From contig JANQFW010000091.1 in the NCBI GenBank assembly GCA_028277625.1, positions 1 to 53,466 of the forward strand: a stretch of DNA of 53,466 bases, written 5' to 3'. The position numbers and the translations under genes are program-made. Shown here piece by piece: positions 1 through 53,466 of the stretch; position 1 is the stretch's first letter; the number at the start of each line of letters is the position of its first letter. Below the pieces are notes generated by a model. The model ran no database searches, was not told the DNA's origin, and was given only the letters and a program-made list of their open reading frames with translations. This stretch comes from Candidatus Gastranaerophilales bacterium (GTDB taxonomy: Bacteria > Cyanobacteriota > Vampirovibrionia > Gastranaerophilales > JANQFW01).

Positions 1-135
1 GTTATTATTAATCCTTATGTAGACGATGTATTTTCTGCATTTTCATTTATTTCTTTGTATATAACTTTGCCATTTTATTCATTATTTTTTTTAATACTAT
101 TTTTTATAGAATTATTTAGTTCAAAATTTCTTTAA
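1..135 (+). CDS. 3' end of a small membrane protein, paralogue of the gene at 463-921 (partial)
   Basis: The first base of the window is in frame, and 44 codons run to a TAA at 133-135. The product ends in a hydrophobic segment (FSFISLYITLPFYSLFF, then further Leu/Phe/Ile residues). It matches the C-terminus of the protein at 463-921 almost residue for residue (there FSFISLYITLPCYSFFI). The gene starts outside the window. Its last 20 bases overlap the 3' end of a minus-strand coding remnant, the same overlap length as in the intact pair at 902-921. I read it as the left copy of a tandem duplication. Function unknown. Confidence 0.7.
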   Translation, partial: VIINPYVDDVFSAFSFISLYITLPFYSLFFLILFFIELFSSKFL

Positions 136-388
136 TTTCTTCTTTTGGAAATTCAATAGGTATAATTATATAATAATTTTTTATAGTTCCAATTGATTGA
201 AGCCCCCAAGCAGAACTATTAACAGTGGTCCAGAATGAACCTTTGCCGTAGTTTTTAGAAGAATAATAGTCATTATCATGATAATAACCATAGTTATAAC
301 TATCGTCATCTTTATAATATCCATGATTTAGATCAAAGTCATAAACATCAAATAAAATAATTTGATAATCACCTGAAGGATTTTTCTT
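116..388 (-). pseudogene. C-terminal remnant of a paralogue of the 576-residue protein at 902-2632
   Basis: The minus-strand frame is open from 388 to a TAA at 116-118. It encodes about 90 residues ending KNYYIIIPIEFPKEE plus a short tail. The intact neighbour ends KNYYIILPIEFSKED plus a short tail, and both carry a DVYDF motif further upstream (IILFDVYDF here, VILCDVYDF there). An in-frame stop lies at 389-391 and no start codon precedes the homology, so this is a truncated copy. Between the two shared motifs the remnant has a Tyr/Asp/Asn-rich stretch not seen in the intact gene. Upstream of 390 the sequence becomes the promoter/RBS region of the gene at 463. Confidence 0.6.
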
Positions 389-418
389 TTAAGCAAAAAA
401 CCGAAAATATATTAAGCC

Positions 419-459
419 TTTCCTCCTTGTATTTAAGTTAAAATAATACAAGGAGGAAA
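419..459. promoter_or_regulatory. Perfect 15-bp inverted repeat containing the ribosome binding site of the 463 gene
   Basis: Arms tttcctccttgtatt (419-433) and aatacaaggaggaaa (445-459) are perfectly complementary across an 11-nt loop. The right arm contains the strong Shine-Dalgarno AAGGAGG, followed after a short spacer by the ATG at 463. In the mRNA the ribosome site would be base-paired, which suggests translational control. It could also be a DNA operator. The seen part is the repeat; the role is inference. Confidence 0.6.
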
Positions 460-462
460 TAA

Positions 463-921
463 ATGCTTAAGTCTATTAAAACAAGTATAAAAATATTGTG
501 TATCTGTCTTATTATTAATTTGATCATTTCTGTTTCTTATAGTTATGTAATAAATAAACCTATAAGAAGCATACATAAAGCAATAAATAATGCTAAACAA
601 GCAAGAATTTATGCATTTAAACAACAAAATACTCAGTTAAACAATAATAATATCACTTGTAATTATAATGGTTTAAAATATTTTTTTAATAAAGATAAAA
701 AACTCATAAAAATAGCTTATAAAGATTACTATAATAATTACAATTACTTCAATGGAATATTAGACTATATATTAACTGCTATTATTAATTCCTATATTAA
801 TAACGTATTTGCAAGATTTTCATTTATTTCTTTATACATAACATTGCCATGTTATTCATTTTTTATTTTACTTTTTTTAATTTTTTTATTTATAAAATTA
901 ATCATTTCAAAGTTTCGTTAA
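463..921 (+). CDS. Small hypothetical membrane protein
   Basis: A 152-residue protein of no family I recognise. It has an N-terminal hydrophobic helix (about residues 9-28), a hydrophilic middle rich in Asn, Lys and Tyr, and a C-terminal hydrophobic stretch (about 118-149). It is therefore probably an integral membrane protein with two transmembrane helices. The ATG at 463 follows AAGGAGGAAATAA, an unusually strong Shine-Dalgarno for this window, embedded in a perfect inverted repeat. The 3' end overlaps the convergent gene at 902-2632 by 20 bases. A near-identical C-terminus is encoded at bases 1-135, so the gene belongs to a locally duplicated unit with an offset of about 786 bp. Confidence 0.65.
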   Translation: MLKSIKTSIKILCICLIINLIISVSYSYVINKPIRSIHKAINNAKQARIYAFKQQNTQLNNNNITCNYNGLKYFFNKDKKLIKIAYKDYYNNYNYFNGILDYILTAIINSYINNVFARFSFISLYITLPCYSFFILLFLIFLFIKLIISKFR

Positions 922-2632
922 CATCTTCTTTTGAAAATTCAATAGGTAGAATTATATAGTAATTTTTTATAAATCCATTTTCCTGAAGCTCAAAAGCAGC
1001 ATTATTAAATTTATCCATCTGAGTGAGTTCAGACCCTTTTTCTTCTTCTTTTATTTCTTCAAAATCATATACATCACATAATATAACTTTAAAGCCACTG
1101 TCTATAGTTTTTTTAGAATCTAAGATAGTTACATTATGCAGTGAGGCAAAAAGATCTCTTGAGTCTTCTTGTTCAAAGTTAGTACTTTTAACCGTTTCTC
1201 CATTATACAATTTTTTTATTATAGTTTTAAATTTTGAAGAGTTTTTAACCATTTGTGACAGCTTACTCTTGGGAGAGAACACAATGCCCTTCATATCTTT
1301 TGTCATTTTTTCTGCAAGAAAATTAGGTATTTTTAAATTTCTAATTATCTCTTGATTATCTATATTAAATTTCAAGTTAACCTCTTCTTCCTTTTTATCC
1401 TCAAGGTTATATATTGATTTTTGCATTAAATTATCTGTTTGCTCAAGCCCTCTTTGATTTTTAGCTAAATCTGTACTAGTAGAAGAAAGAAAAATATTTT
1501 TAAGTTTTACTATTGCTCTACTTGCTGCTAGATATCCCCATAAATTTTCTGAATTAGGAGGGTGTATCAATTGAGATTCATAGTAACTTTTAAGGATTTC
1601 TTCATCAAGCTTGCCTCTATACTCCTTTTCATTCTCAGGAATTAAAAGCGTATTTTTCTCACTACCGAAAGCCTCTTTTAGAACTTTATCATGATATTCT
1701 CTTATTTGTTTTAACATTTTGCTAGCGAAATTATTGTTGTCAATATCAAACTTAAAATCAAGCTTCCTTGGTTGAATATACTGAGACCGATTTCTTGAAT
1801 AAGGTCTAGCCTGCCGCCTGCTTGCATCTTCTATCTGGTTAAGTCTCTCATTTATTATCTGATTAAGAATAAGTTGGTTATTTAAAAATGCCGAATTAGT
1901 TTCAGCAGCATTAATACGACTCTTGTCTTTTATGTATTGTTCATAACTATTTGAATAATCCGCACCAAAAGGCTTAAGGCCATTACCGGAAGGTTGTGGA
2001 GGCGTTTGATTAAGTTGCGCCTGAATCTTATTATAATCGTTTAAATTTCTAAGCCTATCCCTCTCACCATAAAAATCTTGAGGATTTATACTTGCTTCTG
2101 TCTCTGGTGGTAAAAAAGATGACTGACTGTTTCTAAGTTTATCAATGATTTTCCTACTACTATTAGAGCCAGCAGGATTAGTCGCCTGCGCAGCTAAATT
2201 GTTGTAGCTGTTTCTTACTGAATTACGAGGAATATCACCATTGCTAGCGTCATCAATTACTTTTGATAATATTGAGTTTATAGGATCTGAATATGATTGA
2301 TACTTATGTTTGTCAAGCTTACCTATGTTTTTGCTGTAATATTCAAGATTTTTAGGTGATTTAAGAGCTTCTTTTGCCAGCTGGGCTTGAAAGTAAGAAA
2401 CTTGTCCATCAACTTCATAAGCTTTTTCCATAAAAAAATTGTAATCGTCACTTTTTGAGTCAATTTCGCCTAAAACTTTTACAACCTTACCGCCAAGGTC
2501 CATAGCCTCACCAAGAAATCTCATCAATCCTTGCAATACGCCGTCTGGTTTTTTTTCATGAGTTACCCCGCCTTGAAGAATTTCACGATATTGATCGTCA
2601 TCTCTTCCTTTATTCTGGTTAAAATCTTTCAT
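902..2632 (-). CDS. Hypothetical 576-residue hydrophilic protein
   Basis: No family recognised. The protein has no signal peptide or transmembrane helix. Its N-terminal third has helical segments with alternating charge. The middle (roughly residues 150-300) is rich in Asn, Gln, Ser, Pro and Arg and looks disordered. The C-terminal about 150 residues look folded, with a DVYDF motif and a final KNYYIILPIEF block. That last part is also present in the remnant at 116-388. The start at 2632 gives MKDFNQN and is preceded by aggaattatttaact on the coding strand, a moderate Shine-Dalgarno. The gene is convergent with, and overlaps by 20 bases, the small membrane protein at 463-921. That shared end is what was duplicated, which suggests the two genes travel together. 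Confidence 0.65.
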   Translation of the reverse strand: MKDFNQNKGRDDDQYREILQGGVTHEKKPDGVLQGLMRFLGEAMDLGGKVVKVLGEIDSKSDDYNFFMEKAYEVDGQVSYFQAQLAKEALKSPKNLEYYSKNIGKLDKHKYQSYSDPINSILSKVIDDASNGDIPRNSVRNSYNNLAAQATNPAGSNSSRKIIDKLRNSQSSFLPPETEASINPQDFYGERDRLRNLNDYNKIQAQLNQTPPQPSGNGLKPFGADYSNSYEQYIKDKSRINAAETNSAFLNNQLILNQIINERLNQIEDASRRQARPYSRNRSQYIQPRKLDFKFDIDNNNFASKMLKQIREYHDKVLKEAFGSEKNTLLIPENEKEYRGKLDEEILKSYYESQLIHPPNSENLWGYLAASRAIVKLKNIFLSSTSTDLAKNQRGLEQTDNLMQKSIYNLEDKKEEEVNLKFNIDNQEIIRNLKIPNFLAEKMTKDMKGIVFSPKSKLSQMVKNSSKFKTIIKKLYNGETVKSTNFEQEDSRDLFASLHNVTILDSKKTIDSGFKVILCDVYDFEEIKEEEKGSELTQMDKFNNAAFELQENGFIKNYYIILPIEFSKEDVNETLK

Positions 2633-2953
2633 AGTTAAATAATTCCTTTCTTATCTTTTAAATTCCAACACTACTACAATTATAACAACTCGTGAAAAAT
2701 TTTGCATTCTAAAATAAGCAGGTTTAAAATCAAGTATAACAACAGGTTTAACACTTCGATTCGTGTAGTATTTTCTAAAAAAGAGTCTTTTCTTATATAA
2801 TATTCTCTATATTATTGGATATATTTAATAAATACTGTTTAGATAATAATTTTTAAAATTTGTTAAAAATTATTAAATCTTAAAAATGCTTTATAATGCT
2901 ATTTGTCATACAATAAATGAAGATTTAGCAATTTAAAAAATAAAAAAGAAAAT
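2633..2953. other. Intergenic region with divergent promoters (321 bp)
   Basis: AT-rich spacer between two divergent genes. A TATAAT at 2892-2897 is a plausible -10 for the rightward DUF3326-ldpA operon, but I see no convincing -35. The 9-mer caggtttaa occurs twice (near 2719 and 2742). No RNA gene or ORF is supported. Confidence 0.3.
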
Positions 2954-3979
2954 ATGTATAAAAAAGATTTCTTTAGCTTATGTGTTATACCAACAGGGAT
3001 AGGTGCATCTATCGGTGGATTTGCAGGCGATGCCGCTCCTGCTGTTAATTTGTTATCAAAAGTTTCTCCTGTTATAACTAACCCCAACGCTGTAAACGGC
3101 GCATATTTTTCCGGTATAAATTCTAATATTTTATACACCGAAGGCTACGCCATAGATCAATTTATGCAAGAAAAAATCGCCCTAAGACCATCAAATTATA
3201 ATAAAATCGGTGTTATTTTTGATAAAGAAATACCTAAAAACGTACTAAACGTTCATTTGAATATTTTAAATGCCATAAAATCTGTATACGGCATACAAAT
3301 TCTGGACTACACAATCACCGAACAAGAAATGGGCGTTGATTTTGAAATTTCATCTACAGGGATTTCAACAGGCTGTATAAAACATGTTCAAACTTTACTC
3401 CAAGCTGGTCAAAACTTAATTAACAAAGGTGCTGAAGCACTGGCGGTTGTTGGTTTTTTCCCAGACATGCCCGAGCTTGAAAATGAACAAAATAACTACT
3501 CAGACGGACAGGGCGTTGACCCTATTGGTGGCGTAGAGGCAGTTATTTCTCATATCTTAACAAAAGAATTAAATGTACCTGTGGCGCATGCCCCTGCGTT
3601 TAGCGAACAGGAATTAAACATACAACCACAAATAGTTGCTCCCCGTGCAGCTGCCGAGTCCACAGTTCCTGCTTATTTGCCTTGTATTATATTAGGCTTG
3701 TACAATGCACCTAAGTTAATTGATATTAATAAAATAAATTATAATGATATAACCATAGAAGACTTAAAAGCGGTTGTTTATCCTTATAACTGCTGCGGTG
3801 GTATTCCTGTACTTACGGCTAAAGAAAAAAATATACCTGTAATTCTTGTAAAAGAAAACAAAACCGTCCTTAATGTCACTCCAGAGGCTCTTGGGATAGA
3901 GGATTATGTAATGGAAGTAAGTAATTATTACGAAGCTGCCGGGTATTTATTAGCTCTTAAAAATGGAATCTCTTTATAA
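2954..3979 (+). CDS. DUF3326 family protein
   Basis: This 341-residue protein matches the DUF3326 family as I know it from cyanobacteria and plastid-bearing plants. It opens with a glycine-rich block (VIPTGIGASIGGFAGDAAP, about residues 11-29) and has a CCGGIPVLTA motif near residue 280. A SSTGISTGCI block lies around residues 135-145. The biochemical function of the family is not established. No signal peptide or transmembrane segment is evident; the opening looks like a folded nucleotide- or cofactor-binding loop. The start at 2954 has only a weak A-rich ribosome site. The TAA stop at 3977-3979 directly abuts the ATG of the LdpA-like gene at 3980, so the two are translationally coupled and probably act together. 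Confidence 0.8.
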   Translation: MYKKDFFSLCVIPTGIGASIGGFAGDAAPAVNLLSKVSPVITNPNAVNGAYFSGINSNILYTEGYAIDQFMQEKIALRPSNYNKIGVIFDKEIPKNVLNVHLNILNAIKSVYGIQILDYTITEQEMGVDFEISSTGISTGCIKHVQTLLQAGQNLINKGAEALAVVGFFPDMPELENEQNNYSDGQGVDPIGGVEAVISHILTKELNVPVAHAPAFSEQELNIQPQIVAPRAAAESTVPAYLPCIILGLYNAPKLIDINKINYNDITIEDLKAVVYPYNCCGGIPVLTAKEKNIPVILVKENKTVLNVTPEALGIEDYVMEVSNYYEAAGYLLALKNGISL

Positions 3980-4951
3980 ATGCAAAGTCTTATAAAATCT
4001 TTAGAAAATAAAAATTGTATAAAAATCGTCTGCGGTGCGGGTAATAAAAATCTTGATGAAATCGAAAAGCTTGTTGCAGTATACGCAAAAGCTGGCGTAA
4101 AGTTTTTTGATATTTCAGCTGACGAAGATGTTATAAAAGCTGCTAATAAAGGTTTATCCAGAGTGATCTCTGATTCTGATCTGCATAATTATCATTTATG
4201 CTGTAGTATTGGACTAAAGGGTGATGTGCACTTTAGAAAAGCTTTTATTAATAAAGAAAAATGCACTGGATGTAATAACTGCATAACGGCATGTTTACAA
4301 AATGCAATTGTTAAAAGCCATGAAGACTTGCAAGTAAATAAAAATAACTGTATTGGCTGTGCCAAATGTTTAAATATATGTGCGGGTGATGCTATAGACT
4401 TTGAATATTATGAGTCCAGCGAACTTGCACAGGTAGTTAAACATAATATTAGTTGCATTGAACTACATGCCACTATTGACAATAGTAAGAAAATAATTAA
4501 TTGTTGGAACTATTTAAGTAATAATTTTGATAGATTTTTAAGCATAAGTTTAAACAGGAAATATCTTTCTGATACTAAACTAAAAGAGTTATTAAACCAA
4601 GTTGTTTTATCAAGAAAGCCTTTTAGTTCTATTATTCAGATAGATGGTAAATCAATGAACTCTGGGGCTGAAGATTTTAAGTCATCTTTGCAGACTATTG
4701 CTCTTGCCGACGTTGTTAATGAGTTTAATTTACCTGCCTATATTATGCTTAGTGGGGGTACTAATTTAAAAACCGCTGAATTTAGCATTATATGCAAGAT
4801 TGATTATCATGGCATTGCTTTTGGTAGTTTTGCCAGAAAGTTAGTTTATCCTTTTACTTCAAAGTCTGAGTTTTGGGTAAATAAGACCTTATTTAATGAT
4901 GCTGTTAAAGTGGCAGAGAATTTTTTAAAAAACTATATAATTAAAAATTAA
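3980..4951 (+). CDS. ldpA: LdpA-like iron-sulfur protein
   Basis: A 323-residue protein resembling cyanobacterial LdpA (light-dependent period), a redox-responsive Fe-S protein implicated in input to the circadian clock of Synechococcus. The N-terminus (IKIVCGAGNKNLDEIEKLV, then AVYAKAGVKFFDISAD) follows the LdpA pattern. Two ferredoxin-type motifs follow: C95-C98-C101-C105 and C124-C127-C130-C134, each able to bind a [4Fe-4S] cluster. The remaining about 190 residues should be the LdpA C-terminal domain. The ATG follows the DUF3326 stop with no gap. No kai gene is in the window, so a clock role cannot be assumed here; general redox sensing or an enzymatic role is as likely. The family call is fairly sure, the function is not. 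Confidence 0.72.
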   Translation: MQSLIKSLENKNCIKIVCGAGNKNLDEIEKLVAVYAKAGVKFFDISADEDVIKAANKGLSRVISDSDLHNYHLCCSIGLKGDVHFRKAFINKEKCTGCNNCITACLQNAIVKSHEDLQVNKNNCIGCAKCLNICAGDAIDFEYYESSELAQVVKHNISCIELHATIDNSKKIINCWNYLSNNFDRFLSISLNRKYLSDTKLKELLNQVVLSRKPFSSIIQIDGKSMNSGAEDFKSSLQTIALADVVNEFNLPAYIMLSGGTNLKTAEFSIICKIDYHGIAFGSFARKLVYPFTSKSEFWVNKTLFNDAVKVAENFLKNYIIKN

Positions 4952-5047
4952 ATAGTTTATTTAATTACTATTTCAAGAGGTGTTAAAATATTTTATTTTA
5001 TAAAAAACTATAGTATACGGGTTTTTTATAGAAAGGATTAAAAAAAG

Positions 5048-5635
5048 ATGAATGAAATAGACGTTACTAAAATGATTGCTTTAAGATTTTGGTGGAGTTG
5101 GACCTGGAGAAACAATTTATTTGGTTTTTTAGCAGGCTTTGTGCTGGGAGTAACTTCAGGCATTGTTACTCCTATGATTGGAATGCCTGCGGAAACCGCA
5201 AGCTTTATTCAGACTTTATTAGGCATTGCTATTGCTTTAATAATTAGTGTTGTTATCATTAAAAAGCTTTTAAGACAGAAGTATAGTAAATTTAGAATAT
5301 CTGTTATTGATAAAATTAGTAGTCAAGAAGTAAAAGAAGTTTCTTATGGGATGGCTATTCACTTTAATTGGAGCTTTTTTTGGAAAATGATTTTGGCTAT
5401 GCTAGGTTTGACAATTCCATCAGCCATTATTATTGGTATAGTTGCTAGTATACTTTCAGCAACTACAGGCATGTCATTGAATAGCCCAACTTCTATAATA
5501 TTCTTCATTATTTGTTACATCCTTATTCTTATAGCATCAATTTTTATTCAGATTTTTATTTTAAAAAGTCTTTTAAAAGCAGAGTATAGTGATTATAGAA
5601 TAACAGTGTTAGAAAATGATCAGATTATTTATTAA
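5048..5635 (+). CDS. Membrane protein with two internal repeats, copy 1
   Basis: A 195-residue protein of unknown family. It is built from two similar halves (about 12-88 and 100-190). Each starts with an aromatic block (ALRFWWSWTWR; AIHFNWSFFWK), has two hydrophobic segments, and ends in a basic amphipathic stretch (KKLLRQKYSKFRISVID; KSLLKAEYSDYRITVLE). This predicts four transmembrane helices with a cytoplasmic-type basic tail after each pair. The ATG is preceded by gaaaggattaaaaaaag, a good Shine-Dalgarno. The next gene is a paralogue 13 bases downstream, so the pair carries four repeat units and may form a complex. Confidence 0.7.
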   Translation: MNEIDVTKMIALRFWWSWTWRNNLFGFLAGFVLGVTSGIVTPMIGMPAETASFIQTLLGIAIALIISVVIIKKLLRQKYSKFRISVIDKISSQEVKEVSYGMAIHFNWSFFWKMILAMLGLTIPSAIIIGIVASILSATTGMSLNSPTSIIFFIICYILILIASIFIQIFILKSLLKAEYSDYRITVLENDQIIY

Positions 5636-5648
5636 AAGAGAGATAATT

Positions 5649-6218
5649 ATGAAGGAAATAGACGTTACAAAAGCAATAGCCTTAAGGTTTTGGTGGAGTT
5701 ATATATGGAGGTTTGTTTTATTTTATCTTTCTGCCTGGGTGTTGTCATTAATAGCAACCTCTTTTGAATACTTTACTGAAATCAAAGAAATTAATTCTAG
5801 TCTAATTCTGCAAATCTATTACTGGACTGCTTGGATCGTCATTAATCTTTTTGTTCTTAAACATATTCTAAAGCAAAAATATAATAAATTTAGGATATCT
5901 GTTGTTGATAAAAAAAATAATGAAGAGGTGGAGAGCATTTCTTATGCTATGACTATTCACTTTTTTTGGAGTTTTTTTTGGAAAACGTCTTTGATAATGC
6001 TAGGGTTCCTTATTCCATCTGGAATTATTTTTTGTACACTAGGCTATATAATTATTACAAGTTCAACTATAACTTCAAAAAGACTTTCAGAAATAATAGT
6101 TCTGCTTATTTCAGCTTTTATAATAATAAATATTGTGCACCTTATCATCCAAATTTGCGTTTTAAAAAATCTTTTAAAAGCAGAATATAAAGACTATAGA
6201 GTAACCGTCTTAGAGTAA
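5649..6218 (+). CDS. Membrane protein with two internal repeats, copy 2
   Basis: Paralogue of the preceding gene. I take the ATG at 5649 rather than the in-frame ATG at 5616, because MKEIDVTKAIALRFWWS then aligns from residue 1 with MNEIDVTKMIALRFWWS of copy 1. The 5649 start also has an AAGAGAG ribosome site and does not overlap the upstream stop. The product is about 189 residues with the same two-repeat, four-helix plan: aromatic block, two hydrophobic segments, then KHILKQKYNKFRISVVD or KNLLKAEYKDYRVTVLE. Nucleotide similarity with copy 1 is still high in the first 50 bases, so the duplication is not ancient. The 3' end overlaps the convergent aldolase gene by 9 bases. Function unknown. 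Confidence 0.7.
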   Translation: MKEIDVTKAIALRFWWSYIWRFVLFYLSAWVLSLIATSFEYFTEIKEINSSLILQIYYWTAWIVINLFVLKHILKQKYNKFRISVVDKKNNEEVESISYAMTIHFFWSFFWKTSLIMLGFLIPSGIIFCTLGYIIITSSTITSKRLSEIIVLLISAFIIINIVHLIIQICVLKNLLKAEYKDYRVTVLE

Positions 6219-6998
6219 GTAATCTTTATCACTACATCTATTTAAGTAACTAGCCATCTCGTTCAGTTTAACGTTGCCCCCCCCGCGCCCAGCGCCACCT
6301 ATAGAAACATCAATGATTATATGTCTATGGATTATAGAATTTACAAACAATACAGCTTTATCAAAGGCTGTATTGTTATCATTATGAAGATGAATCCCAA
6401 GTCTTATACCATTATCTAAATTATCATTAAACATATGCACTATTTTACAAAAATCCGCCTCTTCTAAAAGACCTTTGCTATCAACTATATATAAAGCTCT
6501 TGGCGATAAATTATTACACTTTTTTATTAAATCTAAAATTTCCTGCTCAGAATAAGAATCAATAACCATTGGCTGAACATAAGGCTCATAACCTTTTTGT
6601 TTTATAGTCTCAGCGGCCTTGATAGCAGCAGCAAGCTTATGCTTATGAAAAGCTAACCTTATGCCTTTTACTAAATCTGTATCAGGATTAAATAAAGGCA
6701 AATCCTCAGGCTTAAACTCACCTAAGTTAACCATAACAACAAACTGTGAAGATACGTTGCCAAAATTATTTAGTTTTAAAAGGTTATTAATAATGCTCAA
6801 GCTTAAAAAACAAGTTGAATCAGCAGTCTTTCCTCTGGTTTGAGTAATATAACCGCACTCTATTATCTCAATATTAGACCTAACAAGATTATTAATAGTT
6901 TCAATAATAGTACTATCTTTAAATTCCCAATTATTTAAGTATCCGCCATCTCTTAACGTGCAGTCTAATAGCTCTATATTATTCACAACTTTACTCAT
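6210..6998 (-). CDS. DRE-TIM (HMGL-like) aldolase domain protein, short
   Basis: 262 residues beginning with the metal-binding signature of the HMG-CoA lyase/4-hydroxy-2-oxovalerate aldolase superfamily (LLDCTLRDGGYLNNW, about residues 9-23). HLHNDNN near residue 203 supplies further metal ligands, and GGAGRGGGNVKL near 233-245 corresponds to the family's GAGRGAGN motif. The TIM barrel ends soon after that motif, so the protein is short for the family. It overlaps the upstream SIS-domain gene by 8 bases and is in one operon with it, pointing to sugar or surface-polysaccharide metabolism; the substrate is unknown. A run of eight G (coding strand; 6277-6284) encodes part of the glycine motif. 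Confidence 0.75.
   Translation of the reverse strand: MSKVVNNIELLDCTLRDGGYLNNWEFKDSTIIETINNLVRSNIEIIECGYITQTRGKTADSTCFLSLSIINNLLKLNNFGNVSSQFVVMVNLGEFKPEDLPLFNPDTDLVKGIRLAFHKHKLAAAIKAAETIKQKGYEPYVQPMVIDSYSEQEILDLIKKCNNLSPRALYIVDSKGLLEEADFCKIVHMFNDNLDNGIRLGIHLHNDNNTAFDKAVLFVNSIIHRHIIIDVSIGGAGRGGGNVKLNEMASYLNRCSDKDYLL
6277..6284. repeat. C8/G8 homopolymer inside the aldolase gene
   Basis: Eight consecutive C on the plus strand (G8 in the mRNA) in a strongly AT-rich genome. Loss or gain of one base would put the aldolase reading frame into a stop within about four codons, removing the last roughly 20 residues. The tract is therefore a possible slippage site. Confidence 0.8.
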
Positions 6999-8055
6999 GA
7001 GTAACTATTTTAGTTAAACTCCTCGGATTAATAACGTCTTTATCTAATAGCAAAGCCATTTTATATGCAACAATCTGCAAGCAAACCGTAACATAAAACG
7101 GATAAATATACTTATCGCAGTCAGGCAGATTAATAACATTTTGAGAAATTATATCATCAAAAGATTTGGAACTCTCGGGCTTGATTATAAATAACGGCGG
7201 ATTTCTTTTGTCTTTGATTAGCAAAGTATTATTTAACGCTAAATTACAGACTGTTTTATCTGGCGATAGAATTGATACAACCGGTGTTTTTTCGTCAAGA
7301 AAAGCCAAGTAGCCGTGCAAAAATTCACCAGTAGGACAACTGTTAGCATCAATATAAGTTAATTCTTTTAATTTAAGCGCGCCTTCATCAGCAACTCCTG
7401 TATCAGGACCTCTACCCAGTAAAATAATATGGTTATATTTCTTTAGCTTTTTAGCAAAATTATCATAAGAAGAAAAATCATCAATTATTTTATCAAACTC
7501 TTGCGGAATTTGATAAAGCTGATTAATTATTGATTTATAGTCTGAATCAGTTAATGTATCTAATATTTTAGACATACATAAGCCTAAGATATACAAATTA
7601 ATCAACTGAGCAGTAAACGATTTGGTAGCAGCAATACTTTTTTCTTCTCCTGCCATAACTTCAAGAGCAAAGTCTACGGTTTTATGTATTGTTGAGTTTT
7701 TATTATTTGTTAACGCTACGGTTAAAGCTTGCTTTTCTTTTGCGATCTTTAAAGCCTTTAATGTATCTGCGGTTTCACCTGATTGAGATAATACAATAAT
7801 AAGAGTTTGATTGTTAATAATCGGATCTTTATACGCAAACTCACTTGCATAATCAACTTGTACCTGTATATTTAGTATGCTTTGCAAAAAATATTTAGCT
7901 ATATTGCCAGCATTGCGCGATGAGCCGCTGGCTATTATATAGATATTGTTTATTAGTTTTAAATTTTTCTCATACTTACCCAAACTAATATAAGGAAGTT
8001 GCTTATTAAGAATATTTTGTATTATACTTGGTTGCTGCTGAATTTCTTTTAACAT
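6991..8055 (-). CDS. SIS-domain sugar phosphate isomerase, GlmS C-terminal-like
   Basis: 354 residues made of two SIS (sugar isomerase) domains, about 30-180 and 205-340, as in the isomerase half of GlmS but with no glutaminase domain. Recognisable motifs are SGSSRNAG (43-50) and SQSGET (90-95), which bind the sugar phosphate, plus EEKSIAATKSFTAQ near 136-149 and a GEFLHG motif in the second domain. Lacking glutaminase, it could use free ammonia or act as a deaminase or deglycase like AgaS/FrlB relatives. It lies between the HD-GYP gene (14 bases upstream) and the aldolase gene (8-base overlap) in one minus-strand operon. Confidence 0.8.
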   Translation of the reverse strand: MLKEIQQQPSIIQNILNKQLPYISLGKYEKNLKLINNIYIIASGSSRNAGNIAKYFLQSILNIQVQVDYASEFAYKDPIINNQTLIIVLSQSGETADTLKALKIAKEKQALTVALTNNKNSTIHKTVDFALEVMAGEEKSIAATKSFTAQLINLYILGLCMSKILDTLTDSDYKSIINQLYQIPQEFDKIIDDFSSYDNFAKKLKKYNHIILLGRGPDTGVADEGALKLKELTYIDANSCPTGEFLHGYLAFLDEKTPVVSILSPDKTVCNLALNNTLLIKDKRNPPLFIIKPESSKSFDDIISQNVINLPDCDKYIYPFYVTVCLQIVAYKMALLLDKDVINPRSLTKIVTHE

Positions 8056-8069
8056 TGCTTTTATTCATT

Positions 8070-9047
8070 TTATATTTTATCTAATGATTTAGTATCATTA
8101 TAACTTGCTAAATGTACAAATGAGTATAAAATATTTGGAAAAAACCATTTGGAGCCTATATTAAGCATTTTTTTAAGAATATCTTTAACACTTTTTAGTT
8201 CGTAAGAACTGTTAGCATTTGTTACAAAATTATCAAAATGATTACAAACAGATACTATTTGGCTATGAAGAGATATCAGCTCTCCTGATTTTCCTTTAGG
8301 ATAACCACTACCATCGTTTTTTTCATGATGTTCAAAGGCTATTCTTGCAGTATTTTCTGATAATTGAAGGTCGTCTTTTATTATATTATATCCGATATGA
8401 GTATGTAGTTGCATAATACTTTCGTGCTGTGCATTATTTGGGTTAAAGTTTGTAGTGATAGCCTCAGGTATTTTTATCTTACCTATATCATGGAGTAATG
8501 CCCCTAGTGCAATTTCTTCGATTTCACTTTTTTTTAACTTTAGCTTTTGAGCCACAAGAATACTTAAGACCGCAACGTTAATTTCGTGAGAAAATTTATC
8601 TTCAACAGGCATTCTTATATCAGAGGCTCTAATTATTTTGTTTATTGCCGGTTCTACCTCTGCTAAAATACGATCTCTTGCATCAAAAAAGACTGACAGT
8701 TTATTTTTTACATCTGCCGGTTCTTTTAGCTCTGGTAATTTAGAAAAAATATGATTTATATCTTTTTTGAATCTATTATTAATTACTATATTTTTTTCTG
8801 TAATTACAACTTCTTCTTCCTCTTCTTCAAAGTCTTGAATTTGCTCATCCTCAAAGTCAAAATCCAAGCTCAAGTCTAAATCCAAAGCTTCATCATGTTT
8901 ATACAGAACTGAAACATACTTTAACCTTAATAACTTACCAGGAGTAAGTGTTTCTCCAGCTTTTAGCAGTAATGATCCCTCTTGGTTATAAACACTAAAG
9001 GGTAAAACTGTATGTCGTGATAACTCTTGAAATGATAATATTTCCAA
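8070..9047 (-). CDS. HD-GYP domain protein, probable c-di-GMP phosphodiesterase
   Basis: 325 residues. The C-terminal half is an HD-GYP domain: HD at 186-187 in LLHDIGKIKIP, a histidine at 217, and HHEKNDGSGYP at 240-250 with the GYP signature intact. Such domains hydrolyse cyclic-di-GMP to GMP. The N-terminal about 50 residues form a small module seen in other HD-GYP proteins, joined by a strongly acidic Asp/Glu linker (about 55-80). The start is TTG at 9047, chosen because GGGAGA lies 8 bases upstream and no ATG fits. It is the first gene of the operon with the SIS and aldolase genes. Confidence 0.85.
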   Translation of the reverse strand: MEILSFQELSRHTVLPFSVYNQEGSLLLKAGETLTPGKLLRLKYVSVLYKHDEALDLDLSLDFDFEDEQIQDFEEEEEEVVITEKNIVINNRFKKDINHIFSKLPELKEPADVKNKLSVFFDARDRILAEVEPAINKIIRASDIRMPVEDKFSHEINVAVLSILVAQKLKLKKSEIEEIALGALLHDIGKIKIPEAITTNFNPNNAQHESIMQLHTHIGYNIIKDDLQLSENTARIAFEHHEKNDGSGYPKGKSGELISLHSQIVSVCNHFDNFVTNANSSYELKSVKDILKKMLNIGSKWFFPNILYSFVHLASYNDTKSLDKI

Positions 9048-9195
9048 TTGAATTTCTCCCTGGAGAAGTTTTTGCTTCTATAAACATGAAGTCGGTTATA
9101 TTGGAAAAAACTTTATTTGTTAAATAATTATGCTAACTCAAAAATACTTTATCAGAATAATAATAGCTTTTTCTAAAAGTCTTTTTATTTTTTTG

Positions 9196-10293
9196 TTAAT
9201 TGCATTTTAATATAAAATTGCAGTGCGAGTTTTTTTCTTTTTTATCTTCTTTAATCTTATAAGGCAGTTCCATTTCTTTATAAAGCAAATCATCATCACG
9301 AAATGATCCATTGCAAAAGTCTATTATATTATTCTGAGTGCAGAAACCATTTGTAACATGTGATCCTCTAAGGATTCTTGAAGTTGTAAATAAACTTTTT
9401 GCAGGTTTAATAACTTTTACATCATACCTTGTTGAACAAAAAAGTTTAGCTATAGGTACAACAAAAATTTTTGCAATAAAAGGTAAGTACTTTGTAAATG
9501 GACGTTCTATTACTTGTATTATGGACTTATTAAACTTAAGATCACAGCACGGAGTGTTAGTTATTTTATAAAAGTCATTAGCAGTTCTGCAATCATTAAC
9601 ATTTTGTTTAATAGCTCTAACCAACATAGACACCTCTATTTGACAATTAGGTATAGGGTATTTTTTACCTCTTCTAAGCATAATTGTTAATGTGTCAGAA
9701 CTGACTCCATAAAAAGCTATAATAGGACGTTCTGCTTCATATTGCATATCTCTTTTGCTTCTAACCTCTACAGATCCAGCCTTTGCCCTTTGATATGATG
9801 GCTCAATTTTACCACTGGTAGTTCTTTCGTGACTATAGGTTATGGTTTGAGCTTTTGACTCCCCAAATATTTTTAAAATTTTATAATAGTATCCATATTG
9901 TGACGGAATTTCCAATTTTAGGTGAAATGAATCCAAATCAGTTATCAAGGTACTGGTTAAACACTTTACAGGGATTCCAGCTTTAAAGTTTAACAGTAGT
10001 ATTGGCTCTTCGTTTGTGCTTGTACCGTACCAGTATACAATAGGATTGGGGATAATATCAGTAAAAATAGGGTCATTTGAACAGCAACTACTAATTTTGC
10101 CCATTCCTTCCTTTGCTACAAGTGTGCATTTGGTTTCATAGAGAGTACTAGAATTCTTTATTAACTTAGATTCATGACTTTTAAAGCGCTTTACTCTTTT
10201 AGAAAAAACCACAGGTTGACTTAAATAAAAAAAAGCTAAGAGTAAGACTGCTAGACAAAAAAAATATTTATGATTATTTGTTTTATTATTCAT
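9196..10293 (-). CDS. Secreted hypothetical protein
   Basis: 365 residues, no family recognised. The N-terminus has a basic region, a hydrophobic core (FFCLAVLLLAFFYLSQPVVF, about residues 11-30) and then a basic mature start, so it is exported or membrane-anchored. The mature part has several cysteines, among them CTL, SCCSN, CCDL and CST, which may form disulfides. It looks mainly beta-sheet. It is flanked by 148 bases before the HD-GYP gene, so it is probably its own transcription unit. No further function can be stated. Confidence 0.6.
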   Translation of the reverse strand: MNNKTNNHKYFFCLAVLLLAFFYLSQPVVFSKRVKRFKSHESKLIKNSSTLYETKCTLVAKEGMGKISSCCSNDPIFTDIIPNPIVYWYGTSTNEEPILLLNFKAGIPVKCLTSTLITDLDSFHLKLEIPSQYGYYYKILKIFGESKAQTITYSHERTTSGKIEPSYQRAKAGSVEVRSKRDMQYEAERPIIAFYGVSSDTLTIMLRRGKKYPIPNCQIEVSMLVRAIKQNVNDCRTANDFYKITNTPCCDLKFNKSIIQVIERPFTKYLPFIAKIFVVPIAKLFCSTRYDVKVIKPAKSLFTTSRILRGSHVTNGFCTQNNIIDFCNGSFRDDDLLYKEMELPYKIKEDKKEKNSHCNFILKCN

Positions 10294-10520
10294 TATAATA
10301 TATTTTTTCTTTTACTTATACTTACTATACAAAATAATAAAAGCATTATTTTATAAAAGTAAACTGCACATATAGCTATGTGCTAGTCATCATTTTTTTA
10401 TAACTTAAATTTAGATCACTGCTTGATACAAAAAATTATAAATTATGCTTCAATCATAGGATAAAAAAGGTGATGTATGTCACCAAAAAATAATATATTA
10501 TTTTTATTCGGACATAATAG
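10294..10520. other. Intergenic region between divergent genes (227 bp)
   Basis: AT-rich spacer that must hold promoters for the leftward secreted protein and the rightward TolC-like gene. I see no clear operator, hairpin or RNA gene. Confidence 0.3.
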
Positions 10521-12212
10521 ATGAGAAAAACAGGAGCAGTTATAAAGCTGATTTTCTTGTTTCTGCTGTTTATTTGTTTTTGCTTAAAAACATATTCTCA
10601 GGCAGAAACATCTGTTAGCAATGAAGATTTTTCTGTTTTTGAAGCCCAAAAGTCAAGCTTTGAAGAAGAACTGGAAAAAGGTGAACGAAGTATAGATCCG
10701 ATAAAAAGACCACCTAAAACTTCTGGAAGAAGAAAAGCACTACCTCAAGAAGAAAGAGATAAACTCCTAAAGGAAATCTTTAATCTTCCAGAAGCTTTAC
10801 CAGAAGCTACCAGACAAAAATACTCAAAAGAAAACCTTCTCCAGGCATATCCTAAAAAAAGAAAAAAGCCGTATGAAATAATTGAAAAAGAAATTAAACT
10901 AGATCTTGACCCTACAGAGGTACACATAAATCTTGAGCAATGTTTAAGATGTTCAATTGCCAAGAACTATGATATAAGAATTAATGATGCTGCAAAAGAA
11001 CAAGAAAAATGGGCTTTTAGAAAAAGTTTAACAGAGTTCTTGCCTGATTTTGGCTATGAATATGTACAAAGAAAACTTGACGGTGAGATCCTCGTAGGTG
11101 GTGTAGTACCTATTGAAACCAGCCAAACAACTATTAGAACAATGTTTGAAATAAGATGGCTTGTATTTGACGGATTTAGACGATTTTTTGACGCTAAAAT
11201 AGCCAAACAATTATATGATATTTCTAAATTAAGGCTGGAATTTACTAAGGATGAGATTTTATTATTTACAACCAGCCAATATTACAAGCTTTTGCAAGAT
11301 AAGTTGAATATAATTATATTGCTGAAAAACCTAGAACAAACACAAGAGCAGTTGGAAATAACAAAGGACAGATTTGAAGCGGGCGTAGGTACTAAATTTG
11401 ACGTACTGCGATCAGAAACTGAAGTTTTAAACTCCAAGCAAAACTTGATAGAAGCATTTCAGCAGCTAAAAGAATCTCAAGTAAACCTGGCAAATACACT
11501 TGGTGTACCAGTAGATACTCCTTTAATGCCTATTGAAAATGAACCAAAAGAAAAACGCTTGATATTAGGAGAATTAGATATAAAAAGATTTATGAATAAA
11601 GCTATAGAGAATAGACCGGATTTAAAAATAGCCCAAATTAACGTAAAAGCAGCAAGGACAGAAAGAAACAGAGTAGTTTCAGATTATCTGCCCAGTTTTA
11701 ACTTCTTTATGGATAAAGGATGGCAAGGTGAAAGAGGACTTGATGTTCCAGACTCTGGGAGGCTAAGAGGTTTTAGAATTATAGGGTTTGAGGCTAAATT
11801 AATACTTGAAAGACTTGGTCTAAGGGCATACACAAACTTAAGAGAGCTGAACGAAAATTTAAAAAAATTTAAACTTGAAGAAATAAGAACCCAAAGAGAT
11901 ATCATAGAGTTTTTATTAAAGTCATACTATGATACAATAGCTGCAAAAGCTTTGATAAAAGCAACAAAAAAAGAAGTTTTATCTGCGAATGAAAGTTTAC
12001 GCTTGTCAGTAGTTAGACTAGAAGCAGGGGTAGGTATATTTACAGATGTTATAACCGCTCAGTTAAGAGCAACCAGCTCACAAGTCAAGCATCTTAATGC
12101 GATTGTTGACTATAATAAGACACAAGCCCAATTATTATTTGATATGGGGATTATTGATATAGATACATTACTTAAAGGGTATAAGATAGGAAGTAAACAA
12201 CGTTGTCCGTAA
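10521..12212 (+). CDS. TolC-family outer membrane channel protein
   Basis: 563 residues with a signal peptide (about residues 9-26: KLIFLFLLFICFCLKTYS). A charged, proline-containing linker (about 27-130) follows, then two outer-membrane efflux (OEP) repeats. The repeats show long alternating helices, the typical LEQTQEQLEITKDRFEAGVG block near 270-295, and a matching SVVRLEAGVGIFTDVITAQL block near 495-515. These are the coiled-coil barrel segments of TolC-like channels used by type I secretion and RND or ABC export. No pump or membrane-fusion gene is adjacent. The long N-terminal linker before the first OEP repeat is unusual. Confidence 0.85.
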   Translation: MRKTGAVIKLIFLFLLFICFCLKTYSQAETSVSNEDFSVFEAQKSSFEEELEKGERSIDPIKRPPKTSGRRKALPQEERDKLLKEIFNLPEALPEATRQKYSKENLLQAYPKKRKKPYEIIEKEIKLDLDPTEVHINLEQCLRCSIAKNYDIRINDAAKEQEKWAFRKSLTEFLPDFGYEYVQRKLDGEILVGGVVPIETSQTTIRTMFEIRWLVFDGFRRFFDAKIAKQLYDISKLRLEFTKDEILLFTTSQYYKLLQDKLNIIILLKNLEQTQEQLEITKDRFEAGVGTKFDVLRSETEVLNSKQNLIEAFQQLKESQVNLANTLGVPVDTPLMPIENEPKEKRLILGELDIKRFMNKAIENRPDLKIAQINVKAARTERNRVVSDYLPSFNFFMDKGWQGERGLDVPDSGRLRGFRIIGFEAKLILERLGLRAYTNLRELNENLKKFKLEEIRTQRDIIEFLLKSYYDTIAAKALIKATKKEVLSANESLRLSVVRLEAGVGIFTDVITAQLRATSSQVKHLNAIVDYNKTQAQLLFDMGIIDIDTLLKGYKIGSKQRCP

Positions 12213-12248
12213 TAAATAAAAATTAAATATGGAGCCAATAAAAACAAA

Positions 12249-13094
12249 ATGCCTAAACCTAAAAAAGAAAGAATAGACGCAATCCTAGTTCAACAAGGAT
12301 ATTTTCAAACCAAAAGCCAAGCACAAGCCGCAATCTTAGCTGGCGATGTAAAGGTTAATAATGAACAGGTAAACAAAGCCGGTACAATGTTCCCTGTAGA
12401 TACAGACTTAAATATAGAAATAAAAATAATTCCCTATGTTAGCAGAGGTGGTTTTAAGCTAGAGAAAGCTCTTGAAGTTTTTAATATAAATATAAAAGAT
12501 AGAATTTGTCTTGATATTGGTGCTTCAACCGGTGGGTTTACAGACTGTTTACTGCAAAATAATGCAAAAAAAATTTATGCGGTAGATGTTGGCTATGGCC
12601 AGCTAGCCTGGAAGTTAAGAAATCATACTGATGTTATAGTTGTGGAGCGAACAAATATAAGAAACGCTCACTTTAGCGATATTTATAAAGATCTTAAAGA
12701 AAAAAACGAAGATATTTTGGCTAGTTTAGCGGTTGTTGATGTTTCTTTTATTTCTTTGATAAAAATTTTAAGAAATATTATTGATTTAATGAATAAAAAT
12801 AATACTGAAATAATAGCTCTTATCAAGCCTCAGTTTGAAGCAGGAAAAGAATTAGTGCCCAAGGACGGGGTAATTAAAGATAAAAATATACATTATAACG
12901 TAATTAAGGCTGTAATTGATTTTGCAACAAAAATAAACTTATCTGTTAAAAACTTAACATTTTCTCCGGTAAAAGGGCCTGCCGGAAATATTGAATATCT
13001 TATACATTTGGGGTTAAATGAAGAAAATATCATTACTGAAAAAGATATTAACAAAATAGTGGATGAAGCTAATGAATGCCTTAAATCAAGTTGA
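12249..13094 (+). CDS. tlyA: TlyA-type rRNA 2'-O-methyltransferase
   Basis: 281 residues with an N-terminal S4 RNA-binding domain (about 1-65, RIDAILVQQGYFQTKSQAQA...) and an FtsJ/RrmJ-like methyltransferase domain. The SAM-binding motif is CLDIGASTGGFTD (about 93-105). VVDVSFISL and LIKPQFEAG motifs follow, as in the family. TlyA methylates cytidines in 16S and 23S rRNA. It heads a compact block with nadK (overlapping) and recN, an arrangement seen in many bacteria. The start has a GGAG 13 bases upstream. Confidence 0.9.
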   Translation: MPKPKKERIDAILVQQGYFQTKSQAQAAILAGDVKVNNEQVNKAGTMFPVDTDLNIEIKIIPYVSRGGFKLEKALEVFNINIKDRICLDIGASTGGFTDCLLQNNAKKIYAVDVGYGQLAWKLRNHTDVIVVERTNIRNAHFSDIYKDLKEKNEDILASLAVVDVSFISLIKILRNIIDLMNKNNTEIIALIKPQFEAGKELVPKDGVIKDKNIHYNVIKAVIDFATKINLSVKNLTFSPVKGPAGNIEYLIHLGLNEENIITEKDINKIVDEANECLKSS

Positions 13095-13965
13095 ATCGAT
13101 AAATAACAAAAAATTATCTCTTGATAAGATAGGAATTGTCTATAATAGCAAGCATAAAAATGCTAAAGATGTTGTAAAAAAGCTTGAAAATATCCTTAAA
13201 GAATTTAACTTGTGTTTTTCAACCCAAGAATTTTGCCCAGAAAAACATAAGATATACACAAAGCTTGAAAAGGATATCTCATTCGCTATAGTTGTAGGTG
13301 GTGATGGTACTTTTTTAACAGCAGCACGCTTTTATGCTGAGTTTGAAATACCTGTATTTGGTGTAAACATAGGAAGACTTGGATTCTTAGCGCAATTAAA
13401 CCCTGATAATCTTAAAATAGGTATACAAAAAATAATAGAGGGAAAGTTTAAGGTTGAAGAAAGGCTTATGATAAAAGCCTGCAACAATAGTAGTTACAGT
13501 ACTGCATTAAATGATATTGTCATCAAAAATGGTGAGATATCGCGTTCTGCGCAGTTATTTTTGGATATAAATGATAGACATGTGTGTGATTATGTAGCGG
13601 ATGGGCTTATAATTTCTACACCTACGGGTTCTACTGCTTATACTTTATCTGCTGGTGGACCTGTAGTAGTGCCTGAGCTTGAGGCTATTGTTATAGTACC
13701 GATTTGTCCTCATGCATTAACAACCAGGCCTATTGTAGTACCTGCAGAAGAAAAATTATCCGTAAAAATTAAGACTGGCTCTGATTCTGTTTATTTGACA
13801 GCTGATGGTCAGGTTAATGTAAAATTAAATATAGAAGATGAAATTTCTATAATTCAAAATGAGCATAAGGCAAAGTTAATATTGTTAGAAAAAGAAAATA
13901 ACGGCTTTTATAGCATTTTGAGAGAAAAATTACACTGGGGTATTTCACCGGTGAAAGACAATTAA
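13063..13965 (+). CDS. nadK: NAD kinase
   Basis: About 300 residues. NAD kinase phosphorylates NAD to NADP using ATP or polyphosphate. GGDGT is at 79-83, NIGRLGFLA follows near 105, and GLIISTPTGSTAYTLSAGGP near 180 is the second family signature. Length is normal. The longest frame opens at 13063; ATG 13072 (MNALNQ) is an equally possible start with GGAT upstream. Either start lies inside the end of tlyA (overlap 32 or 23 bases), so the genes are cotranscribed. Confidence 0.92.
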   Translation: MKLMNALNQVESINNKKLSLDKIGIVYNSKHKNAKDVVKKLENILKEFNLCFSTQEFCPEKHKIYTKLEKDISFAIVVGGDGTFLTAARFYAEFEIPVFGVNIGRLGFLAQLNPDNLKIGIQKIIEGKFKVEERLMIKACNNSSYSTALNDIVIKNGEISRSAQLFLDINDRHVCDYVADGLIISTPTGSTAYTLSAGGPVVVPELEAIVIVPICPHALTTRPIVVPAEEKLSVKIKTGSDSVYLTADGQVNVKLNIEDEISIIQNEHKAKLILLEKENNGFYSILREKLHWGISPVKDN

Positions 13966-14019
13966 ACAAATTATTTAAAATTTTAAATTTAATAAACATA
14001 GGGGCTGCAGATTAAGGAT

Positions 14020-15717
14020 ATGATTAAAACATTATCAATTAAAAATTTTGCATTGATTGATGAGCTGGAACTAGACTTAGATAAAGGCTTAAATATTCTG
14101 GCAGGGGAAACAGGAGCCGGTAAAAGTATTTTAATTGATGCTATTGATTTAGCCTTCGGAGCTAGAGCATCAAAAGAACACATAAAGACCGGCACTAAAA
14201 AGGCTATAATAGAATTAACCGTTAAATATAGCTCAGAAGACTTAAAATTGATGCTATTAAAAAATGATATTGAGCCCGAAGATGATAATACCGTAATTAT
14301 ATCAAGAGAGGTTACAGCATCTTCAAATAAATCTCGTGTAAACGGCGTTATTGTTACAAGGAATTATATCCAAGCTCTAAGAGAGCATCTTATTGATATT
14401 CATAGTCAGCATGAAACCTATACTTATATTCAGCCCAAAACTCATATTAACTTGCTTGATAATTACGGAGAGCAAGCCCATAAAGATTTAATTGCAACAT
14501 TTGAACAAAAATATAATGAATTTAAAGCTAATAGTAAAGAGTTGGAAAGAGTTCTAAATGAAAGGCAGTCAATTGAGCAACGCATTGATTTTTTAACTTT
14601 TCAAGTAAATGAAATAGAGTCTGCTGGCATAGAAAATCCTGATGAGTACGAGAATCTAAACCAACAAAGATTAAAACTGGTTAATGCTAAAGATTTAAAG
14701 GATTTAGCATACTCAAGCTATTATTCTTTATACGACCAAGATGACAGCTTGATTGATATGATAAACAGCATTGAGCGAAAATTAATCAAAGCTTGCGATA
14801 TGGATAAAAACCTTAGTGATATTGCTGACACAGTTGCAAATAGCAGTTCTTTATTAAAAGATGCTGCTGATGAGCTAAGAAGTTATAGTGAAAGTATTGA
14901 TGATGATCCTCAACTATTAGACGAAGTCGAAGAGCGTATTTTATTGCTTGACAAGCTGAAAAGAAAATATGGCCCTGACTTGGCAGACATTATTAATAAC
15001 TTTGCGTTATATCAAGAAGAATTAGATAAAATCCAGACGGATTTTGGTAATATAGAAGGATTGCAAGAAAAAAACGAACAATTGCAAGTTGAGCTAAAAA
15101 AAATAGCCAAATCTTTATCAGAATCAAGAATGTCGCTAGCTAAAGCTTTATCAAAAAAAATAAAAACCGAGCTTGTAAAACTGGAAATGCCTAAAGTTCA
15201 ATTTAACATTGATGTAAGACTAAAGAATGATTATAATTCACTGGGTCAAGATGATGTTGAGTTTATGGTTAGTGCAAATCCTGGAGAACCTTTAAAGCCA
15301 TTGGCTAAGGTTGCAAGTGGCGGTGAAATTTCACGCATAATGCTTGCAATAAAAACTGTCTTTGCTCAGGCCGACAAAGTTAATACGGTTATATTTGATG
15401 AAATTGATACAGGTGTTAGCGGTAAGACTTCTCAAGCAATAGGAGAAGAACTTGTTAACTTATCTTTTAGCCATCAAGTTTTATGTATTACCCATCAGCC
15501 AATAATTGCAGCTATGGCAGACCAATATTTTTATGTAGAAAAACGTCAAAACAAAGATAAAACAAATGTTTGCGTTAATATACTTAATGAAGAACAAAAA
15601 ATCAACGCCATTTCCAAACTAGCTAGCGGATCTGGCGAAGATCAAGATTCTCGTAATTTTGTAATTAAATTGATTAATCAGGCTGCGGATTATAAAGCAT
15701 TAACATCTAAGCTTTAG
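14020..15717 (+). CDS. recN: DNA repair protein RecN
   Basis: 565 residues, the normal length for RecN, an SMC-like ATPase that gathers DNA ends for recombinational repair. Walker A GETGAGKS lies at 29-36, a long coiled coil spans roughly 150-380, the ABC signature ASGGEISR is near 434 and Walker B VIFDEIDTG near 457. The start has AAGGAT upstream. It is the third gene of the tlyA-nadK-recN block, 54 bases after nadK. The product probably works with RecA, encoded further along in the window. Confidence 0.93.
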   Translation: MIKTLSIKNFALIDELELDLDKGLNILAGETGAGKSILIDAIDLAFGARASKEHIKTGTKKAIIELTVKYSSEDLKLMLLKNDIEPEDDNTVIISREVTASSNKSRVNGVIVTRNYIQALREHLIDIHSQHETYTYIQPKTHINLLDNYGEQAHKDLIATFEQKYNEFKANSKELERVLNERQSIEQRIDFLTFQVNEIESAGIENPDEYENLNQQRLKLVNAKDLKDLAYSSYYSLYDQDDSLIDMINSIERKLIKACDMDKNLSDIADTVANSSSLLKDAADELRSYSESIDDDPQLLDEVEERILLLDKLKRKYGPDLADIINNFALYQEELDKIQTDFGNIEGLQEKNEQLQVELKKIAKSLSESRMSLAKALSKKIKTELVKLEMPKVQFNIDVRLKNDYNSLGQDDVEFMVSANPGEPLKPLAKVASGGEISRIMLAIKTVFAQADKVNTVIFDEIDTGVSGKTSQAIGEELVNLSFSHQVLCITHQPIIAAMADQYFYVEKRQNKDKTNVCVNILNEEQKINAISKLASGSGEDQDSRNFVIKLINQAADYKALTSKL

Positions 15718-15740
15718 GGGCGCACTGGTCAGCGTCTCAA

Positions 15741-15778
15741 TAAAAAAAGACACTATCTTTTTTAAAAGAATAATGTCT
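15741..15778 (-). terminator. Rho-independent terminator of the fructokinase-like gene
   Basis: On the minus strand agacattat pairs with atagtgtct (one G-U wobble) across a loop, and a run of seven T follows. It sits just downstream of the minus-strand PfkB kinase. On the plus strand there is no T-run, so it probably does not serve recN. Confidence 0.6.
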
Positions 15779-15810
15779 ATAAGATTATCTATTTTTGTTT
15801 AATTTATTTT

Positions 15811-16833
15811 TTATGCTTTAATTGCCAAAAATTTATCTAATTCTGCAGTTGTAGGCAATGCTGACATTGCACCCGGCTTGGTTGTAGCCAAAGCACCCAT
15901 TGCATTTGCAGATGTTAGAATTTTCTGTAATCTTTCAGCTGATAATGTTTCAAGAATTTCAGCCAAATTGCCATTTTGACCGTTGTTTTCACTTAAGAAA
16001 TCATGTAAACCACCAAGTAATCCGGCAACAAATGCATCACCAGCACCTGTCATCTCTACAGAATCAACTTTAAATGGTTTTACAAAGCCTTTGCCGTTCT
16101 TGTTAATAAAGTACGAACCATTCGGTCCCATTGTTACAACAAGTAGTTTAATATTGTCATAAGTTTCAAAAACTTTTTGAGCAGCAGCTTCAATATTATC
16201 TTTAATGCCTGTTACTAAATCAATCTCATCATCGCTGAGTTTTAATATATCAACTTTTTTAATGGTTTTTTTTATTACGCCCATTGCAGTGTCAACATCA
16301 GGCCATAGCGCCATTCTTAAATTAGGATCATAAACTTTTAAATATTTAGAATTATCAGTTCCTAAAAATTCTAAAACCTTTGCAATAGTGTTTCTTGTTA
16401 ATTCTTGAGACTGTAAAAGAGAGCCAAAATAAATCATTGAAGAATTCTTAAGGTCGTCCATGTCTATCATATTGAAATCAATCATAACATCAGCACAGCT
16501 TTCGTTGCTAAAACCTTTGAAAACTCTGTTTCCTTTTTCATCAGTTAAAACGTAAGCACTTCTGGTGTTGGACTTTGGTACATCCGGTGCAGCAGACACA
16601 TCTACCCCAAACTGCGTTAGATAAGATTTTAACCATCCGCCAAATAAATCTGTTGAAAAACCGCCTAAGAACTGAACCGGCTTGCTAACTTTAGCTAGAG
16701 CAACCGCAACGTTTGCAGGCGCACCACCTGGAGCCTTAATAAAATCGTTAGCTTTATTCAAATCAAGAGTTTTATCCAAACATGTCCAATCTATAAGAAC
16801 TTCGCCAATACAAGTTATTTTATTTAATTTCAT
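15811..16833 (-). CDS. PfkB-family sugar kinase, fructokinase-like
   Basis: About 340 residues of the ribokinase/PfkB family. The N-terminus reads ITCIGEVLIDW, followed by the sugar-binding signature APGGAPANVAVALAKV. Near the C-terminus the anion-hole motif MTGAGDAFVAGLLGG contains the catalytic Asp. The overall pattern fits fructokinase better than ribokinase, but the substrate is not proven. I place the start at 16833 (MKLNKIT), because GGAGG lies 5 bases before it; the in-frame ATG at 16848 has no such site. It is followed by a terminator and is a single-gene unit. Confidence 0.85.
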   Translation of the reverse strand: MKLNKITCIGEVLIDWTCLDKTLDLNKANDFIKAPGGAPANVAVALAKVSKPVQFLGGFSTDLFGGWLKSYLTQFGVDVSAAPDVPKSNTRSAYVLTDEKGNRVFKGFSNESCADVMIDFNMIDMDDLKNSSMIYFGSLLQSQELTRNTIAKVLEFLGTDNSKYLKVYDPNLRMALWPDVDTAMGVIKKTIKKVDILKLSDDEIDLVTGIKDNIEAAAQKVFETYDNIKLLVVTMGPNGSYFINKNGKGFVKPFKVDSVEMTGAGDAFVAGLLGGLHDFLSENNGQNGNLAEILETLSAERLQKILTSANAMGALATTKPGAMSALPTTAELDKFLAIKA

Positions 16834-16891
16834 CACTGCCTCCATCATTAAAAGATAATATTATAATTATTTTATTATTGTACAATAAACA

Positions 16892-17704
16892 TTATTTAGG
16901 TTGTTGTAAATTATTATTTTTCAACTTGGATTTTGCTTTTGATTTTTTTAAAACATAAAAATCATTAAATAAGTTAACATCTTTTAAATCACCTTTAACA
17001 CAATCTTTTAATGACGTAGAGAAGATAATATGATAATTCTTATAGACTTCATGTACTTTTTCTTTGTTTGAATCAGGATCTAAACTTAATAAAAACTTAT
17101 TATCCAGCTTTTTACCTAGTTTATGAGCACCTTTAAATACATAAGGAAGAACTTTATTATTTAACATAGGCGCCACAATGGTAAGAGCCATAACTGAGCC
17201 AAAGAAACTACCAAGAGCTTTGGAGCCTGATATAATCGAGGGTATCTCTCGAGTCGCATCTTTTTCAACTTCTCTAAGCTTTTTAAATGTAGCAAACTCT
17301 TCAAACTTTTTGAAAGCTTTAGGGTACTTATCTTTTCTTGCATTGAGATACATTTTATTCAGCTCAAATCCAACTCGTTCAAAAGTTGTTGACAAGCCTA
17401 AGTGTGCACCCATATTAAATACTTGCTGCATCGCCTCTCTTGTTGCACCATATTTTTTCTGATCCTCTGGAATCTCGTCATTTGTTAAGATGTAAAAAGG
17501 TCTTAGTAAAAAGTTGTTAAGAATTAACATGGTAATGGCATGTCTTTTAATGTCTGGGCTTGAACCAATTTTAACAGCTGTTTTTTTACAGCTACTCAAG
17601 AAAGATGCAGCATTACCCTTAAAAGCCACACTATTATTCTTACTGTATTGTCTACATTGGACATTTGGTGTGGATCTGTTTAATGTATACATAGTACCGC
17701 CCAT
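16892..17704 (-). CDS. Hypothetical protein, related to the next upstream gene
   Basis: 270 residues, family unknown. The N-terminus is polar and has a NSVAFKG motif (about residues 24-30). Two hydrophobic stretches follow (AITMLILNNFLLRPFYIL near 56-73; FFGSVMALTIVAPML near 170-185) and a Lys-rich end. The order of motifs (Asn/Phe/Arg-Pro helix, RxAMQ-type helix, second hydrophobic helix ending in a Pro) resembles the upstream neighbour at 17709-18314, so the two are probably distant paralogues. AAGGGTG lies about 8 bases before the start. The genes are 4 bases apart and cotranscribed. Confidence 0.6.
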   Translation of the reverse strand: MGGTMYTLNRSTPNVQCRQYSKNNSVAFKGNAASFLSSCKKTAVKIGSSPDIKRHAITMLILNNFLLRPFYILTNDEIPEDQKKYGATREAMQQVFNMGAHLGLSTTFERVGFELNKMYLNARKDKYPKAFKKFEEFATFKKLREVEKDATREIPSIISGSKALGSFFGSVMALTIVAPMLNNKVLPYVFKGAHKLGKKLDNKFLLSLDPDSNKEKVHEVYKNYHIIFSTSLKDCVKGDLKDVNLFNDFYVLKKSKAKSKLKNNNLQQPK

Positions 17705-17708
17705 AACA

Positions 17709-18314
17709 CTACACCCTTAAGTTTCTAGCTTTGTAGCTATTTAAGTTTTGCCTAGATAGATTTCTTGAAAACTTTACACTATTTGCTAACGGAGATTTTT
17801 TTTCAATAACTGGCTTGCCCATATCTGCAATATTTGTTTTAGAAGAAAAGCTTAAGTCCAATTTCTTTGCATTTGGTTTGTCAGCTGGAGTATTTTTTTC
17901 GCACTTGCTTTTATTTAGTCGTTTATTTGCTATTGTTACAAACACTCTCGCCACAGCCGGAATAATAACATCTGCCACTGCTATACCCACTATACTTGCT
18001 AAATTTTTTGCAGCTCTTAACTCTGTTTCATCAACAACTTTACTTTTATGTGCTGCTATTTTTTTTATTGCGTTTTCAGCTATTTTTTCACAAGTTGATG
18101 GGACGATAAAACAAAAAGGCGCAGCTGTTAGTTCTGTCATGAATTCACATAATGCTGCAAACCTTCTTCTCTCGGGCTTTTCATTTTTATTTGAAAGAGT
18201 TATTGTAGGTTTTATAAATGCATTTATCAAACACATTCCAACCGCAGTCCACTTAGGTGGTATTTTACTAAACCATTCCTGAAGGTGTGCTTCTGTTTGA
18301 TACTTATTTGACAT
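17709..18314 (-). CDS. Hypothetical protein, related to the next downstream gene
   Basis: 201 residues, family unknown. It contains WTAVGMCLINAFIKPTITL (about 22-40) and a second hydrophobic segment LASIVGIAVADVIIPAVARV (about 107-126), followed by a Lys/Ser/Asn-rich disordered tail. The plan parallels the 270-residue downstream product, with which it shares an operon. Its C-terminal tail includes NSVKFSRNLSRQN. I can assign no function; association with membranes is possible. Confidence 0.6.
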   Translation of the reverse strand: MSNKYQTEAHLQEWFSKIPPKWTAVGMCLINAFIKPTITLSNKNEKPERRRFAALCEFMTELTAAPFCFIVPSTCEKIAENAIKKIAAHKSKVVDETELRAAKNLASIVGIAVADVIIPAVARVFVTIANKRLNKSKCEKNTPADKPNAKKLDLSFSSKTNIADMGKPVIEKKSPLANSVKFSRNLSRQNLNSYKARNLRV

Positions 18315-18729
18315 AAAAAATCCTTTTAAAGGCAGACTTTAAATTAAAGACCAATACTTTACATTCAACTTTGAGAGATACTGACAATTAGATTATTAAT
18401 TAGTTGTAACGACGGAATAAAATTAATTTACTAAAAATTAAATTTTCTTTTTCTACTAATAAACTAACTTTTTTATTTTTCCACTTATAGAAAAACAATA
18501 AAGCTCCAATATTGATAGATCAATGTCGCAAGCTTAACAAAACTTTACATTTTATTTTAGCATAAAAAATGTTAATATTCATTTTTAAATAAAAAACTAA
18601 CACTCACTTTATTTTTGGATTAAATTAAAAAGAAGATAAAAAAGTTTTAGCTAAAATTTTAATAAAGAACAATAAGATTTTATATTGAATTTCTATATTA
18701 AATGTATTATTAAAATCATGGAGAGTAAT
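18315..18729. other. Intergenic region (about 415 bp)
   Basis: Very AT-rich spacer between the divergent hypothetical pair and proC. I found no tRNA, hairpin or small ORF with a ribosome site. It presumably carries both promoters. Confidence 0.3.
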
Positions 18730-19539
18730 ATGCTTGAAAATAAAAAAATAGGTTTTATCGGTGCAGGAGTTATGGGAAAAGCTATTATTGGCGGATTGAT
18801 AGAATCTGGATATGTAAAAAAAGAAAATATTTTTGCTTCTGAAATTAATCAAGAATTAGCAAATAAAGTATCAAGTGAGCTTGGAATATCTGCAAGTATA
18901 GATAACAACAAAGTTGCTGAAAGCTCTGATATTTTATTTATTTGCACAAAGCCTTTTATAATAAAAAAAGTATTAGAAGATATAAGCAACAGCCTAGGCG
19001 AAAAGACTCTAGTGATATCAATAGCAGCAGGAGTAAGCTCTGAAACAATAGAAAATTCTATAAATAAATCTATACCTGTAATAAGAACAATGCCAAACAC
19101 TCCTGTTCTGGTAAAAGAAGGAATGGTTGCACTATGCAGAGGGAAACATGCCACAGATGAACATATCGAATTAACAAAAAATTTATTTGAGCAAACAGGC
19201 AAATGCATAGAAGTACCTGAAAAACTTATTAATGCAGTAACAGGAATAAGTGGTAGCGGCCCTGCCTTTATGTACTTAATAATCGAAGCCTTAGCTGATG
19301 GTGGTGTTAAAAAAGGTTTACCTAAAAAAACAGCAATAGAGTTGGCTGCTCAAACTGCATTAGGTGCGGCGAAAATGGTTTTGGAGACTGGTAAACATCC
19401 TGCGATATTAAAAGATGAAGTTACCACCCCAGGAGGAACAACTATTGCTGGTTTAATGACAATGGAAGAACATGGTGTAAGATCTGCTCTAGCTAAAACT
19501 GTTCAAAGCACTGCAGAAAAGGCAGATGAATTAGGTTAA
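18730..19539 (+). CDS. proC: Pyrroline-5-carboxylate reductase
   Basis: About 269 residues. ProC catalyses the last step of proline synthesis, reducing pyrroline-5-carboxylate with NAD(P)H. The Rossmann motif IGFIGAGVMGKAIIGGL is at the N-terminus. The family signature near the C-terminus reads DEVTTPGGTTIAGL, and SGSGPAF is present in the middle. The longest frame reaches 18685, but I choose ATG 18730 (MLENKK): GGAGAG lies 5 bases upstream and the extra residues do not belong to the fold. The 3' end overlaps the convergent radical SAM gene by 9 bases. Confidence 0.92.
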   Translation: MLENKKIGFIGAGVMGKAIIGGLIESGYVKKENIFASEINQELANKVSSELGISASIDNNKVAESSDILFICTKPFIIKKVLEDISNSLGEKTLVISIAAGVSSETIENSINKSIPVIRTMPNTPVLVKEGMVALCRGKHATDEHIELTKNLFEQTGKCIEVPEKLINAVTGISGSGPAFMYLIIEALADGGVKKGLPKKTAIELAAQTALGAAKMVLETGKHPAILKDEVTTPGGTTIAGLMTMEEHGVRSALAKTVQSTAEKADELG

Positions 19540-21132
19540 GCTATTTTTTAATTTATTAATTATATCTAAAACATCATCTTTGCACATTGTTTTAAACCCC
19601 GAAACACAGTCTTTGCATCTTTGTGGCATTTTTGCTGAAAAAAACATTGCTTGTCTTAATTTCATGTACGCCTGGTTATTCCAGGCTTGCATAAAGTTGT
19701 TATGCTCAACACTACCAGAGTAATAATTAAACCTACAACACGGTTTTAAAGAAGAATCAGGTTTAACAAAAGAGAAAAACCAAGGTGCAAGACAGTATGG
19801 CATTTTAAATGCATCTAAATTATTAATTCCAGAGACTTCTTCTAATAATTTATTATGTATGGTTTCTGTTTTTTCAAGAAGCCCTGTTAATTCGTTAAGA
19901 ATTTCTTCTTCTGATTTTTTAAAATCAGATGCATTTAGAGTTTTATCAAAGTTTTTTAATACTAAAGGTGCTGGGTCTATATTTTTTATTTGTTCAGCAA
20001 TATTATTTTGATTTAATAAAGTATCACTTGTCTTTTCAAAATGCCCTTTACAAATATTAATTTTAAGGTCTAAAACTTTATTTTTAAATAAATCACTAAC
20101 TATTTCAAAGTTTAAATTATTTTCTTCTTTTAGTTTTGTGATAAAAGCTACTTCATCTTTTGTCTCTTTAGTAGTTAAAATAACAATATCAGGGGTTAAA
20201 TCTGATAATCGCTCAATAGGGTATATTTTATAACTTCCCAGTGTTTGACTTTGTTTATTGCTATCAGTGTCAATAAAGCCCAGTATGTTAGAGAAATTAA
20301 TACCATACTGTTCGATAATTTTGTTGGCAAATTTGCCCGCGCCATAAAATAAAATCTTTTTATGCTTGGTTTCTGTTAAAAAGCTTATAAAATTATTTTT
20401 ATTCTGATTTATTATCTTTAAATTCAAAATTTCATAAGCTTTTTCAACTTCCTGATTATATAAACTCCAGTCAGATTCTTTTAAATTCAAAAAATTCAAG
20501 TCATCTGGTGAATTTATAGGGTTAAAATCTACAATATTAATTCCTAAATCAATTGATAATTTGACAATTTTACTTATTTCATTGATGTTTAGCCTTGATA
20601 CGACTGCAGAAAAGCCTATTTTTTTATCAGGATAAGTAGATCTTAAGAGTTTTGTGTTTTCTATAATTTTTTCAAATTTTGAGCCTGCCCTTAAAGATTC
20701 TGTTGTATCTTTGTTTATACTATCAAAACTAATGGTTATTTCGGTAAAGCCTTTTAAATCTTCTAGCTTTTTATCTATTAATAGTCCATTTGTTATAGTG
20801 CTAACTATATTATCAGGGTACTGACCTACAATTTGGCTTAATACATCAAGGTTACTATATAATAATGGTTCGCCTATGCCTGTTAATTGTATTTCTTTTG
20901 CATACGGCAGTGCCTCTATAACATGATTGATATTTTTAAATTCTTTTGCATTATTGCCTGTAGTTCGAGCTTTGCACATTTTGCAGCGTAAATTGCAGCT
21001 GTTATTTATGCCATAAATCTGCATTGTAGGATAAGACTCGATAAAAGTCTTTTTTAGCAAAAGCTCTAAGACTTTTACTTCTATATTTTTTTGCCTAAGT
21101 TTTTGATTTAATTCTTTTATTTTTTTATGCAT
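19531..21132 (-). CDS. Radical SAM protein with inserted Rossmann-like domain and Cys-rich C-terminal region
   Basis: 533 residues. The radical SAM core carries the cluster motif CNLRCKMC (C46, C50, C53) and a GIGEP motif. Near residues 259-345 there is a separate Rossmann-like domain (KILFYGAGKFANKI at about 258-271, then ILGFIDTD and PDIVILTT), of the type found in sugar-biosynthesis and methyltransferase proteins. The last about 90 residues hold further cysteines (YCLAPWF, KPCCRF, RCKDC, MCKDD), consistent with a SPASM-like auxiliary-cluster domain. The order core-Rossmann-SPASM is unusual. gmhA lies directly upstream, which suggests a role in surface glycan or sugar modification, but the substrate is unknown. 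Confidence 0.75.
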   Translation of the reverse strand: MHKKIKELNQKLRQKNIEVKVLELLLKKTFIESYPTMQIYGINNSCNLRCKMCKARTTGNNAKEFKNINHVIEALPYAKEIQLTGIGEPLLYSNLDVLSQIVGQYPDNIVSTITNGLLIDKKLEDLKGFTEITISFDSINKDTTESLRAGSKFEKIIENTKLLRSTYPDKKIGFSAVVSRLNINEISKIVKLSIDLGINIVDFNPINSPDDLNFLNLKESDWSLYNQEVEKAYEILNLKIINQNKNNFISFLTETKHKKILFYGAGKFANKIIEQYGINFSNILGFIDTDSNKQSQTLGSYKIYPIERLSDLTPDIVILTTKETKDEVAFITKLKEENNLNFEIVSDLFKNKVLDLKINICKGHFEKTSDTLLNQNNIAEQIKNIDPAPLVLKNFDKTLNASDFKKSEEEILNELTGLLEKTETIHNKLLEEVSGINNLDAFKMPYCLAPWFFSFVKPDSSLKPCCRFNYYSGSVEHNNFMQAWNNQAYMKLRQAMFFSAKMPQRCKDCVSGFKTMCKDDVLDIINKLKNSLT

Positions 21133-21193
21133 ATATATGGCTTTTAAATTTTTATACTAACTCTCAAAAACTGTAATCTTACAGTTTATCAAT

Positions 21194-21781
21194 TTATTTT
21201 TGAAGCGGTATAAATAGTTCTTTTTCTATAATTCCACAGATAATATGACCTATTAAAATATGAGATTCCTGTATTCTAGGGGTTATAGCTGATGGAATTT
21301 TAATAATATAATCGCACAGCTCATCCATTTTGCATTTAGTAGAACCAGTTAGACCTATTATGGTTATCTCTTTTTTACGAGCTTCCTCAATAGCTTTTAT
21401 TATATTAGGAGAGTTGCCAGAGGTGGATATCCCTATAAATAAGTCTCCTTTAGCTCCGTTTGCTTGCACTTGCCTGGCAAATAAATTTTCATAACCATAA
21501 TCGTTCCCTATTGCAGTTAAAATTGATGTATCTGTTGTTAATGCTATTGCAGGTAGTCCGTCCCTATCAAAGTAGAATCGACTAACCAGCTCCCCTGCAA
21601 TGTGTTGAGCATCAGCAGCACTTCCTCCGTTGCCAGCTATTAATATTTTATTTCCGTTTTTATAAGCATTAACAGCTTCTTCAGATATTTTAGCAATTGT
21701 TTCTATTATATTTTTATCTTTTAAAATATTTTCTTTAACGTTATAAGAATCTTGTATTTCTTTTGTTATAAAATCTTTCAT
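21194..21781 (-). CDS. gmhA: Phosphoheptose isomerase
   Basis: 195 residues, normal for GmhA, which converts sedoheptulose 7-phosphate into D-glycero-D-manno-heptose 7-phosphate, the first step of heptose supply for LPS core or S-layer glycans. The SIS domain shows GNGGSAADAQHIAGELVSRF, typical of the family, and GISTSGNSPNI further on. It lies 61 bases upstream of the radical SAM gene, on the same strand, and is divergent from kdsC. The two make a small LPS-precursor locus. Confidence 0.88.
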   Translation of the reverse strand: MKDFITKEIQDSYNVKENILKDKNIIETIAKISEEAVNAYKNGNKILIAGNGGSAADAQHIAGELVSRFYFDRDGLPAIALTTDTSILTAIGNDYGYENLFARQVQANGAKGDLFIGISTSGNSPNIIKAIEEARKKEITIIGLTGSTKCKMDELCDYIIKIPSAITPRIQESHILIGHIICGIIEKELFIPLQK

Positions 21782-21925
21782 ACAGCCAGTCTTTTCTTTA
21801 ATTTTTGGTTTTTATTTTTATTTTACCAGCTTATTTTAGTAAATCAAAATATTTTTTCCTTTTATTTAAAATTATTTAAATATACAATTTAAAGTAGAAA
21901 GAAAAAATATTTAAGGAACTTATAA

Positions 21926-22462
21926 ATGTCTAAAAAATTACAGGATAAGCTAAGCAGAATAAAACTAGTCGCTTTTGATGTAGACGGTGTTTTAACAAAC
22001 GGTGAGATAATCTACACTGACAAAGGCGAAGAATTAAAAATATTTAATGCTAAAGATGGTCAAGGAATGTGTTTGTTAAGAAAAGAAGGCTTATTAACCG
22101 CAATTATAACTGCTAGAACTTCTTCCATTGTAGAAAGAAGAGCTAGGGATCTTAATATACCTATAGTTTATCAGGGAAGTAAGCGAAAGATAAATTCTTT
22201 AGACGAAATTTTAGAAAAATATAATCTTGACTACTCACAAGTTGCTTATGTAGGCGATGATATTCCTGATATATGCGTATTAGAAAAAGTAGGTGCTGCA
22301 TTTTGTCCTGCAGATGCAATAGACGAGGTTAAAGAAATCTGTGATTTTGTTTCTTCAAAAAGAGGCGGAAAAGGTGCTGTACGAGAAATATGCAATTTAG
22401 TTTTAAAAAACTCAAGAGGAAATAGTTATGTATCAAGTTCTGATATTTCTAAAGTAAAATAG
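21926..22462 (+). CDS. kdsC: KDO 8-phosphate phosphatase
   Basis: 178 residues of the HAD superfamily C0 type without a cap domain. KdsC releases KDO from KDO 8-phosphate for lipid A core synthesis. The catalytic DVDGVLT has D18 as nucleophile and D20 as acid/base. KDGQGM and TARTSSIVERRA follow, with the metal-binding GDDIPD near 113. The SD AAGGAA precedes the ATG. Together with gmhA it supports an LPS-type outer membrane. Confidence 0.9.
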   Translation: MSKKLQDKLSRIKLVAFDVDGVLTNGEIIYTDKGEELKIFNAKDGQGMCLLRKEGLLTAIITARTSSIVERRARDLNIPIVYQGSKRKINSLDEILEKYNLDYSQVAYVGDDIPDICVLEKVGAAFCPADAIDEVKEICDFVSSKRGGKGAVREICNLVLKNSRGNSYVSSSDISKVK

Positions 22463-22574
22463 TATTCAGCAGCTGATAGAGACTAAGAGCGTCCAAAAGA
22501 GAATAAAATTTTTAAAAATCATGTTTACCTAACAGAAGATGCAGCTGAATATATAGTAGAAAAGGAGATTTTGA

Positions 22575-23255
22575 GTGTTATTTGAAGAGGAACGACAAAA
22601 AAATAATGAAATAATAAGGCAAATCATAAATAAGAAAATTCTTGCTGTAATAAGAACAAATAATGCAGAAAAAGCTCTTAATATATCAATGGCTCTTGTA
22701 GATGGAGGAATAACTAATATAGAGATAACAATGGGCTACGAAGGTGATACTCGAGTAATTGAAGAACTTTCTAAAATGAAAAATGTTTATGTAGCTGCAG
22801 GCTCGCTTATTACAGCAAATCAAGCAAATTCTGCAATAAAAGCAGGTGCTCAACTAATCGTCTCTCCAATAACAGAACCCGGCTTGATTAAAATATGCAA
22901 AGGTAGAAAAATTCCTATTATTACCGGTGCAGCTACCCCAACAGAAGCCTACAGAGCCTGGAAGTTAGGAGTAAACTTAATAAAACTCTTTCCAGCAAAA
23001 GACTTGGGCGGATCAACATACTTAAAAGATGTACTAACTCCTATGCCATTTTTAAACCTACTGCCAACAGGTGGTATTGAGATATCTGATTTTGTCTCTT
23101 ATTTAAAAGCAGGAGCAGTAGCAGTTGGAATGGGAAAATCTTTTTATGCCAGCGAAAAAAACTACTTGACCATAACTAAAAAAGCAGAGCTAGCAACAGA
23201 AAAAGTAAAAACATATATAAAAGAATCTGCTTCATCTAAAAATTTACATAATTGA
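22575..23255 (+). CDS. eda: KDPG/KHG aldolase
   Basis: 226 residues. The enzyme splits 2-keto-3-deoxy-6-phosphogluconate into pyruvate and glyceraldehyde 3-phosphate (Entner-Doudoroff pathway, uronate breakdown). It has AVIR near 24-27, NIEITM near 49-54 (family Glu), GAATPTEA, and the Schiff-base lysine in NLIKLFPAKDLGG (about 134-146). The start is GTG at 22575 with AAGGAG 8 bases upstream. The kinase supplying KDPG is the next gene, 191 bases away across a G10 tract. Confidence 0.88.
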   Translation: MLFEEERQKNNEIIRQIINKKILAVIRTNNAEKALNISMALVDGGITNIEITMGYEGDTRVIEELSKMKNVYVAAGSLITANQANSAIKAGAQLIVSPITEPGLIKICKGRKIPIITGAATPTEAYRAWKLGVNLIKLFPAKDLGGSTYLKDVLTPMPFLNLLPTGGIEISDFVSYLKAGAVAVGMGKSFYASEKNYLTITKKAELATEKVKTYIKESASSKNLHN

Positions 23256-23309
23256 CTGGAATCTAAAAAAGAAGTTTAATATTTACTGATGACTATATTA
23301 TGTTGGAGC

Positions 23310-23319
23310 GGGGGGGGGG
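23310..23319. repeat. G10 homopolymer between eda and the KDG kinase gene
   Basis: Ten consecutive G, 128 bases before the kinase ATG, in a region otherwise about 30 percent GC or less. A tract this long is improbable by chance here. It sits behind an ATG (23300) whose frame depends on the tract length. It is a candidate slippage switch. Confidence 0.75.
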
Positions 23320-23400
23320 TTTTAAAATTACGGTATATTTGTGTAAAATAAGCTGAGGTAGTTGTCACAATACAATAAAGAATTTAAAAAAGTGTAGTAG

Positions 23401-23454
23401 ATGAGCGATATAAATATTATAAAGTCTGATGAAAAGGTAAAAATATATGAGTGA
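23401..23454 (+). CDS. Possible 17-residue leader peptide overlapping the KDG kinase start
   Basis: ATG at 23401 opens a frame MSDINIIKSDEKVKIYE ending TGA at 23452-23454, overlapping the first codons of the kinase (ATG 23447) in another frame. Its opening resembles the kinase start (MSDSIDVI). No good ribosome site is visible. It could be a coupled leader or chance. Confidence 0.25.
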   Translation: MSDINIIKSDEKVKIYE

Positions 23455-24388
23455 TAGTATAGATGTAATATCTATAGGGGAATGCTTAATCGAGCTTTCT
23501 ACAAATAAAAGTTTGACTTATGCAGAAACCTTTAGCAAAGGGTATGGTGGTGACACCATGAGTACTGTTACTGCAGCAGCAAGGTTAGGCTCAAAAGTCG
23601 GATTTATTACAAAAGTAGGAAATGATTCCTTTAGAGATTACTTATTAGATTCCTGGCAATCAGAAAATATAGATATTAGCTATGTAAAGCTAGTTGAAGG
23701 ATATAACGGCCTTTACTTTATAGCCAAGCAAGAAGAGGCTAAAAAGGAATTTGCTTATTATAGAAAAAAAAGCTCAACAACAACTCTTTCTGTAGATGAT
23801 ATACCAGAAAACTATATAGAAAGAGCCTCAGTAATTTATTCTACAGGCATGACTCAATCTATCTCTACTTCTGCAAAAAATGCTGTAAAAAAAGCATTTG
23901 CTATAGCAAAAGAAAAACAAACAACTGTTGCCTACGACCCCAACTATAGAACAAGATTATTAAGCGTAGAAGAAGCCAAAGAGTTTATTGAAGAAGTAAT
24001 AGACTACGTTGATATTTTGCTATTAAACGCAGAGCACGATGCCGGCAAAATATACGGACTGACATCTCCAGATAAAATAATTAAATACTTTTGGGATCAA
24101 GGTGTACCCACTGTTTGTGTAAAACTGGGTGAAAATGGTAGCGCCATAGGTTACAATGGTGAAGTGCAATATTTTCCTGCCTATACAGAAAACATTGTAG
24201 ATACAACCGGCGCCGGCGATACATATAACGGTGCTTTTTTACATGGAATTGCTGCAGGGTTTACACCATTTGAAGCAGCTAAATTGGCCTCAATTGCTGC
24301 AGGCATACAATCACAAGGTTATGGTGCAATAAACTCAATACCCTACAGAGAGCAGGTATACGCTGAGTTTAAAAAGTGTGAAGTATAA
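23447..24388 (+). CDS. kdgK: 2-keto-3-deoxygluconate kinase, PfkB family
   Basis: 313 residues of the PfkB family. The N-terminus SIDVISIGECLIEL and the GYGGDTMSTVTAAARLG block bind the sugar. IVDTTGAGDTYNGAFLHG near 254-271 is the ATP/catalytic signature with the base Asp. The neighbouring eda consumes the product KDPG, so KDG kinase is the best substrate guess. The start has AAAAGG about 10 bases upstream. Confidence 0.8.
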   Translation: MSDSIDVISIGECLIELSTNKSLTYAETFSKGYGGDTMSTVTAAARLGSKVGFITKVGNDSFRDYLLDSWQSENIDISYVKLVEGYNGLYFIAKQEEAKKEFAYYRKKSSTTTLSVDDIPENYIERASVIYSTGMTQSISTSAKNAVKKAFAIAKEKQTTVAYDPNYRTRLLSVEEAKEFIEEVIDYVDILLLNAEHDAGKIYGLTSPDKIIKYFWDQGVPTVCVKLGENGSAIGYNGEVQYFPAYTENIVDTTGAGDTYNGAFLHGIAAGFTPFEAAKLASIAAGIQSQGYGAINSIPYREQVYAEFKKCEV

Positions 24389-24892
24389 AAAGCTTTTTCT
24401 ATAAAAAATTTTATAACTCTTATTAAAACTTTATTTTTGTTAATAGAAGTTCGTATATGAATTTTTATTAATAAAGTTTGATTTTGTTAAAAGCCTTTTT
24501 ATTTTAGTTTTTTCAATATTTTTTGATTTTCATAAAGATTTTTTTGTTTTTAAAAACTTCCTTTTTTTAAAAAAACGTGTATCATTTAAAATAAGGATTC
24601 AAACTAAAGTATGAGGCTTATGTACTAAAATATCATATTTATTTAAATGCTTGAAAAATACAATTTTTAGTTGATTAAACCTTTATATAAAAAGAATACA
24701 TTAATTATAACAGCTTAAATTGAAAAAATTTTAAGCTTAAGTCAAAAAAATAAGCATTAATTGTTTATGCTGGTTTTCAGTAAAATTTTAAATTATTCTT
24801 GTCAAAGACTAATTTATTTTATTTAAAGTTAACACGATTTAGGAATATGAAAAGTATTATAGAGTTAGTTTAACCTTTAGAAAGCTAAAATA
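24389..24892. other. Intergenic region upstream of the pilus operon (504 bp)
   Basis: The longest gene-free stretch. It is extremely AT-rich, with long T and A runs and a palindromic tataaaaaattttata just after kdgK. I see no tRNA, no riboswitch and no ORF with a ribosome site. It likely holds the pilM promoter. Confidence 0.3.
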
Positions 24893-25987
24893 ATGGCGTT
24901 GAATTTTATCAAGCAAAAACCAAAAGAATCATTAGGTATTGAAATTTGCTCTCAAGGTATTTTTGCATCTTTAATAACAGTAGAAAAAAATGAACTGGTA
25001 TTAAAAAAACACGCTTTTGAACCTTTTAATAACCCAATTATTCAAAATAATTCTATAACTAACCCAGAAGGTTTTTATAAAACCTTACAAAAAATGATTG
25101 TTTATAACAACTTATTATCTAAAAACGTTAATGTGTCACTCTTTAGTTCCTGTGTTTTCATCAAGACTGTTAGCCTGCCAAACATGCCTGACAATGAAAT
25201 CAGAACAGTTATCATTCAAGATGCTTCTAAATATTTACCATTTCCTATTGAAGAGGCGAATGTTGATTTTGAAATATTAGAAGCTACTAATTCGAGAGAA
25301 ATAGAAGTTGTTATCGCAGCGCTACCAAAGAATATTGCAAGTATAATAACTACTGCGTTTAACAAGCTAGGCTTAAAACTTAATTCTATAGATATATCAC
25401 CTTTTTCCACATTAAAAGCTTATGCGAATGCAGATATTATAGATGACTCTGAACAAATTGATATGTCTGTTTTGATAAAACAAGAAAATACAGATATTAA
25501 TATTATAAGTAAAGGTATGCCTGTATTTTCTAATAGCATAGCAGTAGGCAAAGGTCACATGATAGATGCTATAGTTGCAGGATTAGGCATAGATAGCGAA
25601 GAAGCTGAAAAAAGTCTTTCAGAGACAGTATTGACGATACCCGGAGTCAATATGACATCGGATAATCAAGCCGCAAGCAAAGCGTCTAGCTTGGTAAGGA
25701 ATGTTGTTAATAATATTGCAACAGAAGTTCAAAAAACAATAGAGTTTTATGCTTCCAGAAACAGTAAATTTAAAGGCGTCAGAAGAATTATATTAAGCGG
25801 ATCCGGTGTTTGTATCCCAAACATAAATCAATATCTAAACAATCGATTAAAAGTAGAAGTTGTTATATGCAATCCTTTAAAAAACATTAGGCACAACATT
25901 GATCACTCAGAAAATATTATTTATCCTATTAACTTAGTAGCTTTAACTCCCAGTATTGGTGTTTCCTTGAAAGGGTTGGAACATTGA
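24893..25987 (+). CDS. pilM: Type IV pilus assembly protein PilM
   Basis: 364 residues, actin-like ATPase of the inner-membrane pilus platform that binds the cytoplasmic tail of PilN. It opens with LGIEICSQGIFASLITVE, the phosphate-1 region of the fold, and has LSGSGVCIPNINQYL near 298-312 as the adenosine-binding part. SLPNMPDNEIRTVIIQDASKYLPF is the usual PilM region in between. The stop overlaps the TTG start of pilN by 4 bases. First gene of pilM-N-O-P-like-Q. Confidence 0.87.
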   Translation: MALNFIKQKPKESLGIEICSQGIFASLITVEKNELVLKKHAFEPFNNPIIQNNSITNPEGFYKTLQKMIVYNNLLSKNVNVSLFSSCVFIKTVSLPNMPDNEIRTVIIQDASKYLPFPIEEANVDFEILEATNSREIEVVIAALPKNIASIITTAFNKLGLKLNSIDISPFSTLKAYANADIIDDSEQIDMSVLIKQENTDINIISKGMPVFSNSIAVGKGHMIDAIVAGLGIDSEEAEKSLSETVLTIPGVNMTSDNQAASKASSLVRNVVNNIATEVQKTIEFYASRNSKFKGVRRIILSGSGVCIPNINQYLNNRLKVEVVICNPLKNIRHNIDHSENIIYPINLVALTPSIGVSLKGLEH

Positions 25988-26688
25988 GAACGATAAATAT
26001 TAATCTTTTACATTCAATTGAAGATAAACAGATAAAAAAAAGAAAAAAAGATAATGAAAATGTACCTATTGACCCTACAACAAAGCTTATATCTTTAATT
26101 CTTTTAGGCTCAGGATTTGCTCTGTTTTCTTCCAGCTTAATTGCTTTCTTACTTTTAAATAATAGTATTAAAAATAAAGAAAGTGATATAGTCAGCTTAA
26201 AAGGTGAAAATTTAAAATTAAAAAAAGAAGAAAAAGATTTAAATAAGTATAGTACAGCTTTAAAAGATGAAAAAAATATTTTAGAGCTTAAAAAAGTAGG
26301 ACTAAAGAAAGTTCATGAAAGATTTACCCCTTGGACTTTTGTGTTTAGCGACCTAGTGCAAAACTTGCCAAGAAATGTTGCTCTGAGCAATATTTCTAAA
26401 AAATCAAAAGCAAAAGGTCCAAATGCACTTGAAATAACAGGCAAGATATTTCTTAAAGATAAGAAAAAGAATAATACCTTTGAAGTTATATCATATTTGA
26501 TTTTAAATATTAATAACAAAATGATTAACAATTCTTTATTAACAAATGCCCGCATTAATTCTATTAACTTCAATGAAGAAGAAAAAAGTTATACCTTCAC
26601 TCTAGCTGTTAATGTTTTAAAACCAAAAACTAAAAAAGTTATAGATGTTAATTTAAAAAAACAAAAAGAAAATAAGGTAGGAAAATGA
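25984..26688 (+). CDS. pilN: Type IV pilus assembly protein PilN-like
   Basis: 234 residues. The start is TTG at 25984, overlapping the pilM TGA (TTGA). The first residues RTININLLHSIEDKQ give the INLL motif that docks into PilM. One transmembrane helix follows (LISLILLGSGFALFSSSLIAFLL, about 35-58), then a coiled coil and a small periplasmic domain that should pair with PilO. The ATG of the next gene overlaps its stop (ATGA). Position and motif make the call fairly safe. Confidence 0.82.
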   Translation: MRTININLLHSIEDKQIKKRKKDNENVPIDPTTKLISLILLGSGFALFSSSLIAFLLLNNSIKNKESDIVSLKGENLKLKKEEKDLNKYSTALKDEKNILELKKVGLKKVHERFTPWTFVFSDLVQNLPRNVALSNISKKSKAKGPNALEITGKIFLKDKKKNNTFEVISYLILNINNKMINNSLLTNARINSINFNEEEKSYTFTLAVNVLKPKTKKVIDVNLKKQKENKVGK

Positions 26689-27389
26689 ATAAAAACATCT
26701 TAATATCATTAAGTTCAATACCTATTTTATTAACTATGCTCATTTGTATTTTTATGCTTTTCCCAGGTTTAGGAAAGCATAATGAAGCAAGTGAGGGACT
26801 AAAAAAAGAAGAAAATGTTAATAAAAAACTAGTAGCAAATATCGAAAAATTAAAAAAGAACAAAAAGTTGACAGAAGAAATAAATAAATTAAAAGATGAG
26901 CTAAAAAATATAGAATACGAAATTCCTCGCAAAAAAGAGCAGGCTATATTGCTTGTAGATCTGGAAAAATTTGCAAATACGTCAAAAGTTAATATAACAT
27001 CACTCGAGTCAAAAAGAGTAAAAGTTGAAAACCTTGAAAAAGAGTCAAAGAAAGATCCAAAAAAGAAACTAAACAGAAGAGCAAGGCAGAAAAAAGAAAA
27101 GATAAAATCAAGAATCCAGCTAGAATCGATTTTTTATAACTTAAAACTCACAGGGACTTATCCTCATGTAATTAACTTCATTGACCATTTAGAAAATTAT
27201 CAGAGAAAATCAAACATAAATTCAATTGACCTGTTAATTTGTGAAGACAAGCTTAACCCGAACTTAGATAACCCTCAAATCAAACTAGATATTGTTTTTG
27301 AAAACTATAAATTTATAAAAAATAAAATCCCGGATCCTAAAAAGAAAGATAAGAAGAGAAAAAAGAAGAAAAGAAAGAAAAAGAAATAA
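26685..27389 (+). CDS. pilO: Type IV pilus assembly protein PilO-like
   Basis: 234 residues: an N-terminal transmembrane helix (about 6-26), a coiled coil of Lys/Glu-rich heptads (about 35-85) and a PilO-like periplasmic domain containing LKLTGTYPHVINFIDHLENY. PilO pairs with PilN to build the alignment complex. The C-terminus is extraordinary: after PDPKKKDKK nearly every residue is Lys or Arg to the stop (13 or more consecutive basic residues). This is not usual in PilO. An AT-rich codon run of AAA/AAG could favour its expansion. Confidence 0.78.
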   Translation: MNKNILISLSSIPILLTMLICIFMLFPGLGKHNEASEGLKKEENVNKKLVANIEKLKKNKKLTEEINKLKDELKNIEYEIPRKKEQAILLVDLEKFANTSKVNITSLESKRVKVENLEKESKKDPKKKLNRRARQKKEKIKSRIQLESIFYNLKLTGTYPHVINFIDHLENYQRKSNINSIDLLICEDKLNPNLDNPQIKLDIVFENYKFIKNKIPDPKKKDKKRKKKKRKKKK

Positions 27390-27428
27390 ACAACCTTAAT
27401 CTTGTGTTAAAGACAAAAGGACTAAACA

Positions 27429-28205
27429 ATGAAAGAAGAAAAAAAATTAATGGATGATTCAAGATCGGACTACTACAAGGGGTCCAAAGAAGAAAATTCC
27501 AAAAAATATATAATAATAGTTATCTTTATTCTTTTGTGTATCTGCACTTATTATTATAGTTCTTCAAAGCCAGCTAAAGAAAAAGAGTCAGAAAAGCCTA
27601 ATAAACAAGAAAAAATTGTTAAAAAACAGGCTAAAAAATTTATAAAAGATAAGAAATCTCAGGTTCAAAAAAATCTAAAAGACAAAGTAAAAGACAAACC
27701 AATTAAAAATAATAAAGTTAAAAAACAAATAATCCCTAAAGTTAAGAAAGTAGAAATTGCTGAAAAAAAATCGAAAGAACCAACTTCAAGGTATGACATA
27801 AAAAAATTAGAAATAAAACCTTTTAATAAAAGCCTTTTAGCAGATATGGCTTTTGGTTCTATTGGAAAAACAAATCCTTTTTCTTTAAAAAAAATGTATT
27901 TTACGTCTAAATTAGATAAAGAGTTGCCAAACCCTCCTAAAATATCTGACAATACTAACAAATTAACCAAAAAGCAAAGAAAAGTAGTTGTTTTAAAAGG
28001 ATTTATGGATGATGAAGTAATCGTAAGCATTTATGGAATGGTTCGATCACTAAAAGTTAATGATGCTTTTAGAGGATATAAAGCTTTAAAAGTAGATTCA
28101 GAAAATTTAATTGCAGAATTTGAAAAAGATGGAAAAATTATTACTCGCAGTCTAGAAAGTCTTGCTAGTATTACCAATTCAAAAGAAATAAGAATAATTG
28201 ATTAG
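27429..28205 (+). CDS. Pilus assembly protein, PilP-like
   Basis: 258 residues in the pilP position between pilO and pilQ. It has a transmembrane helix (IIIVIFILLCICTYYY, about 28-44), then about 80 residues in which Lys dominates (many KK and DK steps), then a compact domain. The final about 90 residues (SIGKTNPFSL, VVVLKGFMDDEVIVSIYG, then repeats ending in the ITRSLESLASI block) resemble the PilP-type domain that contacts the secretin. Cyanobacteria usually lack a recognisable PilP, so the assignment rests mostly on position. AAGGA precedes the ATG by 8 bases. The basic linker is odd for a periplasmic protein. Confidence 0.6.
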   Translation: MKEEKKLMDDSRSDYYKGSKEENSKKYIIIVIFILLCICTYYYSSSKPAKEKESEKPNKQEKIVKKQAKKFIKDKKSQVQKNLKDKVKDKPIKNNKVKKQIIPKVKKVEIAEKKSKEPTSRYDIKKLEIKPFNKSLLADMAFGSIGKTNPFSLKKMYFTSKLDKELPNPPKISDNTNKLTKKQRKVVVLKGFMDDEVIVSIYGMVRSLKVNDAFRGYKALKVDSENLIAEFEKDGKIITRSLESLASITNSKEIRIID

Positions 28206-28226
28206 AAGAAGCATATAGAGGTGTCT

Positions 28227-29996
28227 ATGAAATTTTCCAAACTAAAAAAATTATTAATGGCCTACCTAGTCTTATGCATTGCCATAATACAAGGTCAAGC
28301 GCAGGCTTTTGCCCAAAATAATGCGTCAGTGCAAGCTGTTAAGCCCTTTACACACGAAGTATCAGCTGTATATAATAAAGACGCTAAAACTATGCAAAAT
28401 TATCTTAAAGTTTTAAGAGCTCAGCAAAAGCATAGTAAAAGTAGCGCTTTGGAAAAATTTAGCATACAGCAAGATCCTATTAGCTTAGATGACAATTTTA
28501 ACTTTTTTCCTAAGCACTTAAAAATTAGAAATTTATCCTTAACCGATTGTGATATCTCTAAAGTTTTAATGATAATATCCAAAAGAGCCAATAAGAATAT
28601 TGTTTTGGATAAAAGCGTAAAAGGCACTATTTCTCTTGAATTAAATAATGTAAGCTTAAACGAAATAATGCAAATAGTTTTAACTAGCGAAGAATTAGAA
28701 GCAAGAGTTTCCGGCAATACTATTTTTGTTGCCTCCCGTTCAGCTATGAGCAAAAAAGGGTTAAACAGAAAACATATAAAAGCTTTTAAATTAAATAATT
28801 CAAATTGTATAGAAGTTGCTCAAATATTAGAAGCAAGTGTTTTCAATAGAGGTTATAAAATAAAAGAAGATTCAGGCGGTGGAGATACAGGAGCATTAAT
28901 GCAAATGGCACCTCTTCCTGGAGCGCCTGGAGCTAAAGCACCTCAGATGCCAGCAGGTCCTGCTGTACAAAGCGAACTTGTTGATACAAAAATTATAAAA
29001 GGCCGTGTGGAAAAGCTTAAAGCTGGTGTTGGCTTTGGTGATGCAAGTACATTAGCCAGTGAGATCAAAATACAAGAAGTAACTAATCAAACTGAAGATA
29101 TTGAAGTTTCTAACAATGATGGTGGCGCTATTGTAATACCTGACACCAGAACAAACTCTGTTTTAGTTGCAGGCTTAAGAAGAGACATTTCTTTAGCAGA
29201 GCAAACTATAGAATATTTAGATAAACCTTTACCTCAGATATCACTAGAAGTTTCTTTAATTGAAATAAACAAAACAGATTTAAAAGATAGAGAATTTCCT
29301 TTCAGTTATCAAAACGGTCCTTTCGCATTTTCTCTAGTTTATAATGATAATAATGGTAATAATGGTACATTTTTTAACATTGATAAAGGCGCTCACTTAG
29401 CAGAAAATTATGTTAGCCAAGGACATATCCTTTCAAACAATGCATTGCCTAATCCTGTTCCTACGGCTAGCAGCTTTAAGTATTTATTAGAAAATAATAG
29501 GGCTAAGTTGCTTGCTAATCCCACAATATTAGCGTTGGATGGAAGTGAATCAATAGTAAAAATAACAGATGAGATTATTGGTAAATATGAAATAACCATA
29601 ACCCAGACAGGTATTACTCAATCTGTAGAAAAAGAAGATGTTGGTATTGTCTTAAATATACTACCTAAAATTGGTAAAAATGGCTTTGTAACAATGAGGA
29701 TAAGACCTTCTATTACAATCCCTACAGATAATGTGCAATTGACAAATGGTGGTTTTATCACACTAATTCAAACAAGAGAAGTTATACTACAAGATGCCAG
29801 GGTAAAAGCAGGTCAGACTTTAGCTATCGCAGGATTGATAAGGGATGCTGATACAGAAGTTGTACGAAAAGTTCCTATTGCTAGTGATATACCTATTTTT
29901 GGATCATTGTTTAAAAGTAAAAATCTAACTAAAGAAAAAACAGAGTTAATAATATTAATTACTCCTAAGTTAGTAGAAGACAAAAGTATTTCTTAA
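28227..29996 (+). CDS. pilQ: Type IV pilus secretin PilQ
   Basis: About 589 residues. A signal peptide (LLMAYLVLCIAIIQGQAQAFA) is followed by an STN/N0-type domain (about 90-165, LKIRNLSLTDCDISKVLMII...) and an N1-type repeat. A Gly/Pro/Ala-rich linker (GALMQMAPLPGAPGAKAP) follows, then the secretin barrel domain (from about residue 360). The barrel includes VGIVLNILPKIGKNGFVTM and the final signature IPIFGSLFKS...TELIILITPKLV. It forms the outer-membrane pore for the pilus. I prefer ATG 28227 over the GTG at 28221, because GAGGTG lies just upstream of it. A terminator follows 25 bases after the stop. Confidence 0.88.
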   Translation: MKFSKLKKLLMAYLVLCIAIIQGQAQAFAQNNASVQAVKPFTHEVSAVYNKDAKTMQNYLKVLRAQQKHSKSSALEKFSIQQDPISLDDNFNFFPKHLKIRNLSLTDCDISKVLMIISKRANKNIVLDKSVKGTISLELNNVSLNEIMQIVLTSEELEARVSGNTIFVASRSAMSKKGLNRKHIKAFKLNNSNCIEVAQILEASVFNRGYKIKEDSGGGDTGALMQMAPLPGAPGAKAPQMPAGPAVQSELVDTKIIKGRVEKLKAGVGFGDASTLASEIKIQEVTNQTEDIEVSNNDGGAIVIPDTRTNSVLVAGLRRDISLAEQTIEYLDKPLPQISLEVSLIEINKTDLKDREFPFSYQNGPFAFSLVYNDNNGNNGTFFNIDKGAHLAENYVSQGHILSNNALPNPVPTASSFKYLLENNRAKLLANPTILALDGSESIVKITDEIIGKYEITITQTGITQSVEKEDVGIVLNILPKIGKNGFVTMRIRPSITIPTDNVQLTNGGFITLIQTREVILQDARVKAGQTLAIAGLIRDADTEVVRKVPIASDIPIFGSLFKSKNLTKEKTELIILITPKLVEDKSIS

Positions 29997-30020
29997 AATA
30001 TAAAAAATTAGTTGACTTCA

Positions 30021-30047
30021 AAACGGGTGTAAAAAGCCCGTTTTTTT
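30021..30047 (+). terminator. Terminator of the pil operon
   Basis: Stem aaacggg/cccgttt with a nine-base loop, followed by a T-run to 30047. It closes the operon 25 bases after pilQ. Confidence 0.85.
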
Positions 30048-30126
30048 GGTAATAGTCGTAACCTTTCTTAAGTAGCTGTTACTAGCATTTATATAAATTT
30101 AGTTTATTTAAAAACATGAGGGCTTG

Positions 30127-30148
30127 GTAGACCACTACTGTTTTTTTT
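30127..30148 (+). promoter_or_regulatory. Possible attenuator hairpin in the metF leader
   Basis: GTAG-ACCA-CTAC (30127-30138), then TG and eight T (30141-30148). A competing fold TGGT-AG-ACCA overlaps it. It lies about 95 bases before metF. The stem is short, so this may be only a weak second terminator. Confidence 0.3.
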
Positions 30149-30241
30149 ATATGATAAACTATAGAGAAGAAAGAATAAAAATTTAAGGGATGAGCAAGTC
30201 GGCTAAGTCGACGAAAAGCGAGCCTCAAGTGGAGTATGAGC

Positions 30242-31114
30242 ATGAGATTGGAAGACATATACCAAAGCCCAAAACCCGTAATATCCTTTGAAATATTTCC
30301 CCCAAAAGGCGAAAATATTCAAGAAAAGACAGATGTATTATTTGAAGAATTAAAAATATTGTCAAAATTTAACCCTTCTTATATATCTGTGACTTATGGT
30401 GCAGGTGGCAGCACCAGAGAAACAACTTTAGGTCTGGTAAAAAGAATTAAAAAAGATTTAAATATATGTCCAACGCCTCACTTTACATGTGTTGGCCTCT
30501 GTAGACCAGAGATATTAAGTTACCTGGAAAGCATCCAAGAATTAGGCATTAATAATATTCTTGCCCTACGAGGCGACCCTCCAAAGGGTGAAGAAAAATT
30601 CGTTAAGCCAAAGGATGGCTTTGGCTACGCTAATGAATTGGTTGAATATATAAAATCAAATACCAATCTTAATATCGCAGTGGCCGGCTACCCCGAAACT
30701 CATCAAGAATGTGCTTGCCTAGATGAAGATATTTTGAACTTAAAAAGAAAAGTAAATGCAGGCGCCAGTGTTATTATCACGCAACTATTTTATGATAATA
30801 AATTCTTTTTTGACTACTTAGATAAAACAAAAAACAATGGCATAGATATACCTATCATACCAGGCATTCTGCCAATAAGCAGTTATAAACAAATTGAAAG
30901 AATAATTGAGCTTTCCGGCTGCAAAGTACCCGAGTCTTTAATGAAAAAGCTAGAAAAATATAAAGATAACAAAGATGATATCAAAAAAATCGGCATAGAA
31001 TTTGCTGTTGAGCAATGCAAAGAACTAATTGATAATAAAATTCCGGGACTACACATTTATACATTAAACAAATCTGCAGCTACCTCTGGTGTTTTAGAGT
31101 CACTTAATCTATAA
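30242..31114 (+). CDS. metF: 5,10-methylenetetrahydrofolate reductase
   Basis: About 290 residues, normal for MetF, the FAD enzyme that makes 5-methyl-THF for methionine synthesis. The catalytic Glu lies in ISFEIFPPKG (E17). SVTYGAGGSTRETTL and ALRGDPPKG are the FAD and folate regions; HIYTLNKS is the C-terminal signature. I take ATG 30242 because GGAG is 7 bases upstream; the in-frame ATG at 30236 is too close to it. It stands alone between the pilus operon and a convergent TPR gene. The leader is discussed separately. Confidence 0.92.
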   Translation: MRLEDIYQSPKPVISFEIFPPKGENIQEKTDVLFEELKILSKFNPSYISVTYGAGGSTRETTLGLVKRIKKDLNICPTPHFTCVGLCRPEILSYLESIQELGINNILALRGDPPKGEEKFVKPKDGFGYANELVEYIKSNTNLNIAVAGYPETHQECACLDEDILNLKRKVNAGASVIITQLFYDNKFFFDYLDKTKNNGIDIPIIPGILPISSYKQIERIIELSGCKVPESLMKKLEKYKDNKDDIKKIGIEFAVEQCKELIDNKIPGLHIYTLNKSAATSGVLESLNL

Positions 31115-31142
31115 GCTAGATAAAAAAATAAAATAGCAGTTA

Positions 31143-32015
31143 TTATTGAATAATAACCTGTATGCCGATCTTTTTAAGCTTTTCTATATAAGTTTCATCT
31201 ATTTCAACAGCTTTTTGATAATAATGAAGCGATTTTTCCAAATCAATATGAGACCTATACAGATTTCCTAAACAGTAATAAGTATCAGCATTATAAGGGT
31301 TAACTTCAACAGCTCTTTCAAGATATAATAATGATTTTTCTATATCATTTTTTTCTATATATATACTGGCTAAGTTTATATAAATCAAATCTACGTCAGG
31401 CTTTATTTTCAATGCTTCTTCTAAAAAGAATATGGCTTGATCAACTTCATCTACGCTTTTTAATAAGTTTCCTAAGTTTATATAAATATCAACATCCGTA
31501 GGATTTAACTTTAAAGCTTCTTTATAGCAATCAACCGCATCAGCTGTTTTATTTTCTGATCTGTATATATTACCCATATTAAAATAAGCATCAGGCAAGT
31601 CAGCTTTCTTTTCCAAAGCTTTTTCATAATAAACCAATGCTTGATCTTTCTCACCTAAATTTTTATATGCCAATCCAAGACTAAAATACAAGTCATGATC
31701 ATCAGGAGTAAGAAGCAAACCCTGCTTGTAGGTATAAATGGCCTCCTGAACCTCTTTCTTTTCCATATAAATATTACCTAGAGTTTTATAATAATATCCG
31801 TTAGGCTCAAACTCTATTGCTTTTTTTACTTTTTCTATAGCTTCATCAAATTGCTCTAGCTGAGATAATAAAATACCAAAAAGATTTAACACATGAGTAT
31901 TATCAGGTTGCTCTTGCAGAACACTTCTGTATATTATTTCCGCTTCAGGAAATCTGCCAATTTTATGATATTTTACTGCTCTATTTATCTTATTTTGTAT
32001 TTCATCGGTAGACAT
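31143..32015 (-). CDS. TPR-repeat protein
   Basis: 290 residues composed almost entirely of tetratricopeptide repeats, about eight copies of 34 residues, with the pattern of A at position 8, Y/F at 11, G at 15 and P near 32 (for example the repeat starting IYRSVLQEQPDNTHVLNLFG). TPR proteins are scaffolds for protein complexes. No catalytic domain, signal peptide or transmembrane helix is seen. Convergent with metF, 28 bases apart. Partners unknown. Confidence 0.85.
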   Translation of the reverse strand: MSTDEIQNKINRAVKYHKIGRFPEAEIIYRSVLQEQPDNTHVLNLFGILLSQLEQFDEAIEKVKKAIEFEPNGYYYKTLGNIYMEKKEVQEAIYTYKQGLLLTPDDHDLYFSLGLAYKNLGEKDQALVYYEKALEKKADLPDAYFNMGNIYRSENKTADAVDCYKEALKLNPTDVDIYINLGNLLKSVDEVDQAIFFLEEALKIKPDVDLIYINLASIYIEKNDIEKSLLYLERAVEVNPYNADTYYCLGNLYRSHIDLEKSLHYYQKAVEIDETYIEKLKKIGIQVIIQ

Positions 32016-32129
32016 ATATTATACTCCACTACACTTATCTTTCTTTTGGGGATTATAAAAATAAAACTCTATGCTCTATAAAGTATATTGTATCATGTGA
32101 ATTTTTTAAATTTAAACTATATTAATAAT

Positions 32130-32924
32130 TTAAAATGTTGAGTAATGCCTCTTTAACCAGGCACAAAGTCCATCAAGACCGGGAAATAGGATTCTTTCAT
32201 TAATATTGCTCTGATCTAATTTATCCCTAATTTCTTTTTTCAATCCTGCTGGAATAATTATTTTTTTATACAAATCTTGTTTATCTTGCATCCACTCATC
32301 AATTTGAGTAACAGGCCTAGACATTAAAGAAAACAGTGCATATTGGTTAAGAATTCTACTATCAATAGTTGGAGGCTCTAAAAATATCACAAAATCATTA
32401 TTATTATTTTCTTCCTGTAACAATTTAAAGCTTTCAAAATTGGTTATAGTATCTTTTAACATTCTGGAAGTGAAAATATCACAGCCTTCCTTGTTTAACA
32501 TATTCGACAAAGATCTTGGCAAATATGCACGAGCTTTATGATAATCTATAATCCATATTACACCATCTTTATCGAACTCATCCGTATTAACCGTTAAAAA
32601 ATGAAGAGCTACGTACGGAGAAAAAGTCCAGTCATTAAACCTGGTAGGCAATCCATGATGTTGCGCTATAGCAAGCCAGTCTAAAAAAATGTCGCTTTTT
32701 GCTGTATCTGTATAAGCATATTTCTGAAAGTTCCTTAACAGATGCCTTTCCAGTTTTTGGTAGTTATGGCCTAAACGCATTAAGCTGGTTTTAAGGTCAT
32801 GAGACTTATCTGCCATCCCTCTGAACGCAAATTTGGTTCTAAATCTATTAAGATGACCATCCCAAGAGTCTTGAAACAGTAATACATTTAAATCTGCCCA
32901 GCTTGTGGCTTTTATTGTAGTCAT
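32130..32924 (-). CDS. FRG-domain protein
   Basis: 264 residues. The N-terminal half carries the FRG domain: WADLNVLLFQD, then KFAFRGMADKSHDLKTSL (about 31-48) and WLAIAQHHGLPTRFNDWTFSPYVALHFL (in pieces near 82-110). The conserved Phe-Arg-Gly triad gives the name. The family has no settled biochemical function and often occurs in accessory or defence-like settings. It neighbours a ParDE toxin-antitoxin pair here, which fits an accessory island. No transmembrane helix. Alone on its transcript. Confidence 0.75.
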   Translation of the reverse strand: MTTIKATSWADLNVLLFQDSWDGHLNRFRTKFAFRGMADKSHDLKTSLMRLGHNYQKLERHLLRNFQKYAYTDTAKSDIFLDWLAIAQHHGLPTRFNDWTFSPYVALHFLTVNTDEFDKDGVIWIIDYHKARAYLPRSLSNMLNKEGCDIFTSRMLKDTITNFESFKLLQEENNNNDFVIFLEPPTIDSRILNQYALFSLMSRPVTQIDEWMQDKQDLYKKIIIPAGLKKEIRDKLDQSNINERILFPGLDGLCAWLKRHYSTF

Positions 32925-33000
32925 TCTTAAAAATCCATATATTGCTTATTTATAATTATACAAGTTTTCAAAGCAAAAGAGAATTCTTTAAGAAGGAATT

Positions 33001-33345
33001 TTAAAAAATGTTATCTCTTCCAATGCTTACAATTACATTTTTCATACGATTTGGCACATCCATCCCCTCATAAAGAACCGCAATAATAGCCATAATATTT
33101 TCCGCTTTTATCACCTCAAAAAAGACAAAATGCCTTTGATAAGAAACAAAATAAATAGGTCGTTCAGCTACTTTCTGTAATCCTGTATATTCACGCCAAG
33201 GCTTTTGTTTTGCAGCTGCAAGGTTTATAGTCTTATAAATACCGTTAACATAGCTTTCTGCTTTATCTAATCCCCATTTGTCCGCTGTATATGCATAAAT
33301 TTTATAAAGCTCCTCCATGGCAACTTTTTGATAAATGATTTTCAC
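33001..33345 (-). CDS. parE: ParE/RelE-type toxin
   Basis: 114 residues of the ParE/RelE toxin fold: IIYQKVAMEELYKIYAYTADKWG at the N-terminus is the usual helical hairpin, and the rest is a small beta-sheet. ParE members inhibit gyrase while RelE members cut mRNA; I cannot say which it does. The start is GTG at 33345, overlapping the antitoxin stop by one base (TAGTG), with GAGG 7 bases upstream. Second gene of the pair. Confidence 0.8.
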   Translation of the reverse strand: MKIIYQKVAMEELYKIYAYTADKWGLDKAESYVNGIYKTINLAAAKQKPWREYTGLQKVAERPIYFVSYQRHFVFFEVIKAENIMAIIAVLYEGMDVPNRMKNVIVSIGRDNIF

Positions 33346-33626
33346 TACTTTTCCTCTTTTTCAGCCACATAACGATTTTTAAACTCTTTAAGAGTAACGT
33401 CTTGGTTAACTTCAACAAATTCTTCAAGAGGACTATTTATTCGCGGAGCCAACTTTGACTGTAGTCGTTTCCATTTTTCCTGCTCAATTTTTTCATAATG
33501 TTGACGAATTAAGTCTCTGACAAACTCGCTTGTATTCTCATAATAACCGTGTTCACCACACATTTCTTCAACGTGCTCTGCAAGGACTTCAGGGAGCCTT
33601 GTATTTATACGATTTTTTTTATTCAT
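33345..33626 (-). CDS. parD: ParD-type ribbon-helix-helix antitoxin
   Basis: 93 residues. INTRLPEVLAEHVEEM...YENTSEFVRDLIRQHYEK is a ribbon-helix-helix DNA-binding unit (about 6-45). The rest is an acidic/basic tail (ending EEK) that should wrap the toxin. The ATG has AAGGGG 8 bases upstream. Directly repeated ATGTTAAC sites around the start are candidate autorepression sites. Confidence 0.82.
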   Translation of the reverse strand: MNKKNRINTRLPEVLAEHVEEMCGEHGYYENTSEFVRDLIRQHYEKIEQEKWKRLQSKLAPRINSPLEEFVEVNQDVTLKEFKNRYVAEKEEK

Positions 33627-33660
33627 ATGTTAACCCCTTTAAATTTTTTGAGATGTTAAC
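33627..33660 (-). promoter_or_regulatory. Candidate operator of the parDE pair
   Basis: ATGTTAAC occurs at 33627-33634 and again at 33653-33660, 26 bp apart, the first touching the parD start. Ribbon-helix-helix antitoxins commonly bind such paired sites to repress their own operon. Confidence 0.4.
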
Positions 33661-33793
33661 ACATGATACAATATGTCGCATAAGAAGTAAACATTGGGGC
33701 ACATATGTGGTAACAAATTATTACCAAAATAGCTAAGCATAACTTAACTACAAATAAAAGTAAGTTTAAATAACCCGACTTAGAAAGCTCTAG

Positions 33794-34138
33794 TTATTCT
33801 TTATCTATATCCTTCATTACATTCTTCAAAAAGGATATATAGCCAGAAGGCTCTACACCTTGTTTTTTAAGAAGATGGGATATGATTCTGACACCAGCAA
33901 GGTTAATCCCTGCTTCCCTTGTCAAATACTGAATAAATTTCCCTTTTTCAATTTCATTATAGGAATATAACCTTCTGTTTTTAGGAGATCTTGAAGGTGT
34001 TAACAAGCCCTCTTCATCATATATTCTTAAAGTCCTTTGATGAACGCCTAACAATTCTGCAACAACACTAATAGGAAACATTGGTTTCACCAAATCCAGG
34101 CTATTTTCACCCTTTGTTACGTCGACATTACTACTCAT
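33794..34138 (-). CDS. MerR-family regulator, HspR-like
   Basis: 114 residues. MFPISVVAELLGVHQRTLRIYDEEGLLTPSRS (in part residues 20-50) is a winged-helix MerR DNA-binding domain with the tryptophan-free HspR/GlnR-type pattern. LTREAGINLAGVRIISHLL follows as in HspR, the repressor of chaperone genes. HspR is normally next to dnaK, which is not here, so the target is unknown. It heads the minus-strand order MerR, parDE, FRG, but is separated from parD by 167 bases and is likely its own unit. Confidence 0.75.
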   Translation of the reverse strand: MSSNVDVTKGENSLDLVKPMFPISVVAELLGVHQRTLRIYDEEGLLTPSRSPKNRRLYSYNEIEKGKFIQYLTREAGINLAGVRIISHLLKKQGVEPSGYISFLKNVMKDIDKE

Positions 34139-34173
34139 TTCTAACCCTTTTTACTAACTTTCCCTTTTACCCA

Positions 34174-35040
34174 CTAATTTGAAGCTATTTCTAGTCTACT
34201 TTTTTCTTTTTTTAGTTCATGCAAAATCCATTCTGGAACTAAGTTATTGCCCAAAAATAATTGTTTAGTTGACTTATGCCCATGACAATCAGAGCCACCG
34301 GTTAAAATCAAATCATATTTTTCGGCCATGCTGGAATAATATTCAATCATTGCAGGTGAATGTTTTCTATGATAAGCTTCAATGCCTCTTAATCCATAAC
34401 TCATTAAATCCTTTACAAAGTCTTCAGCAAACTCCAAGTCATAAGGATGAGCTATTACAGGAATACCTCCTGATTCATATATAGTTTCAACAGCTTCATG
34501 AGGGCTAACTGTCTTTCTTTTCACATAAACAGGAGATTTATCATTAATATATTTATTATAAGCCTCGATAACATTTCTGGCACCTCCTACATTTGCTATT
34601 GCTTTAGCAATATGAGGACGACCAATACTTCCTTCTTCTTGCACAAGGCTGTTAACATCTTCTTTTGTTATTTTTATTTTAGCTTTTTTATTTAAATTTT
34701 CTATCAATAGCGTTGTCTGTTCAGAGCGCGCATGCTGCTGATAAGCCAGCATATCTTGCAAAGATTGTGAATTCAAATCCATATAATAGCCTAAAATATG
34801 AATTTCTCTCCCATTCCAAAGCGTATTCACTTCTACACCTGGAATTATTTCCAAAGCTTGCTTACCCTTTTCTTCAGATATCTGATCCAAATAATCCTGG
34901 GCTATTTTATAAGACTTTACATTATCATGATCAGTTATAGAAATAGCCAACAGTTTTTTTTCTATCGCAACATCGACAATTTGCTGAGGAGTCAAATTTC
35001 CATCAGAATAAACACTATGTATATGTAGATCTATATTCAA
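34174..35040 (-). CDS. PHP-domain phosphoesterase, TrpH/YciV-like
   Basis: 288 residues. The PHP metal site is clear: DLHIHSVYSDG (H6, H8), ISITDHDN (about 34-41), PGVEVNT, and a late GSDCHGH. Relatives (RNase AM, 3',5'-nucleoside bisphosphate phosphatase) act on short RNA or pAp. It lies 23 bases downstream of ymdB on the same strand, so it is probably part of the rny-ymdB transcript, fitting RNA turnover. Confidence 0.83.
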   Translation of the reverse strand: MNIDLHIHSVYSDGNLTPQQIVDVAIEKKLLAISITDHDNVKSYKIAQDYLDQISEEKGKQALEIIPGVEVNTLWNGREIHILGYYMDLNSQSLQDMLAYQQHARSEQTTLLIENLNKKAKIKITKEDVNSLVQEEGSIGRPHIAKAIANVGGARNVIEAYNKYINDKSPVYVKRKTVSPHEAVETIYESGGIPVIAHPYDLEFAEDFVKDLMSYGLRGIEAYHRKHSPAMIEYYSSMAEKYDLILTGGSDCHGHKSTKQLFLGNNLVPEWILHELKKEKSRLEIASN

Positions 35041-35063
35041 AATTTCACCCTCGTTTACACCTA

Positions 35064-35873
35064 TTAATTCTCAGCTAATTCTACAAATTCTTTTAATCTT
35101 TTAATTTTTCTTGCTTTTCCAGTTTTTACATTTACTTCTATTTTAACACCATTTATTTCACTTTTGCCCATTGGTGCCACATCAAATCTTACAGGTAAAC
35201 TTGTCACTAGTCTTTTTAAGGAAGAATCAATATCCATTCCTATTATACTATCATAAGCCCCACAATATCCAACATCAGATATAAAAGCCGCTCCATTATT
35301 CAAAATCTTTTCATCAGCGGTTTGAACATGAGTATGAGTACCAACAACAGCACTAACACCCAGTTTATCAACATAATAAGCCAAAGATATTTTTTCAGCT
35401 GTGGCTTCTGCATGGAAATCTAAAAGTATTATAGAAGTTTTTTTTTGTATGTTTTCAATTTCTTTAGTTATTAATGGCCAAGGATTATCAATAGGAGTCA
35501 TAAAAACTCTACCTAAAACATTTAAAACACCTATTTTAACACCATTTTTTTCAAAGATTCTAGAGCCAACCCCCGGCACATCCTCTGGGTAATTTATAGG
35601 CCTGATTAACTTATCAGCTCTATCTATATAGTTAAATATATCTTTTTTGTCCCAAATATGATTACCAGAAGTAAATGCATCAATCCCCAAAGCCGATAGC
35701 TCATTATAATTCTTCTCGGTCAACCCAAAGCCATGCGATGCATTTTCTACATTTGCTACAATAAAGTCAGCATCATCCATAATATTGGACAAATAATGTT
35801 CAATTGCTTTTCTTCCTGGTCTACCAATTATATCACCCAGAAAAATTATATTTATATATTCTTCATTCATCAT
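35064..35873 (-). CDS. ymdB: YmdB-family metallophosphoesterase
   Basis: 269 residues. The family hydrolyses 2',3'- and 3',5'-cyclic nucleotides and is linked to RNase Y in Firmicutes. Motifs include [18 protein letters not shown] at the N-terminus, [28 protein letters not shown] and [10 protein letters not shown], all metal-binding positions of the calcineurin-like fold. The start overlaps the rny stop (ATGA). A second ATG follows immediately, so the start could be 35870. Conserved operon with rny. Confidence 0.9.
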
Positions 35874-37408
35874 TTTGCTATTTCAGTTGCTCTTATTTCT
35901 CTAACAACGGTTACTCTTATTTGTCCAGGATAATCCAATTCTGTTTCAATACGTTTTGCAATATCTCTGGCTAGCTTGCTTGCAGCAGCATCATCAAAAG
36001 AAGAAGGTTGAACCATTACTCTTACTTCACGTCCTGCCTGTACCGCAAAAGAGCGTTTAATTCCTTCATAACTGGTTGCAATTTCTTCTAATTTTTGAAT
36101 TCTCTTAATATAGATTTCAAGAGTATCTCTTCTTGCTCCAGGCCTTCCTGCACTCATTGTATCAGCTATTTTAACAAGCACAGCTTCTACAGAATTAGCC
36201 GCAACATCATCATGATGAGCCTCTATAGCATTTAGAATATTGTCCTTTTCTCCATAACGTTTAGCAATTTCTACGCCTAATTCAATATGAGTACCTTCTT
36301 GTGTTTGATCAAGAGCTTTTCCTACATCATGTAGTAGACCCGCTCTTTTGGCAATATTTACATTCACTCCAAGCTCAGCAGCTAACATTCCTGACAAATG
36401 TCCAACTTCAATAGAGTGTTTTAATACGTTCTGTCCATAGCTTGTCCTAAAGTACAAGCGTCCTAATGCTTTTATTAATTCAGGATGAATATTCATTAAG
36501 CCAAGCTCAAAAGTTGCAGCTTCCCCCTCTTTGTACATTCTTTCAGATACTTCTTCTTTGGCTTTTTCTACCATATCCTCTATTCGTACAGGGTGAATTC
36601 TACCATCACTAATTAATTTTTCTAAAGCAATTTTGGCTATTTCTCTTCTTACAGGATCAAAACTTGATAATACAACAGCTTCAGGCGTATCATCAATAAT
36701 CAAATCCACACCGGTAAATGTTTCTAAAGCTCTAATATTTCTACCTTCCCTACCAATAATTCTTCCTTTCATTTCATCGTTAGGAAGACTTACAACAGAA
36801 ACAGTAGATTCAACAACTTGATCTATTACACAGCGTTGCATAGCTGTAGATAAAATTTCTTGAGCACATTGATTTGCAGTTTGCTTAATGCGCGCTTCAT
36901 TATCTCTAATTAATTGAGCAGCTTCCATTTTCAATTCATCTTCAAGCTGCTTTAGCAATATAGTTTTACCTTCTTCAGCGGTTAAACCTGCTACTTTTTC
37001 GAGTTCTCCAAGTTGTTTTCCGATTAGGTCAGCCAGATAATCTTCTTTTTCATACAATTCATCTATTTTTTTTGCTAGTTCCTTGTCTCTTTCAGCGGCT
37101 GTTTGTAGCTTATTTTCTAAAGATTCCTCTTTTTTTAATAACCTATGTTCCAGCTTGGCTAACTCAGATCTTCTCTCTTTAGTTTCTGCTTCTAGATCTT
37201 GACGCTGACTATGCACAGCTTCACGCGCAGATATTAAAGCTTCTTTTTGCTGAAGTTTTATCTTCTCATCAGTCTCTTCCTTTATTTTAGAAACCTCTGA
37301 TTCATGATTAGCTATTTTATCATTTCTTGATTTAAGTTGAAATAATAAAATTACTATATAAATTATTGATAAAACTAATAAACCAATTATAATTATATTC
37401 ATTGTCAT
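35870..37408 (-). CDS. rny: Ribonuclease Y
   Basis: 512 residues, the usual length. RNase Y is the membrane-anchored endonuclease that begins mRNA decay. An N-terminal transmembrane helix (about 3-21), a long coiled coil (about 25-180), a KH domain ([15 protein letters not shown]) and the HD nuclease domain ([11 protein letters not shown] near 355-365) appear in order. The start is ATG 37408; ATG 37402 is possible. It overlaps ymdB by 4 bases. Confidence 0.94.
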
Positions 37409-37610
37409 AAAGTTTTCGATTGTCCTATACCTCTTTTTCTAAAAAGATTGTGGGACAGCCGATAAAAGAATTAAAATCCTAGCACTATTACTATATCATA
37501 TAATTAAGATTTTTTATACAATTTTAACAATTCTTACACTGCTCATCACGTTGTAAACATTTGTAAATTTATCCAATGTATTAATTCTATACTATCGACT
37601 GCAATATATA

Positions 37611-38678
37611 TTAATCTTTCTTATTTTCTTCATCATTTTCAACGGGATTTAATAATTCTCTTACTTTATTTTCTATATCCAAAAGCATTTCAGGATTTTC
37701 ACTCAAGTATTCTTTTACTTTATCCTTACCTTGACCAAACTTGGTTTCACCATAGTTAAACCAAGTGCCTGATTTGTTGATAACATCTAAGGAAACAGCA
37801 ATATCTATAATAGAAACAATCTTTGATATTCCTTCTCCATACATAATATCAAACTCTGCAAGTCTAAAAGGAGGGGAAACCTTATTTTTGACAACTTTTA
37901 CTTTTGTTCTACTACCAATTTCTTGGCCTTCTTTATTTTTCAAGGTTTCTTTTCTTCTAATATCAAGTCTTACACTTGCATAATATTTTAAGGCATTACC
38001 ACCTGTAGTAGTTTCAGGACTTCCGTACATTACACCAATTTTATGCCTTAATTGATTTATAAAAATAACGGTTGTTTTTGTTTTACCAACAATCGCAGTT
38101 AGCTTTCTCAATGCCTGGCTCATAAGTCTAGCCTGAAGGCCCATATGAGTATCTCCCATTTCGCCTTCAATTTCAGCCTCAGGCACAAGTGCAGCAACAG
38201 AATCTATTACAATCAAATCAACAGCACCTGATCTTACTAACTCTTCAGCAATATCAAGGGCTTGTTCTCCAGTATCAGGTTGACTTATTAATAGTTCATC
38301 AATATTAACACCAAGTCTTTTAGCATACTCAGGATCCAAAGCATGTTCTGCATCAATAAAAGCAGCAATACCACCTTGCTTTTGAGATTCTGCAACTATA
38401 TGTTGAGCTAAAGTAGTTTTACCACTACTTTCCGGGCCATAAATTTCTATAATTCTACCTTTTGGTATACCACCTATACCAAGAGCTAAATCTAAAGATA
38501 AAGCCCCTGTTGGAATAACCTCTATAGCAACAGCGGGCTTATCTCCAAGCTTCATTATAGAGCCCCTTCCAAAGTCTTTTTCTATCTTATAAATGGCTAA
38601 TTGTAAAGCTTTTGTCTTATCATTTGCTGAGGAATCGTCTTTTGTCTTTTTCTTTTTTGTTTTTTCTTCAACAGGCAT
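37611..38678 (-). CDS. recA: Recombinase RecA
   Basis: 355 residues. RecA forms filaments on single-stranded DNA for homologous recombination and repair. Walker [10 protein letters not shown] is at 81-89, and [23 protein letters not shown] and [17 protein letters not shown] are all present. The N-terminus is Lys-rich and the C-terminus acidic, as usual. The ribosome site GGAGGAGA precedes the ATG. Upstream of rny with a 202-base gap that shows no clear terminator. Confidence 0.95.
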
Positions 38679-39006
38679 TTATTCCATCTCCTCCAGAAAA
38701 ATATATATTACTAAAAATTATTATTTTAATTATCTCTAATAAATTATACTCTAAATTTTGCGTTTTAAGATTAAATTTTATTAAATTTAAGAGAGCTTTT
38801 CGATTATAAATTATTTTTAATTATTTTGCTGATGTTAAAAAAAAATAAAAATTTATTTTCAAAATTCAACTCATAAGCCAATCTGACAAACCAAATAAAA
38901 ACTTAATTAATAAACAGTAGGAAAATATACATGAACATGAGTAAATTTCATGTTTTCACAGACTTTATTTTAAGTGAATTACTATACTTAAATTTAGTCG
39001 GTAAAA
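38679..39006. other. Intergenic region with inverted repeat (328 bp)
   Basis: Holds the recA promoter (leftward) and the promoter of the prion-like gene (rightward). A perfect 7-bp inverted repeat aacatga/tcatgtt (38934-38940 and 38948-38954) lies about 55 bases before the rightward gene. I see no LexA-type box that I would trust. Confidence 0.35.
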
Positions 39007-39966
39007 ATGCATCAATACAGCAAATACCCGTATCGCAGATACAGCTCAGCTCAAACGTATAATACCTCATATTGTACACCACGCAATATGGGCTATTACA
39101 ATTATGGCAGTTCGCCTTATAACATCAAAAGACCGGCTAAATCTAAGACTAGAGGCTTTTACTCTAATTATATTGCAAAAAACAATTATAGTAACTCTTA
39201 TTACAATCAAGGCGGCTCTTATAAAACTAACAATCAAGGTACTTATAGCAACTACAAGCAGCCAACGTATCGCGTAAATAATACTAACAATAAAACTAGT
39301 ACATATTACAAACAAGGCGATTTTAATAACAAACAATCTTATCCAACTCAAGCCACAAGTAACAACCCAGCTGCTTCATATTATAACCAAGGCAACTATA
39401 ACAGCAAACAATCCTATCCGACTCAAGCCATAAATAATAATAGTAATACAACTAATCCATATTATAACCAAGGCAATTACAATAACAGACAGATATATTC
39501 TACTCCAACCGCAAATAATAGTAATAACATAAATAACTCATATTATCGCCAGGCTGCTTATAGCAATTACAAGCAACAATACCAAACTCAAGCCGTAAGC
39601 TATAATAAAAATCAACCATTTTATAATCCCAGCAGCAGAAATACTTCAACAAATAGCAATTATGCTGCAAATTATTACAACAAATCTTCAACATCCCTAA
39701 TAAAGAATAAAGAAGATGTTGAAGATGTTGAAGATATTTTAAAAGGCATAGTAGACTACATTACCAGCTGTAATAGCTTACCTAAAATATATAAAAACGG
39801 TATTTTTAAACTTCAAAAATTAGCAAAAAAATATCCTGATCAAGTCAGAAAAACTGTATTACAACTTAGACAGTATGAAAGAATGAATAAAAGAGCTATT
39901 AGCAGCGACTTATCATTGCAGTTTCAAATAATATTAAGCCACACAAAAAAAAGAGAGAGAGTGTAA
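39007..39966 (+). CDS. Prion-like Asn/Tyr/Gln-rich repeat protein
   Basis: 319 residues, no family recognised. Residues 1 to about 230 are almost entirely Asn, Tyr, Gln, Ser and Thr. They contain an imperfect repeat (YYNQGNYNSKQSYPTQA at its best copy), with copies beginning near nucleotides 39304, 39379 and 39460 and a weaker one near 39541. The composition resembles yeast prion-like and phase-separating domains. The last about 90 residues differ: acidic KEDVEDVEDILKGIV, then a predicted helical, basic domain. No signal peptide is seen, so it is probably cytoplasmic or secreted non-classically. Codon use is like its neighbours. Role unknown. Confidence 0.65.
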   Translation: MHQYSKYPYRRYSSAQTYNTSYCTPRNMGYYNYGSSPYNIKRPAKSKTRGFYSNYIAKNNYSNSYYNQGGSYKTNNQGTYSNYKQPTYRVNNTNNKTSTYYKQGDFNNKQSYPTQATSNNPAASYYNQGNYNSKQSYPTQAINNNSNTTNPYYNQGNYNNRQIYSTPTANNSNNINNSYYRQAAYSNYKQQYQTQAVSYNKNQPFYNPSSRNTSTNSNYAANYYNKSSTSLIKNKEDVEDVEDILKGIVDYITSCNSLPKIYKNGIFKLQKLAKKYPDQVRKTVLQLRQYERMNKRAISSDLSLQFQIILSHTKKRERV

Positions 39967-39994
39967 ATAATATTATTTATAATGCTTTATCTCA

Positions 39995-40031
39995 AACAGG
40001 ATATTGCCTTGTTGGGCAACAAAAGCCTGTT
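39995..40031. repeat. Two-stem inverted repeat downstream of the prion-like gene
   Basis: Outer arms aacagg (39995-40000) and cctgtt (40026-40031), inner arms ttgcc (40004-40008) and ggcaa (40015-40019). There is no T-run after it, so it is not a typical terminator. It may stabilise the transcript end or be a protein site. Confidence 0.4.
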
Positions 40032-40186
40032 GATTGAAGATTTTAACCCTCTATGATATAAAATCAATAATGTAATAATTAATAAATAAAATATATGAAT
40101 ATTCCCTAATATTCAACTATATATTTTGTCTCGTAATCCTATTATTAAAACCGTTTAAATTATTTAAGCATAATGAGGTAACAATA

Positions 40187-40738
40187 ATGATCTTTCCACT
40201 AAAAGCACTTTGCATTAGCTTATGTATGTTTTTGTTCTTTTTACACTCTACCTCCCACGCCATAGCTAATAACAGCTATAAAAACAGTGCAGTTTACAGG
40301 CAAGCTGTGTCTGGCGATGTAAAGGCGCAGTATTCCCTTGGTAATATGTACCATTTTTCAAAAAAATATAAAAAAGCATTAAAATGGTACAAAAAAGCAG
40401 CACTAGAAGGCAATCCAAGTGCCCAATATAAACTTGGGACAATGTATGAACACGGACATGGTGTATCTCAAAACAACGACAAAGCATTAAAATGGTATAA
40501 ACAAGCTGCATTGCGAGGCTATACATTTGCACAACATAAGCTTAATTCCATGCAAAATGCAGAAACCATGGCAATACAAGATCTTTTAAACAAACAAAAA
40601 TGGGTTGAAAAAGCTGCCAAGGAAGAAACTATAAATATACAGGAGAAAAGCAACCCCATAGCAGAGCAGCAGATAGAAAAACATTCTAAAGATCATTTAA
40701 AAGCACTAAAGTGGTACAAAAAAGAAACTAAAAAATAA
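40187..40738 (+). CDS. Secreted Sel1-repeat protein
   Basis: 183 residues. A signal peptide (LCISLCMFLFFLHSTSHA, about 8-25) is followed by two to three Sel1-like repeats of about 36 residues (GDVKAQYSLGNMYHFSKKYK; GNPSAQYKLGTMYEHGHGV). The rest is a Lys/Glu-rich helix. Sel1 repeats form solenoids for protein contacts in the periplasm or at the surface. The repeat consensus ALKWYKKA recurs three times, the last as a stub at the C-terminus. Confidence 0.8.
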   Translation: MIFPLKALCISLCMFLFFLHSTSHAIANNSYKNSAVYRQAVSGDVKAQYSLGNMYHFSKKYKKALKWYKKAALEGNPSAQYKLGTMYEHGHGVSQNNDKALKWYKQAALRGYTFAQHKLNSMQNAETMAIQDLLNKQKWVEKAAKEETINIQEKSNPIAEQQIEKHSKDHLKALKWYKKETKK

Positions 40739-40740
40739 GG

Positions 40741-41313
40741 CTAAATACTTAAAAAATTCTCCAGCATTTTATGCCCAAACTGAGTAAGTATAGATTCAGG
40801 ATGAAACTGAACTCCAAGCAAATTTTTAAATTCTTTATGCCTAAGCGCCATAATAATATTATCTGTTGTCCAAGCTATTACTTCAAGAGGCTTGTTAGCA
40901 ATAGATTCATTATCCACCACTAAAGAATGATATCTTGTAGCAGTAAAAGGATTATCAAGCCCTTTAAACAAAGGTTCATCTTTAAGATATTGCACTTCAG
41001 AAACTTTACCATGCATTAAATAAGGAGCTTTTACTATTTTACCACCAAAAACTTCACCAATAGACTGATGCCCTAAACAAACACCCAAAATAGGCTTTTG
41101 CCCTTTAAACTCATCTATAACATCTTTAGAAATTCCAGCATCATCAGGGGTTCCCGGTCCAGGCGAAATCACAATATGAGATGGATCAAGCTGTTTTATC
41201 TCCTCGATTGCTATTTTATCATTCCTAAACACTTTAACATCACAGTCAAGCTCACCAAAGTACTGAACCAAGTTATAAGTAAAAGAGTCATAGTTGTCTA
41301 TTATTAAAAGCAT
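40741..41313 (-). CDS. trpG: Anthranilate/aminodeoxychorismate synthase glutaminase subunit
   Basis: 190 residues of the class I glutamine amidotransferase type. The triad is visible: C79 in GVCLGHQ, and H and E in QFHPES near 170. It supplies ammonia to TrpE (tryptophan) or PabB (folate); neither partner is in the window, so trpG and pabA cannot be told apart. Head-to-tail with coaE (25 bases apart). Confidence 0.87.
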
Positions 41314-41337
41314 TCTTTATTCTTTCCCATTTTCAAT

Positions 41338-41949
41338 TTATTTTAATTTATTCTCTGATTTTATTTTACTCAAAATATCTTGTAATTGTAACTTGGTATT
41401 TTCAATATCATAACTATTATTAATCAAAAAATCTGCTTTTTTGATTTTTTCATCCTGCGATACTTGTGCGTTTATTCGGCTTAAAGCCTGTTCTTTTGAT
41501 AGGTTATTTCTTTTAATAAGCCTTTCAGTCTGAACATCTGAATCAATCGTAATCATAATAATACAATCAAATTGCTCATTCATACCAGACTCAAATAACA
41601 AAGGAACTACGCCAATGACAATATCTTTATCGTTGTTCTTTATAAAAAATTCATTAAAAGCCTGCTTAACTTTTGGATGTATTATTTTTTCAAGCCCTTT
41701 AAGAAGACTTTTATTGGCAAATGCAAGATTTGATATTTTGCTTCTATCTATACCACCTTTATTATTTTTTATATCACTAGCAAAGGGCTTAAAAAGCTTA
41801 CAAACTTGATTAATAACATCATTATCTTCCTCAAAAAGGTTATGGGTAACTATATCTGCATCAATAATAGTTATATCTTCTTGAATTAAAAGTTTTTCAA
41901 CCAATGTTTTGCCGGAGGCTATATTTCCTGTTATTGCAATCTTTATCAT
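41338..41949 (-). CDS. coaE: Dephospho-CoA kinase
   Basis: 203 residues. CoaE catalyses the last step of coenzyme A synthesis. The P-loop GNIASGKT is at 8-15, DADIVTHNLFEE follows near 30-42, and VVPLLFESGMNEQFD is the CoA-binding part. Normal length. First gene of a small minus-strand unit with trpG; divergent from ribD. Confidence 0.9.
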   Translation of the reverse strand: MIKIAITGNIASGKTLVEKLLIQEDITIIDADIVTHNLFEEDNDVINQVCKLFKPFASDIKNNKGGIDRSKISNLAFANKSLLKGLEKIIHPKVKQAFNEFFIKNNDKDIVIGVVPLLFESGMNEQFDCIIMITIDSDVQTERLIKRNNLSKEQALSRINAQVSQDEKIKKADFLINNSYDIENTKLQLQDILSKIKSENKLK

Positions 41950-42017
41950 AGTATAATTTTATACTAGTAAAGTTATTGATAAAAGTTTTATTTATACAAA
42001 AAAAGAAGAAAACAAAA

Positions 42018-43109
42018 ATGCAAACACACGAACAGTATATAAAAGAATGCCTAAAGCTGGCAAGGCAAGGCGAAGGGCAAGTATCACCAAATCCCCTGGT
42101 TGGATCGCTAGTACTTGATAAAAACGGTGAAATAGTAGGCAAGGGATATCACCAAAAATACGGTGAACCACATGCCGAAGTAAACACACTGAACATGGCA
42201 GGCAACAAAGCTAAAGGTGGAACAATCTACGTAAACCTTGAACCATGCTCTCACCATGGCAAAACTCCACCCTGCGCAGACAGAATTATAAAAGAAGGAC
42301 TTAAAAAAGTAGTTATAGGAATGCAAGACCCAAACCCCAAAGTCGCAGGCAGCGGAATAAAAAAACTAAATGATGCAGGTATTGAAGTTGTAACAGACAT
42401 ACTAGAAGGTGAATGCAAAAAACTAAATGAAATTTTTATAAAAAATATTAAAGAGAAAAAATCTTTTATTGCAGTTAAAACAGCATCAACAATAGATGGA
42501 AAAATAGCCGCAAGTTCAAAAAGCAGCAAGTGGATAACATCAGAAAAAGCAAGAAATAAGGTCCAGCAACTAAGAAATAAATATGATGCCATCTTAACAG
42601 GTTCAGGAACAGTACTGGAAGATGATCCAAGCCTAACTTGCAGAATGGACAACGGGCGAAATCCCGTAAGAATAATTATAGATTCAACATTAAAAACATC
42701 GCCAACCGCAAAAGTTTACAACCAATGCGGCACTCAAGTTTGGGTTGCAGTGGCAGACTTTATAGAAGATGAAAAAATTAAAAATTATCCTAAGCATATT
42801 AACTTTATAAAATGCCCGCTAAGTAATGCAAAAAAAATAGATTTAAATTATTTAACCAAAAAATTATACGAAAATAATATATATAGCATTATGATAGAAG
42901 CCGGAGGCCTTTTAAATGGTGCCTTTATAAAAGAAAATCTTGTAGATAAGCTTTATTTATTCGTTGCACCAAAAATTTTAGGGGATAATGCAGGACTGTC
43001 GATTTTTGACGGCTTTAATATTAATAATATTAAAAAATGCATAAATATTGAATTTAAAAGTATAGAACGACTAGAGCCTGATTTACTACTGGAGTCCTAT
43101 ATTAAGTAA
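42018..43109 (+). CDS. ribD: Bifunctional riboflavin deaminase/reductase RibD
   Basis: 363 residues. The N-terminal deaminase domain has the zinc ligands in PHAEVNTL (H52, E54) and PCSHHGKTPPC (C77, C86). The C-terminal half is the reductase (VKTASTIDGKIA, EAGGLLNGAFI). The enzyme makes two steps of riboflavin synthesis. The longest frame goes back to 41976, but ATG 42018 has AAGAAG upstream and starts with MQTHEQYIKECLKLA as in the family. No other rib gene is near and no FMN riboswitch is visible. Confidence 0.9.
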   Translation: MQTHEQYIKECLKLARQGEGQVSPNPLVGSLVLDKNGEIVGKGYHQKYGEPHAEVNTLNMAGNKAKGGTIYVNLEPCSHHGKTPPCADRIIKEGLKKVVIGMQDPNPKVAGSGIKKLNDAGIEVVTDILEGECKKLNEIFIKNIKEKKSFIAVKTASTIDGKIAASSKSSKWITSEKARNKVQQLRNKYDAILTGSGTVLEDDPSLTCRMDNGRNPVRIIIDSTLKTSPTAKVYNQCGTQVWVAVADFIEDEKIKNYPKHINFIKCPLSNAKKIDLNYLTKKLYENNIYSIMIEAGGLLNGAFIKENLVDKLYLFVAPKILGDNAGLSIFDGFNINNIKKCINIEFKSIERLEPDLLLESYIK

Positions 43110-43156
43110 TGAGTAATAAAAACAAAATTTTACAAACTAAATAACTATGAGAGCAA

Positions 43157-43200
43157 GGTATAAAAAATAGATTATTTTTATATACCAACAATATTTTTTT
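43157..43200 (+). terminator. Possible terminator after ribD
   Basis: Imperfect hairpin from ggta at 43157 to tatacc ending 43186, followed by a seven-T run near 43194-43200. AT-only stem core, hence low confidence. Confidence 0.35.
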
Positions 43201-43265
43201 GATCTATAATAGTATTAAACTAGGTTGATTAAATTCTGTAATAAATATTTAACGAGGTTTATATA

Positions 43266-44720
43266 ATGAATAGCATTAAATACTTTTTTTTATTCTCTTC
43301 AATCGGTTTAATATTGTTAAAACAATTTTATTTAGCAATTATACCTATTGTTGTTGTTATAGCACTTATGATTACCAAAAGCAAAAAAAATAATAGTAGA
43401 AGTAAGGACGTAATTGATAAATATAAAAGTGAAGTAAACAAAAGCCATAAAAATTTAGCTAATTTAGTTGATAAAATTTTCGATATTTTAGACAAAGGGC
43501 TTCTATTAAAAGTTAAAGCAAAAGAAAGCCTTAATGAGTCTGACAAAACAAAAATAGCAGCAGAAAATATAAGCTCAGAACAAGAAAATATAGCAAGTTC
43601 AATACAAGAAATAACTGCAACTGTTAGTATCCTTGCAGAAAGCATTGTGAATGAAACAGAAATGTACAATGAGCTTTCCGAATCTGCTGGCCAAATTAAC
43701 GAAGTTATATCTGCCGGGCAAAAACAAACTCAAATAGTTAAAAGTGAAGTTGAAACATTAAAAGAATATTCTACCAAGCTTGACGAACAGATAGTTACAC
43801 TAAAGCAAGGCTCTAAATCAATAGAAAATATTATTGAAACGATCAAAAACGTAGCGGGACAAACAAATCTATTAGCGCTTAATGCATCCATAGAAGCGGC
43901 CAGAGCTGGTGAACATGGTCGTGGATTTGCAGTTGTAGCAAGCGAAGTTAAAAAACTGGCAGAGGAAACTCATAAACTAACAAGCATTGTAGAAAGTGAC
44001 ATCAAAAATATTCAAAGTATAACTAGTATTGTATCCGATGTTTCTTCCAGCACTTTTTCCGGCATAAACAAAAGTGAAGAGCAGATCAATATACTTATTC
44101 AACACTTTACAAAAGTAGTTGATTCTATAAATTTAATAAATAAAAATATTTTTAACATCAACGATAGTATTCAACAAACTAGTGCAGGAGCAGAGGAAGT
44201 TAATGCTGCAATTCAAACAATAAGCGCTTCTATTCAAATGACAACAAGTGAAATACTTGAGGTTAGCAGTCAGGCTAATTTACTTTATGACAATCAAAAT
44301 ATTGTTACCAAGTATTCTAGCGAGTTAATAGATTTTGTTTCAAAATTAAGTTCGATCGAAAAACAAATTTTCCTGGATTTAAGATTAAATGATCATTATA
44401 ATTGGATAAACACTCTTAAAGAAGCAATAGATAAAAAAAATGCCGGTATAAATTTACAATTGGATCATACTTTATGCAAATTGGGTAAATGGTACTTTAA
44501 TTATACTCCAAATGACTTTGAAAAAGAGATATATGACAGAATAAACAAACCCCATATGACTGTTCACTCTTCAGGGCGAGTTATTCTTAATCATATTCAA
44601 AACAATAATATTCAAAATGCCTCTTCTGTTTTTGAAACAGAAACAATGCCGGCAGTGAAAGAAATAGAAAAGCTCTTTGCTGAATACAAAGACTTATTAA
44701 AAAATCAATGTGCAGTGTAA
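43266..44720 (+). CDS. Methyl-accepting chemotaxis protein with C-terminal CZB domain
   Basis: 484 residues. One or two transmembrane segments at the N-terminus (about 5-40) have no periplasmic sensor domain between them. A methyl-accepting signalling domain follows, with its hairpin tip [20 protein letters not shown] then [20 protein letters not shown] (about 195-235). The last about 100 residues form a CZB (chemoreceptor zinc-binding) domain: [15 protein letters not shown] near 398-412 and HMTVHSSGR near 437-445 give the His/Cys ligands. CZB proteins sense zinc or hypochlorous acid in other bacteria. No che genes are in the window. Confidence 0.85.
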
Positions 44721-44870
44721 AATTATTGTCGTTAAGTTTCTCATGAAAAACTTGATTTTTACTTATTTTAAGAGTATCTTTTAAGTGAAAGTCATGATTA
44801 TAAAAATAAAATCACCTCATGTGTATCATTAAGTTTAAATTTTAATAAGAAGAAATATTTATAAAAGACT

Positions 44871-45509
44871 ATGAATAACGACGATGTATTTGTCTATTTC
44901 CTAAATAATGTAATGTACATAAATGTCACTAATTTATGCACTAACGAATGTGTTTTTTGCATCAGAAACGTAAGTGACACAGTATCCGGCAAAAACTTAT
45001 GGCTAAGTAATAATAAAAGTATAACTGCCGAAGAAGTTATTGAATCAGTTAAAAAGGGCAAGCCGGAAATTAGAGAAGAAGTTGTATTCTGTGGCTATGG
45101 AGAACCTCTAATTAAAATAGAATTAGTTAAAGAAATAGCAAAATTCATAAAAGACAACTATCCAGGCAAACCTGTACGTATTAATACCAACGGACAGGCT
45201 AATTTAATTCATAAAAAAAATATTGTTCCTGAATTGGTAGGTTTAATAGACGGTATTTCAGTTAGCTTAAATGCTGACACCCCTGAGCTCTATCAAGAGC
45301 TGACTAAAAGTAAATTCGATAAAGATATTGCATTTGAAGCAGTAAAAGAATTTATTAAAGAATGCAGTGTCAATGGAATTAAGGTTGATGCATCTATTGT
45401 TGTTGGTTTTGAAAGCTACAAAATAGACGTAGATAAATGCGAAAAACTTGCCAAAAGTTTAGGGGCGCAATTAAAGGTTAGAGAGTGGTTAGAATCTGGT
45501 TATGAATAA
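44871..45509 (+). CDS. TatD-associated-type radical SAM protein
   Basis: 212 residues. YINVTNLCTNECVFCIRN gives the radical SAM cluster ligands C23, C27, C30. GYGEPLIKIELV and RINTNGQANL follow as in the family often linked to TatD nucleases. No TatD gene is adjacent here, so the link is by family only. The protein is short and lacks a C-terminal auxiliary cluster. Substrate unknown. Confidence 0.75.
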   Translation: MNNDDVFVYFLNNVMYINVTNLCTNECVFCIRNVSDTVSGKNLWLSNNKSITAEEVIESVKKGKPEIREEVVFCGYGEPLIKIELVKEIAKFIKDNYPGKPVRINTNGQANLIHKKNIVPELVGLIDGISVSLNADTPELYQELTKSKFDKDIAFEAVKEFIKECSVNGIKVDASIVVGFESYKIDVDKCEKLAKSLGAQLKVREWLESGYE

Positions 45510-45603
45510 ATCTAATCAGTTTTCTGTCTTAACCTCTTAATTAATTTTTTTATCTTAATTGTTATTATTTATAAGAAATTCAGAAGAAAAGGAAAAGAAA
45601 GAA

Positions 45604-47772
45604 ATGAGCAAAGAACTTGACTCAATTATGCGACCAAAATCAATTGCTATTGTTGGAGCAACTGAAAGAGAAGGCTCTGTCGGGAAGGAAATAACAGAAA
45701 AACTTATAGACTATGGTTTTAAAGGTGACTTATATCCAGTAAATCCAAAATCTGAAACAATTTTTTCAAATAAAGCATATAAAAGTATATTAGATATACC
45801 TGGCAACATTGATCTTGCTGTTATTGTTATTCCAAATAAATTTGTATCTGGAGTAATCGATCAGTGTGGAAAAAAAGGCATTAAAGGAGTTGTTATTATT
45901 ACAGCAGGCTTCAAAGAGTCCGGCCATGATGGTGCTGTATTAGAAGATGAAATAGTTGCAAAACTTAAAAAATACGGAATTAGAGCTGTTGGACCAAACT
46001 GCTTAGGCGTATTAAATTCTGAAGAAGATATTAAAATGAATGCTACATTTGCTGAAGCAGTTCCTATGACAGGCAAGACAGCATTTGTGTCCCAATCAGG
46101 TGCTCTAGGTGCAGGCATCTTAAATATATCTAAAGACGTAAACGTTGGAATCAGCCACTTTGTATCTATTGGCAACAAAGCTGATGTTAACGGTGAAGTT
46201 TTACTAGATTATTGGGAAGATGATAAAAACGTTGATTTAGTTCTATTATACCTTGAGTCTATTTTAGATCCTCAAAACTTCAGAAACTTATCCAGCAGAA
46301 TTTCTAAGAAAAAACCTATTATCGCGGTTAAGTCCGGCAGATCAAGTGCCGGTGCAAAAGCTGCATCTTCTCATACAGGCTCATTAGCAGGCGCAGATTT
46401 AGCTGCAGATGCTTTATTAAAACAAAGTGGCGTAATTAGAGCCAACTCGATGTTAGAAATGTTCCAAATGGCTCAAGCTTTCTCTAACTGCCCTGTACCA
46501 AAAGGTAACAGAGTAGCTATTATGACAAACGCTGGCGGTCCTGGAATCATGGCTACAGACGCTCTTTGCGAAAATGGTTTAGAAATTGCAGAAATTAAAA
46601 AAGAAACCAAAGATTACTTAACAAGTTTTTTACCGGACGCTGCAAGTGTTAATAACCCTGTTGACATGATTGCAAGCGCTCCTGTAGATCACTATAAAAA
46701 GACATTAAAATCATTAATTACTGATGAAAACGTAGACGTTATAATGGTTATATACCTACCATTAATGGGCTTAAAACCTATGGATGTTGCTAAAGCTATA
46801 ATGGAAATTAAAGCAGAAAATCCAGAAAAACCAATTTTAGGCGTATTTATGGCAGAAAAAGAATTCTTTGCTGACTTAACACATGTTGATACAAACTTAC
46901 CATTCTATCAGTATCCTGAAGAAGCAGCATTTGCTATTTCTAAGTTAGACTATTACCGTCAATGGTTAGCAAGACCAGAAGGTACAAAGCCTAATTTTGA
47001 TGTTGATGAAGAAAAAGCTAAAGGTATTATAATAGGTGCCTTAAAAGAAGGCAGAGATCAGCTTACAACTTTAGAGTCTATTGATGTTCTTGATGCTTAT
47101 GGTATTAGAACATGTAAATATGCTTTTGCTAACGGTGCTGATGAAGCTGCTAAAGAGGCTAACAAAATTGGCTACCCTGTTGTAATGAAAATTACATCAA
47201 CTAAAATTTCTCACAAAACAGAAGTTGGCGGTGTAATTGTTGGCATCAACAGCGAAGCTGAATTAAGAGAAGAATATAAAGGTCTAATTGAAAGACTAAA
47301 AGAGCGTAACTTGGAAAATGCACTTGATGGTGTTATTATCCAAGAGATGGTTAAAGGTTCAAGAGAAATGGTATGTGGTATAGCTACAGACCCTCAATAC
47401 GGACCAATGATGATGTTCGGTTTAGGCGGTATTTACATTGAAACAATTAAAGACGTAACCTTTAAAATCAATCCACTAACAGATGTTGATGCTAAAGAAA
47501 TGATTGAATCAGTGAAAGCTTACGAGATCTTAAAAGGTGCAAGAGGTACAAAACCTGCACAAATGGATCAAATCCAAGAAACCATCCTAAGACTTTCTCA
47601 ATTAGTAAGCACATTTAGCTTTATTGATGAGCTAGATATTAACCCATTAAAAATATCAGAAAAAACCGGCGAAGGCGTTGCTGTTGACGGTCGTATTCAA
47701 GTAAGAATGAAAGAAGCTAAAAAAGCACTTGGACTAAGCTGCTGTGGCTGCGGTTGCAAGTGTTCTAATTAA
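45604..47772 (+). CDS. ADP-forming acyl-CoA (acetate-CoA) synthetase, fused alpha-beta
   Basis: About 722 residues. The alpha part (about 1-460) begins SIAIVGATEREGSVGKEI (CoA-binding fold) and contains a phosphohistidine region AASSHTGSLAGAD with the His near residue 257. The beta part (about 490-715) is an ATP-grasp domain. Such enzymes turn acyl-CoA, ADP and Pi into acid and ATP, so they can conserve energy in fermentation. I choose ATG 45604 (MSKELD); the longer frame begins at a TTG (45559) and adds a low-complexity Lys/Glu segment. The protein ends in SCCGCGCKCSN, a tail with five Cys that is not usual in this family. A UUCG-loop terminator follows. Confidence 0.82.
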   Translation: MSKELDSIMRPKSIAIVGATEREGSVGKEITEKLIDYGFKGDLYPVNPKSETIFSNKAYKSILDIPGNIDLAVIVIPNKFVSGVIDQCGKKGIKGVVIITAGFKESGHDGAVLEDEIVAKLKKYGIRAVGPNCLGVLNSEEDIKMNATFAEAVPMTGKTAFVSQSGALGAGILNISKDVNVGISHFVSIGNKADVNGEVLLDYWEDDKNVDLVLLYLESILDPQNFRNLSSRISKKKPIIAVKSGRSSAGAKAASSHTGSLAGADLAADALLKQSGVIRANSMLEMFQMAQAFSNCPVPKGNRVAIMTNAGGPGIMATDALCENGLEIAEIKKETKDYLTSFLPDAASVNNPVDMIASAPVDHYKKTLKSLITDENVDVIMVIYLPLMGLKPMDVAKAIMEIKAENPEKPILGVFMAEKEFFADLTHVDTNLPFYQYPEEAAFAISKLDYYRQWLARPEGTKPNFDVDEEKAKGIIIGALKEGRDQLTTLESIDVLDAYGIRTCKYAFANGADEAAKEANKIGYPVVMKITSTKISHKTEVGGVIVGINSEAELREEYKGLIERLKERNLENALDGVIIQEMVKGSREMVCGIATDPQYGPMMMFGLGGIYIETIKDVTFKINPLTDVDAKEMIESVKAYEILKGARGTKPAQMDQIQETILRLSQLVSTFSFIDELDINPLKISEKTGEGVAVDGRIQVRMKEAKKALGLSCCGCGCKCSN

Positions 47773-47804
47773 AAACTTATAAAATAAGTTTAAAAAAATA
47801 TAAC

Positions 47805-47833
47805 AAAAGACTGTTCTTCGGAGCAGTCTTTTT
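47805..47833 (+). terminator. Terminator with a UUCG tetraloop after the acyl-CoA synthetase gene
   Basis: Stem agactgttc/gagcagtct closed by TTCG, followed by TTTTT. An unusually stable hairpin for this genome. Confidence 0.9.
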
Positions 47834-47944
47834 GTGTTCAATAGATTTAAGTAAAATTTTTTTTATTATGCATTAAATATGCTTAACTTTTTATTAAATA
47901 TAATTTATCATATAAAAACAATCACCAACAACAGGAGATAAAAA

Positions 47945-48055
47945 ATGGGCAAATGTAGCTGTGGACTAACCAAAAAAGAAAATAAGTGCGATGGCAGCTG
48001 TAAAAAAGCTAAAAAAGATAAGAAAAAAAAGAAAAAAGACAAGAAAAAGAAATAG
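47945..48055 (+). CDS. 36-residue CDGSH-like iron-sulfur mini-protein with poly-Lys tail
   Basis: A short gene with ATG at 47945 preceded by AGGAG (caacaggagataaaaa). The product reads KCSCGLTKKENKCDGSC, then a tail almost wholly Lys. The spacing C4-x-C6-x8-C15-x3-C19 and the residues G7-L8-T9 and D16-G17-S18 match the CDGSH iron-sulfur signature C-x-C-x2-(S/T)-x3-P-x-C-D-G-(S/A/T)-H. Two positions differ: the Pro is Asn and the ligand His is Cys. CDGSH proteins hold a [2Fe-2S] cluster through three Cys and one His; here four Cys would do it. It lies between two terminators (47805-47833 and 48089-48132), so it is a single-gene transcript, 230 bases before the feo operon. Confidence 0.7.
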   Translation: MGKCSCGLTKKENKCDGSCKKAKKDKKKKKKDKKKK

Positions 48056-48088
48056 ATTTAATACTTTTTAAGATTTTAAAAAAATACA

Positions 48089-48132
48089 AAAACAAGTTTT
48101 TTGCTAAGCAATAAAGCAAGAGGCTTGTTTTT
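48089..48132 (+). terminator. Terminator after the CDGSH-like gene
   Basis: Outer arms aaaacaag (48089-48096) and cttgtttt (48124-48131) enclose an inner ttgct/agcaa stem, with T-rich end. Confidence 0.6.
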
Positions 48133-48187
48133 CATTAAAGATAAGAAAATATAAATAAACAAAACTTAACTTATTTAAGTTTTACAA

Positions 48188-48216
48188 TTGACATTCGCTT
48201 ATTTGCATGATATTTT
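48188..48216 (+). promoter_or_regulatory. Promoter of the feo operon
   Basis: TTGACA at 48188-48193, a 17-base spacer, and TATTTT at 48211-48216. The best sigma-70-type promoter in the window, just before the Fur-like operator. Confidence 0.7.
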
Positions 48217-48230
48217 CAATAGTATAAATT

Positions 48231-48249
48231 ATTGAGAATAATTCTCAAT
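48231..48249 (+). promoter_or_regulatory. Fur-box-like operator before feoA
   Basis: ATTGAGAATAATTCTCAAT is a perfect 19-bp palindrome around a central A. It has the AGAAT/ATTCT core style of Fur/PerR-family boxes and lies about 15 bases after the -10. A Fur-type repressor with iron would block transcription here. Confidence 0.7.
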
Positions 48250-48284
48250 AGAAGGCAGAAAAAAGAAAGAGGAAATAGAAAAAG

Positions 48285-48500
48285 ATGGTAGCTTTATCTG
48301 AAATGAAAATTGGTCAAGAGGCAGAAGTACAATCATTTATGGACTCTGATATTAAGTGTTATTCAGCCAGATTTGGAATAGAAGAAGGACAAGTGGTAAG
48401 ATGTATAGCAAAGCCAGGCGCTATTGTTTTGCAAAAGAATACACAAGAAATAGCAATCGGCAAAAAACTTTGTAAGGAAATACGTGTAAGGGTAATATAA
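48285..48500 (+). CDS. feoA: Ferrous iron transport protein FeoA
   Basis: 71 residues, an SH3-like beta-barrel that assists FeoB at the inner membrane. MVALSEMKIGQEAEVQSF opens as in the family, and IAKPGAIVLQKNTQEIAIGK gives the middle. It ends directly before the ATG of feoB (no gap). Controlled by the promoter and Fur-like box upstream. Confidence 0.88.
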   Translation: MVALSEMKIGQEAEVQSFMDSDIKCYSARFGIEEGQVVRCIAKPGAIVLQKNTQEIAIGKKLCKEIRVRVI

Positions 48501-50330
48501 ATGCAAGTACAAAAGAGTAATGCAGATCTGCAAGATAAAGAAAACCTAAAAATCGTCCTTGCAGGGAATCCTAACGTTGGAAAATCCGTTGTTTTTAATA
48601 AAATAACAGGAACATACGCAGAAATTAGTAATTACTCGGGAACAACCCTGGATAATATCGAAGTAAAAACAGAAATTGGCAAATTCATTGATACACCGGG
48701 AATATTTAGCTTGGGGGACTATAACGAAGAAGAAATTATTGCAAGACAAATTATTACTCAAGCAGATGTAATAGTAAATATTGTTAATGCATTAAGCCTA
48801 GATAGAGATTTATTCTTAACTCAACAACTAATAGATCTTGGCTTACCAATGCTATTAGTGCTTAATCAGATAGATGAAGCAGAAAAAAGAGGCATAAATG
48901 TTAATATAGAAAGCCTCACAAAAGAACTTGGCATCCCTGTATTCCCAACAATAGCAATTAAAAATCAAGGCATTCAAGAACTAAAAGAGAATCTACATAA
49001 TGCTCAAAAAGGTTTAAAAGGCAGCTATATTGCAGAATCACTTAAAGACAAAGAATTATCATTAAAAAATATTCTAGAAAACGAGCTTTCTACAGAAAAT
49101 AGAGAAAGTCTATACGTAGAAAGAAGAAAAAGAGTTAACGAAATAACAAGTAAAACCTTAACTATAGAAGACAAGTTTAATCTTTCATCATTTATAGGTC
49201 AAGCACTATTAAATCCTTTTGTGGGCTTTGGTGCTTTAGTACTTGTTATGTATATGCTATATCAAGTAGTAGGTGTGTATATAGCAGGTGAAGTGGTTGA
49301 CTTTTTAGAGAACCAAATAATTGTAGAAAAATATATACCTTGGGTAACAGGTCTTGTAAACAATGTATCGTTACCAAGCTGGCTAAATACTATACTAGTA
49401 GGTGAATTTGGCTTATTAACAATGACCATTCAATATGTATTTGGATTGTTAATGCCTTTAATAATAGGATTTTACTTCTTCATGTCATTGCTTGAAGACT
49501 CCGGTTACTTACCGAGGCTAGCTGTTTTAACAGATAGATTTCTATCAAAATTAGGTCTAAACGGCAAAGCGATTATTCCAATTATATTAGGCTTTGGCTG
49601 TGTGACAATGGCTGTTATCACAACAAGGTTGTTGGGCTCAAGCAGAGAAAGAACCATTGCCTCTACAATATTATGTTTAACAATACCTTGCTCAGCGCAA
49701 ATAGGTTTAATACTAGGCATACTGGCAGCATTAGGATCTTTCAAACTTTGGATGCTATATTTAGCTACTATAGTTATAACCTTAATAGTTACCGGTACTG
49801 TACTAAATAAAATACTTGCCGGCAAGTCAACACCGCTAATCATAGACTTACCACCAATGAGAGTACCCATTATAAAAAATGTTATAGACAAAACATTCTG
49901 TAAAACAAATCATTTCCTTTTAGAAGCAACGCCGCTATTTTTCCTTGGTGCACTAATAATAAGTGTTTTAGAGCTAACAAATAGTTTAAAATCTATATAT
50001 AACTTCTTCTCTCCATTAACTGTAACTCTTTTAAATCTTCCTAAAGAAACAGCTAACATATTCATAATGGGGTTAATAAGAAGAGACTTCAGTGCAGCAG
50101 GCTTATCCGATATGATAGGTATGGGTGACAAAGCAGCAATCCTTACACCTGACCAAACACTGGTAAGTTTGGTTGTAATAACACTATTCGTACCATGTAT
50201 AGCAACTGTTATAGTTCTATTTAAAGAACGTGGTTATAAAGAAGCTTCATTAATCTGGCTAGGCTCAATAACAATGGCATTTGCTGTAGGCGGAATTCTA
50301 GCAGCTATCTTAAGTGTTTTACCTGTTTAA
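48501..50330 (+). CDS. feoB: Ferrous iron transporter FeoB
   Basis: 609 residues. The N-terminal GTPase has G1 GNPNVGKS (22-29), G3 DTPG (about 64-67) and G4 NQID (about 120). A helical linker follows, then a membrane part with about eight transmembrane helices and two gate repeats. It imports Fe2+ in low-oxygen conditions. It is shorter than the common 700-770-residue FeoB, lacking a C-terminal extension. feoA is upstream, a zinc-ribbon gene 12 bases downstream. Confidence 0.92.
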   Translation: MQVQKSNADLQDKENLKIVLAGNPNVGKSVVFNKITGTYAEISNYSGTTLDNIEVKTEIGKFIDTPGIFSLGDYNEEEIIARQIITQADVIVNIVNALSLDRDLFLTQQLIDLGLPMLLVLNQIDEAEKRGINVNIESLTKELGIPVFPTIAIKNQGIQELKENLHNAQKGLKGSYIAESLKDKELSLKNILENELSTENRESLYVERRKRVNEITSKTLTIEDKFNLSSFIGQALLNPFVGFGALVLVMYMLYQVVGVYIAGEVVDFLENQIIVEKYIPWVTGLVNNVSLPSWLNTILVGEFGLLTMTIQYVFGLLMPLIIGFYFFMSLLEDSGYLPRLAVLTDRFLSKLGLNGKAIIPIILGFGCVTMAVITTRLLGSSRERTIASTILCLTIPCSAQIGLILGILAALGSFKLWMLYLATIVITLIVTGTVLNKILAGKSTPLIIDLPPMRVPIIKNVIDKTFCKTNHFLLEATPLFFLGALIISVLELTNSLKSIYNFFSPLTVTLLNLPKETANIFIMGLIRRDFSAAGLSDMIGMGDKAAILTPDQTLVSLVVITLFVPCIATVIVLFKERGYKEASLIWLGSITMAFAVGGILAAILSVLPV

Positions 50331-50342
50331 AGGAGATTTATT

Positions 50343-50492
50343 ATGACTGAAAAAGAAAAAGACTTAAAAGTAACCTGTTCAACCTGTGGTGCAAAGCTAA
50401 GTCAAGACTTTATGGGAAAAAAATGCCCAAGATGCAACAATGTAATTATTCCACAGCAATGTGAGTTTTGTAACAAAAACTGCACACAGTAA
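50343..50492 (+). CDS. 49-residue zinc-ribbon protein, third gene of the feo operon
   Basis: ATG 50343 with AAGGAG 8 bases upstream. The product has VTCSTCGAKL (C12, C15), KKCPRCNN (C28, C31) and QQCEFCNKNC (C40, C43, C47), so one full zinc ribbon plus a third Cys pair. It sits where FeoC or a small Cys-rich accessory protein is found in other feo operons, but it does not look like FeoC's winged helix. The third Cys pair could bind iron or zinc. Role unknown. Confidence 0.7.
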   Translation: MTEKEKDLKVTCSTCGAKLSQDFMGKKCPRCNNVIIPQQCEFCNKNCTQ

Positions 50493-50496
50493 AAAG

Positions 50497-50638
50497 ATGA
50501 AATACATAGACGTAGCAGCAGGAATAATAGAGAAAGAAGGTAAAATTCTTACATCAAAATATTAAATGGATTTCTCCTAAAGACCTTGATAAACATGATT
50601 TCTCCGATGCAGACAAATTAGTTGTCGAGAGGTGGTAA
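50497..50638 (+). pseudogene. Nudix (MutT-like) hydrolase remnant with large internal deletion
   Basis: The ATG at 50497 gives MKYIDVAAGIIEKEGKIL, the typical start of MutT-type Nudix hydrolases, then stops at 50563-50565. Right after, in the next frame (50564-50638), comes KWISPKDLDKHDFSDADKLV plus a short end, the usual Nudix C-terminus. The Nudix box itself is missing. So about two thirds of the gene has been deleted and the ends are joined out of frame. It is followed by a terminator. Confidence 0.65.
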
Positions 50639-50653
50639 ATACCACCTTTTTTT
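50631..50653 (+). terminator. Terminator after the feo operon and Nudix relic
   Basis: GGTGG (50631-50635), loop, CCACC (50642-50646), then seven T (50647-50653). The left arm overlaps the end of the relic. Confidence 0.8.
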
Positions 50654-50726
50654 ATTTATATCTACCCCCAACTCCCTAGCAAGGGGGCTATTGACTATGT
50701 CGCCGATTATTAAATATTTAAATTTC

Positions 50727-51683
50727 CTAATTTCGCCAAGAGGTCAGCTTATCATTTTCAAAATACAAATAAGAATTACCGTACATCCATTGCTCATGAT
50801 TGAGAAATCTTCCAAAATATTTATTTACATCATCAGGCCTACCCCAGCTCATAACAGCCTGATTTTTAGTCATACCAAGCCAAAGCTTTTCTTCATTAAT
50901 CTTTTTCCAAGAAACATCAGACCACTTATACATCTCTTTAGGATTTGTAGAGTAAAATAACTTTTCAATCTCTGCCTCATTTTTCACAAATAAAAAACCG
51001 GTACTTTTATTACTTGAAACTTGAATGGCTATAGGATCTGTATGATTGCCAATAAACACATTGAGCAAATACACAGGGCTATATTTTTTTAACTTTATTG
51101 TACTGGATAGTTTCTTCTTTAAATCCATATACAGATCGGTTTTACTACGCAAAAATAAAGCTTTATCCTTATATTTATTTTTAATATTATCAAAATTTTT
51201 AATATTTAAAACTTTGTGCCCTGAGCACTCCCAAGTTTTATTTAAACTATTTCTACTGCAAGACCCTGGCAAATAGACTGTTTGCTTAGCCTCAGGCAGA
51301 TAATATTCAGAGCAAAAATCAATATCGCCAAAGTTGCTATCATTTGTCAGCTTCGCATCTTTCAATACTACTGTTTTTCCAACAAGTTTTTTATAAGGAT
51401 AATACTGATAAAGCTTGCTGTCCTGTCCTTTAAAGCTGGTTATACGTCTTCTTTTAAAGCGTACCTTATGATTTGCACAACTTTCATAAGCATATTTTTT
51501 GTACGAAGAAACATAGGGTAAAATTATAAACTTTTGATTTATTTGAGATTTATAAGCCTTAAAATGTTTTAAAAAAGGATTATTAGAGGTATACAAATAT
51601 TGATCAGCTGTTTTTTGCTGAGCGTTGGTATTACTTATAGTCAAAAACGTTATTAGTAAAAATAAAATGCAAATCCTGCCCAC
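50727..51683 (-). CDS. Secreted protein with C-terminal BamE/SmpA-like motif
   Basis: 318 residues. A signal peptide (ICILFLLITFLTISNTNA, about 4-21) precedes a basic, Tyr/Lys-rich mature part with a few Cys. The last about 60 residues read LWLGMTKNQAVMSWGRPDDV then EQWMYGNSYLYFENDKLTSW. This GMTK..V..SWG.P motif followed by EQWMYG resembles the small BamE/SmpA-type or DUF2845 outer-membrane lipoprotein fold. No lipobox is seen. Possibly an envelope protein; role unknown. Confidence 0.65.
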   Translation of the reverse strand: MGRICILFLLITFLTISNTNAQQKTADQYLYTSNNPFLKHFKAYKSQINQKFIILPYVSSYKKYAYESCANHKVRFKRRRITSFKGQDSKLYQYYPYKKLVGKTVVLKDAKLTNDSNFGDIDFCSEYYLPEAKQTVYLPGSCSRNSLNKTWECSGHKVLNIKNFDNIKNKYKDKALFLRSKTDLYMDLKKKLSSTIKLKKYSPVYLLNVFIGNHTDPIAIQVSSNKSTGFLFVKNEAEIEKLFYSTNPKEMYKWSDVSWKKINEEKLWLGMTKNQAVMSWGRPDDVNKYFGRFLNHEQWMYGNSYLYFENDKLTSWRN

Positions 51684-52033
51684 TTCACTATCTCCTAAAA
51701 TATTTGTTCAATGGATATAACAACTCTGTATAAAAAAATAAACGGCTATAACTGAAATATATTTTTCCTACAAAATTATAATATAAATATTTTAATTTTA
51801 CATTTTTAATTTTTAAAAGCATTTTAAATGCCCAACATATGCAATATTGAATGAAGCTATATTTAATAATAAGTTTTCAAGATCAAGCACTGCCAATAAA
51901 CGATTGATATAACTCATATTATTAGTAATATTCATTGTATTATAAAATCATTAAACTTATAATGAATATATAAAAAATATATTTTAAAGAGAGTAATAAA
52001 AAAGGTAATGGTAAATGGTTAATTTTTATTTTT
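51684..52033. other. Intergenic region (350 bp)
   Basis: AT-rich, no ORF with a ribosome site and no RNA gene. A short inverted repeat attcatt/aatgaat lies near 51931-51966. It probably holds the promoter of the leftward secreted protein. Confidence 0.3.
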
Positions 52034-52327
52034 CTAAGGATGGGTTGTAATAGTCACTATTGTTATATCTTTTTTATCCGGTCCATAGTACCAAAATATT
52101 CTAAAAGCACCAGGTGTTCTATTTTCAATATAAGACTGAAATATCTCTTCTCCGTTATTACCTTTAAAAGATTTGTATTTATGAGTATGTAAGCCTGGAT
52201 ATCTTGGATTTTCCTTTAGTAGATCTAGAGTTTTCTTTATTTTTTTAAGCTTTTTTTTACCATGGTCATTTTTTTTCATTTCTGCTAAAACTTTTTTAGC
52301 TTCATCTGCATATCTTAAGTTGTGCAT
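52034..52327 (-). CDS. RelE/ParE-superfamily-like toxin
   Basis: 97 residues. LRYADEAKKVLAEMKKND at the N-terminus and FRIFWYYGPDKKDITIVTIT near the end follow the RelE/ParE toxin pattern of helix plus beta-sheet. The gene is one base from the antitoxin-like gene upstream. Very rich in Lys. Target not known. It is distinct from the ParE at 33001-33345. Confidence 0.65.
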   Translation of the reverse strand: MHNLRYADEAKKVLAEMKKNDHGKKKLKKIKKTLDLLKENPRYPGLHTHKYKSFKGNNGEEIFQSYIENRTPGAFRIFWYYGPDKKDITIVTITTHP

Positions 52328-52328
52328 T

Positions 52329-52598
52329 TTATTCCTCTATATCATCCCAAAAATCACTATCTAGCTCTGATATTTTACCTGCAGCAGAATCTTCTAAGCC
52401 TCTTTTTAGAGATTCAAGTGCATTTTTATTTTTAAATAACCAAGCTTCTTCCGCCGGTATTTCAACTCTGGGTTTAAGTATTATAGATCCATCTTCAAGG
52501 AATTGTGCATCATACGAGGTTACATCATCAGGAGCTAGTTTCCCTATAGTTATTCTTTTTTTAGAATCCACTTTTAAAATTTTTTCTATAGCAGCCAT
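52329..52598 (-). CDS. Antitoxin with AbrB-like N-terminus
   Basis: 89 residues. KILKVDSKKRITIGKL looks like the N-terminal beta-strand swapped-hairpin fold of AbrB-type DNA-binding antitoxins. Then EEAWLFKNKNALESLKRGLEDSAAGKI is the toxin-binding part seen in many antitoxins. The gene ends one base before the toxin start. Candidate operator upstream at 52655-52689. Confidence 0.65.
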   Translation of the reverse strand: MAAIEKILKVDSKKRITIGKLAPDDVTSYDAQFLEDGSIILKPRVEIPAEEAWLFKNKNALESLKRGLEDSAAGKISELDSDFWDDIEE

Positions 52599-52654
52599 AA
52601 GTATTTACCTCAAAGTATTATTTGAACTCTATTTATTTTTATTTTAACAAATTG

Positions 52655-52689
52655 TGGGAATATTTCAAGTGGGAAATTTATAATTCCCA
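52655..52689 (-). promoter_or_regulatory. Candidate operator of the second toxin-antitoxin pair
   Basis: TGGGAA occurs at 52655-52660 and 52670-52675, and its inverse TTCCCA at 52684-52689, giving one direct and one inverted pair. It lies about 60 bases before the antitoxin start. The rest of the 52599-52899 spacer shows nothing further. Confidence 0.4.
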
Positions 52690-52899
52690 TTATGCTTTTA
52701 TATTTCTGAATTTAAAGTATTTAAAAATAAAATAAATAAAAAGCAATTTCATGTAACAGAAATTTAACAAAATAGCCCTTTTTTCTGAAAATCCAAAGCG
52801 ATTCCTGCAATGGATTTTTTGAACTGCTATAATATATATTAAACAAATAAAATATATATTTGCCAAAATTTAAATTAAAAATAAAAAGGTTATATTATT

Positions 52900-53466
52900 T
52901 TGCCGGAAGAAATTGCAAAAACAGAAAACACATGCCCAAAAGATAACGACAAATACGCAGCATTTCTATATTATAGACTGCGTAATAAAATTGTTCTCCT
53001 GCGCCGTTGGGCTAAAAATGATGCTCTAATGGGCCTTAAAGGACGTATGGAAGAAGCAATAAAAACTTCAGAAATGCAATTTGATGTTGTAGGCAAAGAG
53101 TTTTTAAACATAATGCGCACCGGCGAGTGGAGCAAAGCCTTGATTCAAAAGCTGGAATTCATTAATATGACCCTTCAAGGCTTTACAATGGATATAATTG
53201 AAACCATCGAAGACAGAAAACAAGCAAAAGATTGGCACCGAAGAAAACCCAAAGAACCGGAAGGCTTTAAAACAAATTCAACCGGACTAAAAGAGCTTGC
53301 AAAGAAAACTTATTCTCTGGTAAGTACACTAATACCTGATGAAATAAGATCAAATTTTTCTACAAAGCAGCTCAGAGCAGTTAGTGCATTAAGCGAGATA
53401 AATGAAAGAATTCTTGAAGAAGTAGAAATAATAAAAGAAAAATTTGATAATTATCATAAATGGTCA
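52900..53466 (+). CDS. Unknown protein, 3' end outside the window (partial)
   Basis: An open frame starting at TTG 52900 (MPEEIAKTENTC) with AAAGG about 12 bases upstream runs to the window end with no stop, 189 codons so far. It is hydrophilic and helical, with no transmembrane helix or signal. No family recognised. GC content is slightly higher than around it. The only other start would be internal ATG codons, for example near 53029. Role unknown. Confidence 0.6.
   Translation, partial: MPEEIAKTENTCPKDNDKYAAFLYYRLRNKIVLLRRWAKNDALMGLKGRMEEAIKTSEMQFDVVGKEFLNIMRTGEWSKALIQKLEFINMTLQGFTMDIIETIEDRKQAKDWHRRKPKEPEGFKTNSTGLKELAKKTYSLVSTLIPDEIRSNFSTKQLRAVSALSEINERILEEVEIIKEKFDNYHKWS

What the first reader, a model, noticed from the sequence alone, without database searches (positions are those of the whole stretch)
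39007..39966. Bacterial prion-like protein with 17-residue repeats and a folded C-terminal domain
Seen: about 230 residues of Asn/Tyr/Gln/Ser with repeat units near YYNQGNYNSKQSYPTQA at least three times, then an acidic hinge and a helical basic domain. Prion-like domains of this composition are rare in bacteria. Inference: a condensate- or amyloid-forming protein whose C-terminal domain sets its partner; the repeats are slippage-prone and likely vary in number.
Basis: partly seen in the sequence, partly recalled or inferred. Interest (0 to 1): 0.6.

Follow-up and report, generated by a model that had tools for sequence, protein, structure and literature searches.

The report
Tyrosine-rich prion-like bacterial orphan protein
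A gut-type cyanobacterial relative (order Gastranaerophilales) encodes a protein made of a floppy, tyrosine- and asparagine-rich repeat tail and a small folded helical head, a layout typical of proteins that gather into droplets; it is real and under selection, but so far known from only two species of one genus and of untested function.

Summary
ORF 39007-39966 (+, 319 aa) has a 229-residue Asn/Tyr/Ser/Thr/Gln-rich disordered region with a repeated ~17-residue core on a ~25-27-residue period, then a ~90-residue basic four-helix domain. It passes a Q/N count, a PAPA-type score (narrowly) and an approximate PLAAC-type score. One orthologue exists at the same place (recA | gene | Sel1-repeat gene) in the only other genome held of its genus: 248 aa, fewer repeats, same composition (Tyr 17.5 vs 17.9%). 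Tyrosines are retained above shuffled and neutral expectations while Ser/Thr are not: sticker-and-spacer behaviour. No homologue in 381 other order genomes, a class sample, phages, plasmids or viral contigs; no Pfam, NCBIfam, PHROG or PDB relative. Best reading: a genus-restricted cytoplasmic condensate scaffold, positively charged, more likely liquid than amyloid. 'Rare in bacteria' is overstated: surveys find several prion-like proteins per proteome, and a ~10% sample of this genome shows two more. Repeat number does differ between species. New member of a known kind; function untested. In passing: an order-wide, single-copy FUS/RGG-like zinc-ribbon protein looks more interesting than the finding itself.

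The parts
39007..39966 (+). Whole gene, 319 aa prion-like protein
   Evidence: syntenic orthologue L011:7160-7906
39007..39693 (+). N-terminal Tyr/Asn/Ser/Thr/Gln-rich disordered region (res 1-229), net charge about +22
39304..39354 (+). Repeat core copy 1 (res 100-116, YYKQGDFNNKQSYPTQA)
39379..39429 (+). Repeat core copy 2 (res 125-141, YYNQGNYNSKQSYPTQA)
39460..39510 (+). Repeat core copy 3 (res 152-168, YYNQGNYNNRQIYSTPT)
39541..39594 (+). Degenerate repeat copy 4 (res 179-196, YYRQAAYSNYKQQYQTQA)
39694..39963 (+). C-terminal acidic hinge plus basic four-helix domain (res 230-319), 65% identical in the orthologue over 91 columns
38928..39006 (+). Conserved upstream block, nearly identical in the two species although most of the rest of the intergenic region has diverged; probable promoter/regulatory region
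   Evidence: no sigma-70 consensus match on this strand there
38934..38954 (.). Perfect dyad AACATGAGTAAATTTCATGTT, candidate operator; its inner form ACATGA-N7-TCATGT is perfect at only this place in each of the two genomes

Best explanation
A genus-restricted, probably cytoplasmic scaffold protein. The disordered N-region is a sticker-and-spacer low-complexity domain: about 40 evenly spread tyrosines (with ~9 Arg as auxiliary stickers) on Asn/Ser/Thr/Gln spacers, with a strong positive charge. Many copies would associate through Tyr-Tyr and Tyr-Arg contacts and with polyanions (RNA, DNA or acidic proteins) into a condensate, while the small basic four-helix C-domain anchors it to a client or nucleic acid. 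Shown: gene, domain layout, composition, repeat variation, preferential tyrosine retention, synteny. Inferred: disorder in solution, condensation, cytoplasmic location, client binding.
For: Composition (18.8% aromatic, 55% NQSTG, 11% ionizable) is close to the published description of prion-like low-complexity domains (60-70% polar, 15-20% aromatic, evenly spread aromatics, composition and aromatic patterning conserved while sequence varies; PMC9748015). Aromatics are more evenly spaced than in shuffles (window 20: fraction at or below observed 0.002; orthologue 0.08). Tyr is kept at 23/28 to 24/27 aligned positions, against a shuffled-alignment mean of 0.59 (max 0.78) and a neutral-simulation mean of 0.55 (max 0.75); Ser 8/19 and Thr 4/16 lie close to the shuffle level. 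Tyr content is 17.5 and 17.9%, while neutral drift predicts 12.5% (max 17.0%). AlphaFold2: N-region essentially without structure, C-domain four helices. dN/dS about 0.2 for both parts. No signal-peptide-like hydrophobic N-terminus (MHQYSKYPYRRYSS, read directly).
Against: Only two sequences exist, so all evolutionary tests rest on one comparison, and synonymous sites are near saturation in the N-region (dS 2.0). MAFFT favours Tyr-Tyr pairing; the shuffle control addresses this only in part. No condensate predictor or experiment was run. Aromatic evenness in the orthologue is only a trend. The C-domain has no convincing fold match (Foldseek best E 0.99), so its partner is unknown. Lysine is a weaker sticker than arginine (PMC9748015).
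Confidence: 0.5

Rival explanations
1. A true prion/amyloid switch: the N-region converts between soluble and self-propagating amyloid and so turns the C-domain's activity on or off, as proposed for Clostridium botulinum Rho.
For: Q+N 32 in 80 residues; PAPA-type score 0.079 (orthologue 0.052) above 0.05; approximate PLAAC-type score 33 (orthologue 35), above the cut-off of 20.
Against: PAPA is barely above threshold, and 23 Lys/Arg sit in the N-region, although charged residues are depleted in yeast prion domains and lysine is the most prion-inhibiting residue in the PAPA table (my knowledge). The PLAAC-type table was from memory and approximate.
Confidence: 0.12
2. An extracellular or surface matrix/adhesive protein, its Tyr/Asn repeats forming a cross-linked or adhesive layer.
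For: Tyr-rich repeats with changing copy number are common in structural proteins (my knowledge); the neighbouring Sel1-repeat gene has a signal-peptide-like N-terminus and evolves as fast (dN/dS 0.20).
Against: No signal peptide or transmembrane segment can be read in either orthologue (and the window ORF); the C-domain is basic and lysine-rich; nothing ties the gene to an export system.
Confidence: 0.15
3. Low-complexity filler from AT-rich mutation and repeat slippage; only the C-domain matters.
For: The genus is AT-rich and the Asn/Tyr codons AAT and TAT dominate; the N-region differs in length between species.
Against: Other AT-rich-codon residues are scarce (Ile 2.2%, Phe 1.3%, Lys 6.1%). 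Tyr is retained well above the neutral simulation. dN/dS about 0.2 in the N-region.
Confidence: 0.15

Closest known systems
Prion-like low-complexity domains of eukaryotic RNA-binding proteins (FUS, hnRNPA1 type)
   Same: Aromatic content, polar spacers, even aromatic spacing, composition kept while sequence drifts, disordered tail joined to a folded domain.
   Different: Asn-rich and Gly-poor; markedly positive; no recognisable RNA-binding domain; likeness is of composition, no homology was tested.
Clostridium botulinum Rho and Campylobacter hominis SSB prion-like domains
   Same: Bacterial N- or Q-rich disordered domain attached to a folded domain; patchy distribution, as described for bacterial prion-like families in PMC6400439.
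   Different: Those sit on conserved nucleic-acid-binding proteins and have experimental amyloid data (PMC11175392); here the whole protein is an orphan and the C-domain function is unknown.
Bacteroides thetaiotaomicron Rho (phase-separating, gut bacterium)
   Same: A gut bacterium's protein reported to phase-separate in vitro (as told in PMC11175392).
   Different: A conserved termination factor; no relation to the present protein was tested.

Membership tests
Prion-like low-complexity domain (compositional class) | 30 or more Q+N in 80 residues | tested here: met
   32 (orthologue 31)
Prion-like low-complexity domain (compositional class) | PAPA score at or above 0.05 in a region with negative FoldIndex | tested here: met
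   0.079 and 0.052 in a re-implementation with weights from memory; the second is marginal
Prion-like low-complexity domain (compositional class) | PLAAC LLR of 20 or more | tested here: inconclusive
   33.4 and 35.2, but with an approximate frequency table from memory
Prion-like low-complexity domain (compositional class) | Aromatic 15-20%, evenly spaced, composition kept across orthologues | tested here: met
   18.8% and 17.9%; even in the window protein, a trend in the orthologue; Tyr retained
Phase-separating scaffold | Forms condensates in vitro or in cells | not testable with these tools
   needs purified protein or imaging
Bacterial prion (Rho, SSB type) | Self-propagating amyloid state | not testable with these tools
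   sequence only
Bacterial prion (Rho, SSB type) | Prion-like domain on a conserved nucleic-acid-binding protein | tested here: inconclusive
   C-domain is basic, with no family match and no fold match of significance; binding unknown
Family of the order-wide zinc-ribbon low-complexity protein (L153) | Shared C-terminal domain | tested here: inconclusive
   profile-profile comparison gave no relation (probability 0.5%, 15 columns), but the present family has only two members

The most novel reading that the evidence does not exclude
A new, genus-specific bacterial condensate scaffold: a polycationic tyrosine-sticker domain on a previously undescribed four-helix domain, controlled from its own conserved operator, and so a case of a eukaryote-like sticker-and-spacer domain evolving as a dedicated bacterial protein rather than as an extension of a housekeeping enzyme.
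Probability: 0.3. Interest if true: 0.55.

Novelty: new member of a known kind. Interest (0 to 1): 0.38.

Why it matters
Only three bacterial prion proteins are experimentally characterised in detail (PMC11175392), two of them with prion-like domains on conserved nucleic-acid-binding proteins. A stand-alone protein in which tyrosines are preferentially retained while spacers drift would be a simple test of whether the sticker-and-spacer rules worked out on FUS and hnRNPA1 arose independently in bacteria. I know of no culture of this genus, so a heterologous test would be needed.

Tried and rejected
Homologues beyond the genus: a profile search of 383 order genomes gave only chance-level hits outside the genus; the best, L099, lies on an unrelated 240-aa protein encoded directly after a sigma-factor-like gene. 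Class sample of 289 genomes: only the window's own gene. Viral contigs, phages, plasmids and genome contigs: nothing. Weak sigma-factor-like hits in the order rejected as chance. Fold search: best Foldseek E 0.99 to a designed binder; VIA-align Z up to 9.5 against designed helical repeats, within what helical bundles give by common arrangement; rows for the LEDGF integrase-binding (TFIIS N-terminal-like) domain were not pursued. PDB profile hits (best E 0.0027, 24 residues of a designed protein) rejected. A sigma-28-type promoter from TTTAGTCGGTAA: rejected, the motif is not enriched in the genomes (control counts are higher) and I see none before the MCP gene. Rfam: none. Relation between the finding's C-domain and the L153 family: not supported.

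Full report
What is there. It lies between recA (37611-38678, opposite strand, so divergently transcribed) and a gene for a secreted-looking Sel1-repeat protein (40187-40738), in a stretch with RNase Y, YmdB, PHP, TrpG, CoaE and RibD genes (names other than RecA, Sel1 and the MCP are my reading of the sequences). The closest named RecA relatives include Candidatus Gastranaerophilales (73% over residues 1-343, L026), and the order around it, with many genera of ~2-Mb genomes, fits Gastranaerophilales; the exact taxon is inferred.

Composition and repeats. Residues 1-229: N 20.5, Y 17.5, S 13.1, T 9.2, Q 8.3%, with 23 Lys/Arg and one Asp/Glu. 32 Q+N in 80 residues; PAPA-type score 0.079; approximate PLAAC-type score 33. 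Among 298 ORFs from the window plus a 280-kb sample of the same genome, three reach the PLAAC-type cut-off and two reach both cut-offs. The repeat core of 17 residues recurs with a period of 25-27 residues; the best self-match is 13 of 17 against at most 10 in 200 shuffles. At DNA level the copies are ~76% alike, so this looks like an old, drifting array rather than a slippage hot spot.

The orthologue. The only other genome held of the genus (G001) has a 248-aa protein in the same place. Its N-region is 162 residues with the same composition (N 21.0, Y 17.9, S 14.2), PAPA-type 0.052 and Q+N 31. The C-terminal 91 columns are 65% identical. dN/dS is about 0.2 in both parts, against 0.04-0.13 for the conserved neighbouring genes and 0.20 for the Sel1 gene. 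Tyr is retained at 82-89% of aligned positions; shuffled controls give 59% (max 78%), a neutral simulation 55% (max 75%), and neutral drift would have lowered Tyr content to 12.5%. Ser and Thr are not clearly retained above controls. Aromatics are evenly spread. These are the features described for sticker-and-spacer prion-like domains (PMC9748015). The limit is that this is one comparison of two sequences with near-saturated synonymous sites.

Structure. The C-domain is predicted as four helices at 6-26, 30-47, 49-66 and 72-85 of the 91-residue construct, pLDDT 80 from two sequences. In the full-length model residues 1-237 are below pLDDT 50 and, apart from one six-residue helix at 219-224 and the start of the first C-domain helix, without secondary structure. 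Neither Foldseek nor the second alignment gave a match that stands out.

Distribution. No homologue in the other 381 of 383 order genomes, the class sample, viral contigs, phages or plasmids. Of 30 recA loci across the order, 29 could be read; only the two of this genus show a Q/N-rich ORF upstream of recA. It is a genus-level orphan as far as searched.

Regulation. About 80 bp before the start codon are nearly identical between the two species, while most of the rest of the intergenic region has diverged. Within it is a perfect 7-bp dyad, AACATGAGTAAATTTCATGTT; its inner form is perfect at only this place in each genome, although the total number of sites with up to one mismatch equals the control. 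A gene-specific operator is plausible, not shown.

How it most likely works. A cytoplasmic scaffold whose N-region drives multivalent association and whose C-domain binds a client; its positive charge suggests an anionic partner such as RNA or DNA. Amyloid switching is possible but less likely, given the lysines and the borderline PAPA-type score. An extracellular structural role and neutral filler are the other rivals.

'Rare in bacteria' is not right as stated: 6,469 bacterial proteomes hold on average 11.0 PAPA/PLAAC predictions and 4.3 N/Q-rich disordered proteins each (PMC6400439). Repeat number varies between species, as predicted; strain-level variation could not be checked.

A more interesting neighbour in the same genome. 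The sample turned up L153:149-1312 (-), a 387-aa protein with an N-terminal zinc ribbon, about a dozen GGYGNRPQQ-like repeats and a strongly conserved C-terminal pair of ~60-residue repeats. Its C-terminal part is found once per genome in 73 of 79 order genomes, including all 69 good ones; in a phylum sample of 194 all 85 matches listed are of this order. In 29 of 30 loci read, the low-complexity linker is present and rich in G, Y, Q, N, R and P (the exception, L210, begins 130 bases from the end of its contig and is probably cut off). No Pfam or NCBIfam model reaches its cut-off. Profile comparison shows no relation to the finding.

Noticed in passing
L153:149-1312 (-), i.e. G000:C45; relatives L197-L226: Order-wide, single-copy protein (73/79 order genomes, 69/69 good ones, no match outside the order in a phylum sample): zinc ribbon, FUS/RGG-like Tyr/Gly/Gln/Asn/Arg low-complexity linker of variable sequence, and a pair of strongly conserved ~60-residue helix-turn-helix-like repeats. 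No Pfam or NCBIfam family. Worth its own study as a bacterial condensate-type nucleic-acid-binding candidate.
   Followed up: partly
L165:1908-3344 (+), G000:C129: 479-aa protein with ~28-residue Asn/Gln-rich repeats (SNVTQSNNSLGSSLSSLFQNQMNQNFGG) and EF-hand-like DTNKDG/DINGDG motifs; highest PAPA-type score of the sample (0.139).
   Followed up: no
38934-38954: Perfect dyad AACATGAGTAAATTTCATGTT in a conserved upstream block; the only perfect occurrence of its inner form in each of the two genomes.
   Followed up: partly
40187-40738: Neighbouring Sel1-repeat protein with a signal-peptide-like start evolves as fast as the finding (53% identity, dN/dS 0.20), unlike the other neighbours compared; the two may belong together.
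   Followed up: partly
119-388 (-): Tyr/Asp-rich 90-residue open stretch (DDDSYNYGYYHDNDYYSSKNYGKG) near the window's start; PAPA-type score 0.028.
   Followed up: no
L147:8833-10251 (-) and L147:10330-13560 (-): Two adjacent large Tyr-rich ORFs with similar starts (EEYN/EYNDDGQ-like stretches), possibly repeat-containing surface proteins; the larger one has a PAPA-type score of 0.089.
   Followed up: no

Follow-up and report, generated by a model that had tools for sequence, protein, structure and literature searches.

The window, a stretch of 53,466 nucleotides from a Gastranaerophilales genome (2.9 Mb in 146 contigs), carries on its plus strand at 47945-48055 an open reading frame (ORF) encoding MGKCSCGLTKKENKCDGSCKKAKKDKKKKKKDKKKK, 36 amino acids plus the stop codon. 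As an earlier note on this DNA had read it, the peptide has cysteines at residues 4, 6, 15, and 19 (spacing 2, 9, 4) and a CDGSC sequence; its tail is rich in Lys and Asp. The four-Cys motif (CxCGLT-KKENK-CDGSC, residues 4-19, 47954-48001) was found once in the whole window and in none of 100 dinucleotide shuffles. AlphaFold2 modeled the peptide as a loop followed by one helix spanning residues 15-35 (mean pLDDT 81, pTM 0.42), and the Lys-rich tail (48002-48052) is the predicted continuation of that helix. A Foldseek search of the PDB with this model gave no match, which says little at 36 residues.

A Shine-Dalgarno sequence, AGGAG (47933-47937), lies 7-8 nt before the ATG at 47945. Two plus-strand hairpins with U-runs flank the gene: one at 47803-47835 (-16.5 kcal/mol, z -5.1), with a UUCG loop, likely terminates the acyl-CoA synthetase gene that lies upstream, and one at 48088-48132 (-19.1 kcal/mol, z -5.4) likely terminates the peptide gene, although a simple terminator scan flagged neither. 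Because strong U-run hairpins stand on both sides and AGGAG precedes the start codon, the gene looks monocistronic, in agreement with the ribosome site and terminators listed in the earlier note. A possible but weak promoter, TTAACT-17-TATCAT, was found at 47883-47911 (plus strand), such matches being near chance in number (5 found versus 3.4 expected); a TATAAT is also present at about 47900.

Upstream of the peptide gene, members of the window's genus have one gene for a radical SAM protein and one for a protein resembling ADP-forming acyl-CoA synthetases; downstream lie two genes that, by eye, we take to be feoAB. In the window, feoA lies at 48285, and the distance of 230 bases given by the earlier note was correct. 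That note had also suggested an iron or sulfur store, or a cluster donor, working with the Feo system. In both genomes of the genus, feoAB indeed follow the peptide gene on its own strand, but the gene has its own terminator-like hairpin, a further small ORF intervenes before the feo genes in the sister species, and no feo gene was recognized among the neighbors of the peptide gene in carriers outside the genus. Moreover, a perfect Fur-box-like palindrome, TGAGAATAATTCTCA (48233-48247, outside the peptide gene; also at L048:3870), was located directly before feoA in both species of the genus and before the peptide gene in neither, which is evidence against co-regulation. The sequence evidence thus argues against co-transcription or co-regulation with feoAB, and one metal site per peptide would make a poor store, so that we regard partnership with FeoAB as very improbable. 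The acyl-CoA synthetase-like protein (45559-47772) ends in a putatively metal-binding Cys-rich tail, LGLSCCGCGCKCSN, which reads GVGCCGCGCKCSK in the sister species, and a 49-aa ORF after feoB (50343-50492) has CxxC pairs (CSTCGAKLSQDFMGKKCPRCNNVIIPQQCEFCNKNC) and resembles a small zinc-ribbon protein.

The homologous small ORFs that the earlier note had proposed to look for in related genomes were found. A profile built from residues 1-24 detected the peptide gene in 8 of 286 Gastranaerophilales genomes, namely both members of the window's genus plus 6 of 10 genomes from a second family, f3; among Candidatus Riflebacteria, 4 of 40 genomes carried it. When 84,980 species genomes were scanned for MGKCxCG...CDG-x-C, 10 loci were returned, all from Gastranaerophilales/Melainabacteria (one under the bare title "Cyanobacteria bacterium") and Riflebacteria. 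Over these two phyla the four cysteines, Gly7, Asp16, Gly17, and Ser18 were invariant, the segments MGKC, CG, KK, and KCDGSCKK were kept in 11 aligned sequences, and the tail was very basic in all relatives. Among 11 relatives, pN was 0.06 and pS about 1.0 (near saturation), giving a pN/pS of about 0.06. Judged by this substitution pattern, the ORF is a real gene under strong purifying selection. One Riflebacteria copy (G401, L058 around 8943, minus strand) has AAG in place of the start ATG and a diverged tail, and is either a decayed gene or a sequencing error. No family matching the window peptide was found in PHROGs or NCBIfam, and tblastn with the peptide found no match in the plasmid and phage collections, a result of little weight given so short a query.

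The spacing of 2, 9, 4 had been likened to that of mitoNEET. This is true of the window copy, but every relative, including the sister species of the same genus, has 2, 8, 4 (CxCGLSKKD-KCDGSC), the window copy having one extra Asn codon. Most simply, the extra codon would be a recent insertion, so that the exact mitoNEET spacing would not be ancestral to the family.

We then compared the peptide with proteins of known structure. When residues 1-24 were searched against all PDB chains, four hits were obtained at E up to 10, and all were CDGSH proteins, with 6avj (CISD3 with CDGSC, chain reading CVCGRSKKQPFCDGSC) as the best match at 1.6e-5 and 4ooa (NAF-1 with CDGSC) also among them; the family profile gave six hits, all CDGSH or CDGSH-like, at best 3e-5. 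From their CDGSC sequence, 6avj and 4ooa are presumably engineered His-to-Cys mutants. Since these searches returned CDGSH proteins alone, with CDGSC forms near the top, reading the peptide as a CDGSH loop is well supported. Within the class, the nearest canonical protein, a tandem CDGSH protein, has WCSCGLSKKQPFCDGSH where the window has KCSCGLTKKENKCDGSC, and loop 1 of human CISD3 matches the peptide at most of the 16 motif positions. The structural non-ligand residues [ST]9, D16, G17, and S18 are kept. The peptide has in common with PF09360 proteins (mitoNEET, NAF-1, MiNT/CISD3, and bacterial tandem CDGSH proteins) the C-x-C-G-x-[ST]...C-D-G-S loop with three ligand cysteines, the conserved S/T, D, G, and S, and a helix that begins at D-G-S. 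The SEC-C zinc motif, CxCGSGKKYKxCC/H, was also considered for its likeness to C-x-C-G-x-[SG]-K-K and was rejected, because its last ligand is spaced differently and the PDB search returned no SecA chain.

The peptide nonetheless departs from known CDGSH proteins in several respects. Relative to the consensus C-x-C-x2-[ST]-x3-P-x-C-D-G-[SAT]-H (PMC5859297), all members have Cys for His and lack the Pro, and all except the window copy are one residue shorter between the second and third Cys, so that the geometry may differ. Neither the window peptide nor five relatives matched Pfam zf-CDGSH (PF09360) at E up to 10. Whereas the NEET fold consists of a beta-cap and a cluster domain arranged as a dimer or in tandem, the peptide has a single motif, a modeled loop plus one Lys-rich helix, and no beta-cap, which makes the NEET dimer fold, as known, impossible for it; family members measure 29-36 aa, compared with about 60 to over 200 aa in CDGSH proteins. 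Hence, of the minimal CDGSH-type protein proposed in the earlier note, the relationship is sustained by the exclusively CDGSH hits in the PDB, but the peptide falls outside the class as drawn by Pfam, the consensus, and the beta-cap. No canonical CDGSH protein above the cut-off was found in the carriers checked, and canonical two-motif CDGSH proteins (frames of 231-237 aa) occurred in 6 genomes of the order, from families other than those of the carriers.

According to a review, all known NEET proteins have 3Cys:1His ligation, in which the His makes the cluster labile, and replacing it with Cys makes the [2Fe-2S] cluster more stable and brings its potential down toward that of ferredoxins (PMC6006223), in agreement with the stabilization given in the earlier note. 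The engineered all-Cys mutants (H87C mitoNEET and H114C NAF-1; 4ooa, and 6avj in CISD3) share CDGSC and four cysteines with the window peptide, but they are full-length dimeric or tandem domains, whereas the peptide is natural and stands alone.

Natural Cys-for-His forms were also present in phages. Pattern scans of IMG/VR for C-x-C...CDG-x-C returned 30 and 13 contigs; at nine loci among these, short ORFs (34-45 aa) were clearly of the CDGSH type, and the other matches look like chance frames. Examples of the Cys form are MRKLINIKDICSCGKSKKMPMCDGTCLKQPKKGK (L099), MKKCTCGNSKSMPMCDGTCSKKAKRKPLTIKKNAKSR (L108/L121), and MKKTIYKTKDLCTCGKSKTPPMCDGSCAKCGCAKCRKK (L119). L108 combines the full CDGSH spacing, the Pro, and a Lys-rich tail with Cys as the fourth ligand, and in a single BLASTP comparison it was 46% identical to the window peptide over 37 aa (E 1e-6). 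The His form was far commoner in IMG/VR (at least 120 in the scan), and more than half of the His-form proteins examined were below 60 aa. Near relatives of L108 carry His, such as L130 (MKKCTCGKSKNMPFCDGSHCPSTKRKQLKIRK), and in both L108 and L130 the peptide gene is flanked by head-assembly and major-head genes. This shared arrangement suggests that a His-to-Cys switch likely occurred inside one phage lineage.

Like the window peptide, the one-motif CDGSH/CDGTC micro-proteins of phages (L094, L099, L101, L108, L119, L130, and others) are short (24-59 aa), place the motif a few residues from the start codon, and end in a charged or Lys-rich tail; several also share Cys as the fourth ligand, though most have His. 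They differ in their canonical 2-9-4 spacing, the retained Pro, and a match to zf-CDGSH, the Cys forms falling just under the cut-off (4e-6 to 8e-5 for the five phage micro-proteins that were run), and several, unlike the window peptide, are encoded within blocks of phage head or packaging genes. Viral contigs commonly carried one-motif CDGSH micro-proteins of 24-59 aa (IMG/VR loci L128-L207), some of their genes lying between phage scaffold and major head genes.

In some bacterial relatives the gene comes after or within a nitrogenase-like operon. In four f3 genomes, it touches or lies near such a cluster: it follows one nitrogenase-like component-1 gene in G009 and G031, lies close between component-1 genes in G023, and stands between two such genes, further apart, in G018; in G003 and G021 it is found elsewhere, away from the cluster. 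PF00148 genes were detected in six of the eight carriers of the order, adjacent to the peptide gene in four. A general tie between the peptide and nitrogenase-like enzymes was rejected, because the window's genus and all Riflebacteria carriers had no PF00148 genes and three genomes with nitrogenase-like genes lack the peptide. In three Riflebacteria carriers, the peptide gene follows genes recognized by eye as presumably encoding a 2-oxoacid:ferredoxin oxidoreductase, RsfS, and RsmE. Separately, environmental Gastranaerophilales were seen to carry a nitrogenase-like H-D-K set (L051:12088-14458, L050:432-1961, L054:93-2856, L049:3-3072, and L084:4761-8599), composed of a NifH-like protein below the nifH cut-off and two distant component-1 proteins. 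This set falls far below the cut-offs of every NCBIfam nitrogenase, DPOR, COR, and CfbCD model and is possibly an undescribed reductase; G003 carries a further, more nif-like cluster (L093).

The peptide is best read as an all-Cys micro-CDGSH protein that probably binds [2Fe-2S]. We infer the cluster type, a carrier role, and the partners as follows, and hold the whole reading at about even confidence. The loop that binds the cluster in a CDGSH protein would have given rise to a stand-alone micro-protein, with Cys 4, 6, 15, and 19 holding a metal center, most likely [2Fe-2S], at the N-terminal end of the Lys-rich helix. Cys in place of the labile His would make the cluster more ferredoxin-like, that is, more stable and of lower potential, and the peptide, small and soluble, would most likely carry electrons or clusters in probably anaerobic, Fe-S-rich cells, where its basic tail may dock on acidic partner proteins or RNA.

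The main rival is a basic, ribosome- or RNA-associated micro-protein that binds zinc, in which a Cys4 knuckle would hold zinc and the Lys-rich helix would bind RNA. Small zinc ribosomal proteins such as bL36 are of comparable size and charge, the tail is very basic in all relatives, and the three Riflebacteria genes follow the presumed genes for RsfS and RsmE, both ribosome-related. However, the resemblance is specific to CDGSH loops and extends to non-ligand residues (S/T, D, G, and S), the PDB hits at E up to 10 included neither bL36 nor zinc-ribbon chains, no Pfam family matched, and the neighbors elsewhere are redox enzymes; this explanation thus appears unlikely, though far from negligible. 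Less probable still, and doubtful in our view, is convergence, by which a metal-chelating or thiol peptide serving another metal or redox stress reached C-x-C-G...C-D-G-S-C independently. The 2-8-4 spacing of the family, the missing Pro, the lack of a Pfam match, and a sequence too short for proof of descent are consistent with it, but the motif agrees at the majority of its 16 positions with loop 1 of human CISD3 and with the canonical protein of the same class, and this, together with the phage micro-proteins as intermediates, argues for descent from a CDGSH loop.

The earlier note knew of no description of such a minimal form, and likewise no open-access paper was found with both CDGSH and CDGSC, nor any on CDGSH in phages; since the search was limited to open-access papers, this absence is weak evidence. 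More tentatively than for the single peptide, we suggest that one-motif CDGSH micro-proteins may form a class not described before, frequent in phages and found in a few bacterial lineages, where the labile His may have changed to Cys more than once to give the smallest natural four-Cys [2Fe-2S] proteins; these would serve redox enzymes such as nitrogenase-like reductases in bacteria and be made from structural-gene operons in phages. A natural Cys form, kept by selection in both phyla and with counterparts in phages, would mean that nature made the stabilized variant known so far only from mutants, and that a CDGSH loop does not need the dimer fold to exist. As a peptide of 36 residues can be synthesized, the question is directly testable.
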